64,000 bases of DNA from an uncultured Fidelibacterota bacterium (GTDB taxonomy: Bacteria; Fidelibacterota; Marinisomatia; Marinisomatales; Marinisomataceae), in the NCBI GenBank assembly GCA_902599655.1, contig CACKGC010000002.1, forward strand, positions 1-64,000. Reading direction: 5' to 3'. Below the pieces are notes generated by a model. It did no database searches, was not told the origin of the DNA, and saw nothing but the letters and a program-made list of their open reading frames with translations. Every line of letters starts with the position of its first letter. The stretch's first letter is position 1. Below, piece after piece: positions 1 to 64,000 of the stretch. A program made the translations under genes and the position numbers.

Positions 1-1
1 T

Positions 2-1636
2 AATGGATATGATAACTGGGCACCAGATAATAATACCGATAACATTACTTATTCTGATAATCCAGGAAAAGATAGTCAAAAGTCACAAATCCTTATTGCT
101 GATTACAAATATGATTTGGGTGAGCAAATTGTTGACTTTAACGTTGGAATGTCTAGTAATGAAACATTACATAGTTATGATTCAGACTGGGGTAATTACA
201 ACTTCTGGTTAAATTGGGATGGTGATGACCATCATGAGGACGATCATCATGATGATCATGGAGATGATCATGGTGATGATCATGATGATGACCATGATGA
301 TGATCACGATGAAGATCATGATGAGGATCATGATGAGGAATTTGATTTTATGTCATATGATTTCTTTGATTCATTTGAAAGAGATATTGACACAAGAACT
401 GTTGATTTGAGATTCAGATCTAATGTCAAAAATAATAATAAAGTTGATTATGTTTTCGGATTATATAATTCGACCTACGAAGAAACTACAGATGCAGCTG
501 GGTATGTATTTGGAGGATCTGCAACGGGGTTATCAACTGGATATGACATCATTACAAAATCATTATATGGTGAATTAGCCTATAATTTCGATAATCAATC
601 AACTTTTGCAGTGTCATTTAGACATGAAGCAAGAGACATTGATTATTTTGATTTTGAAAATGCGAGTGGAAGTTTTGAATTAGATGGTGATTGGAACACT
701 TCATTTAAAGTTTCATATGAAATGCATCCGACAAGTAACCTTCATTGGTATATATATGCAGCTGAAGGTTATCATCCAGCAGGTGTAAATCAGAATCCAT
801 ACTTAGACATGGAAGATAAAACTTATGATGATGAAATTTACACGGATGTGACAACTGGTATTAGATGGTACAAGGATAATATCAAGCTTTCTGCTTCTTT
901 GTTTTACTTGGAGCATGATGGCCACATCTTTGAAGCTTCAGAGCAGTTGGATCCATCAAATCCTAATGCGTTTGCATTCTTTAAACAAAATGCTGATTCA
1001 GGATATGAATATGGTACTGAAACGCATGGTGAATTCAGATTCTCAGATAAATTATCCATGGGTCTTTCTCTTGGATATATGAGTTCAGAAATCCATTTTG
1101 GTGACCATGATGACCATGGACATGGCGACCATCATGATGATCACGGCGATGACCATGGTGATGATCATGATGACCACGGTGACGACCATGATGGCGACGA
1201 CCATGACGACGACCATGACGATCACGGCGATGACCATGATGACCATGGAGACGATCACGATGACCACGGTGGACATGAAGGACACGCTGATCATGGACAA
1301 AAAGCTCATGCTCCAAACTGGAACTATAGTTTATCTGTAAACTATGATTTCACTCAGGACAGTTCATTAATGGTTGAAATTGCAGGTAAAGATGCCTTTA
1401 TCTTTGATTCAATGCATGATGAATATGAGTCAGAACCATATCATTTATTGAATGCATATTATTCACATACATTCAATAAGCTAAGATTAGGAGTTTATGC
1501 TAAAAATATTCTTGATGAGTCTTACGCAGACAGAGGATTTATTTTTGGTTTAGAACCTCCTCATTTCCATGAAGAACTATATAAATCATTTGGCCCTCCA
1601 AGAGAAATTGGAATGTCATTAACATATAGTTTCTAA
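2..1636 (+). CDS. TonB-dependent receptor, C-terminal beta-barrel part (5' end outside window), with two His/Asp-rich insertions
   Basis: Frame stays open to the left edge, so the ATG at 116 is probably internal. Barrel-like alternating strands and a C-terminal '...GVYAKNILDESYADRGF...PPREIGMSLTYSF' ending in aromatic F are typical of TonB-dependent receptors. Confidence 0.8.
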   Translation, partial: NGYDNWAPDNNTDNITYSDNPGKDSQKSQILIADYKYDLGEQIVDFNVGMSSNETLHSYDSDWGNYNFWLNWDGDDHHEDDHHDDHGDDHGDDHDDDHDDDHDEDHDEDHDEEFDFMSYDFFDSFERDIDTRTVDLRFRSNVKNNNKVDYVFGLYNSTYEETTDAAGYVFGGSATGLSTGYDIITKSLYGELAYNFDNQSTFAVSFRHEARDIDYFDFENASGSFELDGDWNTSFKVSYEMHPTSNLHWYIYAAEGYHPAGVNQNPYLDMEDKTYDDEIYTDVTTGIRWYKDNIKLSASLFYLEHDGHIFEASEQLDPSNPNAFAFFKQNADSGYEYGTETHGEFRFSDKLSMGLSLGYMSSEIHFGDHDDHGHGDHHDDHGDDHGDDHDDHGDDHDGDDHDDDHDDHGDDHDDHGDDHDDHGGHEGHADHGQKAHAPNWNYSLSVNYDFTQDSSLMVEIAGKDAFIFDSMHDEYESEPYHLLNAYYSHTFNKLRLGVYAKNILDESYADRGFIFGLEPPHFHEELYKSFGPPREIGMSLTYSF

Positions 1637-1647
1637 TGTCTTATTTT

Positions 1648-1683
1648 CATAATTTAGCGGGTATTATTGCCCGCTAAATTATG
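1648..1683 (+). promoter_or_regulatory. Perfect 14-bp inverted repeat (8-nt loop) ending in the polA start codon
   Basis: CATAATTTAGCGGG-TATTATTG-CCCGCTAAATTATG; the last 3 nt are the polA ATG. No T-tract follows. Confidence 0.8.
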
Positions 1684-4395
1684 AGCTCAACAAAACAAAA
1701 AAGATTATTCATTATTGATGGTTATGCTACCTTATATCGAGCGCATTACGCATTAATTAGAAATCCACTTACCAATACTGCAGGAACTCCAACAAGCGCC
1801 ATTTTTGGGTTTGCTAATCAAGTATTTCAATTAATTGATGAAGAAAAACCAGACTATTTAGTGGCAGCATTCGATTCTAAAGGGAAAAATTTTAGACATG
1901 AAATTTTTGAAGAATACAAAGCTAATCGATCTGAAATGCCAGATGAAATACAAACTCAATTACCATACTTATGGAAATTACTCGAAGCAATGAATATTCC
2001 TGTATTAAGAGTTGATGGTGTTGAAGCTGATGATATTATTGGAACTGTTGCTAAACAATGTGGTGATAGTGATTTACAGTGTAATATTGTGAGCGGTGAT
2101 AAAGATTTTATGCAATTAATTAATGATTCAACATTCCTATATGCTCCTCAAGCTAGAAAAAGAGAAAAAGAAATATTTAATGTTAATAAAGTTATAGAAA
2201 AATGGGGGGTAGGACCTGAAAACATCATTGATTTGCTTGGTCTTATGGGGGATAGCTCTGATAATGTTCCAGGTGTCCAAGGAGTCGGTCCAAAAACAGC
2301 TATGAAGCTCATTCAAGAGCATGGGAGTATTGAGAAAATTTATGAAAACATAGATTCTATTAAAAATGAAAAAATGAAGGATAAATTACTTTCAGATAAG
2401 GATAATGCTTTATTAAGTAAACAGCTTGTAACCATTCTTACAGATGTAAATATTGATTCTTCTGTAGATGATTTTGTTATCAAGGAAATGAACACGTCAA
2501 AACTTGAGGATATTTTCAAAGAGTTGGAGTTTTCTGGATTGCTTAAAAAAATTGGATCTACTGAAACCATTGAAAAAAAATCAGTAGATAGAAAGAAAGA
2601 TTACAAAAACATTCTAAATTTAGAAGATTTGATTGGCTTTGTTGAGTCGCTTGAGAAGGGCAAATGGTTATCAGTTGATTTAGAGACTACCTCTGTGAAT
2701 CCGATGGCAGCTGAAATCGTTGGATTTAGTTTTTCAACAAAGAAAGACACTGGATTTTATGTTCCAATTTTATTTAAGGATAAAAAAGAAAATTTATTTG
2801 GGAACAACGATTTAGATGAAGTAATTAGAATATTAAAACCATTTTTAGAAGATGAAAACATTCCAAAAACAGGACAAAATATTAAGTACGACGCTCTTAT
2901 TATGAAGCGTTTTGGAATTGATCTTAAGGGTATTGAATTTGATACTATGATTGCTGCACATTTATTAAATCCAAACGCTAGGTCATATAAGCTTGATAAC
3001 TTATCGTTAGCTCATTTGAACTACAAAATGGTACCGATTAAAGACTTAATTGGAGTTGGAAAAAATCAAATTACAATGGATCAAGTTTCTTTAGATGATA
3101 TCTCTTTTTATGCTGCAGAAGATGCAGATGTTGTTATTGAATTGACCGAAATTTTTATGAAAGACTTAAAAAAACAAAAGTTGTTTAATTATTTTAAGTC
3201 CATCGAAATAGATTTATTACCTGTGCTTATAGATATGCAATTCAATGGTATTTTTATTGATAAAGAATACTTAGAAAACAGATCCAATGAGATTGGAAAA
3301 AAAATCGAATCATTGGAATCAGAGATAATTAATCTAGCTGGAGAAGAATTCAACCTTAATTCATCACAACAGCTTGCAGTCATACTTTTTGACAAATTAA
3401 AACTTCCGATGATTAAGAAAAGGTCAACTGCAGAAGCTGTTTTAAGTGAGTTAAAGGATAAGCATCCTTTGCCAGAGCTAATTCTTTCATACAGAAAGTT
3501 GTATAAGTTAAAAAATACTTATTTGGATCCATTACCGTCTTATATTATTTCAGATACCCAGCGAGTTCACTCATCGTTCAATCAAACTATGACCGCTACT
3601 GGGAGATTGTCTACAAGCAGCCCTAATTTTCAAAACATTCCAATTAGAACGGAAGATGGTAAAGAAATAAGAAAAGCAATTAAAGCTCAATCAAATGAAT
3701 ATCAAATTTTTTCTGCAGACTATTCACAAGTTGAATTAAGAGTAATGGCGCATCTAAGTGGAGATGAATCATTAATTTCTGCATTAAATAATGGCGAAGA
3801 TATACATACTTTCACTGCAAAAAATATTTTCAATGTTGATAATGATGATATGGTCCTTCCAGAAATGAGAAGGATTGCTAAAATTGTAAACTTTGGGATA
3901 ATGTATGGAGCAGGTCCATTTAGATTAAGTCAAGAGCTTGATATTCCATTTGGAGAAGCAAAGCAAATTAAAGATGCATACTTTCAGAAATATCAAGGAA
4001 TTGAACAATATATTGAAAATTCTAAGCTACAGATTAAAGAAACCAAATCTGTTGAAACTTTATTAGGAAGAAAAAGAGCTGTTTGGGATTCAGACAGCCA
4101 AAATAAAATTCGAAGAGATGCGGCTGAGCGAATGGCAATTAATATGCCAATTCAAGGGACTGCTGCAGAAATGATTAAATTGGCCATGATTAAAATTCAT
4201 CGTCAAATGAATAAAGAAAATTTAAAATCTAAACTTATAATGCAAATTCATGATGAGTTGTTATTAGAAGTTCATCAAGATGAAATTGATTATATTTCAA
4301 AAATGGTAATTGAACATATGAGAAATGCAATGAAGCTTGATGTTCCAATTGAAATAGATTTTGGTATTGGTCCTTCATGGTATGAGGCGCATTAA
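1681..4395 (+). CDS. polA: DNA polymerase I
   Basis: 5'-3' exonuclease N-terminus (RLFIIDGYATLYRAHYAL), 3'-5' exonuclease motif (SVDLETTSV), polymerase motifs (DYSQVELRVMAHLSGD, IMQIHDELLLEV). Confidence 0.98.
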   Translation: MSSTKQKRLFIIDGYATLYRAHYALIRNPLTNTAGTPTSAIFGFANQVFQLIDEEKPDYLVAAFDSKGKNFRHEIFEEYKANRSEMPDEIQTQLPYLWKLLEAMNIPVLRVDGVEADDIIGTVAKQCGDSDLQCNIVSGDKDFMQLINDSTFLYAPQARKREKEIFNVNKVIEKWGVGPENIIDLLGLMGDSSDNVPGVQGVGPKTAMKLIQEHGSIEKIYENIDSIKNEKMKDKLLSDKDNALLSKQLVTILTDVNIDSSVDDFVIKEMNTSKLEDIFKELEFSGLLKKIGSTETIEKKSVDRKKDYKNILNLEDLIGFVESLEKGKWLSVDLETTSVNPMAAEIVGFSFSTKKDTGFYVPILFKDKKENLFGNNDLDEVIRILKPFLEDENIPKTGQNIKYDALIMKRFGIDLKGIEFDTMIAAHLLNPNARSYKLDNLSLAHLNYKMVPIKDLIGVGKNQITMDQVSLDDISFYAAEDADVVIELTEIFMKDLKKQKLFNYFKSIEIDLLPVLIDMQFNGIFIDKEYLENRSNEIGKKIESLESEIINLAGEEFNLNSSQQLAVILFDKLKLPMIKKRSTAEAVLSELKDKHPLPELILSYRKLYKLKNTYLDPLPSYIISDTQRVHSSFNQTMTATGRLSTSSPNFQNIPIRTEDGKEIRKAIKAQSNEYQIFSADYSQVELRVMAHLSGDESLISALNNGEDIHTFTAKNIFNVDNDDMVLPEMRRIAKIVNFGIMYGAGPFRLSQELDIPFGEAKQIKDAYFQKYQGIEQYIENSKLQIKETKSVETLLGRKRAVWDSDSQNKIRRDAAERMAINMPIQGTAAEMIKLAMIKIHRQMNKENLKSKLIMQIHDELLLEVHQDEIDYISKMVIEHMRNAMKLDVPIEIDFGIGPSWYEAH

Positions 4396-5492
4396 TGAGT
4401 TATTTAGGTCCAAAAGTTCATATTGATTTACAACAACTGAAAAAAAACTATCAAATAGTTAAGAGCGAAGTTGGAGAGATTCCTATCATGGCTACAGTAA
4501 AGGCAAATGCGTATGGGCATGGAGCCGTAGAAGTATCTAAAGCTCTAGAAGAAGAGGGAGTGAGATATTTAGCTGTGTTCACTATCGATGAAGGCATTGA
4601 ATTACGAGATGCTGGTATTAAAACAGATATTTTTATTTATGCAAAATTTGATCCATCAAGAATTGATGAAGCTTCTAAGCATAACCTAACTCTCAATATC
4701 TCATCATTTGATGATTTGAAAGTGCTAAAAGCATACGTTGGAAATACTATCAAAGTTCATTTAAAGATTGATACAGGTATGACAAGATTAGGAGTTCCAT
4801 TTGAAGAAGCTGAAGCATTTTTGCAAGAAGCAAATCAGCTTGATACCATTAAATTGGAGGGATTGTACTCTCATTTTGCCACTGCGGATGAAGGAGACCT
4901 TTCCTATGCTAATAGTCAGCTCAGTAAATTTAGTGACGTTGTAGAAATTTCTAAAAAATTAGATATGTCCTTTGATTTTGTTCATTGCAGTAACAGCGGA
5001 GCTATTTTGAATGTTGAAGATTCCAGATTTAATATGGTAAGAACTGGAATGCTTCTTTATGGAGCCTTTCCATCTGATGAAGTACCTCAAGAGCTTCCAA
5101 TTAAACCAGTTATGACATTTACGGCTCCTATTGTTGAAATTAGGGACGTTAAAGCTGGTACTCAAATTAGCTATGGTGGGGTTTATAAAACCAAATCAAA
5201 TACTCGAATAGCTGTTGTACAAGCTGGCTTTGCTGATGGAGTTCCACGTCCTTGGTATATTGATGGTTTTGTAAAGTTTCAAAATCAAGATTTTAAAATT
5301 ACCGGAAGAATTTGTATGGATCAGTTAATGATTGACATAGGATCTGCTGATTTAAACTTAGGGGATGAAGTATTGATTTTTGGAGCAAATGAGCATGGAA
5401 GTATTGATATTAATCACATTGCAAAAAAAATTGATTCTACTTCTTATGTTTTAGTTACTGCGCTTGGAATTCGTCCTAAAAGAATTTATTAA
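4395..5492 (+). CDS. alr: Alanine racemase
   Basis: PLP-lysine region VKANAYGHGA, HCSNSGAIL, RTGMLLYG, GRICMDQLMIDIG. Confidence 0.96.
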   Translation: MSYLGPKVHIDLQQLKKNYQIVKSEVGEIPIMATVKANAYGHGAVEVSKALEEEGVRYLAVFTIDEGIELRDAGIKTDIFIYAKFDPSRIDEASKHNLTLNISSFDDLKVLKAYVGNTIKVHLKIDTGMTRLGVPFEEAEAFLQEANQLDTIKLEGLYSHFATADEGDLSYANSQLSKFSDVVEISKKLDMSFDFVHCSNSGAILNVEDSRFNMVRTGMLLYGAFPSDEVPQELPIKPVMTFTAPIVEIRDVKAGTQISYGGVYKTKSNTRIAVVQAGFADGVPRPWYIDGFVKFQNQDFKITGRICMDQLMIDIGSADLNLGDEVLIFGANEHGSIDINHIAKKIDSTSYVLVTALGIRPKRIY

Positions 5493-5576
5493 TTCGAGGA
5501 GCAAATTAAAACCTAACCAAGGGTAAGAGAAAGGAATTAAGAGGTAATTTTAAACTTTAACTTGCTCCTCATTAAT
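5488..5576 (+). other. Structured intergenic element: long-range inverted repeat (possible small RNA or terminator-like structure)
   Basis: GAGGAGCAA (5496-5504) is the exact reverse complement of TTGCTCCTC (5562-5570), flanked by ATTAAT on both sides; an inner ACCT/AGGT pairing is possible. Confidence 0.4.
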
Positions 5577-5639
5577 ACTTATGTTTTTTTTAAAAAAAAG
5601 TTCCTCCTTTTTCTATTTATAGTTATTATACAAACAGAT

Positions 5640-5713
<74 letters not shown>

Positions 5714-5743
5714 CTAACCTCCAAATGAAAAAGGATATAAATA

Positions 5744-6952
5744 ATGAAGTTATACAAATCTTTTTTAATCGTTCTTTCAACACTACTAATTATGAATTGT
5801 AATTCCAATAATGATGAACAGTTGATGGAAAAAGCTAAAGAATTATCTCAAAAATTTATTATTACTGATGGCCACATTGATACTCCATGGAGAATGCATA
5901 AGTGGGGTTATGAAGATATTTCAAAAAGGTCTCCAGGTGACTTTGATTATGTTAGAGCAAAAGAAGGTGGGTTAGATGTTCCTTTTATGGCTATCTATGT
6001 TCCTGCAACTTACCAAGTAACTGGTGGTGCAAAAGAAAAAGCAGAAGAATTAATAGCTATTGTAGAAAGAATAGTTTCTGATCATCCAGATAAATTTGAG
6101 ATTGCTCATAGTCCTGAAGAAGCTGAAAGAATCGTGTCAGAAGGAAAAATAGCATTACCAATGGGTATGGAAAACGGAGCTCCACTCGAAGGAGATTTAT
6201 CCAACGTTCAATATTTTCATGACAAGGGCATTAGCTACATTACACTTACACACTCAGAAGATAACGCAATTTGCGACTCATCATACAATCTTGGAAAACG
6301 TACCCATAATGGTCTAAGTGCTTACGGAAGAGAAGTTGTGAAAGAAATGAATCGTGTAGGCATTATGGTAGACATTTCACACGTTTCTGATGACGCATTT
6401 TATCAAGTTATGGATGTTACCCAAGTTCCAGCAATTGCTTCACATTCATCATGTAGGCACTTTACTCCTGATTGGGAAAGAAATATGGATGATGACATGA
6501 TTAAAAGACTTGCAGAAAACGGTGGAGTTGTTCAAATAAATTTTGCATCATATTTTGTAGATCAAGCATCGAAAGATACCAAAGCTCCAATTGATGCTGA
6601 TGTTGCAAAGTATATTAAAGATAATAATTTAGATCCAACTGATTATGCGTCATACGATGAATATAGAAGAGAGCAATACGATAAAAGATTTTTATATGTT
6701 AGCTCTGAAAAAGTTGCTGATCATATTGATCATGTTGTCAATTTAGTTGGTATTGATCATGTAGGTTTTGGTTCTGACTTCGACGGAGTTGGTTATACAC
6801 TTCCAACGGATTTAAAAGGCCCAGAAGGGTTTCCTATGGTTATTTTTCATCTTCTAAAAAGAGGATATACCGAAGAGGAAATTGAAAAAATTTGCTATAA
6901 GAATGTATGGAGAGTTTGGAAAGCAACTGAAGAGTTCGCCAAACTTAACTAA
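5744..6952 (+). CDS. Membrane dipeptidase (peptidase M19 family), predicted lipoprotein
   Basis: Lipobox-like N-terminus (LLIMNCNSN), DGHIDTPWRM, SHSSCRHFTPDWERNM, DHVGFGSDFDGVG. Confidence 0.92.
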   Translation: MKLYKSFLIVLSTLLIMNCNSNNDEQLMEKAKELSQKFIITDGHIDTPWRMHKWGYEDISKRSPGDFDYVRAKEGGLDVPFMAIYVPATYQVTGGAKEKAEELIAIVERIVSDHPDKFEIAHSPEEAERIVSEGKIALPMGMENGAPLEGDLSNVQYFHDKGISYITLTHSEDNAICDSSYNLGKRTHNGLSAYGREVVKEMNRVGIMVDISHVSDDAFYQVMDVTQVPAIASHSSCRHFTPDWERNMDDDMIKRLAENGGVVQINFASYFVDQASKDTKAPIDADVAKYIKDNNLDPTDYASYDEYRREQYDKRFLYVSSEKVADHIDHVVNLVGIDHVGFGSDFDGVGYTLPTDLKGPEGFPMVIFHLLKRGYTEEEIEKICYKNVWRVWKATEEFAKLN

Positions 6953-7688
6953 GTACTTGTCTTAATCTTTCAAAGACTATAGCACTTACTGCAGTAGCAA
7001 CATTTAAAGAATTCATTTCATGGGACATAGGAATCGTTGCAAGAAAATCTGAATTTTTAAGTACTTGTTTGCTAATACCGCTTCCTTCACCTCCAAAAAT
7101 CAAAACTGATTTTCCTTTCAGATCAATAGCATACCAATCTTTTGCTTCAATATTATTTTCGAAACTTGTTATCCAAAAGTCATTGTCTTTAAAATGACTA
7201 ATAGCTTTATTGATATTTGTTACTGAAAATAAAGGCACTTTTGAGAACCCTCCTTGACTGACTTGCGCCACAGCGCTTGTCATTGAAACACTATTTCGAT
7301 CTGTAATAACAACTCCGTCAATATTTCCACCAGCACAAATTCTTAAGATTTGTCCTAAGTTGTGAGGATCTTGAACCTGATCAAGAACAACAAAACAAGC
7401 AGTTTCATTTTCAACTATCGGTAGTTCGTGAAAGGTTTTGGCTTGGGCTTTGATATAGATGCCTTGTGCTCTATTATTATCAACATATCTTTTAAAGCTT
7501 TCAGAATCAACTTTTTCAATTAGATTTTGTGGTATCTCTGTCAGTGCAGTATTCATTTTTTCACTGTTATCTGCAGGAGAATTTCTTTCAATGATTACTT
7601 GATTAACATCAATGATTGATGATTTAATAGCATCATGGCATCCATTTATGCCAAAAACTGTTATGCGATGTTTTGTAAAACTATTCAT
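6945..7688 (-). CDS. TrmH/SpoU family RNA 2'-O-methyltransferase (RlmB-like)
   Basis: LDQVQDPHNLGQILRICAGG, FGGEGSGISKQVL, IPMSHEMNSLNVATAVSAIVFE. Start chosen at internal Met by similarity to family N-termini; ORF extends to 7715. Confidence 0.93.
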   Translation of the reverse strand: MNSFTKHRITVFGINGCHDAIKSSIIDVNQVIIERNSPADNSEKMNTALTEIPQNLIEKVDSESFKRYVDNNRAQGIYIKAQAKTFHELPIVENETACFVVLDQVQDPHNLGQILRICAGGNIDGVVITDRNSVSMTSAVAQVSQGGFSKVPLFSVTNINKAISHFKDNDFWITSFENNIEAKDWYAIDLKGKSVLIFGGEGSGISKQVLKNSDFLATIPMSHEMNSLNVATAVSAIVFERLRQVLS

Positions 7689-7720
7689 AAAAATTTCTGT
7701 AAATTTTATAAACAATTTTA

Positions 7721-8119
7721 ATGATAAAAATTAAAGAATCAGAGTTACATTTTTCCTATGTTAGATCTAGCGGGCCAGGCGGACAACATGTCAATAAAGT
7801 TTCAACAGCTGTTCAATTAAAATATAATATATTCGAATCAGATATTTCTGATGAGATGAGACAGAGATTTATATCTGCCTATGGAAAAAGAATTTCAAAA
7901 AATGGATTTATAACAATTATTGCTCAATCTTATAAATCCCAGAAAAAAAATAAAGATGATGCTATAAATAGATTAGAAAAATTATTTAGCGATATTAAAA
8001 TACAAGCAAAAAGAATTCCTACGAAACCTTCGAGGAGTTCTAAAGTAAAAAGAGTTGAAACTAAAAAAAGAAGATCACAGGTAAAAAAAAGTAGAATGAA
8101 GGTAAGTTTAGATGATTAG
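7721..8119 (+). CDS. arfB: Peptidyl-tRNA hydrolase ArfB-like (class I release factor domain, GGQ)
   Basis: RSSGPGGQHVNKVST GGQ motif with basic C-terminal tail; about 132 aa, so not a full RF. Confidence 0.9.
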   Translation: MIKIKESELHFSYVRSSGPGGQHVNKVSTAVQLKYNIFESDISDEMRQRFISAYGKRISKNGFITIIAQSYKSQKKNKDDAINRLEKLFSDIKIQAKRIPTKPSRSSKVKRVETKKRRSQVKKSRMKVSLDD

Positions 8120-8651
8120 GTTGATTTTATCTCTATTATTTTTTGTAAATCTTTATGGGCAAGATGTCAGTGACAATGTTTCTGACAATATTCAACCTTT
8201 GCTCGTTGAGGAATTATCTGACCTAGAATTAATGTTAATTGCAAATATCAATACAAATGAAACTCTTGAAACTTTTTTTAAACTAGATGTGATTAATGAG
8301 TCAATTAAACTTAATGCTCCAGAATACAACAGATTTACTCGAAAGAACAATACTGGAATATTTTTTCCTGTAAATACTTCTACATCGCTTTATCTTGATG
8401 CTGGATTACCTGGCTGGGTTGAAGCAAGCAAATATATTTCTAATAATAACGATTCCTATTCAAGTGGTTTTTTTAATTCATCTCTAGATAAGTTCACATA
8501 TTACAACTCAAGAAAAGGTTTTTTAGATTCTGACAATTATTTTAAAGACCCATGGGATCAACGATCAGTGGATGATTATATTAGATATATTCACATGCCT
8601 CCAGTAATCAATCATTCAGAAATAAATACGATTTATGATAGAAATAGATAA
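8112..8651 (+). CDS. Hypothetical secreted protein
   Basis: Hydrophobic signal peptide (MIRLILSLLFFVNLYGQ); no recognisable domain; overlaps arfB and murE. Confidence 0.7.
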   Translation: MIRLILSLLFFVNLYGQDVSDNVSDNIQPLLVEELSDLELMLIANINTNETLETFFKLDVINESIKLNAPEYNRFTRKNNTGIFFPVNTSTSLYLDAGLPGWVEASKYISNNNDSYSSGFFNSSLDKFTYYNSRKGFLDSDNYFKDPWDQRSVDDYIRYIHMPPVINHSEINTIYDRNR

Positions 8652-10074
8652 AGTATTAAATACTATTCTAAATGAATCTATTGAACTGCCTAAAGTATTA
8701 GTTAAGGGTCTTACTAATAATTCCTTAAAAGTAAAAAAAGGATACATTTTTTTTGCTTTTAAAGGAGAGAATAATGATGGAAATGACTTCATTGAAGATG
8801 CATTTAAAAACGGAGCTTGCTTAGCGATTACCGATTCTGATAAGTTAAAATCTCAAAAAAATGTAGTTAAAGTTAAAGATGTCAGAATTGCAGCAGGCAT
8901 TGCTTGTTCAAATTTTTACAATTATCCTCAAAATAAAGTAAAGTTGATAGGAATTACTGGTACGAATGGTAAAACATCTACATCAACCATTTTAAAAAGC
9001 ATTTTAGATGCGAAAAATGAAAAAACGTTACAGATAGGCACAAGTGGAATAAAGCCTTCTTTTGAGATCAATCCTGGACTAACTACACCAGATATTTTTG
9101 ATTTGTATGAAATATTAAATCATGCAGTTAATGAAAATTACAAAAATGTTATATTGGAGGTTTCTTCTCACGCATTATCACAAAGAAGAATAGAAAACAT
9201 TTTTTTTGATATAACTGCATTTACAAATCTTACACTTGATCATTTAGATTATCACAAGACAATGGATGAATATTTTAGTGAAAAACTTAAACTTTTTAAG
9301 TTAAATAAAGATAATGGTTCTTCTGTTGTAATGATTGATAATGAGTATGGTAAAAGAATTACTGAGTTACATTCAAATGTCAAATGTATTTCTTTCAAAA
9401 CTGAAGATGCTGATTATTTTTGCACATCATATAGCATCAATAGTTTAGGAATAGCAGGTACTTTAGCGTGGGACTCCAAAACTTTAGACTTTGAATCAAA
9501 GCTTATTGGTTCATTTAATTTAGAAAACCTGATTCTTGCTGCATCAATTGCAATTGAGCTTAACATTTCAAGACAATTTATTATTGAGGGAATTAAAAAT
9601 TGTGAAAATATAGATGGAAGACTTCATTTGGTTAAAAATACAAGCAATCAAATGATATTTTTAGATTATGCACATTCACCTGATGCATATTTCAGGACTT
9701 TAAATGCTCTAAAAGAAAACTTTAGTCGACCTTTGAAAGTTCTTTTTGGCGCTGGAGGCGGTAGAGATAAGTCTAAAAGACCAAAAATGGCGGAAGTTGT
9801 TGAAAAATATTCTACAGAATGTTATCTAGCACCTGATAATCCTAGATTTGAAGACATTGAATTAATAAATAATGATGTAATTGAAGGATTTTCTAATGAA
9901 AATCATCATATTTTCAATGATAGAAAAGAAGCGCTTAAATTTGCTTTAACAAATTTAAAGTCAGATGAAATATTAATTATTTTTGGAAAAGGAACAGAAG
10001 AGTATCAAGAAATTAATGGTACGAAACATTTTTATTCTGATAGTGATATAATTAAAGAATTTTATGAGAATTGA
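8635..10074 (+). CDS. murE: UDP-N-acetylmuramyl-tripeptide synthetase
   Basis: GITGTNGKTSTSTIL, LEVSSHAL, LDYAHSPDAY, GAGGGRDKSKRP. Confidence 0.96.
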   Translation: MIEIDKVLNTILNESIELPKVLVKGLTNNSLKVKKGYIFFAFKGENNDGNDFIEDAFKNGACLAITDSDKLKSQKNVVKVKDVRIAAGIACSNFYNYPQNKVKLIGITGTNGKTSTSTILKSILDAKNEKTLQIGTSGIKPSFEINPGLTTPDIFDLYEILNHAVNENYKNVILEVSSHALSQRRIENIFFDITAFTNLTLDHLDYHKTMDEYFSEKLKLFKLNKDNGSSVVMIDNEYGKRITELHSNVKCISFKTEDADYFCTSYSINSLGIAGTLAWDSKTLDFESKLIGSFNLENLILAASIAIELNISRQFIIEGIKNCENIDGRLHLVKNTSNQMIFLDYAHSPDAYFRTLNALKENFSRPLKVLFGAGGGRDKSKRPKMAEVVEKYSTECYLAPDNPRFEDIELINNDVIEGFSNENHHIFNDRKEALKFALTNLKSDEILIIFGKGTEEYQEINGTKHFYSDSDIIKEFYEN

Positions 10075-11302
10075 TTTAAAGGAAAAAAACCATTTTTTAA
10101 CAGTTTTTGAAGCTTTTTTTGATCAATCTATTAATAGGCCGATAAATGGAATATCGATAGATAGCAGAAATATCAAAAAAAATGATCTTTTCATTGCTAT
10201 TAAAGGAGAAAACTTTGATGGTAATGATTTTGTTGATCAAGCTATACAAGATGGTGCAAGTTATACGTTATCATCATATGAAAATGAAGGCAGCCATCAT
10301 CTTTTAGTTGAGGATTTAAATGTTTTCATAAAAGAGTTATTAATTAACTGGTTGAAGAGTTTTAATGGAAGAATTGTAGGAATCACAGGTTCAAACGGGA
10401 AAACTACAACCAAGGATTTGATAGCGCACCTTCTCCAATCGAAGTTTAAAGTTGAAAAAACTTTAGGTAATTATAACACCTCAATAAGCGTTCCTTTATC
10501 AATTCTTTCTTTTACTCTTGATTCTGAAATATATGTTTTGGAATTAGGAGCAAATAAAGTTGGAGATATAGAATATTTATCATCAATAGTTAAACCAGAC
10601 TATGGGGTAATTACAAGTATTGCTGCAGCACATCTTGATGGATTTGGTTCAATAGAAAATATTGAAAAAGAAAAAAAATCTATACTCAATCATTCAGCAA
10701 AGAAATTTAACTTCCATGAGACAAAGCCAAACTCTTTACCTGTTAATTTTAAAGAACATAAAAGTAATATTTTTATTAAAAATTTAGAAATTGCTTCTCA
10801 TGTTGCTAATGATATCTTTAATGATAGTAATTTTCCTGAATTGAATGGTGATTTATTAATTAATTGCTTAGAAAGTTTCAAAATGCCTCCAGGGAGAGGT
10901 GAAATTTTCTCTTTGAATAATTTTAAAATTATAGATGATTCATACAATGCAAATCCAGAATCTGTTAAAGCGGCATTAGATCATCTGGGTGGTTTTAAAG
11001 AATGTAGAAAATTTTTTGTTTTTGGAGATATGAAGGAGCTTGGAGCTAATGAAGAGATTTTTCATAAAAAAATAGGTCAATATGCAGTTGAAAAAGCAGA
11101 TATTTTATTAACCGTTGGCAAGTTGGCTAAAAATGCACAATCTAATAGTAATAACTTTGCATTAAGCTTACATTTCAATGATAATTTTTCTTTATTAGAA
11201 AAGTTAAATGAACTTTTAACAGACGGAGATATTGTTTTGATTAAGGGGTCCAGAAGTATGCAACTTGATCAATTAATTAATGAATTAAAAAATGTTAAAT
11301 GA
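10064..11302 (+). CDS. murF: UDP-N-acetylmuramoyl-tripeptide--D-alanyl-D-alanine ligase
   Basis: GITGSNGKTTTKDLI, DDSYNANPESVKAAL, FVFGDMKELG. Confidence 0.95.
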   Translation: MRIDLKEKNHFLTVFEAFFDQSINRPINGISIDSRNIKKNDLFIAIKGENFDGNDFVDQAIQDGASYTLSSYENEGSHHLLVEDLNVFIKELLINWLKSFNGRIVGITGSNGKTTTKDLIAHLLQSKFKVEKTLGNYNTSISVPLSILSFTLDSEIYVLELGANKVGDIEYLSSIVKPDYGVITSIAAAHLDGFGSIENIEKEKKSILNHSAKKFNFHETKPNSLPVNFKEHKSNIFIKNLEIASHVANDIFNDSNFPELNGDLLINCLESFKMPPGRGEIFSLNNFKIIDDSYNANPESVKAALDHLGGFKECRKFFVFGDMKELGANEEIFHKKIGQYAVEKADILLTVGKLAKNAQSNSNNFALSLHFNDNFSLLEKLNELLTDGDIVLIKGSRSMQLDQLINELKNVK

Positions 11303-12401
11303 ATTATTATTACCACTAAGAGAATATTTTGGTTTCTTAAATCTTTTTGAATACATCACTTTTAGAGCTGGTGCAAGTGCGATTCTTGCTCTATTAATTA
11401 GCTTTATATTTGGGCCTTTCGTTGTAAAAAAATTAATAAATCTTCAGATAGGTGAATCCATAAGAGATCATGGTCCAGATTCCCATAAAAAAAAACAGGG
11501 TACTCCCACTATGGGAGGAGTATTGATCATTCTTTCTACAATTATCCCTACTGTCTTATTAGCAGATTTAAATAATTTATTTATTCAAATAATCTGTATT
11601 TCAATGGTTTGGATGGGGTTAATTGGTTTTTATGATGATTATTTGAAAGTCGTAAAGAAAAGAAAAGATGGTTTGAGCGGAAGATATAAATTGCTAGCTC
11701 AAACTATTCTTGGAGTATTCATTTCATATATACTAATAAGTTCAAATGTATATGGGGACTATACTCTTTTAACTTTTGTACCTTTTTTAAAGAATGTTTC
11801 TATTAATTTCTTTTATCCTATCATTTATGCTATCTTTATTATTTTAGTTGTTTCAGCTACTTCAAATGCAGTAAACCTTACGGATGGTCTAGATGGTTTA
11901 GCTGCCGGATTGTTAGCTATTTCAGTAAGTGTATTTGGAGTAATAGCATATATTTCAGGAAGAGTTGATTTTACCGACTATTTATATATTGCTTATTTGC
12001 CATTAGCAAGTGAACTGACAATCTTTGCTACTGCGTTTTTTGGTGGTTGTCTTGGCTTCTTATGGTTTAATGCAAAGCCTGCCGAGATTTTTATGGGAGA
12101 TGTAGGATCTTTATCTACTGGAGCTGCTTTGGGAACATTAGCAATTCTTCTTAAAAAAGAAGTCTTATTATTAATTGTTGGAGGAGTCTTTGTTATTGAA
12201 ACCTTATCTGTTATCATTCAGGTTTTATATTTTAGATATACAAAAAACAAATACGGTACTGGTAAAAAATTCTTTCTAATGGCACCAATTCATCATCATT
12301 TTGAGCTGAAAGGATGGCCTGAATCAAGAGTCGTTACAAGATTTTGGATAATAGGCATACTTTTTGCTCTAATGTCTTTGACTACTTTCAAAGTAAGATA
12401 A
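11292..12401 (+). CDS. mraY: Phospho-N-acetylmuramoyl-pentapeptide-transferase
   Basis: GTPTMGGVLI, YDDYLKV, NAVNLTDGLDGLA, FMGDVGSLS, APIHHHFELKGWPESRVV. Confidence 0.98.
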   Translation: MLNELLLPLREYFGFLNLFEYITFRAGASAILALLISFIFGPFVVKKLINLQIGESIRDHGPDSHKKKQGTPTMGGVLIILSTIIPTVLLADLNNLFIQIICISMVWMGLIGFYDDYLKVVKKRKDGLSGRYKLLAQTILGVFISYILISSNVYGDYTLLTFVPFLKNVSINFFYPIIYAIFIILVVSATSNAVNLTDGLDGLAAGLLAISVSVFGVIAYISGRVDFTDYLYIAYLPLASELTIFATAFFGGCLGFLWFNAKPAEIFMGDVGSLSTGAALGTLAILLKKEVLLLIVGGVFVIETLSVIIQVLYFRYTKNKYGTGKKFFLMAPIHHHFELKGWPESRVVTRFWIIGILFALMSLTTFKVR

Positions 12402-12402
12402 C

Positions 12403-14196
12403 ATGAGAAGAAAAACTTTAAGTGTTAAAATAGGTAAGGTCTTTATTGGAAGCGATCATAGCATCAAAACCCAATCTATGACAACAGCATCCACCATGGA
12501 TACTGATAAGAGTGTTGATGAAGCCATAAGAATCATTCAAGCAGGTGGAAAACTAGTTAGATTTACAGCTCCAAATATTAATGAAGCAAAAAATTTATTA
12601 AACATTAAAAATGCTTTGGTTGCAAAAGGTTATGATGATCCACTAGTTGCTGATATTCATTTTACTCCAAATGCTGCATTAGAAGCATCAAAAATTGTGG
12701 AAAAAGTAAGAATTAATCCTGGAAATTATGTTGATAAGAAAAAATTTGAAGTCAAAGAATACGATGATAAATCTTATCAAGATGAGCTTTTAAAAATTGA
12801 AGAGAAATTTATTCCTCTAATTAATTCCTGTAAAGAAAATAAAGTAGCTATGAGAATTGGTACGAATCATGGATCATTGTCAGATAGAGTAATGAATAGA
12901 TTTGGTGATACTCCATTAGGCATGGTTGAATCAGCAATGGAGTTTTTAAGGATTTGCAAACAAAATGACTACGATCAAATTGTTTTATCAATGAAATCAA
13001 GCAATCCAATTGTAATGATACATGCATATAGGTTACTTGTTAAATCCATGGAAAATGAAAATATGCATTATCCACTTCATTTAGGAGTTACTGAAGCAGG
13101 AGATGGACTAGACGGAAGGATAAAGTCTGCATTAGGCATAGGAACCTTACTATCCGAAGGTATAGGAGATACGATTCGAGTATCATTAACTGAAGATCCT
13201 GAGTTTGAAATTCCTGCAGCTGAAAAAATTCTAGAAAAAATAGATAGTATTTCTGAAAAAATAAGACTTAAGAATACTGATAAAAGAGCTTTTTCATTTT
13301 TTAAAAGAGAAACTGAATCTATTAAAAATATTGGAGAGAAAAATCCGCCCATTGTAATTTCAAATAGTTCAAATGATTTTGAAGGAAATTTTCCAGATTA
13401 TTTATTTATCGATGATCTTGATAATCTTGACGACTCAAAAAAATATATTATTGAGGGCAAAGATTGGAATGAAAATCTTTCAAAAAATATTTTTCCTTAT
13501 TTTAATTCTTTAAAAGATTTTAGAAAGTCTGAAGCTATTTCAAATACTTTAAATTTCATTGAGATTGAATTGTCAAAAATAACTAACACTATTATGCAAA
13601 CATTCTCAAATAATGTTGTAATAGTTTTAAATGTTGATAATGCAAATAGACATGATTTATTAAGCGCTTTTAATTTTCTAGAAGAGAAAAGAATAAAAAT
13701 TCCAGTTATTTTAAAAGGCAGTTATCAAAGTTCAGACTTTGAGAAAGTTGCAATAGATGCCTCTATCGATATAGGTTCAATTTTATTGGAAGGGATGGGA
13801 AATGGAATATGGATTCAAACAAAAGATTTTGATTCAAAGATAAATGAACTTTCATTTTTGATTTTACAAAATACTAGAACCAGAATATTTAAAACTGACT
13901 ATATATCATGTCCTTCATGTGGAAGAACAAAATTTGATTTACAAGAAACTACAGCTTTAGTAAAAGAACATACAAATCATTTGAAAGGATTAAAAATTTC
14001 AGTGATGGGTTGTATTGTCAATGGACCTGGAGAAATGGCAGATGCGGACTATGGTTATGTAGGTTCTGGAGATGGAGTTATATCTCTTTATAAAGGCAAA
14101 GAATTAGTTAAAAGAAATATTTCAAGTGAGCAAGCTGTGGATGAATTGATTCAGTTAATTAAAGAAAATGACGATTGGGTCGATCCCAAAAATTAA
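12403..14196 (+). CDS. ispG: 4-hydroxy-3-methylbut-2-enyl diphosphate synthase, long (insert-containing) form
   Basis: KTQSMTTAST, VADIHFTPNAAL, VRINPGN, C-terminal FeS motifs SCPSCGRT and GCIVNGPGEMADADYGYVG; 597 aa with a central insert as in Bacteroidota/Chlamydia/plant-type IspG. Confidence 0.95.
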   Translation: MRRKTLSVKIGKVFIGSDHSIKTQSMTTASTMDTDKSVDEAIRIIQAGGKLVRFTAPNINEAKNLLNIKNALVAKGYDDPLVADIHFTPNAALEASKIVEKVRINPGNYVDKKKFEVKEYDDKSYQDELLKIEEKFIPLINSCKENKVAMRIGTNHGSLSDRVMNRFGDTPLGMVESAMEFLRICKQNDYDQIVLSMKSSNPIVMIHAYRLLVKSMENENMHYPLHLGVTEAGDGLDGRIKSALGIGTLLSEGIGDTIRVSLTEDPEFEIPAAEKILEKIDSISEKIRLKNTDKRAFSFFKRETESIKNIGEKNPPIVISNSSNDFEGNFPDYLFIDDLDNLDDSKKYIIEGKDWNENLSKNIFPYFNSLKDFRKSEAISNTLNFIEIELSKITNTIMQTFSNNVVIVLNVDNANRHDLLSAFNFLEEKRIKIPVILKGSYQSSDFEKVAIDASIDIGSILLEGMGNGIWIQTKDFDSKINELSFLILQNTRTRIFKTDYISCPSCGRTKFDLQETTALVKEHTNHLKGLKISVMGCIVNGPGEMADADYGYVGSGDGVISLYKGKELVKRNISSEQAVDELIQLIKENDDWVDPKN

Positions 14197-14241
14197 CTTA
14201 CATTGCTTGAACAATTAAACTTTTATGTGTAAAGTCCTTTC

Positions 14242-15288
14242 ATGGGGTTAGAAAACTATATACCAGCAAATTTATTGCTTTGGATAGAACCGATTGTTAC
14301 AATCTTTTTGGGGATTGTTTTAGGGCTCTTTTTCAAAAAATTTCTTGTTTCTAGGTTAAAATCTCTATCAGAGAAAAACAATTGGCAAAGCGATGACGTA
14401 GTTATCAATGCAATTGATTCAGTTATTGTATTTTGGTTCTTTTTGGCTTTTTCTTCAATAGCTATTGGAAATACAGATCTTCCTGGCCCTGAAGATATAT
14501 TCCAAAAGATTATATCAGCTTTTTTAATTATTTCTATTAGTTTTACTGCTTCGAAGGTGGTGTTGGGACTGCTTGATATTTGGTCTCAGACAAATAAATC
14601 TCTTCCTTCAACAGGTATTTTTAAAGGCTTAACAAATGTTGCAATCTTTTCTATTGGTATATTATTTATTCTCCAATCTTTTGGTATCTCAATTACACCT
14701 TTAATAACTGCTCTTGGTGTTGGTGGTTTAGCAGTTTCCTTAGCATTAAAAGATACATTGTCTGATTTATTTGGAGGAATCAACATTCTTTTGAGTAAAA
14801 CAATGCAAGAAGGTGATTATGTACAGCTAGACAACGGATACCAAGGTTATGTTGAAAACGTTGGTTGGAGATATACTACAATTCGTGAAAGAGCTAATAA
14901 TATAATTTCTATCCCTAATTCTGTGCTTTCAGGTTCAATCTCTAAAAACTTTTCTTCTATGGATTCTGCTTTTAGAGTCCCTATTCAAATTGGAGTTTCA
15001 TATGATAGCGATCTTGACCATGTTGAAAAAGTTGCTTTAGAAGTTGCAAATGAAATTTATGAAGAGCTGGATTGCGTCAGTAAATCATATAAACCAGTTA
15101 TAAGATTTAGAGAATTTGCAGATTCAAGTATTAATTTTTTTATTTATTTTCAAGGTAAGAACTTTGGTGATCATAACACTATTCTTAATAGCTACATAAA
15201 AAAGCTTCATAAAAAGTTTAAAGAGGAAAAAATCGATATTCCTTATCCAATTAGAACTCTTATTCATAAGAATGAAATTAAGGATTAA
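14242..15288 (+). CDS. MscS family mechanosensitive ion channel
   Basis: Multiple TMs then ALGVGGLAVSLALKDTLSDLFGGINILLSKTMQEGDYV, IPNSVL. Confidence 0.93.
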   Translation: MGLENYIPANLLLWIEPIVTIFLGIVLGLFFKKFLVSRLKSLSEKNNWQSDDVVINAIDSVIVFWFFLAFSSIAIGNTDLPGPEDIFQKIISAFLIISISFTASKVVLGLLDIWSQTNKSLPSTGIFKGLTNVAIFSIGILFILQSFGISITPLITALGVGGLAVSLALKDTLSDLFGGINILLSKTMQEGDYVQLDNGYQGYVENVGWRYTTIRERANNIISIPNSVLSGSISKNFSSMDSAFRVPIQIGVSYDSDLDHVEKVALEVANEIYEELDCVSKSYKPVIRFREFADSSINFFIYFQGKNFGDHNTILNSYIKKLHKKFKEEKIDIPYPIRTLIHKNEIKD

Positions 15289-15709
15289 AGCTTTTAACGC
15301 TAGAGCAAAAGAGCTCTATGAAAATCATTCACATTTTCATTCTGGCGATGCTGGATTAGATTTATTTGTTGTTGAAGATCAGACTATTCCAGCCAATAGT
15401 ACACAACCAATTCCACTACAAATAGCTTGCGAAAATTTAGATAATAAAGCGTACTATTTATTTCCAAGGTCTAGTATATCTAAAACTCCATTGAGACTTG
15501 CTAATTCAATTGGTCTAATTGATGGTGGTTATAGAGGTGAGTTAGTTGGTATGGTTGATAATATATATGATAAAGATTTCCATATTAAAAGAGGAGAAAG
15601 ATATTTTCAATTAGTTGCTGTAGATAGTTCTCCAATTGACTTTGAATTAGTAGAAGAGCTGTCTGAATCTAGCCGAGGAGAAGGCGGATTTGGTAGTACA
15701 GGCAGATAA
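15272..15709 (+). CDS. dut: dUTP diphosphatase
   Basis: DAGLDLFV, PRSSISKTPLRLANSIGLID, GYRGEL, C-terminal RGEGGFGSTG. Confidence 0.95.
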   Translation: MKLRIKAFNARAKELYENHSHFHSGDAGLDLFVVEDQTIPANSTQPIPLQIACENLDNKAYYLFPRSSISKTPLRLANSIGLIDGGYRGELVGMVDNIYDKDFHIKRGERYFQLVAVDSSPIDFELVEELSESSRGEGGFGSTGR

Positions 15710-15810
15710 TTAATATTTCATTTGTTATTCTAGCTACTAAATTTTAAAATTACCGTGCAAAAAATAAGTAAATATGACATTTTTGCATAAAAAATAGTTA
15801 AAATGCTAAT

Positions 15811-15826
15811 TGGCACATTTTTTGCA
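15811..15826 (+). promoter_or_regulatory. Putative sigma-54 (-24/-12) promoter upstream of groES
   Basis: TGGCAC-ATTTT-TTGCA with 10 nt between GG and GC; predicted start near 15837, about 31 nt upstream of the groES ATG. Confidence 0.6.
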
Positions 15827-15867
15827 TTGATAACTATAGATTATTTAACAAAAAAAAGGATGAAACA

Positions 15868-16158
15868 ATGTCTTTAAAAATTAAACCGCTCGAAGATAGA
15901 GTAGTTGTAGAAGCAATGGCTGCTGATGAAACAACAGCTAGTGGAATTATACTTCCTGATACTGCTCAAGAAAAACCTCAACAAGGTACTGTAGTTGTGG
16001 TTGGTCCAGGAAAAAATAATGAAGATGGTACTACAAGTAAAATGACTGTTAAGACAGGCGATGTAGTATTATATGGTAAATATTCAGGTACAGAAATCAC
16101 CTATGAAGGCAAAGACTTGCTTATCATGAGAGAGAGTGATATTCTGGCAATTTTATAA
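15868..16158 (+). CDS. groES: Co-chaperonin GroES
   Basis: [44 protein letters not shown]. Confidence 0.98.
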
Positions 16159-16168
16159 GGAGGATTAA

Positions 16169-17812
<1,644 letters not shown>

Positions 17813-17845
17813 TTGATTTTTCTGAAAAAAGTGAAAATAAAATAC

Positions 17846-17873
17846 AAAAAACCCTCTATTTTGAGGGTTTTTT
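17846..17873 (+). terminator. Rho-independent terminator after groEL
   Basis: AAAAACCCTC-TATTTT-GAGGGTTTTTT hairpin followed by T-run. Confidence 0.88.
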
Positions 17874-17890
17874 GTTTGTAAAATAGTATT

Positions 17891-18400
17891 ATGTTTAAAA
17901 ATAAAGTTTATTTATCTATAGGATCAAATATTGGAGATAGAGAATCGAATATTGCCTCAACTATTGCAATGTTGGGCTCATATATCGAAATTTCAAAAAT
18001 AAGATCCTCGTCATTTTACAAAACAGAACCTCTTTACAATGAAAATCAACCATCTTTTCTTAATATTGTTTTAGAGCTTGAAACTACTTTAACTGCCTTT
18101 CAACTTTTAGATAAGATTCATGAAATCGAAAAAATGTTAGGCAGAGAAGAGAAAAGACAAAAAAATCAACCTCGAACAATTGATATTGATATAATAATTT
18201 TCAAAGATAGTTTTATAGATACTCCAAATTTACAAATACCACATCCAGGGGCTTTAATAAGAAAATTTGTTTTGATTCCCTTAGCAGAACTAGCTTCAGA
18301 TGAAATTTTTCCTAAAACTAATATTAAAATTGTTGATTTACTTGAAAAGTGTCCTGATACTTCAGTAGTTCAAAAATATATTATTGATAAGAAAGCATGA
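17891..18400 (+). CDS. folK: 2-amino-4-hydroxy-6-hydroxymethyldihydropteridine pyrophosphokinase
   Basis: YLSIGSNIGDRESNI, EPLYNENQPSFLNIV, QPRTIDIDIIIF, IPHPGA. Confidence 0.95.
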   Translation: MFKNKVYLSIGSNIGDRESNIASTIAMLGSYIEISKIRSSSFYKTEPLYNENQPSFLNIVLELETTLTAFQLLDKIHEIEKMLGREEKRQKNQPRTIDIDIIIFKDSFIDTPNLQIPHPGALIRKFVLIPLAELASDEIFPKTNIKIVDLLEKCPDTSVVQKYIIDKKA

Positions 18401-19038
18401 AAGAATTAGATATATATATTGCAATTGAAGGACCGATAGGCGTTGGAAAAACAAGTCTTGCCAAGCTCATTGCAGACAAACTAAACGCTAGAAAAGTTTT
18501 TGAAAAATTTGAGGAAAATCCTTTTCTAAAAGATTTTTATGATGATCCAGAATCAAATGCATTCCAGACACAAATTTTTTTCCTTCTTCAAAGATATCAA
18601 CAGCAACAAAAAGATATTAGACAATTGAATCTTCTGCAAAAAGGAGTAGTCACAGATTATATGTTTGAAAAAGACAGACTTTTTGCTGATTTTACTCTGA
18701 ATTCTGAAGCAGAATTCAAACTTTATTCACACGTTGCTGATATTTTAGAGAAAGATATCGTTAAGCCTGATTTGGTAGTTTATTTGCAGGCAGATACTCC
18801 CAGACTGATGAAGAATATTAAAAAAAGAGGTAGGGATTTTGAAAAGTATGTAACACAAGATTATATCAATCAAGTTAATGAACGTTACCAAGAATTTTTT
18901 GTTAATTATGAAGAAGGTCCATTATTAATTATCAATACAAACAATATTGACTTTGTAGAAAATTCAGAGGATTTTGAAAATCTTCTTAATGAAATCCATC
19001 AGCCTCATCAAGGTATAAAATATTTTAATCCATCATAA
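18397..19038 (+). CDS. Deoxynucleoside kinase family (deoxyadenosine/deoxyguanosine kinase-like)
   Basis: P-loop IAIEGPIGVGKTSLA, FEKFEENPFLKDFY, DYMFEKDRLFA, KKRGRDFE. Confidence 0.9.
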   Translation: MKELDIYIAIEGPIGVGKTSLAKLIADKLNARKVFEKFEENPFLKDFYDDPESNAFQTQIFFLLQRYQQQQKDIRQLNLLQKGVVTDYMFEKDRLFADFTLNSEAEFKLYSHVADILEKDIVKPDLVVYLQADTPRLMKNIKKRGRDFEKYVTQDYINQVNERYQEFFVNYEEGPLLIINTNNIDFVENSEDFENLLNEIHQPHQGIKYFNPS

Positions 19039-19039
19039 T

Positions 19040-19183
19040 ATGATAAAATACATTATCGCAATAGCAGTTTTATGGTTTTTATACAGGATTTCAACGAAAA
19101 AAGATGAAAAAATTGTTGTTAAAAAAGATACAAAAATTGATTTTAAAAAAATAAAGGATGCTGAGTTTGAAGATAATGAATAA
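19040..19183 (+). CDS. Small membrane-anchored protein (47 aa)
   Basis: MIKYIIAIAVLWFLYRISTKKDEKIVVKKDTKIDFKKIKDAEFEDNE; one N-terminal TM; fits between dNK and the next gene; below the supplied ORF length cutoff. Confidence 0.55.
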   Translation: MIKYIIAIAVLWFLYRISTKKDEKIVVKKDTKIDFKKIKDAEFEDNE

Positions 19184-19760
19184 AACTATAATTCTGTTAA
19201 TTACCATCTTTATGATTGGTTCATTGAATGCGCAAGACAAGATTCAAAATATAAATTTTCTCTTTGCAAATAATGGATATGGATTTGGGTATGAATATGA
19301 AAAATTTCAAAAATCGAACGTTTCAATTGGTTTAGATTTGAGATTTTATGATGTAAGAAATGATGAATATCCAATTTATGATCCATTCTATAATCAGTTC
19401 ACAGTTGCCGGAGAAAAAGATATCTTACTTTTCCCTTTATTTTTTAGAACAAACTATTATTTATTTGATGGTCAAATAGCGAACAGTTTTAGGCCATATA
19501 TAACATTTTCAATAGGACCTTTTATTGCCGTTGATGGTGATGAGACAATTTCAAGTTTCTCAAAAAAATGGAGCAGTACCGAATCACAAACTAATTTAGG
19601 TGCCTCTTTGGGATTTGGTGTTAATTTTTCTCAACCTTCAGGTAATACATTATCTCTTGGACTAGGTTATGACCACTTAAATGTAGATAAACCAATTCAC
19701 TCTAAAGATGATTTTGGAGGAGGTTATCTATTCCTAAAGTATCAAATAAATCGTGAGTAA
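19176..19760 (+). CDS. Predicted outer-membrane beta-barrel protein
   Basis: Signal peptide (MNKTIILLITIFMIGSLNAQ) and glycine/aromatic-rich alternating strands. Confidence 0.65.
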   Translation: MNKTIILLITIFMIGSLNAQDKIQNINFLFANNGYGFGYEYEKFQKSNVSIGLDLRFYDVRNDEYPIYDPFYNQFTVAGEKDILLFPLFFRTNYYLFDGQIANSFRPYITFSIGPFIAVDGDETISSFSKKWSSTESQTNLGASLGFGVNFSQPSGNTLSLGLGYDHLNVDKPIHSKDDFGGGYLFLKYQINRE

Positions 19761-20475
19761 TTTTTCAATTATAAATAAGGAAAACATCAAGAATTCAACC
19801 TTTGTTCTTGATGAAAAAGAATCTCATCATGTTGTTTCTGTCCTTAGACTTAAAGAGAACGATCAATTAATTCTTACAGATGGCCAGGGAACTATTTACA
19901 AAGCTATTCTAAATGAAGCGCATAAAAAGGCCGTTAAAGGTAAAATATTAGAAAAAGAGTTTGTTAAACATGAGAGAAATTATAGAGTTCATCTTGCACT
20001 GCCTTTAATTAAAAATAGTAGATTAAAGATAGCTCTTGAAAAATCTGTTGAGCTCGGAGTTGATGAATTAACCCCAATTAGATTCGATAAATCTGTAAAA
20101 TCTTCAATAAATCACGATAAGTTTTTATCTTCGATTCATTCTGCATGTAAACAAAGCATGAGAGCTTATTTTCCAAGGTTAAATAGATTAAAAAATTTTA
20201 CTGAATGGTACGATGATCAATCTGTAAATATTGTATGTTTGATAAATTCAGATAAAACTGTTATTGAACAATTAGATACAATTAAAAATTTATCTAAAAA
20301 TAAAAAAATTAATTTAATTGTAGGGCCTGAAGGTGATTTTTCAGACAATGAAAAAAAAATAATAAATGAAAAAAATTTCATTAAAGTTAATCTTGGGAGA
20401 ACTATATTAAGGACTGAAACTGCTATAGTTTCTTTGATATCAATCATAAATGAATTATTGATAAATAATGAATAA
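19753..20475 (+). CDS. rsmE: 16S rRNA (uracil1498-N3)-methyltransferase
   Basis: ESHHVVSVLRLKENDQLILTDGQG, EKSVELGVDELTPI, IVGPEGDFSDNE, NLGRTILRTETA; GTG start. Confidence 0.93.
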   Translation: MSNFSIINKENIKNSTFVLDEKESHHVVSVLRLKENDQLILTDGQGTIYKAILNEAHKKAVKGKILEKEFVKHERNYRVHLALPLIKNSRLKIALEKSVELGVDELTPIRFDKSVKSSINHDKFLSSIHSACKQSMRAYFPRLNRLKNFTEWYDDQSVNIVCLINSDKTVIEQLDTIKNLSKNKKINLIVGPEGDFSDNEKKIINEKNFIKVNLGRTILRTETAIVSLISIINELLINNE

Positions 20476-20812
20476 AACAATTTTCGAAAAAATAATTTTA
20501 AGGGAAATCCCTGCTACTATTCATCATGAAGATGATGATTTAATTATAATTGACGACATTAATCCTGTAGCACCTATACATCTTTTAATAATTCCCAAAA
20601 AGAAAATCGAGACATTAAACGATTTGAATATTGAGGACTATGAATTAATTGGTAAAATGTTTCAAGCAGCCAAAAGCATGGCAATCAAATTAGGTATAGA
20701 CAAGTCAGGATATAGGACTATTTTTAATTGTAATAGAGATGGAGGTCAAACAGTTTACCATATTCATCTACATTTCATTGGAGGTAGATCTTTAGGGTGG
20801 CCTCCAGGATAA
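20468..20812 (+). CDS. HIT family protein (HinT-like)
   Basis: HLLIIPKKKI, HxHxH-like GGQTVYHIHLHFIGGRSLGWPPG. Confidence 0.93.
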   Translation: MNKTIFEKIILREIPATIHHEDDDLIIIDDINPVAPIHLLIIPKKKIETLNDLNIEDYELIGKMFQAAKSMAIKLGIDKSGYRTIFNCNRDGGQTVYHIHLHFIGGRSLGWPPG

Positions 20813-20818
20813 TAAAAA

Positions 20819-22882
20819 ATGCATATTTCAAAATTAGAAATTTTTGGTTTTAAGTCTTTTGCAAAAAAAGAAACTGTTCTATTCAATTCTGGAATTACAG
20901 GAATAGTAGGCCCTAATGGTTGCGGTAAAACAAATATTGTAGATGCAATCAGATGGGTTTTAGGTGAGCAAAAGACTAAAAGGTTAAGAAGTTCAAAAAT
21001 GGAAGACGTGATTTTTAATGGCGCTTCCAATGTAAAGCCTTTAGGTCTATGTGAGGTTTATTTAACAATTGAAAATAATAAAGGATTGTTACCTGTTGAG
21101 TATTCAGAAGTTGAAATTGGAAGAAGATTATATAGATCTGGTGAAAGCGAATATTTTATAAATAGAAACAATTGTAGATTGAAAGATATTTCCAATCTTT
21201 TTGTTGATACAGGATTAACCTCAGATGCATACTCTGTAATTGAATTAAATATGATAGAACAAATATTGTCTGATAAAGATGATAGTAGAAGGCAAATGTT
21301 TGAAGAAGCTGCTGGTGTAAATAAGTACAAAGCTAAAAGAAGATCTGCTATGAAAAAGTTCGATTTAAATTCAAGAGATCTTGAGAGAATTGATGATATA
21401 ATTGTTGAGATTGAAATACAAGTAAAGGCATTAGATTTACAATTAAAAAGGTTTAAAAGGCATGAGAAGCTAACAAATGAATTAAAAGAATTAGAATTAG
21501 ATTTAGCTTCAGCGAGGATTAGTGATTTAAATAATATAATTAGTCCTTTAGAAGAAATGTTAAAAAAGAAGAATAATCTTTTGCAAAAAAATACTTCGAA
21601 AAAAGAGATTGAAACCGTCGAATTTGATAATGCAAGAGATAAATATTTAAATGAGAAAGAGTTGCTTTCAAAAATGAAAGCAAAGGTTGATAAGCTCACA
21701 GAAAAGCTACTTTCAGAAATTCAAGAAAAGAACCAAGAATCATCCAAAGGTGTTGGATTACTGGAGGATGAGCTTCAAAAGAAGATTGAACAACTTAACC
21801 AGTTTGACACAGATTACATTAAGATTGTTTCTGAATGTAATGAATGCGGAAAAAACATAATTGAAACAGACAAGAAGTATGAAAAGCTTAAGGATAGTAT
21901 TGAAGATTACAGAGACAAAATAGATGAATATAGAAAAGAAAAAGAATTTGATTTTTCAAAAATGGATGCATCAATAAAAAAGATTCAAGATCAAATTAAT
22001 TCAAATAATCTTGAGCTTGAAAACAAAGAAAATGAAGTGAATAAGGCTTTTATTAAGATGGAGTCAATAAGAGCAAAGCTTGATTCAGAAAAATTTAGCA
22101 AAGATGATCTTTTTTATGAAATCAAAGAAGCTGAAATGAAAATTGCAGAATCAAAAATTAAAAAAACTCAAATTGAGCAGAATATTTCTGAAAAATTTGG
22201 AAATGATGTTGTTTTAAGTGATTTGAAAGAATACAACATTTCTGATATGGTTTTTAGAGTAGAAAAAATTAAAAGAAGTATAGATTCTATTGGTCCAATT
22301 AATTGGGCGGTCAAAGATGAGCATGAAGAAAAAACTGAAAGATTGAATAATCTTTTGCAGCAGAGGTCTGATTTGATTGATGCAGAAAATAATTTAAAAG
22401 AAGCTATTAAAAAAATTGATATTGTAGCTGAAGAACAGTTTTTAGATACATATAATCAGGTAAAAGAAAATTTTGAGAAAATGTTTACAGTTTTTTTCAA
22501 TGGAGGTAAGGGTACAATTGAATTATCTGATCGAAATGATCCCTTAAATTCAGATATAAATATTTTTGCTCAGCCTCCTGGAAAAAGAAATAACTCACTT
22601 AAGATGTTATCTGCCGGAGAAAAGTCCTTAACTGCAATTGCATTACTGTTTTCTATTTATCAATACAAGCCAAGCCCATTTTGTATTTTGGATGAAATAG
22701 ATGCACCTCTTGATGATATAAATATTAAAAAGTTTACTGATGTTATAAAAGACTACAGTAAAACTACCCAATTTATTATGGTTACTCATAATAAATTGAC
22801 AATGGAATCAGCAGATTGCATTTATGGTGTAACAGCTGAAAAACAAGGAATTTCAAAACTTATGTCCATTGATTTTTCATAA
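20819..22882 (+). CDS. smc: SMC-family chromosome segregation ATPase, short form lacking a recognisable hinge
   Basis: Canonical SMC N-head (KLEIFGFKSFAKKETVLFNSGITGIVGPNGCGKTNIVDAIRWVLGEQ), C-head signature LSAGEKSLTAIALLF and Walker B FCILDEIDAPLDD, but only 687 aa; coiled-coil residues about 170-490. Confidence 0.92.
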   Translation: MHISKLEIFGFKSFAKKETVLFNSGITGIVGPNGCGKTNIVDAIRWVLGEQKTKRLRSSKMEDVIFNGASNVKPLGLCEVYLTIENNKGLLPVEYSEVEIGRRLYRSGESEYFINRNNCRLKDISNLFVDTGLTSDAYSVIELNMIEQILSDKDDSRRQMFEEAAGVNKYKAKRRSAMKKFDLNSRDLERIDDIIVEIEIQVKALDLQLKRFKRHEKLTNELKELELDLASARISDLNNIISPLEEMLKKKNNLLQKNTSKKEIETVEFDNARDKYLNEKELLSKMKAKVDKLTEKLLSEIQEKNQESSKGVGLLEDELQKKIEQLNQFDTDYIKIVSECNECGKNIIETDKKYEKLKDSIEDYRDKIDEYRKEKEFDFSKMDASIKKIQDQINSNNLELENKENEVNKAFIKMESIRAKLDSEKFSKDDLFYEIKEAEMKIAESKIKKTQIEQNISEKFGNDVVLSDLKEYNISDMVFRVEKIKRSIDSIGPINWAVKDEHEEKTERLNNLLQQRSDLIDAENNLKEAIKKIDIVAEEQFLDTYNQVKENFEKMFTVFFNGGKGTIELSDRNDPLNSDINIFAQPPGKRNNSLKMLSAGEKSLTAIALLFSIYQYKPSPFCILDEIDAPLDDINIKKFTDVIKDYSKTTQFIMVTHNKLTMESADCIYGVTAEKQGISKLMSIDFS

Positions 22883-22965
22883 AATAAATCATTTGTAGTA
22901 TTCATTACTTTTAAACAAATTACGCCTGTTTTAATAACAAAATTAAAAAAAGAGAAAAATAGTTT

Positions 22966-23511
22966 ATGGCAACAAAAATTAGACTTAAAAGAATTGGTCG
23001 TAGAAATAGACCTTTTTATAGAATTATTATTATTGATTCGCGAAAAAGAAGAGACGGTTCTGCAATAGAGCAAGTAGGTTGGTATAATCCAATTGAAAGT
23101 AATAAAGAGAAAAATTATGTCTTAAAAGAAGATAGAATTCTTGAATGGTTGAAGCTTGGAGCGCAAGTTACGGATCCTGTAAACAAATTAATGAAAAGAT
23201 CAGGATTATCATACAGATGGCATTTAATGAAGCAGGGTTTATCAGAAAAAGAAATAGATAAAGCTGTTGAAGAATGGAAAAAAGAAAGAGACAAGGTAAT
23301 CCAAGATAGAATTAAAGCTAATGAAGCTAAAAAAGAAAAATTAAAAGCTGAGAAAGCTGCTGCTAAGGTTGCCGATGAAGCACCTGCTGAAGAGGCTCCT
23401 GCAGAAGAAGTAGCAGAAGAAGCACCTGCTGAAGAGGCTCCTGCAGAAGAAGTAGCAGAAGAAGCACCAACTGAAGAAGCTGAAGAAAAGCCAGTAGAAG
23501 AAAAAAAATAA
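22966..23511 (+). CDS. rpsP: 30S ribosomal protein S16 with extended acidic C-terminus
   Basis: IRLKRIGRRNRPFYRIIIIDSRKRRDG; long Ala/Glu/Pro tail. Confidence 0.97.
   Translation: MATKIRLKRIGRRNRPFYRIIIIDSRKRRDGSAIEQVGWYNPIESNKEKNYVLKEDRILEWLKLGAQVTDPVNKLMKRSGLSYRWHLMKQGLSEKEIDKAVEEWKKERDKVIQDRIKANEAKKEKLKAEKAAAKVADEAPAEEAPAEEVAEEAPAEEAPAEEVAEEAPTEEAEEKPVEEKK
23377..23460 (+). repeat. Perfect 42-bp tandem duplication (2 copies) in rpsP
   Basis: GAAGCACCTGCTGAAGAGGCTCCTGCAGAAGAAGTAGCAGAA at 23377-23418 and 23419-23460, identical; partial third copy follows. Confidence 0.95.
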
Positions 23512-23541
23512 GTTTTTCAACTTAATTTTTCGTCAAATGAT

Positions 23542-24225
23542 ATGGAAGTTTATATTATAACGCCATTCCCTGATTCGATAAATATTCTAATCGAAAATAA
23601 TATTGCCAATCAAGGGGTTAAAAAAGGTCTACTTAACATTGAGACAATTAATCTCAGAGATTTCACCAAAGATAATTATAAAAAGATCGATGATGAGCCT
23701 TATGGAGGTGGAAGTGGAATGGTTATGATGTGCGAACCATTGTTTAGCGCTATTGAATATTGTATATCAAAGTCTCAAAAAAAACCTAAAATAATTTTTC
23801 CTTCTCCAAAAGGTAAAGTTTTAAATCATAAAATAAGCAGTGATCTAAGCAATGAAAGTTCATTAATTTTTATTTGTGGGCATTATAAAGGTGTTGATGA
23901 AAGAGTTATTGAAAAATATGTCGATTTAGAAATATCGATTGGCGATTTCATCATTTCTAATGGCGAATTATCAACAATGATTATCTTTGATTCAATTGCA
24001 CGATTAGTTCCAGGTGTTTTAAATGATTTAAATTCAGCAATGACTGATTCTTTTGTTGACGATTTACTAGATGCTCCTTATTTTACGCGGCCTAATGAAA
24101 TTGATGGATTAAAAGTTCCAGAAGTATTATTATCTGGCGATCATAAGGCAATTGAAAAATGGCGTAATGATAAAAAATTAGAAATTACAAAAGACAGAAG
24201 ACCTGACCTTTTGGAGAAAGAATAA
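23542..24225 (+). CDS. trmD: tRNA (guanine37-N1)-methyltransferase
   Basis: [46 protein letters not shown]. Confidence 0.97.
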
Positions 24226-24226
24226 A

Positions 24227-24547
24227 ATGAGTAATACACTAAGAGAAGATATACCGAATTTTAAAGCAGGAGACGTTCTTTCTATCTATGTTAATGTTAG
24301 AGAGGGACAAAAAGTGAGACAGCAGTTATTTAAGGGTACTGTTATCGCTCGAAAAGGCTCTGGTATTGCTGAAACAATTACTGTAAGAAAAATTTCTAAT
24401 GGTATTGGAGTAGAAAGAATTTTTCCACTTCACTCTCCATCAATTGCATCTATAAAAGTTGATAGAGTAAATAAAGTAAGAAGAGCTAAATTGTACTATT
24501 TACGTGGATTGTCCGGTAAAGCTGCTCGTCTTGCAGAAAAGAAGTAA
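24227..24547 (+). CDS. rplS: 50S ribosomal protein L19
   Basis: [48 protein letters not shown]. Confidence 0.97.
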
Positions 24548-24550
24548 AGC

Positions 24551-25690
24551 TTGCCTTCTAGATCCATTCTATTTGTTCTAAGTTTATCTCACATGTCAAA
24601 TCACATCATTATGATGTTGATTCCAAGTATGTATATTAATTTAATTGATTTTTTTTCTCTAAATGCAGCCCAAGTAGGGCTAATATTTGGTATTGTGAGT
24701 TTTTGTTTTGGTGTTGGTTCCCTTCCAATGTCTTTTTTGTACAATAAGTACGGACCAAAAAAATTAATTGTATTCTCTCAATTGGGAATTTTATTTTCTG
24801 CGCTTTTAGTGAGTGTTTCAAATAGTGTACTAATGTTTTCACTAAGCAGTATTCTATTGGGACTTTTCGCGAGCATTCATCATCCTGTTTCACTAACATT
24901 AATTTCAGAAACTTTTGACAAAAATATTGCAAAGGCAAATGCATTTCATGGAGTCTTTGGATCAATTGGTGTTTCTTTAGGTCCTCTAATATCATATTTT
25001 TCTTTATTGTATTTTAGTTGGCATTATGCATTTATTTTTACTGCAATTTTAAATGCTTTTTTATTGCCTCTTTCAATGAAGTTTATACCAAATACTGAAA
25101 AAATGGATATTATTAGCCCAAATGACTTTAGTGATAAAAAACAGAACTCAATTTTATCAATTTTTTTTCTAATTTCATTTGTTGTAGGTTTATCATTTAC
25201 AGTATTTAACACATTTATTCCTTCAGTGTTTAATTCAGAATTTGGCATGAACGCAAATTCTATTGTATCAGCAATTATGTTAACAGGTTTTTTAGGGCAA
25301 ATTCTATCAGGATATTTTGGAGATAAATTTGATAGAATTAAATTATTATCAACAGTTTTTCTCCTACTTCTTCCTTTATTCATATCAATAATTTTTGTCG
25401 GAAAAACATTGATTGTAATTGTTTCAATTCTTTTGGCAATTATTATGTACTCAATTCAACCATTAATAAATTCCATAATTAAAGATATTACTCCACTAAG
25501 GATAAGATCGGTTGTCTTTGGTTTAAACTTTTTCTTAATGTTTGGTCTTTCAGGTTTAGCAGCATACTTAGGAGGATTAATAGCAGATAACTATAGCTTT
25601 AAATTAATTTTCCCTATATTTTCATTACTATTTCCTATTGGAGTATTATTACTTTATTTATTGAATATGAAAAGAAAGGTTGAAGCATAA
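24551..25690 (+). CDS. MFS transporter
   Basis: About 12 hydrophobic segments, LYNKYGPKKLI and GYFGDKFDRIKLL loops; TTG start. Confidence 0.85.
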   Translation: MPSRSILFVLSLSHMSNHIIMMLIPSMYINLIDFFSLNAAQVGLIFGIVSFCFGVGSLPMSFLYNKYGPKKLIVFSQLGILFSALLVSVSNSVLMFSLSSILLGLFASIHHPVSLTLISETFDKNIAKANAFHGVFGSIGVSLGPLISYFSLLYFSWHYAFIFTAILNAFLLPLSMKFIPNTEKMDIISPNDFSDKKQNSILSIFFLISFVVGLSFTVFNTFIPSVFNSEFGMNANSIVSAIMLTGFLGQILSGYFGDKFDRIKLLSTVFLLLLPLFISIIFVGKTLIVIVSILLAIIMYSIQPLINSIIKDITPLRIRSVVFGLNFFLMFGLSGLAAYLGGLIADNYSFKLIFPIFSLLFPIGVLLLYLLNMKRKVEA

Positions 25691-26490
25691 TGTTAGTTAG
25701 TATGACAGGTTTTGGTTCTTCGAGCTACGAGGATTCCAGTCTTTCAATAAATATTGAATTAAAATCTTTTAACTCAAGGTATTTCGAATTGAACACAAAA
25801 TCCTTTGATTTGTCTGGTCCACTTGAATACAAGATTAGAAACTATTTAAAAAAACAATTATTGAGAGGTTCAGTTACATTGTTTATAAAAGTAGATTCAA
25901 AAGATACATTCAAATTTAATAGTCAAAAAACAGCGAGTGTTTTAAAAGCATATAAAGAAATTGAAAAAAAGTACGATATTGATTTGAATTACAGCCAATT
26001 GCTAAGAAATAATGATATTTTAAGCTATGTACCACATAGTAATTCAATTCAAAAAAAGATTTTCTCATCATTAAAAATTGCAACAAAAGAATTGATTGAT
26101 ATGCGCAATAAAGAAGGAGCTATAATAGAAAAAGAATTTTATGGGTATTTGGATATAGCTAAAAAAGATCTATTGAAGATTGAAAAAATTCAAGAAAAAG
26201 TACATGCAAGTAAAATAAATTTAAATTCAAATAATGACGTAATTGATGAGATAGAAAAGATTGATATTTCAGAAGAGATTGATAGAATTAATAGTCATTT
26301 AAGTCAGATATCTCAATCAATTAAATCAAAGCAATTATCTGGAAAAAAAATTAATTTCATCTTACAGGAAATCAATAGAGAGTCTAATACAATATTATCT
26401 AAGTTTTTAGATAAAAGAGTATCTAAGCATGCAATAAGCTTAAAAATGCAAGCGGAAAAATTAAGAGAACAAATAGGAAATATTTTATGA
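25690..26490 (+). CDS. YicC family endoribonuclease-like protein
   Basis: MTGFGSS N-terminus, LKSFNSRYFELN, C-terminal GKKINFILQEINRESNTILSK. Confidence 0.92.
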   Translation: MLVSMTGFGSSSYEDSSLSINIELKSFNSRYFELNTKSFDLSGPLEYKIRNYLKKQLLRGSVTLFIKVDSKDTFKFNSQKTASVLKAYKEIEKKYDIDLNYSQLLRNNDILSYVPHSNSIQKKIFSSLKIATKELIDMRNKEGAIIEKEFYGYLDIAKKDLLKIEKIQEKVHASKINLNSNNDVIDEIEKIDISEEIDRINSHLSQISQSIKSKQLSGKKINFILQEINRESNTILSKFLDKRVSKHAISLKMQAEKLREQIGNIL

Positions 26491-27047
26491 AAAATTTTAT
26501 CATTATTTCCGGATCATCAGGCTCAGGTAAAACTACTCTGTTAGAATTACTTTCAAGAGATTTAAACATTGAAATTTCTGTTTCATATACAACTAGAAAT
26601 AAAAGAAAGTATGAAATTGATGGTGTCCACTATAATTTTATAAATAAAGAACAATTTGAAAAAATGATCGAAGAAAACCTATTTCTTGAGTATGAAAATG
26701 TTCATGGAGATTTATACGGCACTGCACTAAGTAGCTTGGAACAGTATATTGATAATAATAAGCATTTATTTTTTGAGCTAGATGTTAATGGGGCAGTTAG
26801 TTTAATGAATTATTATCCAAGCAATACTATATCGATTTTTTTATCACCTCCCAATATTGAGGAACTAAGAAAAAGATTAGTTTTAAGATCAACAGAAACT
26901 GAAGATGAAATTAATAAAAGATTAAGCAGGTTTGAAGAAGAGGATAACTTAAAAAAAGAATTTGACTATAATCTTATTAATGATAACTTCGAAACCACGT
27001 TTGAAAAAATTAAAGAAATTATAAATAGACACAAAAAAGAGGATTAA
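26487..27047 (+). CDS. gmk: Guanylate kinase
   Basis: ISGSSGSGKTTLLE, SYTTRNKRKYEIDGVHYNFI, FLSPPNIEELRKRL. Confidence 0.95.
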   Translation: MKNFIIISGSSGSGKTTLLELLSRDLNIEISVSYTTRNKRKYEIDGVHYNFINKEQFEKMIEENLFLEYENVHGDLYGTALSSLEQYIDNNKHLFFELDVNGAVSLMNYYPSNTISIFLSPPNIEELRKRLVLRSTETEDEINKRLSRFEEEDNLKKEFDYNLINDNFETTFEKIKEIINRHKKED

Positions 27048-27048
27048 A

Positions 27049-27336
27049 ATGGCTGTAGACCCAATTTCGTTTAGCAAGCTTTTAAGAAAGACAGATGATA
27101 TTTATGAAGCTGTTGTTGTCTCATCAAAAAGAGCAAAACAAATTCTTCAAGATAGAATTGTTAAGCAAATGATTGATGAAAATGAAGAAATTTCTGAAGA
27201 TGGTATTCTTGCAGAGCCTGTTATTAGAGAAAATATTGATTTTGACAAGGAAGAAAAAGTCACCTCTGTTGCCTTAGATGAGTTCTTAGACGGTGATATT
27301 GATTGGAATAAGACCGAAGAATCAATTGAGCACTAA
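27049..27336 (+). CDS. rpoZ: RNA polymerase omega subunit
   Basis: SFSKLLRKTDDIYEAVVVSSKRAKQI; conserved position after gmk. Confidence 0.8.
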   Translation: MAVDPISFSKLLRKTDDIYEAVVVSSKRAKQILQDRIVKQMIDENEEISEDGILAEPVIRENIDFDKEEKVTSVALDEFLDGDIDWNKTEESIEH

Positions 27337-28099
27337 ATCTTTTAAAAAGACATTTATCAATCAAAATAAGCAGTTGTTCGGTAATGAGATATATCTCAAC
27401 CAACTCTCAAATTTAAATATTCAAAAAAAAGTTAAGATTCATGATTCATGGTATTCTGAACTTAAGGAAGAATTTGAAAAGAAGTATTGGATAGAGCTTT
27501 CTGCCAAGGTCAGAAATTCTTACAAAAATAAAACTATTTATCCAAAACCTTCCTTAATGTTTAATGCTTTTAATTCGACGCATTTAAACAATGTAAAGGT
27601 GGTAATAATTGGACAGGATCCATATCACGGTCAAGGTCAGGCAAACGGTTTGTCGTTTAGTGTAAATGACGGTATTGCAATTCCGCCATCGCTTTTGAAT
27701 ATTTTTAAAGAACTAGAATCCGATCTAAATATACCAATTCCTAATTCAGGAAATTTACAATCATGGGCCGATCAAGGAGTTTTACTTTTAAATACCGTCT
27801 TAACTGTAGAAAAAGATAATGCAAATTCTCATAAAGACTTGGGATGGGAGATCTTTACAAAAAAGACAATCGAAATAGTTTCTTCTAAGTTAGAAAACAT
27901 AGTTTTCATTTTATGGGGTAAACAAGCACACTTAATTGAAGATGTAATTGACACATCTAAGCATTATATAATCACTTCAGTTCATCCTTCACCTCTATCA
28001 GCTCATAGAGGATTTTTTGGATCAAATCCATTTTCTAAGACTAATAAGTTTTTAAAGTCTAAAGGCATTAAGCCCATTAATTGGATATTAAATAAATAA
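27293..28099 (+). CDS. ung: Uracil-DNA glycosylase
   Basis: VVIIGQDPYHGQGQANGLSFSV, LLLNTVLTVE, HPSPLSAHRGFFG. True start may be the TTG at 27326. Confidence 0.95.
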   Translation: MILIGIRPKNQLSTKSFKKTFINQNKQLFGNEIYLNQLSNLNIQKKVKIHDSWYSELKEEFEKKYWIELSAKVRNSYKNKTIYPKPSLMFNAFNSTHLNNVKVVIIGQDPYHGQGQANGLSFSVNDGIAIPPSLLNIFKELESDLNIPIPNSGNLQSWADQGVLLLNTVLTVEKDNANSHKDLGWEIFTKKTIEIVSSKLENIVFILWGKQAHLIEDVIDTSKHYIITSVHPSPLSAHRGFFGSNPFSKTNKFLKSKGIKPINWILNK

Positions 28100-28180
28100 T
28101 CCTGTTATCAAGGATTAGCTTGTCAGATTATTAAAACATCATTAATCTATTAAAATATAAAATTTCAATTGTTGAAAGAG

Positions 28181-28189
28181 TGTGGATAA
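28181..28189 (-). promoter_or_regulatory. DnaA-box consensus immediately upstream of dnaB
   Basis: TGTGGATAA (= TTATCCACA on minus strand), 6 nt before the dnaB ATG. Confidence 0.35.
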
Positions 28190-28195
28190 ATAAAA

Positions 28196-29539
28196 ATGGC
28201 CGAAAATAAAAAAACTGAAGGTTTAAATTTACAACCTCAGGCGCTTGAAGCTGAAGAAGCAGTATTGGGATCAATGATGATTGATGAAGATGCTGCAAAT
28301 AAGGCTATAAGCATCTTAGGTTCAAGTCATTATTTCTATAAAGATTCTCATAAAAAAATCTTTGAAGCAATGCTCGTTTTAATGAATAATAGCGACCCAA
28401 TTGATACAGTTTCTGTATCTGATGAACTTAAAAAAGGTAAAAACTTGAAATCAGTCGGAGGAATTTATTATTTAACTGGTTTAGTTGACAAAGTGCCAAC
28501 GTCTGCAAGAGTCGAAACTTATGCTGAAATCGTTAAAGAAAAGGGTATGTTAAGAGACTTGATTACAACTTCACATGAAATTTCTAAAAAAGCTTTAGAT
28601 GCTGGAGATTCTGTTGGATCAATTCTTGATGAAGCTGAACAGTCAATTTTTAGTTTAACGGAACAGAAAGATTCAAAAATTTATCAACATATTGAACCAA
28701 TTCTTTCAAGCACAGTTAAGAGAATAGAAAATATGGCTGCAAATCCAGGATCAATAATTGGAGTCCCATCAGGTATTATTGATTTAGACAAGTTGACAGC
28801 AGGATTTCAGAACGGTGATTTAATTATTTTGGCAGGAAGGCCTTCTATGGGAAAAACTGCTTTGGCATTGACTATTGCTAGAAATGCAGCAATTGAAAAT
28901 AAATCTGCAACTGCAATATTTAGTTTAGAAATGTCAAGTGATCAACTTGGACAAAGATTATTAACGTCCGAAGCTAGAGTAGATAATGCTCTTGTAAGAA
29001 GAGGAAGTCCTAATATAAAATGGAAAAATATTAATATTGCTTCAGGAAAACTTGCTCAAGCTCCTCTTTACATAGATGATACACCTGCATTGTCAATATT
29101 AGATTTAAGATCAAGAGCTAGAAGATTAAAAAGAGAAAGAAATATCGAACTGCTTATTGTTGATTACTTACAGCTAATGCAAGGTCCAAAAAATTCTGAG
29201 AATAGACAGAATGAAATTTCACAAATTACTCAATCTCTTAAAGCTTTAGCTAAAGAATTAGACATTCCAGTAATTGCGCTTTCACAGCTTTCTAGAGCAG
29301 TCGAGCAAAGAACGAAAAAAGAACCAATGCTTTCAGATTTAAGAGAAAGTGGTGCAATTGAACAAGATGCTGATGTTGTAATATTCCTTTACAGACCAGC
29401 AGTATACGATAAAGATGATCAAGATTTGAAAGGTCTTGCTTATTTAATTGTAGCAAAACAAAGAAATGGTCCAACTGGAAGAGTCACTGCAACGTTTATA
29501 GATACGTATGCAAGATTTGATAATCATCAAGAGTTTTAA
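28196..29539 (+). CDS. dnaB: Replicative DNA helicase
   Basis: AEEAVLGSMMID, ILAGRPSMGKTALAL, FSLEMSSDQLGQRL, LIVDYLQLM, LSDLRESGAIEQDADVV. Confidence 0.97.
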   Translation: MAENKKTEGLNLQPQALEAEEAVLGSMMIDEDAANKAISILGSSHYFYKDSHKKIFEAMLVLMNNSDPIDTVSVSDELKKGKNLKSVGGIYYLTGLVDKVPTSARVETYAEIVKEKGMLRDLITTSHEISKKALDAGDSVGSILDEAEQSIFSLTEQKDSKIYQHIEPILSSTVKRIENMAANPGSIIGVPSGIIDLDKLTAGFQNGDLIILAGRPSMGKTALALTIARNAAIENKSATAIFSLEMSSDQLGQRLLTSEARVDNALVRRGSPNIKWKNINIASGKLAQAPLYIDDTPALSILDLRSRARRLKRERNIELLIVDYLQLMQGPKNSENRQNEISQITQSLKALAKELDIPVIALSQLSRAVEQRTKKEPMLSDLRESGAIEQDADVVIFLYRPAVYDKDDQDLKGLAYLIVAKQRNGPTGRVTATFIDTYARFDNHQEF

Positions 29540-29542
29540 AAT

Positions 29543-31705
29543 ATGAGCAGTAATGTTATTAAAAATAATGACGAGGTTATTGCTGATAAAGGTAAAGCTC
29601 TTCTAAAAAGAATTCCTACTAAAAAAAACAGAAAGCAAGTTGAAAATGCACTTGAATATTCTATTAAAATGCATGAGGGTCAAGTAAGAAAGTCTGGACT
29701 TCCTTTTGTAAGTCACTGTATTGATGTTGCTAATATTTTAATTGATTGGAATATGGATTATACAACAGTTGTAAGTGCTTTATTGCACGATGTTGTTGAA
29801 GATACTGAAGTAAAATTATCTGATATTGAAGAAGAGTTTGGTTCTGATGTTGCTTCTCTTGTTGATGGTGTTACAAAGGTTGAAAATATTGCTTTTAGAT
29901 CTAAAGAGCATAAACAAGCAGAAAATTTCACCAAATTATTTCTTTCTCTTGCAAGAGATTTGAGAGTAATTATTATAAAGTTTGCAGATAGACTAAATAA
30001 TATGGAAACAATTCAATATTTATCTTCAAATAAAAGAAAAGAAATTGCATTAGAAACAAAAGAAATATTTGTGCCTTTAGCGCATAGATTGGGAATGGCG
30101 AAGTTAAAGTGGCAATTAGAAGATTTGTCATTAAAATGTTTAGATTTAAGAGCCTTCAATAGTATTAAAAAGAAAATTGAGACCTCAACTAGATTAAATG
30201 AGGATATTTTATCTAATGCAATAAGACCAATTAAGGCTGAACTAAGTTCATATAAAATTAAATCTAATATTTTTGGTAGATATAAATCAATTTCATCCAT
30301 TCATAGAAAAATTGAAAATAGAGGTAAAAAGTTTGAAGATATCTATGACTTGTATGCAATAAGAATCATAGTTAATAAAATTGAGGAATGTTACCTCGCT
30401 CTTGGTGTAATTCACAGTATTTATCCTCCATTGCAAGATCGATTTAAAGACTTTATAGCAACCCCAAAAACCAATGGATACCAATCAATCCATACAACAG
30501 TATTAACTAAAGATAATAGGCTTACAGAATTTCAGATTCGAACAAAGGATATGGATCATACTGCTGAAGTTGGTGTTGCTGCACATTGGCTTTATAAGGG
30601 TAATGACGAGATAGGGGAATTTGATTCACAAGTATCATGGTTAAGAGATTTATTATCTATGCTTAATAGTGATAGTTCAGAACCCGAAGAATTAATGGAT
30701 TTATTAAAAATAGATATGTTTGAAGACGAAATATTTGTTTTTACGCCAAGAGGAGACTTGATAAAACTTCCTGTAAATTCAACCCCATTAGATTTTGCAT
30801 TTGCTATACATGGAGGTCTTGGTTTTACAACAGTTCGATCAAAAGTAAACAAAAAGTTGGTTCCTCTAAGCTACAGCTTAAAAAGCGGAGATATAGTTGA
30901 GATAGAAACAAATAAAAATCAAACTCCAAACAGTGGATGGTTAAAGTTTGTCAAAACTTCAAGAGCAAAGCATGAAATATCGAAATATTTAAGAAAAATT
31001 GAACTTGAAGAAAGCATTAAGATTGGAAACGAGATTTTAGAGAAATCCTTAAGAAAATTAAAGATTTTAGATAGATTGAATGAGTTTAAAAAGGGGTATT
31101 CGTTAGCAGGTTTTAAAACTTTGAATAACATGCTTTCTGATATAGGTAGAGGGGGAGTAATTATTAAAGATGTGATTCCAAAAATTTTCCCTGATTTACA
31201 GAAAAATTTATCAAAAGAAATTGATCAAACTGAGTTTGTAGACTCGGCAAGATCAGATGTTGACGGAATAAATTTAGATGGTTTAAAGAACTTAGTTGTT
31301 AGTTATGGTAAATGTTGTAATCCAATACCTGGAGACGATGTTATAGGTTATATTTCAAGAGGAAGAGGACTAATTGTACATGAATTATCTTGCACAAATT
31401 TATCTTCTCTATCTTCCAAGCAAGACAGATTAGTATCTGTTAATTGGAATGCTAAAGAAAATTTGGCTTTTCGTTCAAAAATTCATATAACTTGCATTGA
31501 TACTGCTGGAATGTTAAATGAAATCGCAAATATTATTTCAAAGAATAATGTAAATATGGTTGACGTATCAACTGATGTAACGGAAGGTGGAATTGCAAAT
31601 ATCTGGATCATTTGTAAAGTTCAAAGTAGAGCAAAGCTTAATTCTGTTATTAAAGACATTCAAAAACTAAAAAATGTTGACTCAGTTGAGCGTGTACATG
31701 ACTGA
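29543..31705 (+). CDS. Bifunctional (p)ppGpp synthetase/hydrolase (RelA/SpoT family)
   Basis: HD domain ALLHDVVEDTEV, synthetase YDLYAIRIIV and GYQSIHTTV, TGS and ACT domains. Confidence 0.95.
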   Translation: MSSNVIKNNDEVIADKGKALLKRIPTKKNRKQVENALEYSIKMHEGQVRKSGLPFVSHCIDVANILIDWNMDYTTVVSALLHDVVEDTEVKLSDIEEEFGSDVASLVDGVTKVENIAFRSKEHKQAENFTKLFLSLARDLRVIIIKFADRLNNMETIQYLSSNKRKEIALETKEIFVPLAHRLGMAKLKWQLEDLSLKCLDLRAFNSIKKKIETSTRLNEDILSNAIRPIKAELSSYKIKSNIFGRYKSISSIHRKIENRGKKFEDIYDLYAIRIIVNKIEECYLALGVIHSIYPPLQDRFKDFIATPKTNGYQSIHTTVLTKDNRLTEFQIRTKDMDHTAEVGVAAHWLYKGNDEIGEFDSQVSWLRDLLSMLNSDSSEPEELMDLLKIDMFEDEIFVFTPRGDLIKLPVNSTPLDFAFAIHGGLGFTTVRSKVNKKLVPLSYSLKSGDIVEIETNKNQTPNSGWLKFVKTSRAKHEISKYLRKIELEESIKIGNEILEKSLRKLKILDRLNEFKKGYSLAGFKTLNNMLSDIGRGGVIIKDVIPKIFPDLQKNLSKEIDQTEFVDSARSDVDGINLDGLKNLVVSYGKCCNPIPGDDVIGYISRGRGLIVHELSCTNLSSLSSKQDRLVSVNWNAKENLAFRSKIHITCIDTAGMLNEIANIISKNNVNMVDVSTDVTEGGIANIWIICKVQSRAKLNSVIKDIQKLKNVDSVERVHD

Positions 31706-32114
31706 TCGATTGATAGGTATAGATTTTGGTCTTTCCAAAGTAGGATTATCAATTTCAGATCCATTGAAAATTATTTCAATTCCACTTAAAGTAATTAAAT
31801 ATAAAAAAAGGGAAGAACTTTTAAGTAAGCTACAAGAAATTGCAATGGAAAATGATGTTAAATCTTTTGTAATTGGTTATCCGCTAAATATGAATAATAA
31901 AAAAAATGAAATGACAAAATTAGTCGATGATTTTTTTGAAGAGCTTAAAAATTTAAATTTTAATGTTTTCCTTCAGGATGAAAGACTTTCGAGCGAATCT
32001 GCAAAAAAGATTATGCATGAACAGAACCTAAAGACTGGAAAAAATAAAGAGCATATAGATTTAATTGCATCAACAATAATATTGCAATCATTTTTAGATA
32101 AAGGTTCCTTTTGA
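31698..32114 (+). CDS. ruvX: Holliday junction resolvase-like RuvX (YqgF)
   Basis: IGIDFGLSKVGLSISDP, VIGYPLNMN, LQDERLSSESA. Confidence 0.92.
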   Translation: MTDRLIGIDFGLSKVGLSISDPLKIISIPLKVIKYKKREELLSKLQEIAMENDVKSFVIGYPLNMNNKKNEMTKLVDDFFEELKNLNFNVFLQDERLSSESAKKIMHEQNLKTGKNKEHIDLIASTIILQSFLDKGSF

Positions 32115-33499
32115 TAGCTAAAAAAAATTTAATGTTTTCTTTAATGAGTGGACTAATGTTAGGTCTTTCATTTCCACCTTTTCATTTGGGTTTTTTAGCT
32201 TGGTTTTTCTTGATTCCACTTTTTTTTATTTTTAATAAATCAATTAAGCTTTCAGAAAAGATAATATTTTTCTATATAGCAGGTTTTACGAGCTATGCGA
32301 TAATAACACACTGGGTAGCTCTAAATTCAGGAACTAGTGTTCAGGTTGCAATTATTTCTTATTTAGCCATATGTATTTTTTATTCATTTTATTGGGTTTT
32401 ATTTTGCTTGATACTACACTTTTTTAAGAAAAGAAAATTATCAGATAAAATTCAGTTATTATTAATTCCTTTTATTTGGGTTTTAATTGAAAATTTAAGA
32501 GATATCGGCCCCTTGGCCGCCCCTTGGTTGAATTTTTCTCTTAGTCAAACAGGGTACAATAGATTGATTCAAATTGTAAGTATTCACGAAGATCTATCTT
32601 TATTTTTTATTGTTCTGCTAAATATTCTTTTTTATAAGTTTATTTCATTAAAACAAAAAAAATATATTTATAGTTTTATATCAGTTATACTTATTAACGC
32701 TCTAATTGGTCAAATATTAATTTCAAATTACAATTCAACAAATTTTCAAAAACAGATTAATGTTTCAATTGGACAGCCTGTGATTTATCCAGATGAAAAA
32801 TGGAATCCAAAATTAAAAAATAGAAATGAAAATATAATGAATGATCTTTTAGAGAAATCTTTAGAATCAAATCCAGATGTCATTGTTTGGCCTGAAGCTG
32901 CTTTGACATCATTCTTAGCTGCTCCTGATTCAAAGGAAAGAATTGAACTACAGGAAAAAATTACAGATTCAGTTCTTATAACTGGTATTCCTCAAAGAAT
33001 GTATTTGGAAAATGAGCTTAAAGTTTATAATAGTGCAATTTTTTTAAGACCAGATGGATTCTATGATACTTATCAAAAAATCTTTTTAGTTCCATTTGCA
33101 GAATATGTCCCTTTTTTTAAAAACTGGTTATCAAAAATAAATCAGTTTGATGATATGGGAAGTTTCACTCCAGGAGAAAGCTTTAATACATTTCAAATTG
33201 GGGACATTAAATCATCTATTTTAATTTGTTATGATTCGAGCAGCTTCAAAATTGGAAAAAAAATGGTGAACAAAGGAGCTGAAATAATTTTTGTAATAAC
33301 TAATGACTCTTATGTTGGTAAAGCTATGCCATATCAACATTTTGAACATGCAAAATTGCGTTCAATTGAATTAGGAGTGCCGGTCGTTCAAAGCGCTAAT
33401 AATGGAATATCTGGTATTATTTTGCCTTCTGGTGAAGTTTTAGTTAGATCAGAAATTGATGATAGAAATGTATATAATAAAATTATAAAGATTAAATGA
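32111..33499 (+). CDS. lnt: Apolipoprotein N-acyltransferase
   Basis: N-terminal TMs, nitrilase domain with WPEAALT, KIFLVPFAEYVP, ILICYDSSSF; TTG start. Confidence 0.93.
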   Translation: MIAKKNLMFSLMSGLMLGLSFPPFHLGFLAWFFLIPLFFIFNKSIKLSEKIIFFYIAGFTSYAIITHWVALNSGTSVQVAIISYLAICIFYSFYWVLFCLILHFFKKRKLSDKIQLLLIPFIWVLIENLRDIGPLAAPWLNFSLSQTGYNRLIQIVSIHEDLSLFFIVLLNILFYKFISLKQKKYIYSFISVILINALIGQILISNYNSTNFQKQINVSIGQPVIYPDEKWNPKLKNRNENIMNDLLEKSLESNPDVIVWPEAALTSFLAAPDSKERIELQEKITDSVLITGIPQRMYLENELKVYNSAIFLRPDGFYDTYQKIFLVPFAEYVPFFKNWLSKINQFDDMGSFTPGESFNTFQIGDIKSSILICYDSSSFKIGKKMVNKGAEIIFVITNDSYVGKAMPYQHFEHAKLRSIELGVPVVQSANNGISGIILPSGEVLVRSEIDDRNVYNKIIKIK

Positions 33500-34236
33500 G
33501 TAGATATAAAATTGTAATTCAATATGATGGAACTAACTTTTCAGGCTTTCAGTCACAAAAAAATCTAAGCGGAATCCAAGATAAAATTGAATCCTCAATC
33601 TTTGTCTTAAATAATAATAAAAAAGTTAAGATTTATGGTGCAAGCAGAACTGATGCTGGTGTACATGCATTAGGTCAAGTTGCTCATTTTAATTTAGATT
33701 CTAAGTTAACTGACAAAGAGTTACATCGAGCAATAAATGCCAGACTTGATAAAGAAATAAGAATATCCCATTTGTCAAAAATTGAAGAAAGTTTTCACAG
33801 TAGGTTTGATGCAAAAAGTAAAGAGTATAACTATTTATGTTGTTTAAGTGATAATCCTCTTTATTTGAAAGATCATTATCATGTAAAGAATATTGATATA
33901 AAATTATTAATGGAAGTATCAAAAATAATTGAAGGTAAACACAATTTTTTATCTTTCTCTAAATTTTCAAACAAACAAAATAACGATTGTGAAATATTTG
34001 CTTCAAAATGGGTTTTTGATGATAAAAATCATGAAAAACTATTATATATTATTCATGGAAATAGATTTTTACATCATATGGTAAGATATTTAGTTGGAAG
34101 CATGATTGCAGTTAGTCAAAATAAAATTTCAATTGATGATTTTAAGACTTTGTTAAATCAACCTAGAAAAGATGCAAAAATATTTAAAGCTCCAGGCAAT
34201 GGATTAGTATTGAAAGAAATTTTTTATGAAAATTAA
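33496..34236 (+). CDS. truA: tRNA pseudouridine synthase A
   Basis: IQYDGTNFSGFQSQ, GASRTDAGVHALGQVAHF, FLHHMVRYLVG. Confidence 0.96.
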   Translation: MSRYKIVIQYDGTNFSGFQSQKNLSGIQDKIESSIFVLNNNKKVKIYGASRTDAGVHALGQVAHFNLDSKLTDKELHRAINARLDKEIRISHLSKIEESFHSRFDAKSKEYNYLCCLSDNPLYLKDHYHVKNIDIKLLMEVSKIIEGKHNFLSFSKFSNKQNNDCEIFASKWVFDDKNHEKLLYIIHGNRFLHHMVRYLVGSMIAVSQNKISIDDFKTLLNQPRKDAKIFKAPGNGLVLKEIFYEN

Positions 34237-35287
34237 AATTATATTTTTATCTATTTATCTTTTTTTAGGGTGCATGAATGATCAAAGTGAAAACGTGCAA
34301 ATATCATATTCAAAATCTACTGCTTTATCTAATGCAATAGAATTAGCAAGTCCAGGAGTTGTTGGAATTTATAGAAGTCAGGAGATTGTAATGAGAACTT
34401 GGAGAGGATATAGAAATCTTAAACCAGTATCATCAAATGGATCTGGCTTTATTATAAGCGAAGACGGATATATTTTAACTAATGCACATAATATAAAAGA
34501 TAATTTCCGTCCCTCTGTTATTACAACCGATATTAATATTACAGTAGTTGTCCCTGGAGGAGAGGCATATACTGCTTCAATTGTTGGTTTGGATATGATA
34601 TCCGATATAGCATTATTAAAAATTGATGGAAAAAATTTTGATTATTGTAATTTGGGAGATTCTGATGAAGTTCAAGTTGGAGAATGGGCAATAGCACTAG
34701 GAAATCCTCGTAATTTAATTTCTAACGCACAATATCAACCAATTGCTTCAGCAGGAATTGTTAGTGCCATCAATGCAGATTTCAGTCTTGATTCACAATC
34801 AGGAAAGTTATTGGATAATATGATTCAAACTGATGCATCATTAAACCCAGGAAATAGCGGCGGACCATTAATTGACTCAAATGGAGATGTAATAGGGATA
34901 AATACATTTATAAAAGCTGACTCACAAAACTTAGGATTTGCAATTCCAATAAATTTTGCAAAGAAAATTGCTGACGAATTAAAACTTAAAGGAGTTATTG
35001 ATAGAAGAGTCTCTTTTGGATTGTCTGCAACTCAATATATTTATGGAAAAAATCGAGACCAAGTAGGCTTATTTATTGATAAAGTGGATTATTCTGATTC
35101 TGCTAGAAATGAGGAGTTATTTAGAGGAGACATAATAGTGGCAGTTGAAGGATATAAGGTTGAATCACTTGAAGAAATCAAAGCAGTATTGATTAAATTA
35201 GACTTTAGGGCAGGGGATGAAATAAAGTTAACAGTAGTTAGAGAAAATGATCTTTTTGATGTAAGTTTAACTTTAGGAGAAATATGA
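34226..35287 (+). CDS. HtrA/Deg-type trypsin-like serine protease with PDZ, predicted lipoprotein
   Basis: Lipobox LFLGCMN, TNAHNI, SDIALLKID, NPGNSGGPLID, C-terminal PDZ. Confidence 0.93.
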   Translation: MKIKIIFLSIYLFLGCMNDQSENVQISYSKSTALSNAIELASPGVVGIYRSQEIVMRTWRGYRNLKPVSSNGSGFIISEDGYILTNAHNIKDNFRPSVITTDINITVVVPGGEAYTASIVGLDMISDIALLKIDGKNFDYCNLGDSDEVQVGEWAIALGNPRNLISNAQYQPIASAGIVSAINADFSLDSQSGKLLDNMIQTDASLNPGNSGGPLIDSNGDVIGINTFIKADSQNLGFAIPINFAKKIADELKLKGVIDRRVSFGLSATQYIYGKNRDQVGLFIDKVDYSDSARNEELFRGDIIVAVEGYKVESLEEIKAVLIKLDFRAGDEIKLTVVRENDLFDVSLTLGEI

Positions 35288-35562
35288 AAAATAGAAGCAT
35301 AAAGCTAATTTTTTTTGGATTATGTTCCGGAGCAATTTTAGGTACATTAGTTGGTAATGTCCTGGCATTCCTATTACCTGATGGAAGCGCTGTAAAACAG
35401 TTCTTTCTCATCTCTTATGACTTTACTTTTGGTTCAATTAATAGTAATAATTTAATTGATTTAGGGGTCATAGTAGTTGATTTTGGTTTTATTTTTAAAT
35501 TCAATGTTTGTAGTATTATTGGTTTTGGTATTGCATATTATTTATTAAAATACTTTAGATAA
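35284..35562 (+). CDS. Small membrane protein, DUF4321-like
   Basis: Two or more hydrophobic segments and GTLVGNVLAFLLPDGSAVKQFFLISYDFTFG pattern; family assignment from memory. Confidence 0.5.
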   Translation: MKNRSIKLIFFGLCSGAILGTLVGNVLAFLLPDGSAVKQFFLISYDFTFGSINSNNLIDLGVIVVDFGFIFKFNVCSIIGFGIAYYLLKYFR

Positions 35563-35577
35563 AATAAGAGGCTTTAT

Positions 35578-35754
35578 ATGTTTAATTTAGGTACTGGTGA
35601 ATTAGTTTTAATTTTTTTAATTCTTTTACTTCTTTTTGGAGGTAAAAGACTCCCTGGCATTGCTAGAGGCTTTGCAAATTCTTTAAGAGAATTTCGCGGT
35701 GCTCTAGATGATACTAAAGAAGAAATTAAAAAGTCAGAAAATTCTGATAATTAA
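35578..35754 (+). CDS. tatA: Sec-independent protein translocase TatA
   Basis: MFNLGTGELVLIFLILLLLFGGKRLPGIARGFANSLREFRGAL (58 aa; below ORF-track cutoff). Confidence 0.9.
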   Translation: MFNLGTGELVLIFLILLLLFGGKRLPGIARGFANSLREFRGALDDTKEEIKKSENSDN

Positions 35755-35759
35755 CTTAG

Positions 35760-37121
35760 ATGAATCCATCTAATTCTTTAGAGCAGAAATTACTTATTGT
35801 AAAAGATAAAATTTCTGCTAGCAAGACAAATTCTGTTATAAGAAATCGTATTAAACGTATTGATTTAAAAAAAACTAGAGAAGGTCTTTTAAAAGATAAA
35901 ACATTTCTAATTAAAGATAATATTGCAATCAAGGATGAGCCTTTGACCTGTGCGTCAAGTATCCTGGAATCATATATTTCTCCATATAATGCAACAGTAA
36001 TTGATAGAATTAACATTGAAGGAGGTGTTATCATTGGTCAAACTAATTGTGATGAGTTTGCAATGGGTTCATCTTCTGAATTTTCGATTTATGGATCTGT
36101 AAGAAATCCTTTTGACCACAATTTAGTTGCAGGAGGTTCTAGCGGTGGGTCTGCAGCAGCGATTGCTGAAGGTCTCTCTGACATTGCTTTGGGTTCTGAT
36201 ACAGGTGGTTCAGTAAGGCAGCCTGCTGCGTTTTGTGGTATCTACGGTTTAAAACCATCTTACGGAAGAATATCCAGATATGGCTTAGTAGCTCATGCAT
36301 CATCTTTCGATACAATAGGTATTATGTCTAAGTCTATTGTAGATGTTTATAACACTTTTTGTACAATTTCAGGTCAAGATCATAAAGATTCAACTAGCGT
36401 AGATGTTAACGTTCCTAAAAATCCATCTTTTGAAGATTCAAAACTTCCTAAATCAGTCGGAGTAGTTTCTGATAAAATTCTAAAAAATATAAATGTTGAA
36501 ATAGCAGGAAAATATCGCCAGTTAGTTGATTACTTTAAGTCAAAAAAAGTAAAAATAATTGAAATTGATTTACCTTATTTCAATTATTGTATACCTGCAT
36601 ACTATGTTTTAACTATGGCTGAAGCTTCGTCAAATTTATCAAGATTTGATGGAGTAAGGTATGGTAATAGAGCCAATACAAAAGACCTCTCAGAGCTTTA
36701 TATTGAAACTAGGTCAAAAGGATTTTCAGACGAGGTAAAAAGAAGAATTATGACTGGAACTTATGTTCTCTCCTCAGGGTATTATGAAGCATACTTTTCA
36801 AAAGCTTTAAAAGTCAGAAGATTAATAAAAAATGGTTATTCAGAATTATTTAATAGATGCGAAAATTTATTAATACCTACTACTCCTGAATTACCGTTTA
36901 AACTTAAAAATAATTTAGAAGATCCATTGAAAATGTATTTATCTGATATGTTTACTGTTCCCATAAATTTAGCTGGAATAGCTTCGCTAAATATTCCAGC
37001 CGGGTTTTCATCTGACAATCTTCCAATTGGACTTCAATTAGTTTCTAATTCTTTTAAAGAGGAAACTTTATTCAGTTTAGCTCATATATTAGATGAAGAG
37101 GAAATTTTTGAAGCAAATTAA
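35760..37121 (+). CDS. gatA: Glutamyl-tRNA(Gln) amidotransferase subunit A
   Basis: Amidase signature GGSSGGSAAAIAEGLSDIALGSDTGGSVRQPAAFCG. Confidence 0.96.
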   Translation: MNPSNSLEQKLLIVKDKISASKTNSVIRNRIKRIDLKKTREGLLKDKTFLIKDNIAIKDEPLTCASSILESYISPYNATVIDRINIEGGVIIGQTNCDEFAMGSSSEFSIYGSVRNPFDHNLVAGGSSGGSAAAIAEGLSDIALGSDTGGSVRQPAAFCGIYGLKPSYGRISRYGLVAHASSFDTIGIMSKSIVDVYNTFCTISGQDHKDSTSVDVNVPKNPSFEDSKLPKSVGVVSDKILKNINVEIAGKYRQLVDYFKSKKVKIIEIDLPYFNYCIPAYYVLTMAEASSNLSRFDGVRYGNRANTKDLSELYIETRSKGFSDEVKRRIMTGTYVLSSGYYEAYFSKALKVRRLIKNGYSELFNRCENLLIPTTPELPFKLKNNLEDPLKMYLSDMFTVPINLAGIASLNIPAGFSSDNLPIGLQLVSNSFKEETLFSLAHILDEEEIFEAN

Positions 37122-38086
37122 TGGAATTTTTATACCCAAATTTTTTATTTATAATACCATTGTTTTTGGTTTTAATAATTTTTAAAAAATTTTTTTTCAA
37201 AAAATCTACATCTATTCAAGTTTCCAATTTTAACAGTCTTAAAAATTTCTTCGGATATCAGGGTAAGGTTAAAGTATTTTTAATTAATTCTCTCTTTATT
37301 ATTGCATTAGTTTCGATCATAATAGGTTTAGCAAGACCTAGAATCTCCTCTGTTGATAAAGATATAACAGTAGAGGTTATAGACATCGTTCTTGTATTAG
37401 ATACAAGCAGTAGTATGCTTGCAGATGACTTTAAGCCCAATAGATTGGAAGCTGTTAAAGATGCTGCGAAAGAATTTATTGAAAATAGAAACGGAGATAG
37501 AATCGGTTTATTGGTTTTTGGTAAGGACACTTTTATACAATGTCCGTTAACAATTGACTATAGTGTTTTAAATAATTTATTGTCTGAAGTTACTGTGATG
37601 GAGCCTAAATATGATGGAACAGCAATAGGTGTTGCTATTGCAAATGGAGTAAATAGGCTCAGAAACAGTGATTCAGAAAGTAAAGTAATAATTCTACTTT
37701 CAGACGGAAGTAATAATGTAGGTTCTATTGATCCAATTTCAGCAGCAAAAATTGCAAAAGAATATAATATTAAAGTTTATACAATCGGAGCAGGAACCAA
37801 CCAATCTATCACCCAGATACCTGGAAGAGGGTTTGTAAGAAATGAAATTGATGAAGAAACCTTGAAAGGAATAGCTGAAGTAACAAATGCAAAATATTTT
37901 AGGGCTACAGACAAAGAAAGCTTGTCCGGAATCTATTCAGAAATTGATAATTTAGAAAAATCCGAAATTACTGTAAGTTATTTTTCAAGTTATCAAGAAA
38001 TCTATATTTGGTTTCTTTCTCTTGGATTTTTCTTGCTCATAATTCATGAAATTTTAAGATCATATTATTTCAGGAGAGTTATATGA
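37121..38086 (+). CDS. batA: BatA, von Willebrand factor A domain protein
   Basis: MIDAS DIVLVLDTSSSM, flanking TMs; first of batABCDE. Confidence 0.93.
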   Translation: MEFLYPNFLFIIPLFLVLIIFKKFFFKKSTSIQVSNFNSLKNFFGYQGKVKVFLINSLFIIALVSIIIGLARPRISSVDKDITVEVIDIVLVLDTSSSMLADDFKPNRLEAVKDAAKEFIENRNGDRIGLLVFGKDTFIQCPLTIDYSVLNNLLSEVTVMEPKYDGTAIGVAIANGVNRLRNSDSESKVIILLSDGSNNVGSIDPISAAKIAKEYNIKVYTIGAGTNQSITQIPGRGFVRNEIDEETLKGIAEVTNAKYFRATDKESLSGIYSEIDNLEKSEITVSYFSSYQEIYIWFLSLGFFLLIIHEILRSYYFRRVI

Positions 38087-39078
38087 TCTTTGAATATTTA
38101 AACTTTGCTTTTATTTGTTTAGTTGTGTTTTTTTTAACGATAATTTTTTCATTTTATAGATCAAGTAAATATAGAATTTTTGATAACAAAAATTTTTCAA
38201 AAAACTTCATTAATAGTTTATTTATTGGCAATTCAAGCACGATTACATTAAAAATCCTCCTTAGATTGATAGGAATTTTTAGTTTAATAATTGCTATTTC
38301 AGGAATAAAGACAGGAGTAACTGTAAAACCGGTTGAAAGAAAAGGTGTTGATATAGTTTTTTGTGTTGATGTTTCTTTAAGTATGGATGCTCAAGATATT
38401 AAACCTTCAAGAATTGATAAGGTTAAATTTGAACTATCAAAAATCGTTGATAGTCTTGAAGGGGATAGAATTGGCGTTGTAGTTTTTTCTGGCTCAAATT
38501 TCCTTTATCTTCCTTTAACAATGGACTACGACGCATCAAAGCTTTTTATTAAAAGCATTGATACTTCAATGATATCTTCAAGAGGTACTGATATACCGAA
38601 CGCAATAAAAACCTCAGTTGAGGCTTTTGATAATGAAGATGATCAACAAAAAATGATTTTTCTTTTTACAGATGGTGAAGATCACAGCGATTTGTCCATT
38701 GATGATATATCTTACTTAGTTGAAGGTAAAATTGATCTGCACGTTATTGGCGTAGGGAGTTCAAAAGGATCACTAATTCCGATTCGCAGTAAGCAAAACT
38801 CTTTCTTAAAAGATGAGTCAGGTGAATTAGTCCTCTCAAAAATAAATTTAAATTTTTTAAGAGAAATATCGTTATTAAACAATGGAAAATTATTACGTAT
38901 CTCAAAGAGTGAGCCAATAAGCGAAAATATTATAGATATTATAAAAAAGGGGGAAGACTCTTTAATCAGTTCATTTGAATTTTCAGACTATGAACATAAA
39001 TTTCAGTATCCATTAGCAGTTGCAATATTACTTCTAATGATTTCTTATTTAATTTCGTCAGGTAAAAGAAAAATATGA
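38083..39078 (+). CDS. batB: BatB, von Willebrand factor A domain protein
   Basis: MIDAS DIVFCVDVSLSM, FTDGEDHS, flanking TMs. Confidence 0.93.
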   Translation: MIFEYLNFAFICLVVFFLTIIFSFYRSSKYRIFDNKNFSKNFINSLFIGNSSTITLKILLRLIGIFSLIIAISGIKTGVTVKPVERKGVDIVFCVDVSLSMDAQDIKPSRIDKVKFELSKIVDSLEGDRIGVVVFSGSNFLYLPLTMDYDASKLFIKSIDTSMISSRGTDIPNAIKTSVEAFDNEDDQQKMIFLFTDGEDHSDLSIDDISYLVEGKIDLHVIGVGSSKGSLIPIRSKQNSFLKDESGELVLSKINLNFLREISLLNNGKLLRISKSEPISENIIDIIKKGEDSLISSFEFSDYEHKFQYPLAVAILLLMISYLISSGKRKI

Positions 39079-39803
39079 GATTTTTAATAATTATATTACT
39101 TTTTTCAAAAGTTGTATCACAGGATATAGGACAAAAAATGATTGATAATGGAGATTATGAATCAGCTCTAAATTATTATCAATATTTACTAAATGAAGAG
39201 AATTTATCTAAAGATGATATTATCTACAATCTAGCTACAATATATTCATCCATAGATAGTCTAAAAAAAGCAGAAGAGTTTTTTGATTATGCTATGCAAG
39301 ATAGTTTAAATCCATCTTCAGAATTAAGTTATAATCGAGGAAATTTGCTTTATAAATCAAAAATGTTAGATGAAAGTTTGAAATCTTTCAGAGATGCACT
39401 TCTTAAAAATCCTGAAGATAATGATGCAAGAAAAAACTATGAATTTGTAAAGAATGAAATTGAAAAAAATCAACGAGCTCAACAACAGAATCAAGACCAG
39501 AATGATAATAGCGAAGATTCAGAAAATAATGAAAACAACCAAAACGAAGATAAGAATCAACAAAACAAAAATAAGGATGATAATTCGAATAATTCAGATA
39601 GAAATCCCGAAAAAAATAATAATGATGATGGTCCAAAAAATCAAGATACATCACAATCTAAACAGCAGGAAAATAACGAAGAAAAACAAATTGAAATTGA
39701 TCAAAATGTTGAAAATATTTTAAATGCTATGAAAGAGAATGAAAAAGTGAATAAAAAGCGAAAACAAAACAATTTCTCTAACGAAAGTGGAAAAGAATGG
39801 TAA
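39075..39803 (+). CDS. batC: BatC, TPR protein with Asn/Gln/Asp/Lys-rich C-terminus
   Basis: TPR repeats followed by low-complexity charged tail; operon context. Confidence 0.85.
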   Translation: MRFLIIILLFSKVVSQDIGQKMIDNGDYESALNYYQYLLNEENLSKDDIIYNLATIYSSIDSLKKAEEFFDYAMQDSLNPSSELSYNRGNLLYKSKMLDESLKSFRDALLKNPEDNDARKNYEFVKNEIEKNQRAQQQNQDQNDNSEDSENNENNQNEDKNQQNKNKDDNSNNSDRNPEKNNNDDGPKNQDTSQSKQQENNEEKQIEIDQNVENILNAMKENEKVNKKRKQNNFSNESGKEW

Positions 39804-41503
39804 GAATTTTTTTTCTCATTATTTCACTCATAGGTTTTATAAATGCGCAAGAAATAACATCTTCAGTTTCAACCAAAAATATAAGTATTACTGAGTCAAT
39901 TATTTTTACAATTAAAATTTCGAATATTGATGAAAATCCGTCAGTTGATGTATCAAAAATAGAAGATTCTTTTTCAATTATTTCAGGTCCAAATATTGGA
40001 AGTGAGTACAGGTATGTCAACGGAGATAGAAGCTCTTCAAGGTCTATTTCTTGGACCTTAATTGCAAAAAAGCACGGAACTCTTAAAATTCCATCCTTGA
40101 AGGTTAGTATTGGTCAAAAAATATTAATAACCGAACCACACCAAATTCAAGTCTCAAAAGAAACTGATAATCAAATTACAAAAGATCTTTTTCTGGAACT
40201 TAAAGTAAGTACAAATGAAGCTTATGTTGGACAGCAAATTAAATTAACATATACTTTTTACACCAGAGTAGCATCAAAGGTATTATCCACAGAATTTCCT
40301 GAATATAATGACTTTTGGGTTGAAAAATTATTTGATCCTGTAGGTATACAATTTACTCCAGAAAGTTGGACTGATATAGAAATTGATGGATATAATTACA
40401 AATCTTTAAAAATCTATGAAGTAGCTTTATTTCCAATTGAAGAAGGAATTTATAATCTTGAGTCAATGATTATGAAGATTGAGACAAAAAACAAAGACTC
40501 ATCATTTAATAGGCTTTTTTGGGATGATCCATTTTTTGATACATTTTCTCAAAGAACTAGGGCTAAACTGCTTGTTTCTGATCCAGTTTCAATCAAGGTA
40601 TTGCCTCTACAAAATATCCCAGAAAATTTTACTGGTGCAGTTGGTGATTTTACACTCAATTCATCGCTTTCAAATTCAAATATTGACGAAGGATCTCCCG
40701 TAGTATTTACGGTGACTTTAAAGGGAGAAGGAAATCTTTCTAATATAGGAAGACCAAAAATAGTATTTCCAGAGGATTTTGATATTTTTGAAGGTGAAAC
40801 CAAAATTGAAAAAAATATTACCGATGATTTTTCTGGCTCGATTACCTGGGAGTACAATTTAATTCCTAGAAAAGACGGCTCGTATATTATTGATTCAATT
40901 GAAATACCTTTTTTTAGTTCGGATACTAAATCATGGACAAAAGCATTATCACAAAATATAAATTTAAATGTTAACAAGAGTACAATTTTTGATATATCTG
41001 ATAAAGAAATTTTGAATTCAAATTCAAATCTGATTAGATATATTAGAGTAGGTGAACAGAACTGGCTATCTTCATCAAAATTCAAAATTCAAAATTCGAT
41101 TTTCTATATACTTTTTATAGCCTTAATATTATTTATAATACCGTATTTTGAATCAAGCTTTAGAAATCTTAGAGGATATATAAATCAATATATAAAATTG
41201 AATACTGCTTTAAATAATTCTTTAAAAAACCTTGATTTATCACATTCAATATATGAGGACGGAATAAAAATCATCAAAAAATATTTTAATCAAAAGAATA
41301 TTTTAAGTTCAATAAATATTGATATCACCTCATTAAAAAGTATTTTAAAAGATAAAATTAAATCAAATGATTTTGATGCTATTTCAAAGCTTTTGGATGA
41401 ATTTCAAGCTAAATCATATTCTCAGCTTAAAGATGATAAAGATGAAGAGAATATTAAGAAATCTTTAAAGAAAATTTTAAGAAGGATTGATGAATATGTA
41501 TAA
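39797..41503 (+). CDS. batD: BatD, oxygen-tolerance protein
   Basis: Signal peptide, large Ig-like periplasmic domain, C-terminal TM; operon context. Confidence 0.88.
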   Translation: MVRIFFLIISLIGFINAQEITSSVSTKNISITESIIFTIKISNIDENPSVDVSKIEDSFSIISGPNIGSEYRYVNGDRSSSRSISWTLIAKKHGTLKIPSLKVSIGQKILITEPHQIQVSKETDNQITKDLFLELKVSTNEAYVGQQIKLTYTFYTRVASKVLSTEFPEYNDFWVEKLFDPVGIQFTPESWTDIEIDGYNYKSLKIYEVALFPIEEGIYNLESMIMKIETKNKDSSFNRLFWDDPFFDTFSQRTRAKLLVSDPVSIKVLPLQNIPENFTGAVGDFTLNSSLSNSNIDEGSPVVFTVTLKGEGNLSNIGRPKIVFPEDFDIFEGETKIEKNITDDFSGSITWEYNLIPRKDGSYIIDSIEIPFFSSDTKSWTKALSQNINLNVNKSTIFDISDKEILNSNSNLIRYIRVGEQNWLSSSKFKIQNSIFYILFIALILFIIPYFESSFRNLRGYINQYIKLNTALNNSLKNLDLSHSIYEDGIKIIKKYFNQKNILSSINIDITSLKSILKDKIKSNDFDAISKLLDEFQAKSYSQLKDDKDEENIKKSLKKILRRIDEYV

Positions 41504-42236
41504 AGTTATCATTATAATCTTCTTTAATTTGACAATTGTTTTCTCACAAAACATCAATGAGCTTTTTGATAATGGAAATGAATTTTATAGTCAAAATAAT
41601 TATAAAGAAGCAATTTCAAATTATGAAAAGATATTAGAAAATGGCTATTTTTCAGAGGATTTATATTTGAATTTAGGTAATGCTTATTTTCATGAATCCA
41701 ATTTTGGCAAAGCTAGATGGTCATATGAAATGGGTTTAAAATTAAATCCAATCAATTCTGATTTGAAAAATAACAACAATGTTAATAAAGCATATATTGA
41801 TGGCTACATTGAGTTACCTAAAAATAACTTAATTGATATAATAAATATTTTTTTTCAATCACTCTCACTTAGCCAATTTCTTTTGATTAATTCATATTTT
41901 ATTCTTTTTTCTGCTGTATCATTTTTTTTGATGAAAGTATTTCAATTGCAAGTGTTTAAAAGAATTTTTTATTTGATGTCAATAATCGTATTTACATCGG
42001 TTTTAATTACTATTACTAAAAATATTTGGGATCAAAATAATTTATATGCAATTATTGTAGATGAAGAAGTTATAGTTTATTCTGCTCCTTTTTTAAATCA
42101 AGCAATTGAGCAGTCAGTATTTTATAGAGGAAATAAAGTGAAAATTCATCAAAAAACTGATGTGTGGATTGAAGTTTCAACTTTTGATGGAAGAAAAGGT
42201 TGGATTCAAGCTCTAGATGTTAGAAATTTGTATTAA
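41487..42236 (+). CDS. batE: BatE, TPR plus SH3-like domain protein
   Basis: TPR region, TMs, C-terminal SH3-like GNKVKIHQKTDVWIEVSTFDGRKGWIQ. Confidence 0.85.
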   Translation: MMNMYKVIIIIFFNLTIVFSQNINELFDNGNEFYSQNNYKEAISNYEKILENGYFSEDLYLNLGNAYFHESNFGKARWSYEMGLKLNPINSDLKNNNNVNKAYIDGYIELPKNNLIDIINIFFQSLSLSQFLLINSYFILFSAVSFFLMKVFQLQVFKRIFYLMSIIVFTSVLITITKNIWDQNNLYAIIVDEEVIVYSAPFLNQAIEQSVFYRGNKVKIHQKTDVWIEVSTFDGRKGWIQALDVRNLY

Positions 42237-42237
42237 T

Positions 42238-42651
42238 ATGAGATATTTTTTAATCCTTTTCTTTATTAGTAACGCACTTTGCCAATCTGACTTTTTAAAG
42301 CCAAGTGATTTCAATGATAATCCACCAAAATTTCCTACCGTCAATTTACCTTCATTTTCTAGTCAAGATGAAATAGAAGACATTTCCTTAACTGATGAAA
42401 TTAATTTAATAAAGGGATATAGAGTTCAAATTGTTATTTCGCAAAACGAACAGGAACTACAAGATATTAAGACTGAAATTGAAAAATCAATTAATGAGCA
42501 AATTTACATTATTTTTGAATTACCAAATTATAAATTAAGAGTTGGAAATTTCGTTAATAGGAAAGAGGCTGAAAGTTTTCAGAAAAAAATTGTGAGATTA
42601 GGTTATAGAACAGCCTGGGTTGTTCCCACGATGATTGAAAAGGATGATTGA
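42238..42651 (+). CDS. Secreted SPOR-domain protein
   Basis: Signal peptide and C-terminal GYRVQIVISQNEQELQDI...YKLRVGNFVNRKEAESFQKKIVRLGYRTAWVV. Confidence 0.8.
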   Translation: MRYFLILFFISNALCQSDFLKPSDFNDNPPKFPTVNLPSFSSQDEIEDISLTDEINLIKGYRVQIVISQNEQELQDIKTEIEKSINEQIYIIFELPNYKLRVGNFVNRKEAESFQKKIVRLGYRTAWVVPTMIEKDD

Positions 42652-43379
42652 TGGCTGGTCATAGTAAGTGGTCAACCATAAAACGAAAAAAAGGTGCTCT
42701 CGATCAGAAGAGAGGCAAGATTTTCTCAACAATTAGTAAAGAGATAACTGTATCTTCAAGATTGGGTGGAAAAGATATTGATTCAAACCCGAGACTGCGA
42801 CAGGCAGTAAAGAAAGCAAAGTCATTAAACATGCCAAACTCCAATATTGATAAAGCAATTAAAAAAGGTGTTGGAGAATTAGATAATGTAACTATTGAAG
42901 AGGTATCATATGAAGGATATGGACCTTTTGGAGTAGCAATACTTATAGAAGCAATAACGGATAATAAAAATAGAACAGTTGCCGATATTAGGCATGCACT
43001 TTCAAAATTTGGCGGTTCGCTTGGTCAAGCTGGTAGCGTGTCTTGGAATTTTGAAAGAAACGGTATAATTCTTATTGATAAAAATGAAATTTCTGAAAAT
43101 AAAATCTTTGAATTTTCAATTGAAAATGATTGCATTGAATTTTTTGAAGATGAAGACTGTTATAGATTGCATTTCAATTCAAATGATCTTTATAACAAGC
43201 TTGATGTTCTCGAAAAATTAAGTATTAAGGTAGATTCTTCTTTTTTGGCATATGTTCCTAAGGATGAAATAGGTTTAAGTGAAGATGAAAATCAAAAAGT
43301 TGAAAAATTATTAGAATTCTTAGATGATTTAGAGGATGTGCAAAATGTTTTTTCAAACCAAACACTAGGAAAAAGCTAA
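42651..43379 (+). CDS. YebC/PmpR family protein
   Basis: MAGHSKWSTIKRKKGALDQKRGKIFS, YEGYGPFGVAILIEAITDNKNRT. Confidence 0.96.
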   Translation: MAGHSKWSTIKRKKGALDQKRGKIFSTISKEITVSSRLGGKDIDSNPRLRQAVKKAKSLNMPNSNIDKAIKKGVGELDNVTIEEVSYEGYGPFGVAILIEAITDNKNRTVADIRHALSKFGGSLGQAGSVSWNFERNGIILIDKNEISENKIFEFSIENDCIEFFEDEDCYRLHFNSNDLYNKLDVLEKLSIKVDSSFLAYVPKDEIGLSEDENQKVEKLLEFLDDLEDVQNVFSNQTLGKS

Positions 43380-43849
43380 TGGTAATTATTGGATTTGATC
43401 CAGGGTTAACTAATACAGGTTATGCTGTTTTAAGAAAAAAAAATAACGAAATAACAATGGTTGAGTGCGGATTAATTAGTCCTAAAAAAGGAAAAGAAGT
43501 TTCGGAAAGATTATATACTATATTTTTTGAAACAAATAACCTAATAAAAAAATTTAAACCAGAAGTTTTATATGTTGAAAATGTCTTTTATGGAAAAAAT
43601 GTTCAATCAGCAATTAAGTTAGGTCAGGCAAAGTCATCAGTGATGCTTGCAGCAGAGCATAATAATATTGTATCAAAAGAATTTAGCCCAAGAGAAATAA
43701 AGCAATCAATTGTCGGTAATGGTTCAGCGTCAAAAGAACAGGTTGCATTTATGGTAAAAAAAATATTTAAATTAGATGATAAAGTTTTAAAGAAAAATGA
43801 TATCTCCGATGCAATTGCGGTTGCGTGGTGCGGAATAAATAGGACATAG
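43379..43849 (+). CDS. ruvC: Crossover junction endodeoxyribonuclease RuvC
   Basis: IIGFDPGLTNTGYAVL, VENVFYGKNVQSAIKLGQAK, DISDAIAVAWC. Confidence 0.96.
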   Translation: MVIIGFDPGLTNTGYAVLRKKNNEITMVECGLISPKKGKEVSERLYTIFFETNNLIKKFKPEVLYVENVFYGKNVQSAIKLGQAKSSVMLAAEHNNIVSKEFSPREIKQSIVGNGSASKEQVAFMVKKIFKLDDKVLKKNDISDAIAVAWCGINRT

Positions 43850-44443
43850 ATGATTAATTCAATTTCAGGAAAAATTTTCAAAAAAGAACCAACTACATTA
43901 TACATTGAAAATAATGGCATAGTTTTTAGTATTTCAATTTGTTTAAGAGATTATGAAAAATTGCCATCAGAAAATGAAAATATTTTTATATATACATATC
44001 TTAATGTAAAAGAAAATTTAATGGAGCTTTATGGGTTTATGGATTTAGAACGAAGATCTCTTTTTTTAAATTTAATTGATGTATCCGGAATTGGGCCTAG
44101 AACTGCTATCAACCTTCTTTCAAACGCATCTGTATCAAGCTTCAAGGATAACATTGTGTCTGAAGACGTTAAATCGCTCAGTCTTATTCCTGGAATAGGT
44201 CCTAAAACAGCAAAAAGAATAATTTTAGATATTAAGGAGAAGATAACATCAACACCAATTTCAACGCAAAACCTTGATAATGATAAGTTAGACTTTTCTT
44301 ACGATGATATTTATACTGCACTCTCTTCATTGGGATATAAGAAGTCACAAATTGACAAGGCAGTAAAAAAATTAAATGATGAAGGTTCATACGAAGGTGA
44401 TATTGAAAATGTAATTAAAAGAATTTTGGCTATCATTCGATGA
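43850..44443 (+). CDS. ruvA: Holliday junction helicase subunit RuvA
   Basis: N-terminal OB fold, HhH motifs DVSGIGPRTAINLLS and LIPGIGPKTAKRIILDIK. Confidence 0.95.
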   Translation: MINSISGKIFKKEPTTLYIENNGIVFSISICLRDYEKLPSENENIFIYTYLNVKENLMELYGFMDLERRSLFLNLIDVSGIGPRTAINLLSNASVSSFKDNIVSEDVKSLSLIPGIGPKTAKRIILDIKEKITSTPISTQNLDNDKLDFSYDDIYTALSSLGYKKSQIDKAVKKLNDEGSYEGDIENVIKRILAIIR

Positions 44444-45513
44444 GTGATTATAGAAAAACTAAACTTTATGATTCTCATCAAAGTTTAAAAGCAAAATTAG
44501 TTCCATTTTCTGGATTTTGGATGCCTCTCCAATATTCAAGCATAATAAAAGAGCATCATCATGTGCGCTCAAAGTGTGGATTATTTGATGTAAGTCATAT
44601 GGGGGAGTTTATTGTTTCTGGAAATAATGCTAAAACTTTTTTACAGAATGTAACTACCAATGATATTCAAAACCTGGAGGCTGGTAAAGTTCAATATTCT
44701 GCTTTCTGTAACGATTCCGGTGGAGTCATTGATGATTTGCTGGTGTATCATCTTGGTGATTGCTACATGTTGGTAGTAAATGCTTCAAATATTGAAAAAA
44801 ACTTTGAATGGCTTTCTTCAAATTTAATTGATGATGTATCATTAGAAGATAAATCTGACACCATGTCTTTGTTAGCTTTGCAAGGCCCTTTATCAAGGAC
44901 TTACCTGAAAAAACTCTATCCAAAAATTGAAGATTTAAAATATTATGAAACACTGCTTCCAGACAATAGCGAGGTTATAGTTGCAAGAACTGGCTATTCA
45001 GGTGAGTTGGGTTTTGAAATTTATGCTCCAAATTCAATCATTTTAAAACTTTGGAATGAAATTTTATCCCTTTCAGATGATATATTACCTGTTGGATTAG
45101 GATGTAGAGACTCATTGAGGCTTGAAATGGGATATTGTTTGTACGGAAATGAGCTTAATGAGCAAACAACAACAATTGAAGCAGGGTTATCATGGATAAC
45201 AAAGCATGAAACAAGCTTTATCGGTTCAAATTCAATGCAAGATAATTTACCATCAAAGAAATTAATTGCACTTATATCAGAGGAAAGAGCTATACCGAGA
45301 TCAGGTTATAAAATATTTTCAAAAGACAAAAAAGAAGTGGGCGTGGTTACAAGTGGAGGTATGTCTCCATGTTTAAAGAAAGGAATTGCTTTGGCCTATG
45401 TTGATTATGAAATGAGGTTAGAGAAAGAATTTTTGATTGGAATAAGAGATAATTTCTTTATTTTTGAAAAAACTAAATTACCATTCTATAAAAATGGGAC
45501 TTATTTAAAATGA
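44440..45513 (+). CDS. gcvT: Aminomethyltransferase (glycine cleavage T protein)
   Basis: VPFSGFWMPLQYSS, GLFDVSHMGEF, RTGYSGELGFEIY, GLGCRDSLRLEMGYCLYGNEL. Confidence 0.96.
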   Translation: MSDYRKTKLYDSHQSLKAKLVPFSGFWMPLQYSSIIKEHHHVRSKCGLFDVSHMGEFIVSGNNAKTFLQNVTTNDIQNLEAGKVQYSAFCNDSGGVIDDLLVYHLGDCYMLVVNASNIEKNFEWLSSNLIDDVSLEDKSDTMSLLALQGPLSRTYLKKLYPKIEDLKYYETLLPDNSEVIVARTGYSGELGFEIYAPNSIILKLWNEILSLSDDILPVGLGCRDSLRLEMGYCLYGNELNEQTTTIEAGLSWITKHETSFIGSNSMQDNLPSKKLIALISEERAIPRSGYKIFSKDKKEVGVVTSGGMSPCLKKGIALAYVDYEMRLEKEFLIGIRDNFFIFEKTKLPFYKNGTYLK

Positions 45514-47828
45514 AAGACAAGTTAAAGATTCAAATTATTGGTTGGTTATTATTGATCATTTCTTTATTGATTACTGGTTCAATGATTGGTTATGATTTGA
45601 CTGAAGAGCCAACGCTTGTAGCACAAAAAATTAATAACCCATTCAATATACTGGGAGTATATATTGGATTTTATTTGATGAAATTGGGGTTTGGTTATGC
45701 GGCTCTATTAATCCCAATTATATTAGCAACGATTTCATTTTATTTGATTTCAAATTTTTCATTTAATGTTGCAAGATTATTGCGATTTGAGATTCTATTA
45801 CTGATTCTTCTATCTGTTCTATTAGGTTTTATTAGCAACGTAAGCTATTTATCAGAATTTAAAGAGGTTCAAAATTTTGAAGATTCAGGGCTTTTAGGAG
45901 GCTTAATATTTAGTCTTATTTATGATTGGACTGGATTTTATGGTTCAGTTTTAATTCTCTTTTCTTCGATAGCTTTATTTTTAGTATCATTTTTCAAAAT
46001 TGATTTATATAAATCTTTGAAAGATGTACCAAGTATTATAATTAATAAAATTTCTAAAGTAGAATTTGATTTCAAGAAAATTATACCTGACTTTAAAAAA
46101 GAGAACGATAAAAAAGAAAGAGTCAAAATTATTGAAGATGATTCATTTCTTGAAAACATTAATGCTGAAGAAAGAATAGAATCTTTAAATCAGGTGGTTG
46201 AAAAGGAAACTTCAACTGAACCTGTTCAAGATACTAAAATTGATACAACTGTTGATAAACCTAAAGTTGAAGTAGATCAAGAAATAGATCAAAATGAAGA
46301 ATTAGATCCCATTTCAATTGAAAAAGCAATCATTGAAAAAGAAGCAGAAATTGATGATCAAAGAAATAAATCAATTTTAAAAGTTGAGTGGAAGTTTCCC
46401 TCTACAGATATTTTAGAATCATCAGATGAATCAAGCGAAATAAATGAAGATGATATCAGAGATAGATCAGAGCTACTTAAAAATTCTCTTTCAAATTTTG
46501 GTGTAGAAGGTTCATCGGGAGCAATCAAGACTGGCCCAATAATTACACTTTTTGAGATTTTACCTGCTGAAGGTGTAAGGGTTAATAAATTTGTTCAGCT
46601 TTCAGATGATATTGCTAGGGTGATGGAAGCACAGAGCGTAAGAGTCCTTGCTCCAATACCTGGTTCAAATCATGTTGGAGTTGAAATTCCAAATGTCAAC
46701 CCTCAAACTATTTATTTAAAAAATGTAATTAATTCTGAAAAATATCTTAAATCTAAAGCCAAGTTAAAACTAGCCATTGGAAAAGGGACTCTTGGTGATA
46801 TATCTATTCTTGACCTTGTTGAAATGCCTCATTTACTTATTGCAGGAACAACAGGTTCAGGAAAGTCGGTTTCATTAAATACTATAATCGTAAGCCTTCT
46901 TTATCAATTAAAACCTGAAGAAGTAAAATTTGTAATCATTGATCCTAAAAAGGTTGAAATGTCGCTTTATAGAGGACTTGAAAATCACTACTTATTAAAA
47001 TTTAACGGTATCGATGAGTCAATCATTACTAAAAAAGACAATGCAATTTTAGCACTAAGATCTCTTGAAAAAGAAATGGATTCAAGATATGATTTATTAG
47101 CTGAGGCTGGTAAAAGAAATATTTCTGAATACAATGATATGATGAAAAAATCTAAAAAAGATTTAATGCCTTATATTGTTTTGATGATCGATGAACTTGC
47201 TGATTTGATGATGTATAGTCCAAGAGATGTTGAAGCACCTATTGCAAGATTAGCCCAGCTAGCTAGGGCTGTTGGTATTCACTTGATTGTTGCTACACAA
47301 AGACCATCTGTAGATGTAATTACAGGTGTTATAAAGGCTAATTTCCCAGCAAGAATTGCCTTTCAAGTTGCAACTAAAATTGACTCAAGAACTATTTTAG
47401 ATGAAAATGGAGCAGACAAGCTTATTGGAAAAGGTGACATGTTGTATCAAAAACCTGGATCACCTGCGCCAGTTAGAATGCATGGTGCTTTTATAACTTT
47501 AAAAGAAATTGAAGATTTAGTTGCTCATATTTCATCTCAACCAAAACCAAGTGAAGTAATTATTGAAACTTATAAAGAAGAATCAAGTTCAATGGTTGAT
47601 GGAGACGGAATTGATGATGATTTACTGCATAAAGCAATTGAAATTATTGTTATGAGTAAGCAAGGGTCTATTTCATTATTACAAAGAAGATTATCGGTTG
47701 GTTATTCGAGAGCAGCAAGGCTAATAGATGAGATGGAAAGACTAAAAATTGTAGGTCCGTTTACTGGAAGTAAGGCAAGAGAAGTATTAGTTGACGAATC
47801 TTATTTAGAAGCAATTAATGAAGATTAG
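45510..47828 (+). CDS. ftsK: DNA translocase FtsK
   Basis: N-terminal TMs, LIAGTTGSGKSVSLNT, IDPKKVEMSLY, C-terminal winged helix GSISLLQRRLSVGYSRAARLIDEME. Confidence 0.97.
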   Translation: MKDKLKIQIIGWLLLIISLLITGSMIGYDLTEEPTLVAQKINNPFNILGVYIGFYLMKLGFGYAALLIPIILATISFYLISNFSFNVARLLRFEILLLILLSVLLGFISNVSYLSEFKEVQNFEDSGLLGGLIFSLIYDWTGFYGSVLILFSSIALFLVSFFKIDLYKSLKDVPSIIINKISKVEFDFKKIIPDFKKENDKKERVKIIEDDSFLENINAEERIESLNQVVEKETSTEPVQDTKIDTTVDKPKVEVDQEIDQNEELDPISIEKAIIEKEAEIDDQRNKSILKVEWKFPSTDILESSDESSEINEDDIRDRSELLKNSLSNFGVEGSSGAIKTGPIITLFEILPAEGVRVNKFVQLSDDIARVMEAQSVRVLAPIPGSNHVGVEIPNVNPQTIYLKNVINSEKYLKSKAKLKLAIGKGTLGDISILDLVEMPHLLIAGTTGSGKSVSLNTIIVSLLYQLKPEEVKFVIIDPKKVEMSLYRGLENHYLLKFNGIDESIITKKDNAILALRSLEKEMDSRYDLLAEAGKRNISEYNDMMKKSKKDLMPYIVLMIDELADLMMYSPRDVEAPIARLAQLARAVGIHLIVATQRPSVDVITGVIKANFPARIAFQVATKIDSRTILDENGADKLIGKGDMLYQKPGSPAPVRMHGAFITLKEIEDLVAHISSQPKPSEVIIETYKEESSSMVDGDGIDDDLLHKAIEIIVMSKQGSISLLQRRLSVGYSRAARLIDEMERLKIVGPFTGSKAREVLVDESYLEAINED

Positions 47829-48369
47829 CTTAATATTCTTTTTACTAACTACTTCACTTTTTAGTCAAAGTCAGGATACTCAGATTAAAGATTATTTCAA
47901 CAGTTTAAATAATAAAACTATTCTCATTGAAATTTTTGAAAATCAATCAGTTTTTAATGCAAACATATCATTAAATGATCCAAAAATTTATTTTGAAACT
48001 ATTGAAGTAGATAGTACTGTATCATTATTTGAAAACAATGTGATTACTTCTTATGATTTATCCAAAAAAAATATAATTATCGAAAATTCAGAAAAAAATA
48101 TACTAGATTTTTTTTCATATAAAAATCTTGAAAATGCTTCTCTTATAAAAATTGAAATTGAAAATGAAAACTCAATTTATTATTATAATTTTTACAATAA
48201 TATTTTATTAATTAGTTTTAATAATTCACAAAGTATGGTTAAAGAAATCAGTCTATTTCAAGCAGAAAATTCTATATTTGAATGTAAGATAGTTGATATT
48301 AATAAATACCAGAATCCTTTAAAATTTTTAAATATAGATGATTCGTGGACAACAATTGATTGGAGATAA
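47818..48369 (+). CDS. Secreted protein, possibly divergent LolA-like
   Basis: Signal peptide MKISLIFFLLTTSLFSQ; size and position directly after ftsK; C-terminal FLNIDDSWTTIDWR. Confidence 0.45.
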   Translation: MKISLIFFLLTTSLFSQSQDTQIKDYFNSLNNKTILIEIFENQSVFNANISLNDPKIYFETIEVDSTVSLFENNVITSYDLSKKNIIIENSEKNILDFFSYKNLENASLIKIEIENENSIYYYNFYNNILLISFNNSQSMVKEISLFQAENSIFECKIVDINKYQNPLKFLNIDDSWTTIDWR

Positions 48370-48923
48370 AATTGAAGTTTGATGCAATTTTTTTAGATAG
48401 AGATGGAACTATTAGTCATGATCCTTATGGGTACATAAATGATGTCAAAGATTATGATTTTTTTGATTTTACTTTTGATGCATTAGAATTATTGCATCAA
48501 TACAGCGACAAATTTTTTATTGTTACAAACCAATCAGGACTTTCAACGGGTAAAATTGACATCGATAATTTGGAAAGTATTCATGCTCACATTAATGATG
48601 AGTTCAGAAAAAGAAAATTACCTTTGAAAAATATTTATTTTGCTGATAATTACGATGAAGACTATTTCTCAATGAGAAAACCGGGAATAGGAATGTTTCA
48701 AAAAGCGTCAGAGGAATTTAATATCAATCTAGAAAATTGTTTGATGATTGGTGATTCAATTGTTGATATGCAAGTTGGGGATAGGCTTAAAATGAAAACA
48801 ATATTTTTATTAACTGGAATGGGAAATGATTATTTGAATGATGTTCAATCTACTTGCGATGTTGATTTAGTCTCTAATAATTTACTTGAAGCAGCAAAGG
48901 ATATAAAATTAATATTGCAGTAA
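48360..48923 (+). CDS. HAD-family phosphatase, GmhB-like (histidinol/heptose bisphosphate phosphatase)
   Basis: FDAIFLDRDGTISHDPYGYI, VTNQSGLSTG, RKPGIGMFQKA, MIGDSIVDMQVG. Confidence 0.9.
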   Translation: MEIKLKFDAIFLDRDGTISHDPYGYINDVKDYDFFDFTFDALELLHQYSDKFFIVTNQSGLSTGKIDIDNLESIHAHINDEFRKRKLPLKNIYFADNYDEDYFSMRKPGIGMFQKASEEFNINLENCLMIGDSIVDMQVGDRLKMKTIFLLTGMGNDYLNDVQSTCDVDLVSNNLLEAAKDIKLILQ

Positions 48924-49807
48924 TATCGGGAGGAAATTCAGAGGAGCGATTAGTTTCTATAAGAACTGGTGAAGCTGTTGCTGAAGCTTGTAATCAATTA
49001 GGTTATAATACTTCAATATTTGTTCTGGATTCAGATTCAATTGATTTTATCCTAAATGATTTAAAAGCACATGATTTTGTTTTCATTGCATTGCATGGTT
49101 CTTTTGGTGAGGATGGAGTCATTCAATCAATTTTATCAAAAAATAATATTCCTTTTAATGGTTCAGGTGAAAAATCTTCTCGAAATTGCTTTGATAAATC
49201 TGTGACAAAAGAAATTGTTATGAATCAGGGAGTTTTATCCCCAAAATATTATCAAACTTCTTCAAATACGTGCAATGATCATCTTGATTTCAAGTCTGAA
49301 AAATATATTGTTAAACCAAATTCACAAGGAAGCTCTGTTGGTTTTAATGTGATTGATAATTTTGAAAATTTAAATGATGCCATTGATATAGCTTTAGATT
49401 TTGACAATTCCGTATTAATTGAAGAGTTTATTGATGGGAGAGAAATTACCGTTCCAATTTTAGGGAATGAACCACTTCCTGTTATTGAAATTGAACCAAA
49501 ATCTGGTATATATGATTACAAATCAAAATATACAGCCGGCGAATCAAAATATACTTGTCCTGCTGATCTTACTTTAGAAAAATATCAATTTGTGCAAGAT
49601 TGCGCATTAAGTGTTCACAAGATGCTCAAATGTGATGTTTATTCAAGAGTTGACTTTAAATTTTATGACGATAATTTCTATTTTTTAGAAATAAATACTC
49701 TTCCTGGAATGACTGAAACTAGTTTATTTCCTATGGCTGCAAAGAGTCATGGATTTTCTTTTAAAGATATAATTAATAAAATTATTAAATTGTCTTTACA
49801 AAAATGA
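48908..49807 (+). CDS. ddl: D-alanine--D-alanine ligase, apparent ATT start
   Basis: Frame open from 48890; INIAVISGGNSEERLVSIRTGEAV matches the Ddl N-terminus; FIALHGSFGEDG, VKPNSQGSSVGFN, YSRVDFKFYDDNFYFLEINTLPGMTETS. Supplied ORF begins at an internal Met (49091). Confidence 0.88.
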   Translation: MNIAVISGGNSEERLVSIRTGEAVAEACNQLGYNTSIFVLDSDSIDFILNDLKAHDFVFIALHGSFGEDGVIQSILSKNNIPFNGSGEKSSRNCFDKSVTKEIVMNQGVLSPKYYQTSSNTCNDHLDFKSEKYIVKPNSQGSSVGFNVIDNFENLNDAIDIALDFDNSVLIEEFIDGREITVPILGNEPLPVIEIEPKSGIYDYKSKYTAGESKYTCPADLTLEKYQFVQDCALSVHKMLKCDVYSRVDFKFYDDNFYFLEINTLPGMTETSLFPMAAKSHGFSFKDIINKIIKLSLQK

Positions 49808-51177
49808 GCTTAAAATTATATAATTCACTTTCAAGTAAAAAAGAAGTCTTCAAAGCAATTTCTGACAAAAAAGTTAAAACTTATGGTTGCGGTCCAACAG
49901 TTTATAACGATCCTCACATAGGAAATTTTAGAACCTTTGTATTTTATGATTTATTAAACAGAGTTCTTCAGTTGAATGGTTATGAGACGGAAACTGCAGT
50001 TAACATAACTGATATTGATGACAAGATTATTGATAGAGTTAATCAGGAGAATACTTCATTAAAGGAAATTACTTCAAAATATGAACTATCATTCCTGGAA
50101 TTGTCAAAGTCCTTAAAAATTTTACCTAACAATCATAACCCAAGAGCAACAGAGTATGTAGAAGAAATGATCGAATTCATTCAAGCTTTAATTAATAAAG
50201 ATTTAGCCTATGAAATGAACGGAAATATTTTTTTTGATATAGAAGCTTATCCAAAATATGGAAAATTTGTAAACATTAGCGATGACCTTGAAACGGAAGA
50301 TAATGAATTATTAAAAAAAAATCGTAATGATTTTACATTATGGAAGGCAAAAAAGGACTCAGATGGTGATATTTTCTGGAATAGCAACTGGGGTAAGGGA
50401 AGGCCTGGATGGCATACCGAATGCGCTGTAATGATTAAGACCCTTTTTGATGGTCGTCTTGACATACATTGTGGAGGAATAGATCTAAAATTTCCTCATC
50501 ACGAAAATGAAAGTGCTCAAATTGAAGCTATTCAAAAACATAAGCTATCTAATTATTGGCTTCATGCTGAACATTTAAATATGGACGATGAAAAGATGAG
50601 CAAGTCATCAGGTAACTTTATTGATGTAAGCACTCTCATAGAAAAAAATGGTTCGGATGTAGTTAGATTGTTTCTACTTTCTGCTCATTATAGAACTAAG
50701 GTATCTTTCAGTCAAAAAAAATTAGATGAATGCAAAAAAATGATTGAAAAAATTAAAAGATTTGCAAAAAACTTCAATATTGATAGCAAAAATATTGAAT
50801 TAAAATTTTCAAGTGAACATGAATTATTTATTGATGCTCTTAATGATGATTTAAATACTCCAGGAGCGATTGGAGTTTTCTTTAGTTTTATATCAGAAAT
50901 GAATAAAAAAATTGCAGAAAAATCAATAAATGATGCAGATAAAGAAAAATCTTTAGTTTTTTTAAAATTATTTAATTCAATTTTTGATATTTTAGATTTT
51001 GATAATTTACATGATCAAAATATTCCAAAAGAGTTACAAGATTTACTTGTTTCTCGTCAGGTAGCTAGAGAAAATCTAGATTGGAAATTGTCTGATTCCA
51101 TTAGAGATAAAATTGAGTCTTTAGGTTGGCAGGTTGAGGATACTTCCAGCGGACAAAATCTCTCTAAAAAGAAATAA
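49804..51177 (+). CDS. cysS: Cysteinyl-tRNA synthetase
   Basis: TYGCGPTVYNDPHIGNFRTFV, GRPGWHTECAVM, HCGGIDLKFPHHENE, KMSKSSGNF. Confidence 0.97.
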   Translation: MSLKLYNSLSSKKEVFKAISDKKVKTYGCGPTVYNDPHIGNFRTFVFYDLLNRVLQLNGYETETAVNITDIDDKIIDRVNQENTSLKEITSKYELSFLELSKSLKILPNNHNPRATEYVEEMIEFIQALINKDLAYEMNGNIFFDIEAYPKYGKFVNISDDLETEDNELLKKNRNDFTLWKAKKDSDGDIFWNSNWGKGRPGWHTECAVMIKTLFDGRLDIHCGGIDLKFPHHENESAQIEAIQKHKLSNYWLHAEHLNMDDEKMSKSSGNFIDVSTLIEKNGSDVVRLFLLSAHYRTKVSFSQKKLDECKKMIEKIKRFAKNFNIDSKNIELKFSSEHELFIDALNDDLNTPGAIGVFFSFISEMNKKIAEKSINDADKEKSLVFLKLFNSIFDILDFDNLHDQNIPKELQDLLVSRQVARENLDWKLSDSIRDKIESLGWQVEDTSSGQNLSKKK

Positions 51178-51244
51178 TTTGTTTTCCTGATAAATCTTCT
51201 TATATTTCGTCGCTTTTGCCTACGCGTGCGTGTATACATACATT

Positions 51245-51317
51245 GCCGGTGTAGCTCAGTTGGTAGAGCAGCTGATTTGTAATCAGCGGGTCGGGGGTTC
51301 AAATCCTCTCGCCGGCT
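51245..51317 (+). tRNA. tRNA-Thr (TGT)
   Basis: Cloverleaf; anticodon loop TTTGTAA; no encoded CCA. Confidence 0.95.
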
Positions 51318-51393
51318 CAGTTTTTAAGGGTAAAAAGCAAGGTATTTGAAAATTTTTTTTTGATCTTACTATCAGGATTGAGTTTAGGATTTC

Positions 51394-51476
51394 GGGCAAA
51401 TGGCCGAGTGGTTAAAGGCAGCAGACTGTAAATCTGCCGACGTAAGTCTACGGAGGTTCGAATCCTTCTTTGCCCA
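51394..51476 (+). tRNA. tRNA-Tyr (GTA)
   Basis: Cloverleaf with long variable arm; anticodon loop CTGTAAA; no encoded CCA. Confidence 0.95.
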
Positions 51477-51484
51477 CAGGATTT

Positions 51485-51557
51485 GCGAGTGTAGCTCAGT
51501 TGGTAGAGCATCAGCCTTCCAAGCTGAGGGTCGCGCGTTCGAATCGCGTCACTCGCT
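51485..51557 (+). tRNA. tRNA-Gly (TCC)
   Basis: Cloverleaf; anticodon loop CTTCCAA; no encoded CCA. Confidence 0.95.
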
Positions 51558-51565
51558 CAATAATT

Positions 51566-51638
51566 GCCTGCGTAGCTCAGTAGGTAGAGCACTTCGTTGG
51601 TAACGAAGAGGTCACCGGTTCAATCCCGGTCGTAGGCT
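51566..51638 (+). tRNA. tRNA-Thr (GGT)
   Basis: Cloverleaf; anticodon loop TTGGTAA; no encoded CCA. Confidence 0.95.
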
Positions 51639-51681
51639 CAAAAAAAATAAAAATAATTGTTAAAAACAAGGAGATAACAAA

Positions 51682-52875
51682 ATGGCTAAAGAAACATTTG
51701 TTAGAAATAAGCCTCACTGTAATATCGGTACTATCGGTCACGTTGACCATGGTAAGACTACTTTGACTGCTGCTATTACGCAAACCCAGTCTAATCTAGG
51801 TTTAGCAGCTAAACGTGATTTTGACACTATTGATAATGCACCTGAGGAAAAAGAAAGAGGTATTACAATTTCAACTTCACATGTTGAATATGAGACAGCT
51901 AACCGCCACTATGCGCACGTTGACTGTCCTGGTCACGCCGACTACATTAAAAACATGATTACAGGAGCAGCTCAAATGGATGGAGCTATTCTTGTTGTTA
52001 GTGCAGCTGACGGTCCAATGCCTCAAACAAGAGAACACGTATTGCTTGCTCGTCAGGTAAACGTACCAAGTATCGTTGTTTTCATGAATAAGGTTGACCA
52101 AGTTGACGATCCTGAATTGTTAGAATTGGTAGAGATGGAATTAAGAGATCTTTTAAGCGAATACAAATTTGATGGTGATAATACACCTATCGTTAAAGGT
52201 AGTGCATTAAAAGCTCTTGAAAATCCTAATGATGCTGAAGCGGTAAAATGTATTGCTGAGCTAATGGAAGCTTGTGATTCATTTATCCCTCAGCCAGAAC
52301 GTGCAATTGATAAACCATTCTTAATGCCTGTTGAGGATGTTTTCAGTATTACCGGTAGAGGTACTGTTGGTACTGGAAGAATCGAATCAGGTAAGATTAA
52401 AATTGGTGAAGAAGTAGAAGTTGTTGGTCTTGATAATAAAATCGGCACAACAACAGTTACTGGTGTTGAAATGTTCCAAAAAACTCTTGATGAAGGTGAA
52501 GCTGGTGATAATGCTGGTCTTTTATTAAGAGGTGTTGAAAAAGAAGACCTTAAAAGAGGTGTTGTTTTAGCAGCTAAAGGTTCAATCACACCACATACCA
52601 AGTTCAAAGCAAACGTTTATGTTTTGAAAAAAGAAGAAGGTGGAAGACATACTCCATTTTTCAATAACTATAGACCGCAGTTTTACTTCAGAACTACTGA
52701 TGTAACTGGTGTAGTTACTTTACCTGAAGGTACTGAAATGGTTATGCCTGGAGATAATGTTGAAATGAACGTTGAACTAATTACACCGATTGCTATGGAT
52801 CAAGAGCTAAGATTCGCTATTAGAGAAGGTGGACACACTGTAGGAGCTGGAGTAGTAACTACTGTAGTTGACTAA
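51682..52875 (+). CDS. tuf: Elongation factor Tu
   Basis: [64 protein letters not shown]. Confidence 0.99.
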
Positions 52876-53039
52876 TGGCTGGTAATAGCAAAAGAGCAAT
52901 TGTAAGACTTGAGAGTACTGCAGGGACAGGGTATCGTTATACTGTTACTAAAAATAAGAGTAAACATCCCGACAAACTTGAATATAAAAAGTTTGACCCT
53001 GTAGCTCGCAAGCATGTTCTTTTTAAAGAAATTAAATAG
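52875..53039 (+). CDS. rpmG: 50S ribosomal protein L33 (cysteine-free form)
   Basis: [54 protein letters not shown] (54 aa; below ORF-track cutoff); TAATG overlap with tuf. Confidence 0.93.
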
Positions 53040-53044
53040 CATAT

Positions 53045-53117
53045 AGGTGAGTAGCTCAATTGGTAGAGCATCGGTCTCCAAAACCGGGGGTTGCGGGTTC
53101 AATTCCTGCCTCACCTG
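53045..53117 (+). tRNA. tRNA-Trp (CCA)
   Basis: Cloverleaf; anticodon loop CTCCAAA; no encoded 3' CCA. Confidence 0.95.
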
Positions 53118-53133
53118 CGATAAAGGATAGAGA

Positions 53134-53316
53134 ATGTTTAGAAAAATAAAAGATTTTTTAAATCAGGTTTACTTGGAAATGAACAAGGTTTCATGGCCAT
53201 CCTACAATGAGTTGAGAGGATCTACTTATTTAATTATTGTCTTTTTTCTTTTATTTGTTCTTTTTTTGTTTGGGATTGATTGGGCAATTCAAAGATTTAT
53301 GAGAGTGTTGATATGA
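53134..53316 (+). CDS. secE: Preprotein translocase subunit SecE
   Basis: 60 aa; FLNQVYLEMNKVSWPSYNELRGST then single TM. Confidence 0.93.
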   Translation: MFRKIKDFLNQVYLEMNKVSWPSYNELRGSTYLIIVFFLLFVLFLFGIDWAIQRFMRVLI

Positions 53317-53846
53317 ATTGGTATAGTTTAAGAGTAATGTCAGGAAAAGAAAATAAGGTGAAAGATACTATTTTTAGAGAACTTGATTTTGAAAAAGACT
53401 TAAAAGCTAATGTTGAGGAAATTTTAATCCCGACTGAAAACATAGTTGATATCAAAAATGGTAAGAAGACTGTGAAAGAAAAGAGCTTATTGCCTGGATA
53501 CATTTTGGTTAAGATGATTATGAATAATGAAACAAAATTTTTTATTGAAAGCGTTGACGGTGTTATGAGTTTTGTCGGTCCAAAAGGAAGTCCTCAACCT
53601 GTTACTGAAGTTGAAATGTCTCGTTATCTTGTTTCTTCTGATGGCGATGAGCTTTCTAATGAAGATATTGATGATATTCCATTTAAAGTTGGAGATTCAG
53701 TAAAGGTGATTGATGGACCATTTAAAGAATTCAACGGCCTTGTTCAAGAGGTAAATGATAGAAATAGAATTAAAGTAAATGTTAATATTTTTGGAAGACC
53801 TACTCCTATTGAGTTGAGTGTAAACCAAATTTTAAGTGAAAGTTAA
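53313..53846 (+). CDS. nusG: Transcription termination/antitermination protein NusG
   Basis: [54 protein letters not shown] overlap with secE. Confidence 0.96.
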
Positions 53847-53848
53847 AA

Positions 53849-54277
53849 ATGGCTGAAAAAGAAAAAACTGGTTTAATTAAATTGCAAATCGCAGCTGGAC
53901 AGGCTAATCCAGCCCCACCTGTTGGTCCTGCACTTGGACAGCATGGTGTAAACATTATGGATTTTTGTAATGCATTCAATGATGCAACTAAAGAATTACA
54001 GGGAATGTTAACCCCAGTAATTATTACTGTTTATAAAGATAGATCTTTTACATTTGAAACCAAATCTCCACCTGCATCGACTCTTATTATGAAAGAATTA
54101 AAAATGAAAAAAGGTTCACAAGAGCCAAATAAAGACAAAGTTGGAACTATTAATATGGCTCAGTGTAAAAAAATCGCTGAAATTAAAATGAAAGATTTAA
54201 ATGCTCACACATTAGATCAAGCTGCAGAAATGATTGCTGGAACTGCTGTTAGTATGGGAATTGAGGTCGAAAAATGA
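53849..54277 (+). CDS. rplK: 50S ribosomal protein L11
   Basis: [35 protein letters not shown]. Confidence 0.98.
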
Positions 54278-54954
54278 AAATAACTAAATTTTCAAAATCA
54301 GTTAATGAGACATTAGATTCTTCAAAGCTTTACAGCACAGAAGAAGCTATTAATATGTTGATGAGTTTTAAGAGAGAGTCATTTAATGAGTCAGTTGATG
54401 TTGCTTTTAACTTAGGGGTAGATCCTAGACATGCTGAAGAAAATATAAGATTAAGTATTAATCTGCCTCACGGAATTGGAAAAGAGGTTTCAGTATTAGC
54501 AATAGTAAATGCAGATAAAGAGGCAGAGGCAAAAGATGCTGGTGCTGATTTTGTAGGTAAAGATGAATTCCTTGATAAGATTAAAGCTGGCTGGACTGAT
54601 GTTGATAAAATTGTAGTTACACCAGATCTTATGGTTGAATTAGGTAAGCTAGGTAAGGTACTTGGACCCAAAGGTCTAATGCCAAATCCTAAATCTGGTA
54701 CAGTAACAAATAATGTTGCTAAAGCCATCAAAGAGCTTAAAGCTGGTAAACTTGATGCTAGAGTAGAAAAAAATGGTATTCTGCAATCTTCGATTGGTAA
54801 AACATCATTTACAGAAGAGCAATTAAAGGAAAATTTTAATACTCTTCAAGGTGCTGTTATGTCAGCAAAACCAAATTCATTTAAAGGTAAGTACTTAAAG
54901 TCTATTAGTATTTCTTCAACTTTAGGTCCAGGAATTAAGATAGGAACAGAATAA
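54274..54954 (+). CDS. rplA: 50S ribosomal protein L1
   Basis: [37 protein letters not shown]. Confidence 0.98.
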
Positions 54955-54956
54955 TT

Positions 54957-55472
54957 ATGCCAAGTAATAAAAATTTAGAAGCCGTTAAAAATTTAACAGA
55001 AAAATTAGATAAGGCTAACGCTATCTATTTCACTGATTATCTTGGATTAGACGTAGTGAGCATTACCAAACTTAGAAAAGAATTTGTATCAAACGATGTA
55101 GAATTTACTATTGCAAAGAATACGTTAATAAAACTTGCTGCTAAAGATGTTGGTATGGAGGGGTTAGATGAATTTTTGAATGGTCCAACCGCTATGGCAT
55201 TAAGTTATAATGATCCAACAGATCCTGCAAAAGTAATAAAGAATTTTTTAAAAGATTTTGATAAGCCTGCTGTAAAAGGTATGATATTAGATGGACAGGT
55301 TTTTCAGGGAGAAGAGTTTGAAAAAATTGCAAATCTTCCTTCGAAAGAACAGTTATTGTCCAAACTTGTTGGAATGTTAAATTCTCCAATGTCTAAGCTT
55401 AGCAGCACATTAGGTAGTCCTGTATCTGGCTTATTAGGAGCACTTGAACAATTAAACTCAAAGAAAGGGTAG
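54957..55472 (+). CDS. rplJ: 50S ribosomal protein L10
   Basis: [34 protein letters not shown]. Confidence 0.95.
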
Positions 55473-55477
55473 TTAAA

Positions 55478-55858
55478 ATGAGCGTTAAAAGAGAAGATGT
55501 ATTAAAATATCTTGAAGAAGCAAATATGATTGAAATATCTGAGCTTGTCAAAGATATAGAAGATAAATTTGGTGTTACTGCCGCTGTACCTGTTGCAGCT
55601 GCTGCTGCTGGAGGAGCTGCTGATGGAGCTGCTGAAGGTGGAGAAAAAAGTAGTTTTGATGTTGTTCTAGCAGCTGCTGGACAATCAAAAATCTCAGTAA
55701 TTAAAGTTGTTAGAGAACTTTCTGGTCTTGGATTAAAAGAAGCTAAAGAATTGGTTGATTCTGCTCCTAAGGCTGTAAAAGAAGGCGTCGCAAAAGATGA
55801 GGCTGAAACTATTAAGTCTCAACTTGAAGAGGCTGGAGCTACAGTAGAATTAAAGTAA
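55478..55858 (+). CDS. rplL: 50S ribosomal protein L7/L12
   Basis: [44 protein letters not shown]. Confidence 0.98.
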
Positions 55859-55910
55859 TAGTACTAAAAAAGTATATATTAATTAACCAATTTTTTGGAG
55901 GTAATCTATC

Positions 55911-58900
55911 TTGAGAGTAGATAAGTTAAACAATAGACATAATTTTGAGAAAATAACAACTACCAATGAACTGCCAAATCTTTTAGATTTGCAAGTAGGT
56001 TCATTTCATGACTTTTTGCAGGAAAGTATCAATCCTAAAGAAAGAGAAATGTTTGGATTGCATGAAGCTTTTGCTTCAATTTTTCCTTTGCAGGATAATC
56101 ATGAAAACTATATTCTTGAATATAAAAGTTATACAATAGGTAAAGCTAGATACACCCCCAGAGAGTGCTCTGATAGGGGAATAACTTACAGTGTACCTTT
56201 AACTGTTCAACTACGTCTCAAAATTACTGATGAAAAAGATAAAAAGAAGTTTGCTCAAGTAATTGATCAAGATGTTTACTTTGGTAATATACCTTACATG
56301 ACAGATAAAGGTACTTTTATTATCAATGGAGCTGAAAGAACCGTTGTTACTCAACTTCAAAGATCTCCAGGTGCATTTTTTGATCAAAAATTTCATCCAA
56401 ATGGTGCAAAACTTTATAATGCTCGTATTATTCCTATTAGAGGTTCATGGATAGATTTTACAACTGATATTAATGATATACTTTTTACTATCATCGATAG
56501 AAAAAGAAAATTCCCTGCTACAATGCTTTTAAGATCTTTAGGTTTTAGTTCAGATGAAGATATTTACAATGCTTTTGAATTAATTCTTGACCTTGATCCA
56601 TCAAAAATTGATTTGGAAAAATTGAGTCATTATGTTGTTATCGAAGATATTATTGATCATGAAACTGGAGAGCTTTTTGTTGAAAGTGGCAAAGAATTAA
56701 ATGAATCAATAATTAGCACATTAAAGAAAAATAAAACAAAGTCTATCAAAGTTGTTGATGTTAGAAACAACATTGATAGTATGATGATTCATAATACAAT
56801 TCAAAAAGATCCAACAAAATCTACTGAAGAAGCATTAATGAGAGTTTATTTACTTTTAAGAGGAAGTGAGGCTCCTAGTCCTGAATCTGCTGAAAAATTC
56901 ATTAACAGAATGTTTTTCTTTCCAAAGAAATATGATTTAGGCCAGGTAGGTAGATATAGACTAGATAAACAATTTAATTTAAACAACTCTGGAAATGATT
57001 CAGTTCTTACACATGACGATTTTTTAATTACATTAAAATATCTAATTCAAATGAGAAAAGGATTAAGAGCCCCAGATGATATTGATCATTTAGGAAATAG
57101 AAGAGTTAGAACTGTTGGTGAACAATTAAAAGTTCAGTTTAACTCTGCCTTAGCTAGAATGGTCAGAACTGTTTATGAAAGAATGAATCTTCGAGAATCA
57201 GAAACAATAACTCCTCAGGATTTGATTAATTCAAGGTTAGTAACTACAGTTATTAATACATTCTTTGGCACTAGTCAATTGTCCCAATTTGGAGATCAAA
57301 CTAATCCATTAGCAGAAATAACTCATAAAAGAAGAATTTCTTCTTTAGGTCCTGGTGGACTTTCTAGAGAAAGAGCTGGTTTTGAGGTAAGAGATGTTCA
57401 TTATACCCATTATGGTAGGTTGTGTCCAATTGAAACTCCTGAAGGACCAAATATTGGTTTGATTTCATCTTTAGCATTAATGGCTAAAATCAATAGACAT
57501 GGTTTCATTGAAGCTCCTTACAGAAAAATTGATAGCAAAAAGATTACAAATTCTATCGAATATTTATCAGCTGATGATGAAGATAGAGCAAATATTGCTC
57601 AATCAGGTTTAGAGTCAGATAAAAATAATCTTATTTCAGAATCTAAAGTTAGAGTTCGTTCAAAAGGCGATTTCCCAATTGTAGATTCTGAAGATGTTCA
57701 ATATTCAGATATTGTGCCAAACCAAATTCTTAGTGTAGCTGCTGCATTAATTCCTTTTGTTGAGCATGATGATGCTAATCGAGCTCTAATGGGTTCAAAC
57801 ATGCAGCGTCAATCTGTACCATTGTTAAAAACCGATTCTCCAATAGTTGGTACTGGAATGGAAAAAGTTGTTGCTCGAGATTCAAAATCTGTTTTGCTTT
57901 CACCTGTTAGCGGAAAAGTTGTACATGTAGATGCAAATAAAGTAGTAATTAAAGATAGTAATTATAAAGATGGATCTCTTTTAAAAGCTGACGAAGATTT
58001 ATGTACAGTTGATCTTATAAAGTATTCTAGATCAAACCAGAATACTTGTTACAATCAAAAAGTACTGGTTAAAGTTGGTGATAATGTGAAAAAAGATGAT
58101 GTTATCGCAGATGGAGCTTCTACACAAGGTGGGGAACTTGCTTTGGGTAAAAATGTTATGATCGCTTTTATGCCTTGGAACGGTTACAACTTTGAAGATG
58201 CCATTGTTATTAATGAAAGACTTGTAAGAGAAGATGTCTTTACATCAATTCACGTCAACGAAATTGAGCTTGAAGTCAGAGATACCAAGAGAGGTGAAGA
58301 AGAGTTAACACCTGAAATTCCAAATGTAAGCGAAGACGCAACCGCTCAATTAGACGAAAATGGACTAATTCGTGTAGGTGCAATTGTAAACGAGGATGAT
58401 ATTCTTATTGGTAAAGTAACTCCTAAAGGAGAAACTGATCCATCCCCAGAAGAAAAACTTTTACGTGCAATTTTTGGTGAAAAAGCAGGAGATGTAAAAG
58501 ATGCTTCTAAAAAAGCCGAACCTGGTGTAAAGGGTGTTGTTATCAAAACTGATTTATATGAAAAAACATCTAAGCAATCTAGGGCTGAAGTAAATAAAGC
58601 TATCAAAGAGCTTCAAAAAGATAAAAGAAATAATGAAAGAGAATTAAGAGCATCTAGAGATAAATTGTTAAGTGGAATTCTTAAAGATAAATCTTCTCTA
58701 GGTATAAAAGACAAAAACGATAAAGTGCTTGTTAAAAAAGGTACAAAATTAACCTTGAAAAAAATCAGCAGTTTTAATTTTGAACAATTTTCACTCGAAG
58801 AGCCTTGGATTTCAGGTCCTAAGTCTTGGGAAAAGATTAAATTGATTTTTGATTCATTTCATAAACATTTAAATGAATTAGAAGATAAGTTAGAAACTGA

Positions 58901-59666
58901 CATTTTCAAGCTAAAAGAAGGTGATCAATTACAACCTGGAATTCTAAAGCTTGCGAAAGTATATGTTGCTAACAAGAGAAAAATTTCTATTGGTGATAAA
59001 ATGGCTGGTAGACATGGTAATAAAGGTGTTATTGCGACGATAGTTCCAGAGGAAAACATGCCATATTTAGAAGATGGTACACCAGTTGATATTTGTTTAA
59101 ATCCAATGGGTGTTCCTTCAAGAATGAACTTAGGACAATTGTATGAAACCATGCTTGGCTGGGCAGGAAAAATTCTTGGAGAAAAATATGCAACTCCAGT
59201 CTTTAATGGAGCAACTCCAGAAGAAGTAGCTGCTAAAATGAAAGAGGCAGGTTTACCTGATTCAGGTAAGGTTACGTTGTACGATGGCTTAACAGGCGAA
59301 AAAATTGACAATCCAGTATTAGTTGGATATCAGTATATGATGAAATTATATCATATGGTTGATGATAAAATGCATGCTCGTTCTACTGGTCCTTATTCTC
59401 TTGTTACTCAGCAACCTCTTGGTGGTAAAGCTCAGTTCGGAGGACAAAGATTTGGTGAGATGGAGGTTTGGGCACTTCAAGCTTATGGTGCTGCTCATAT
59501 ATTAAGAGAGATTTTAACTATTAAATCTGATGATATAGAAGGTAGATCCAAGGTGTATAGCGCATTAGTAAAAGGTGAAGATTTACCAGATCCTACTACT
59601 CCAGAGGCATTTAACGTATTCATGAAGGAAATTCAAGGTCTCGGCCTTGATATAACTTTAGATTAA
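55911..59666 (+). CDS. rpoB: RNA polymerase beta subunit
   Basis: Canonical beta motifs, e.g. FFGTSQLSQFGDQTNPLAEITHKRRISSLGPGGLSRERAGFEVRDVHYTHYGRLCPIETPEGPNIGLI; TTG start with GGAGGT SD. Confidence 0.99.
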   Translation: MRVDKLNNRHNFEKITTTNELPNLLDLQVGSFHDFLQESINPKEREMFGLHEAFASIFPLQDNHENYILEYKSYTIGKARYTPRECSDRGITYSVPLTVQLRLKITDEKDKKKFAQVIDQDVYFGNIPYMTDKGTFIINGAERTVVTQLQRSPGAFFDQKFHPNGAKLYNARIIPIRGSWIDFTTDINDILFTIIDRKRKFPATMLLRSLGFSSDEDIYNAFELILDLDPSKIDLEKLSHYVVIEDIIDHETGELFVESGKELNESIISTLKKNKTKSIKVVDVRNNIDSMMIHNTIQKDPTKSTEEALMRVYLLLRGSEAPSPESAEKFINRMFFFPKKYDLGQVGRYRLDKQFNLNNSGNDSVLTHDDFLITLKYLIQMRKGLRAPDDIDHLGNRRVRTVGEQLKVQFNSALARMVRTVYERMNLRESETITPQDLINSRLVTTVINTFFGTSQLSQFGDQTNPLAEITHKRRISSLGPGGLSRERAGFEVRDVHYTHYGRLCPIETPEGPNIGLISSLALMAKINRHGFIEAPYRKIDSKKITNSIEYLSADDEDRANIAQSGLESDKNNLISESKVRVRSKGDFPIVDSEDVQYSDIVPNQILSVAAALIPFVEHDDANRALMGSNMQRQSVPLLKTDSPIVGTGMEKVVARDSKSVLLSPVSGKVVHVDANKVVIKDSNYKDGSLLKADEDLCTVDLIKYSRSNQNTCYNQKVLVKVGDNVKKDDVIADGASTQGGELALGKNVMIAFMPWNGYNFEDAIVINERLVREDVFTSIHVNEIELEVRDTKRGEEELTPEIPNVSEDATAQLDENGLIRVGAIVNEDDILIGKVTPKGETDPSPEEKLLRAIFGEKAGDVKDASKKAEPGVKGVVIKTDLYEKTSKQSRAEVNKAIKELQKDKRNNERELRASRDKLLSGILKDKSSLGIKDKNDKVLVKKGTKLTLKKISSFNFEQFSLEEPWISGPKSWEKIKLIFDSFHKHLNELEDKLETDIFKLKEGDQLQPGILKLAKVYVANKRKISIGDKMAGRHGNKGVIATIVPEENMPYLEDGTPVDICLNPMGVPSRMNLGQLYETMLGWAGKILGEKYATPVFNGATPEEVAAKMKEAGLPDSGKVTLYDGLTGEKIDNPVLVGYQYMMKLYHMVDDKMHARSTGPYSLVTQQPLGGKAQFGGQRFGEMEVWALQAYGAAHILREILTIKSDDIEGRSKVYSALVKGEDLPDPTTPEAFNVFMKEIQGLGLDITLD

Positions 59667-59678
59667 AGGAAATTATAG

Positions 59679-62600
59679 ATGTATAAAGCAAAAAATAGTA
59701 TTTCAATTAAATTAGCTTCTCCTGAAAAGATTCTTGAAGGATCTTTTGGTGAGGTATTGAAACCTGAGACAATTAACTACAGATCTTATAAACCTGAAAA
59801 AGATGGTTTATTTTGTGAAAAAATCTTTGGTCCAGTTAAAGATTTTGAATGTCACTGTGGTAAATATAAAGGTATTCGTTACAGAGGTATTATTTGTGAT
59901 AGGTGTGGAGTTGAAGTAACAACTAAAAAAGTAAGAAGAAACCGTATGGGGCATATTACTTTAGCTGTTCCAGTAGTGCATATCTGGTTTTTAAAATCAA
60001 TTCCAAGTAAGCTAAGTTATATTTTAGGTAAAAGCGCAAAACAATTAGAAAGTGTAATCTATTATGAGAATTACCTAGTTATTAATCCTGGTAAAAGTGG
60101 TTATAAGAGATTTGAATTAATTGACGAGGAAGCTTTCCTTGAATTAGATCAAGAATTTGGATATGATGCTGCTTCTCAAGAAGAAAGAGAAGAAGAATCA
60201 TATTTCCAGGCTTCCATGGGTGGAGAAGCTATTAAAGATGCTCTTGCTGAAATGGACTTATTAGAGCTTAAACAGGAGCTAGAAACAATAAGTTCAACAA
60301 CAAAATCAAAGCAAAAAAGAGAAGACGCGCTCAAAAGACTAAAAGTTGTAAAAGATTTTGCTCAAGATAGAAACAACAAGCCTGAATGGATGATCGTTTC
60401 TATTTTGCCTGTAATGCCACCTGAATTAAGACCTTTAGTTCCATTAGAGGGCGGACGATTTGCTGCAAGTGATCTTAATGACTTGTACAGAAGAATTATT
60501 ATTAGAAATAATAGATTAAAGCAATTAATGGATATTCAGGCACCTGAAGTAATTTTAAGAAATGAAAAAAGAATGCTACAAGAGTCTGTTGATGCACTTT
60601 TTGATAATACAAAACGTAAAACCGCAATTAGAAGCGGTTCAAAGAGACCATTGAAGTCAATTTCTGACATGCTGAGAGGTAAGCAGGGTAGATTTAGACA
60701 AAACCTTCTTGGTAAAAGAGTTGATTATTCTGGAAGATCAGTTATTGTAGTTGGTCCAGAATTGAGAATGACTGAATGCGGTATTCCAAAGAATATGGCA
60801 TTAGAATTATTTAAACCTCACTTAATAAGAGAATTAATAAGAAGAGATTTAGCTGCAACACCGAGAAGTGCAAAACTAATGATTGAAAATAAAGAATCAT
60901 TTGTTTATGAAATTCTTGAAAGTGTTGTTAAGGATCACCCAGTATTATTAAATCGTGCTCCTACACTTCATAGATTGGGAATTATTGCTTTCCAACCAAT
61001 TCTTATTGATGGTAAAGCTATTCGAGTCCATCCACTTGTATGTTCAGCTTTCAATGCTGACTTCGATGGAGACCAAATGGCTGTTCATGTTCCATTGTCA
61101 ATACCTTCACAATTAGAAGCAAGAGTATTGATGATGGCAAGTCAGAATGTTTTACATCCAGCTAGTGGAAAACCTATTACATTACCTTCTCAAGATATGA
61201 TTTTAGGTTGTTACTATCTAACTAGAGACAAAAAAGGGCAGATTGGTGAGGGAATGTCATTTGGATCAATTGACGAAGTTAAAATTGCTCATGATAATGG
61301 CAAGGTTGGTATGCATGCAATTATTAACGTTAGACATAATGGCATATGGCATAAAAATACTACTGCAGGAAGAGCAATATTTAATTCCATTATCCCAGAT
61401 GAATTAGGCTATTATGATGAAATTGTTTCTAAGAAAAAACTTAGTTTTATCATTGGCGAATCTTTTGTAAAAGCAGGAAATCAACGTACAGTCCAATTGC
61501 TTGATGATCTTAAAGATATTGGTTTCAAAACTGCTACTATGAGCGGAGTTTCAATTTCAATAAGCGATGTTATCATCCCTGATGCAAAGCATGATATAAT
61601 TGACAGAGCAGAGCAAGAAGTAGATAAAATACAACAGCGTTTTGATAGACATGTCTTGACGGAGGGTGAAAGATATAATAAAGTTATTGATGTTTGGACA
61701 AAAGCTACAAGTGATGTGGCAGATGTGATGATGGATGGTTTAAGATCAGATGATCAAGGTTTTAATGCATTATATATTTCATCTGATTCAGGAGCTCGAG
61801 GTAGTGGTGACCAAATCAAACAGCTTGCAGGTATGAGAGGGTTAATGGCTAAGCCAAGAAAATCTATGATAGGCGGTGGTGAAATTATTGAGAGTCCAAT
61901 TCAGTCTAACTTTAAAGAAGGTCTTTCTGTGATGGAGTATTTTATATCTACTCACGGTGCTAGAAAAGGTTTAGCTGATACAGCTCTTAAGACTGCAGAT
62001 GCTGGTTATTTAACAAGAAGACTGGTTGATGTTGCGCAAGACGTTACTATCTATGAAGATGATTGTAAAACAATTAATGGAATTACCGTATCTGACCTTA
62101 AAGAAGGTGAAGAAATTGTTGAATCACTTGGAGAGCGTATCTTAGGAAGAACTTCTTCTGAAAAAATAGTTATTGATGGTGAAGTTGTTGTTAAGCCTGG
62201 AGATATTTTTGATGAAAAGTTGGCTGATCTTATAGTTGAAAATAATTTTAATAGTGTAAAAATAAGATCAATTCTTACATGCGAATCTAGAAGAGGTGTT
62301 TGTGCCAAATGTTACGGTTGGGATTTAACTAGAAGAAAGCTTGTTACAAAAGGTACAGCTGTTGGTATTATTGCTGCCCAAAGTATTGGAGAGCCAGGAA
62401 CACAGTTAACTCTTAGAACTTTCCATATTGGTGGTACAGCTACTCGTATTGCTGAGGAATCTGATAAGAAGTCACGATTTAATGGTACTGCTAAGTTTAC
62501 TAGCGACTATGAACCGGCTGAAACTTTAGATGAAGATGGATTTAATGTTGTAAGATGTTTATCAAGAAGTTCAAAATTATCAATTGTTGATTCAAAAGAT

Positions 62601-63866
62601 AATGTTTTAGATGAATTAAATGTTCCATACGGAGCAAATGTAAATGTTAATGAAGGTGACAAAGTCAAGAAGGGCATGACTCTTTTTTCTTGGGATCCTT
62701 ATACAGACTTAATTCTTGCAAGACAGTCTGGAGTTATTAAAATGAAAGATTTCATTGAAGGCGATACTTATCAAGAAGAAGCTGTTGACGGTGGTAAAAA
62801 ACAGAAAGTTGTTACAGAGTCAAAAGATAGAAGATTAAGTCCGCAAATTGAAATTTACAGCAAAAAAGGTGATATTTTATCTGGGGGAACTATTCTACCA
62901 GTTAAAGCTACTTTGGTTGTAAATGATGGCCAAGATGTCGCTAAAGGACAAACATTAGTTAAAATTCAAAAAGACGTAGGAAAATCAAGAGATATTACTG
63001 GAGGTCTTCCTAGAGTTGCTGAATTATTTGAAGCAAGAAAACCTGCAAATCCAGCAGTTGTAACTGAGATTAATGGTACTGTTGAATTCGGAGAAATTAA
63101 AAGAGGAGTTAGAAAGGTATCAGTGGTACCTGCTAATGGTAAGTCAATTACATATAAAATTCCTTACGGTAAACATGTTGTTGTCCATGAAGGAGATTTT
63201 ATCACAGCTGGTACTCCATTATGTGAGGGAGCTATTTCTCCATCTGACATTTTAACGATTCTTGGTCCAAATGCTGTTAGAGAGTATTTGGTAGATGAAA
63301 TACAAGAAGTTTATAGACTTCAAGGCGTTGGAATTAACGATAAACATATTGAAGTAATTGTTAATCAGATGATGAAGAAAGTTGTAATCAACGATCCTGG
63401 TGATAGCAAATATCTCCCTGGAGAAAGATTAGATAAGCAGGATTTATTTGCAGATAATGATAGTATGAAAGGTATGGTAGTCATTGATGAATCTGGAGAT
63501 TCAAACCTCGATGTAGGAACTATGATTTCACAAAACGAAGTTAAAGAGATGAATAAAGATTTAAAGTCTCAAGATAAAAACGTTATCAAGTTCCATAAAG
63601 CTAAACAAGCTACCTTTGAACCAATTTTAATGGGAATTACTCAATCATCGTTAAATACAAATAGTTTTATATCAGCTGCTTCATTCCAAGAAACAACAAG
63701 AGTTTTGACGGATGCTGCTACAGCATCAAAAACAGATCATCTATTAGGTTTAAAAGAAAACGTTGCATTAGGAAGGTTGATTCCTGCTGGAACAGGTTTC
63801 CCTGAGCTTGATAAAGTTAGGCTAACCAAGGATGAAGAATCTGATATTGTTGAAGAGCAAAGTTAG
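59679..63866 (+). CDS. rpoC: RNA polymerase beta' subunit
   Basis: Zn finger [24 protein letters not shown], active-site [16 protein letters not shown]. Confidence 0.99.
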
Positions 63867-63926
63867 ATTATTAAGATTATGATTTTTTAGTCCAATTTGA
63901 ATAATCCTACGCGTAGAAGAAAAAGT

Positions 63927-63955
63927 TTGATTCTTCCGTGTTATAACGATATATT
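63927..63955 (+). promoter_or_regulatory. Putative sigma-70 promoter for rpsL/str operon with GC-rich discriminator
   Basis: TTGATT-17 nt-TATATT followed by CGCCCGG. Confidence 0.55.
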
Positions 63956-63988
63956 CGCCCGGACTTTTAAATATAAAAGGAAATATAT

Positions 63989-64000
63989 ATGCCAACTGTA
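63989..64000 (+). CDS. rpsL: Start of 30S ribosomal protein S12 (truncated by window end)
   Basis: ATGCCAACTGTA (MPTV...), SD AAAGG upstream, canonical position after rpoC. Confidence 0.7.

What the first reader, a model, noticed from the sequence alone, without database searches (positions are those of the whole stretch)
15811..15837. Exact sigma-54 (-24/-12) promoter motif in front of groESL
TGGCAC-N5-TTGCA matches the RpoN consensus with correct 10-nt GG/GC spacing. It lies in the 158-nt dut-groES gap, with a predicted start about 31 nt from the ATG. From base composition alone I roughly expect far fewer than one such match in 64 kb. groESL is usually under sigma-32 or HrcA/CIRCE; I see no CIRCE here. 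Sigma-54 control of a groESL copy is known (NifA-dependent groESL in Bradyrhizobium) but is uncommon for what looks like a main chaperonin operon.
Basis: partly seen in the sequence, partly recalled or inferred. Interest (0 to 1): 0.62.

Follow-up and report, generated by a model that had tools for sequence, protein, structure and literature searches.

The report
Sigma-54 heat-shock promoter of groESL
In a small-genome marine bacterium (probably SAR406/Marinimicrobia) the main chaperonin genes carry a genuine, conserved sigma-54 promoter with its own activator-binding site, part of a small heat-shock regulon (groESL, dnaK, hsp20, lon) that appears to be run by sigma-54 and one dedicated activator instead of the usual heat-shock regulators.

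Summary
The motif is real: TGGCACATTTTTTGCA (15811-15826) is the only exact TGGCAC-N5-TTGCW in the window and in the 0.7 Mb genome, which encodes a complete RpoN and exactly one sigma-54 activator (EBP; AAA+ plus Fis-type HTH, no sensor domain). The site is conserved 54-60 nt before groES in 12 genomes forming one clade of the genus. A dyad, ATGACATTTTTGCAT (15774-15788), lies upstream at a fixed distance (50 bp in ten genomes, 61 bp in two: one helical turn more). The same arrangement precedes dnaK, hsp20 and lon; across the phylum the combined pattern peaks at 39 and 60 bp and leads into dnaK, lon, hsp20, clpB and groES. The EBP orthologue is order-wide. HrcA is absent from all 24 genus genomes, while HrcA-bearing families of the order keep CIRCE at groES. 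Best reading: sigma-54 plus one dedicated EBP is the heat-shock circuit, and groESL joined it in this lineage. A housekeeping-type promoter (15722-15750) probably gives basal expression. Sigma-54 control of chaperones was already predicted for Bacteroidota and Planctomycetota, so this is a new variant of a known kind. No expression data exist here.

The parts
15811..15826 (+). Sigma-54 -24/-12 promoter TGGCAC-ATTTT-TTGCA; predicted +1 at about 15837
   Evidence: exact unique match; conserved in 12 genus genomes
15774..15788 (.). Putative enhancer (UAS) dyad for the EBP, ATGACATTTTTGCAT (genus form ATGCCA-N5-GCAT)
   Evidence: conserved in all 12 aligned genomes with fixed 50/61 bp geometry; in G000 ATGNCA-N5-GCAT has 3 matches, the 2 intergenic ones upstream of lon and groES
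15722..15750 (+). Putative housekeeping (sigma-70 type) promoter TTGTTA-N17-TAAAAT
   Evidence: scan hit 9/12; a similar block precedes groES in genus members without the sigma-54 site
15837..15867 (+). Predicted 5' leader of the sigma-54 transcript with ribosome-binding region AAAAGGATG (15854-15862); no stable fold
15868..16158 (+). groES (Cpn10, 96 aa)
   Evidence: PF00166 2.5e-35
16169..17812 (+). groEL (Cpn60, 547 aa)
   Evidence: PF00118 1.4e-76
17844..17875 (+). Terminator-like hairpin after groEL, ACAAAAAACCCTC...GAGGGTTTTTTGT; near-palindromic, so it can serve the + transcript although the scan listed it on the - strand
   Evidence: and sequence

Best explanation
The motif is a working sigma-54 promoter (P2) of the only groESL operon found, downstream of a housekeeping-type promoter (P1) that supplies basal chaperonin. 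RNA polymerase-sigma-54 binds -24/-12 and waits closed. The only sigma-54 activator found in the genome, a receiverless AAA+/Fis-HTH protein encoded between uvrB and lptE, binds the dyad at 15774-15788, loops over and opens the promoter by ATP hydrolysis. The same pair drives dnaK, hsp20 and lon (clpB in other families), so sigma-54 acts here as the heat-shock sigma factor. The dnaK arm is order- to phylum-wide; groESL joined in a subclade of a genus that lacks HrcA/CIRCE. Shown by sequence: the elements, their conservation and geometry, the regulon, the gene content. Inferred: that this EBP binds this dyad, that the trigger is heat or unfolded protein, and that the EBP, having no sensor domain, is held off by a partner protein (perhaps a chaperone) or limited in amount.
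For: Unique exact motif. Complete RpoN with AID, CBD, DBD and RpoN box ARRTVAKYR. One PF00158 EBP in G000 with AAA+ and HTH_8 domains and no receiver. Site 54-60 nt before the ATG in 12 genus genomes, one group on the GroEL tree with modest support. Dyad-to-promoter length 50 bp in ten genomes and 61 in two, although the ATG distance drifts from 54 to 60; hsp20 39, lon 69. Near-complete relative G019: the best true upstream sites are groES, lon, hsp20 and dnaK. Exact TGGCAY-N5-TTGCW matches in the genus that lie upstream of genes fall almost only at dnaK, hsp20 and groES. Phylum search: 50 of 150 listed hits have length 39, second peak at 60-61; downstream genes dnaK, lon, hsp20, clpB, groES. 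Dyads plus -24/-12 before dnaK in most families of the order examined. EBP orthologue in all order families searched, full length in 27 of the 30 genomes. HrcA absent in 24/24 genus genomes; CIRCE at groES in HrcA-bearing families.
Against: No transcript or binding data. The EBP's GAFTGA loop reads GAYTDA in the genus; Y for F is known to work (PMC6615313), the D was not checked. Outside the genus most dnaK sites have TTGT instead of TTGC at -12. The G000 assembly (81.5% complete) lacks dnaK and no hsp20 was found in it, so much of the shared regulon is shown in relatives; within G000 only groES and lon carry it. The phylum length statistic uses a uniform null and a truncated list of related genomes. 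About nine genus members have no site at groES.
Confidence: 0.87

Rival explanations
1. The sigma-54 promoter is real but belongs to a nutrient, nitrogen or envelope programme (EBP next to lptE, rpoN next to lptB), not a heat-shock response.
For: EBP-lptE and lptB-rpoN neighbourhoods; no sensor domain tells the signal.
Against: Every recurrent upstream target is a chaperone or protease gene: dnaK, groES, hsp20, lon, clpB; no nitrogen or envelope target recurs among exact sites.
Confidence: 0.1
2. Chance or leftover similarity: the -24/-12 look-alike is inert and groESL is driven only by the sigma-70-type promoter at 15722-15750.
For: P1 is conserved across the genus including members without the sigma-54 site; relaxed matches are common.
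Against: Conservation of both elements with helically phased spacing, co-occurrence at other chaperone genes, rpoN and EBP retained in a very small genome.
Confidence: 0.03
3. The TGGCAY...TTGC blocks are an unusual sigma-70-family (sigma-32 or ECF) promoter.
For: An A/T-rich -10-like stretch follows some sites, e.g. hsp20 TTGCAACTATAATA; an ECF-type sigma is present.
Against: The GG-to-GC spacing is the sigma-54 one and the gap from TTGGCA to TATAAT at hsp20 is about 13 bp, too short for sigma-70; fixed upstream dyads are typical of EBPs; no sigma-32-like protein among the two sigma-70-family hits of G000.
Confidence: 0.03

Closest known systems
Predicted sigma-54 promoters of chaperone genes in Bacteroidota and Planctomycetota (PMC12316311)
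   Same: Same target set (GroES/EL, DnaK, IbpA-type Hsp20, GrpE, Lon) under predicted sigma-54 promoters; that paper states that grpE and groES of Bacteroides thetaiotaomicron are sigma-54 dependent.
   Different: That study does not mention this phylum. Here a cognate EBP and a phased enhancer dyad are proposed, in a genome with one EBP and no HrcA.
NifA/RpoN-controlled groESL of Bradyrhizobium (from general knowledge)
   Same: Sigma-54 promoter on a groESL operon.
   Different: There it is one of several copies, tied to nitrogen fixation; here it is the only groESL found, tied to heat-shock genes.
Myxococcus xanthus HsfA-lonD (from general knowledge)
   Same: A sigma-54 EBP controlling a Lon protease in heat shock.
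   Different: HsfA is a response regulator with a receiver domain; this EBP has none and appears to control chaperones too.
E. coli PspF/phage-shock system (from general knowledge)
   Same: Receiverless EBP with AAA+ and Fis-type HTH only, a stress regulon, enhancer sites.
   Different: Different targets; no PspA-type partner was looked for here.
Chlamydia hrcA-grpE-dnaK tandem sigma-66/sigma-54 promoters (PMC8762339)
   Same: Tandem housekeeping plus sigma-54 promoters on a chaperone operon.
   Different: Chlamydia keeps HrcA/CIRCE; this genus has no HrcA.

Membership tests
Sigma-54-dependent promoter | TGGCAY-N5-TTGCW with correct GG/GC spacing | tested here: met
Sigma-54-dependent promoter | RpoN with AID, CBD, DBD and RpoN box in the genome | tested here: met
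Sigma-54-dependent promoter | Cognate AAA+ EBP able to engage sigma-54 (GAFTGA loop, HTH) | tested here: inconclusive
   one EBP with PF00158 and HTH_8; loop is GAYTDA
Sigma-54-dependent promoter | Upstream enhancer with helical phasing | tested here: met
   that this EBP binds it is inferred
Sigma-54-dependent promoter | Transcription start about 12 nt after the -12 GC, dependent on RpoN | not testable with these tools
   needs TSS mapping
HrcA/CIRCE regulation | HrcA repressor gene | tested here: not met
   0 of 24 genus genomes
HrcA/CIRCE regulation | TTAGCACTC-N9-GAGTGCTAA at groES or dnaK | tested here: not met
   not in the window's dut-groES gap nor at dnaK in the genus; 17-18 of 18 positions at groES in HrcA-bearing families f10, f11, f14
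Sigma-32 (RpoH) regulon | rpoH gene | tested here: inconclusive
   G000 has two sigma-70-family hits, one RpoD-like and one ECF-like by inspection; assembly 81.5% complete
PspF-type receiverless EBP | AAA+ plus Fis-type HTH, no N-terminal regulatory domain | tested here: met
PspF-type receiverless EBP | PspA-like negative regulator and psp targets | not tested
   not searched

The most novel reading that the evidence does not exclude
Probability: 0.65. Interest if true: 0.78.

Novelty: new variant of a known kind. Interest (0 to 1): 0.68.

Why it matters
Heat shock is usually run by sigma-32, HrcA/CIRCE, CtsR or similar. Here the evidence points to sigma-54, which needs an ATP-driven activator and gives tight off/on control, as the heat-shock sigma factor of an abundant, mostly uncultured ocean phylum. 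The tiny genome keeps a single activator, so the whole sigma-54 regulon can be read off, and the absence of HrcA/CIRCE together with the gain of sigma-54 at groESL is a clear case of regulatory replacement. It also assigns a likely function to an orthologous EBP found across the order beside lptE.

Tried and rejected
Relaxed motif counts (two mismatches) show no clear enrichment in the window. The named-genome scan with the EBP was swamped by a generic peptide pattern; it returned receiver-containing paralogues from many phyla and gave neither the organism's name nor the orthologue; the Bacteroidota loci from it held no groES beside the EBP. The TGGCATAGATTTAGCA hit upstream of lon was rejected as the promoter because it overlaps the lon dyad. 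Other intergenic matches in G019 are mostly early coding sequence or low scoring. CIRCE upstream of dnaK was looked for and not found in any family examined. An RNA thermometer in the leader: no stable fold (z 0.64). No paper in the library holds both Marinimicrobia and RpoN.

Full report
THE OBSERVATION. It is the only exact TGGCAC-N5-TTGCW in the window and in the genome. Expected numbers under a first-order Markov model are 0.034 in the window and 0.007 in the intergenic DNA of the genome. Two-mismatch matches are not clearly enriched, so the case rests on what follows.

THE MACHINERY. The genome (706 kb held, 81.5% complete) has one rpoN with activator-interacting, core-binding and DNA-binding domains and a perfect RpoN box ARRTVAKYR. 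It has exactly one sigma-54 interaction domain protein: 400 aa, AAA+ domain from residue 12, Fis-type HTH at the C-terminus, no receiver or other sensor domain, between uvrB and lptE. Its GAFTGA loop reads GAYTDA; relatives outside the genus mostly have GAFTGA, GAYTGA, GSFTGA or GSYTGA. Tyrosine and serine variants are reported as functional (PMC6615313). A full-length orthologue was found in 27 of the 30 genomes searched (76-98% identity in the genus, 57-64% in other families), clearly separated from receiver-type paralogues; in most of those inspected LptE is next downstream.

CONSERVATION AT groES. Of the genus genomes with a readable groES upstream region, 12 have TGGCAY-N5-TTGCW at 54-60 nt from the ATG; about nine have none. 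On a GroEL tree the 12 form one group, with modest support, so a single gain is consistent but not proven. Alignment of the 12 shows a second conserved element, ATGACATTTTTGCAT or ATGCCATTTTTGCAT (window 15774-15788). From the dyad to the -12 element the length is 50 bp in ten genomes and 61 bp in two, i.e. one helical turn more, while the distance to the ATG drifts between 54 and 60. Members with and without the site share a TTTGTTATT...TAAAATT-like block (window 15722-15750), most simply a basal housekeeping promoter.

THE REGULON. Exact TGGCAY-N5-TTGCW matches across 24 genus genomes lie inside genes or, when upstream of genes, almost always before dnaK, hsp20 or groES, 50-60 nt from the ATG. 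In the near-complete relative G019 (1.02 Mb), the best true upstream sites are groES, lon, hsp20 and dnaK. The dyad accompanies them: in G000, ATGNCA-N5-GCAT has only three matches in 692 kb; the two intergenic ones lie upstream of lon and groES. Dyad-to-promoter lengths are 39 (hsp20), 50 or 61 (groES) and 69 (lon), close to steps of one helical turn. The genus dnaK promoters carry tandem dyads such as TGTGCCATATAGGCACA and TTGTCATATATGACA.

BREADTH. A combined dyad-plus-promoter pattern was run over 245 genomes of the phylum: 148 have a match, and the reversed-pattern control is rarer. Of 150 listed hits, 50 have a total length of exactly 39, and 23 are 60-61; against a flat expectation over 31 lengths this is about 2e-36, though genomes are related and the list is truncated. 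Genes downstream of the fetched examples are dnaK, lon, hsp20, clpB and groES, with some unrelated chance hits of other lengths. In most families of the order examined dnaK has a -24/-12-like site 52-73 nt before the ATG and no CIRCE; outside the genus the -12 element is usually TTGT.

WHAT IS ABSENT. HrcA is missing from all 24 genus genomes and from five of five sampled genomes of family f7, but present in nearly all other families. In HrcA-bearing families f10, f11 and f14 groES has CIRCE with 17-18 of 18 positions. The two sigma-70-family proteins of G000 look like RpoD and an ECF factor. The simplest history is an ancient sigma-54 arm on dnaK, HrcA/CIRCE on groESL, HrcA loss in the streamlined family, and later recruitment of groESL to sigma-54 in one clade.

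ORGANISM. The exact SAR406-97 probe target (probe recalled from memory, not found in the library) is in the 16S gene of same-genus G019.

COMPARISON WITH THE LITERATURE. A 2025 PSSM study reports enrichment of predicted sigma-54 promoters at GroEL, GroES, IbpA, GrpE, DnaJ, DnaK and ATP-dependent protease genes in Bacteroidota and Planctomycetota (PMC12316311). It does not mention this phylum; an EBP or enhancer for these genes was not seen in the passages read. Chlamydia has tandem sigma-66/sigma-54 promoters on hrcA-grpE-dnaK but keeps HrcA (PMC8762339). No held paper mentions both Marinimicrobia and RpoN. So the kind is known in outline; the phased enhancer, the proposed dedicated activator, the phylum-wide range and the replacement of HrcA are new as far as these searches show.

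LIMITS. No expression or binding data. The trigger (heat) is inferred from the targets. How an EBP without a sensor domain is switched is unknown; titration by a chaperone or by a PspA-like partner is a guess. G000 lacks dnaK in its assembly, so part of its own regulon is inferred from close relatives.

Noticed in passing
window 20819-22882: SMC-like protein of only 687 aa, much shorter than the usual ~1150-1200 aa; the same length in relative G019, so a genus trait rather than a frameshift.
   Followed up: partly
G029, G041, G048, G054, G059 (family f7): HrcA is also absent in all five sampled genomes; weak TGGTAC-N5-TTG-like sites lie 130-153 nt before groES: possibly a second, separate replacement.
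   Followed up: partly
dnaK upstream regions among L322-L340 (order): Outside the genus the -12 element of dnaK is usually TTGT instead of TTGC; may reflect weaker promoters or altered RpoN preference.
   Followed up: no
G000:C8 (L002) and relatives: The EBP loop motif GAFTGA has become GAYTDA in the genus members examined.
   Followed up: no
L001, L002: rpoN sits next to lptB and the EBP next to lptE, a linkage of the sigma-54 system to LPS-transport genes.
   Followed up: no
G000:C1 10511-12853 (-): lon: the sigma-54-like site AGGCATAGTTTTTGCA lies only 27 nt before the called start, which would give a nearly leaderless mRNA.
   Followed up: no
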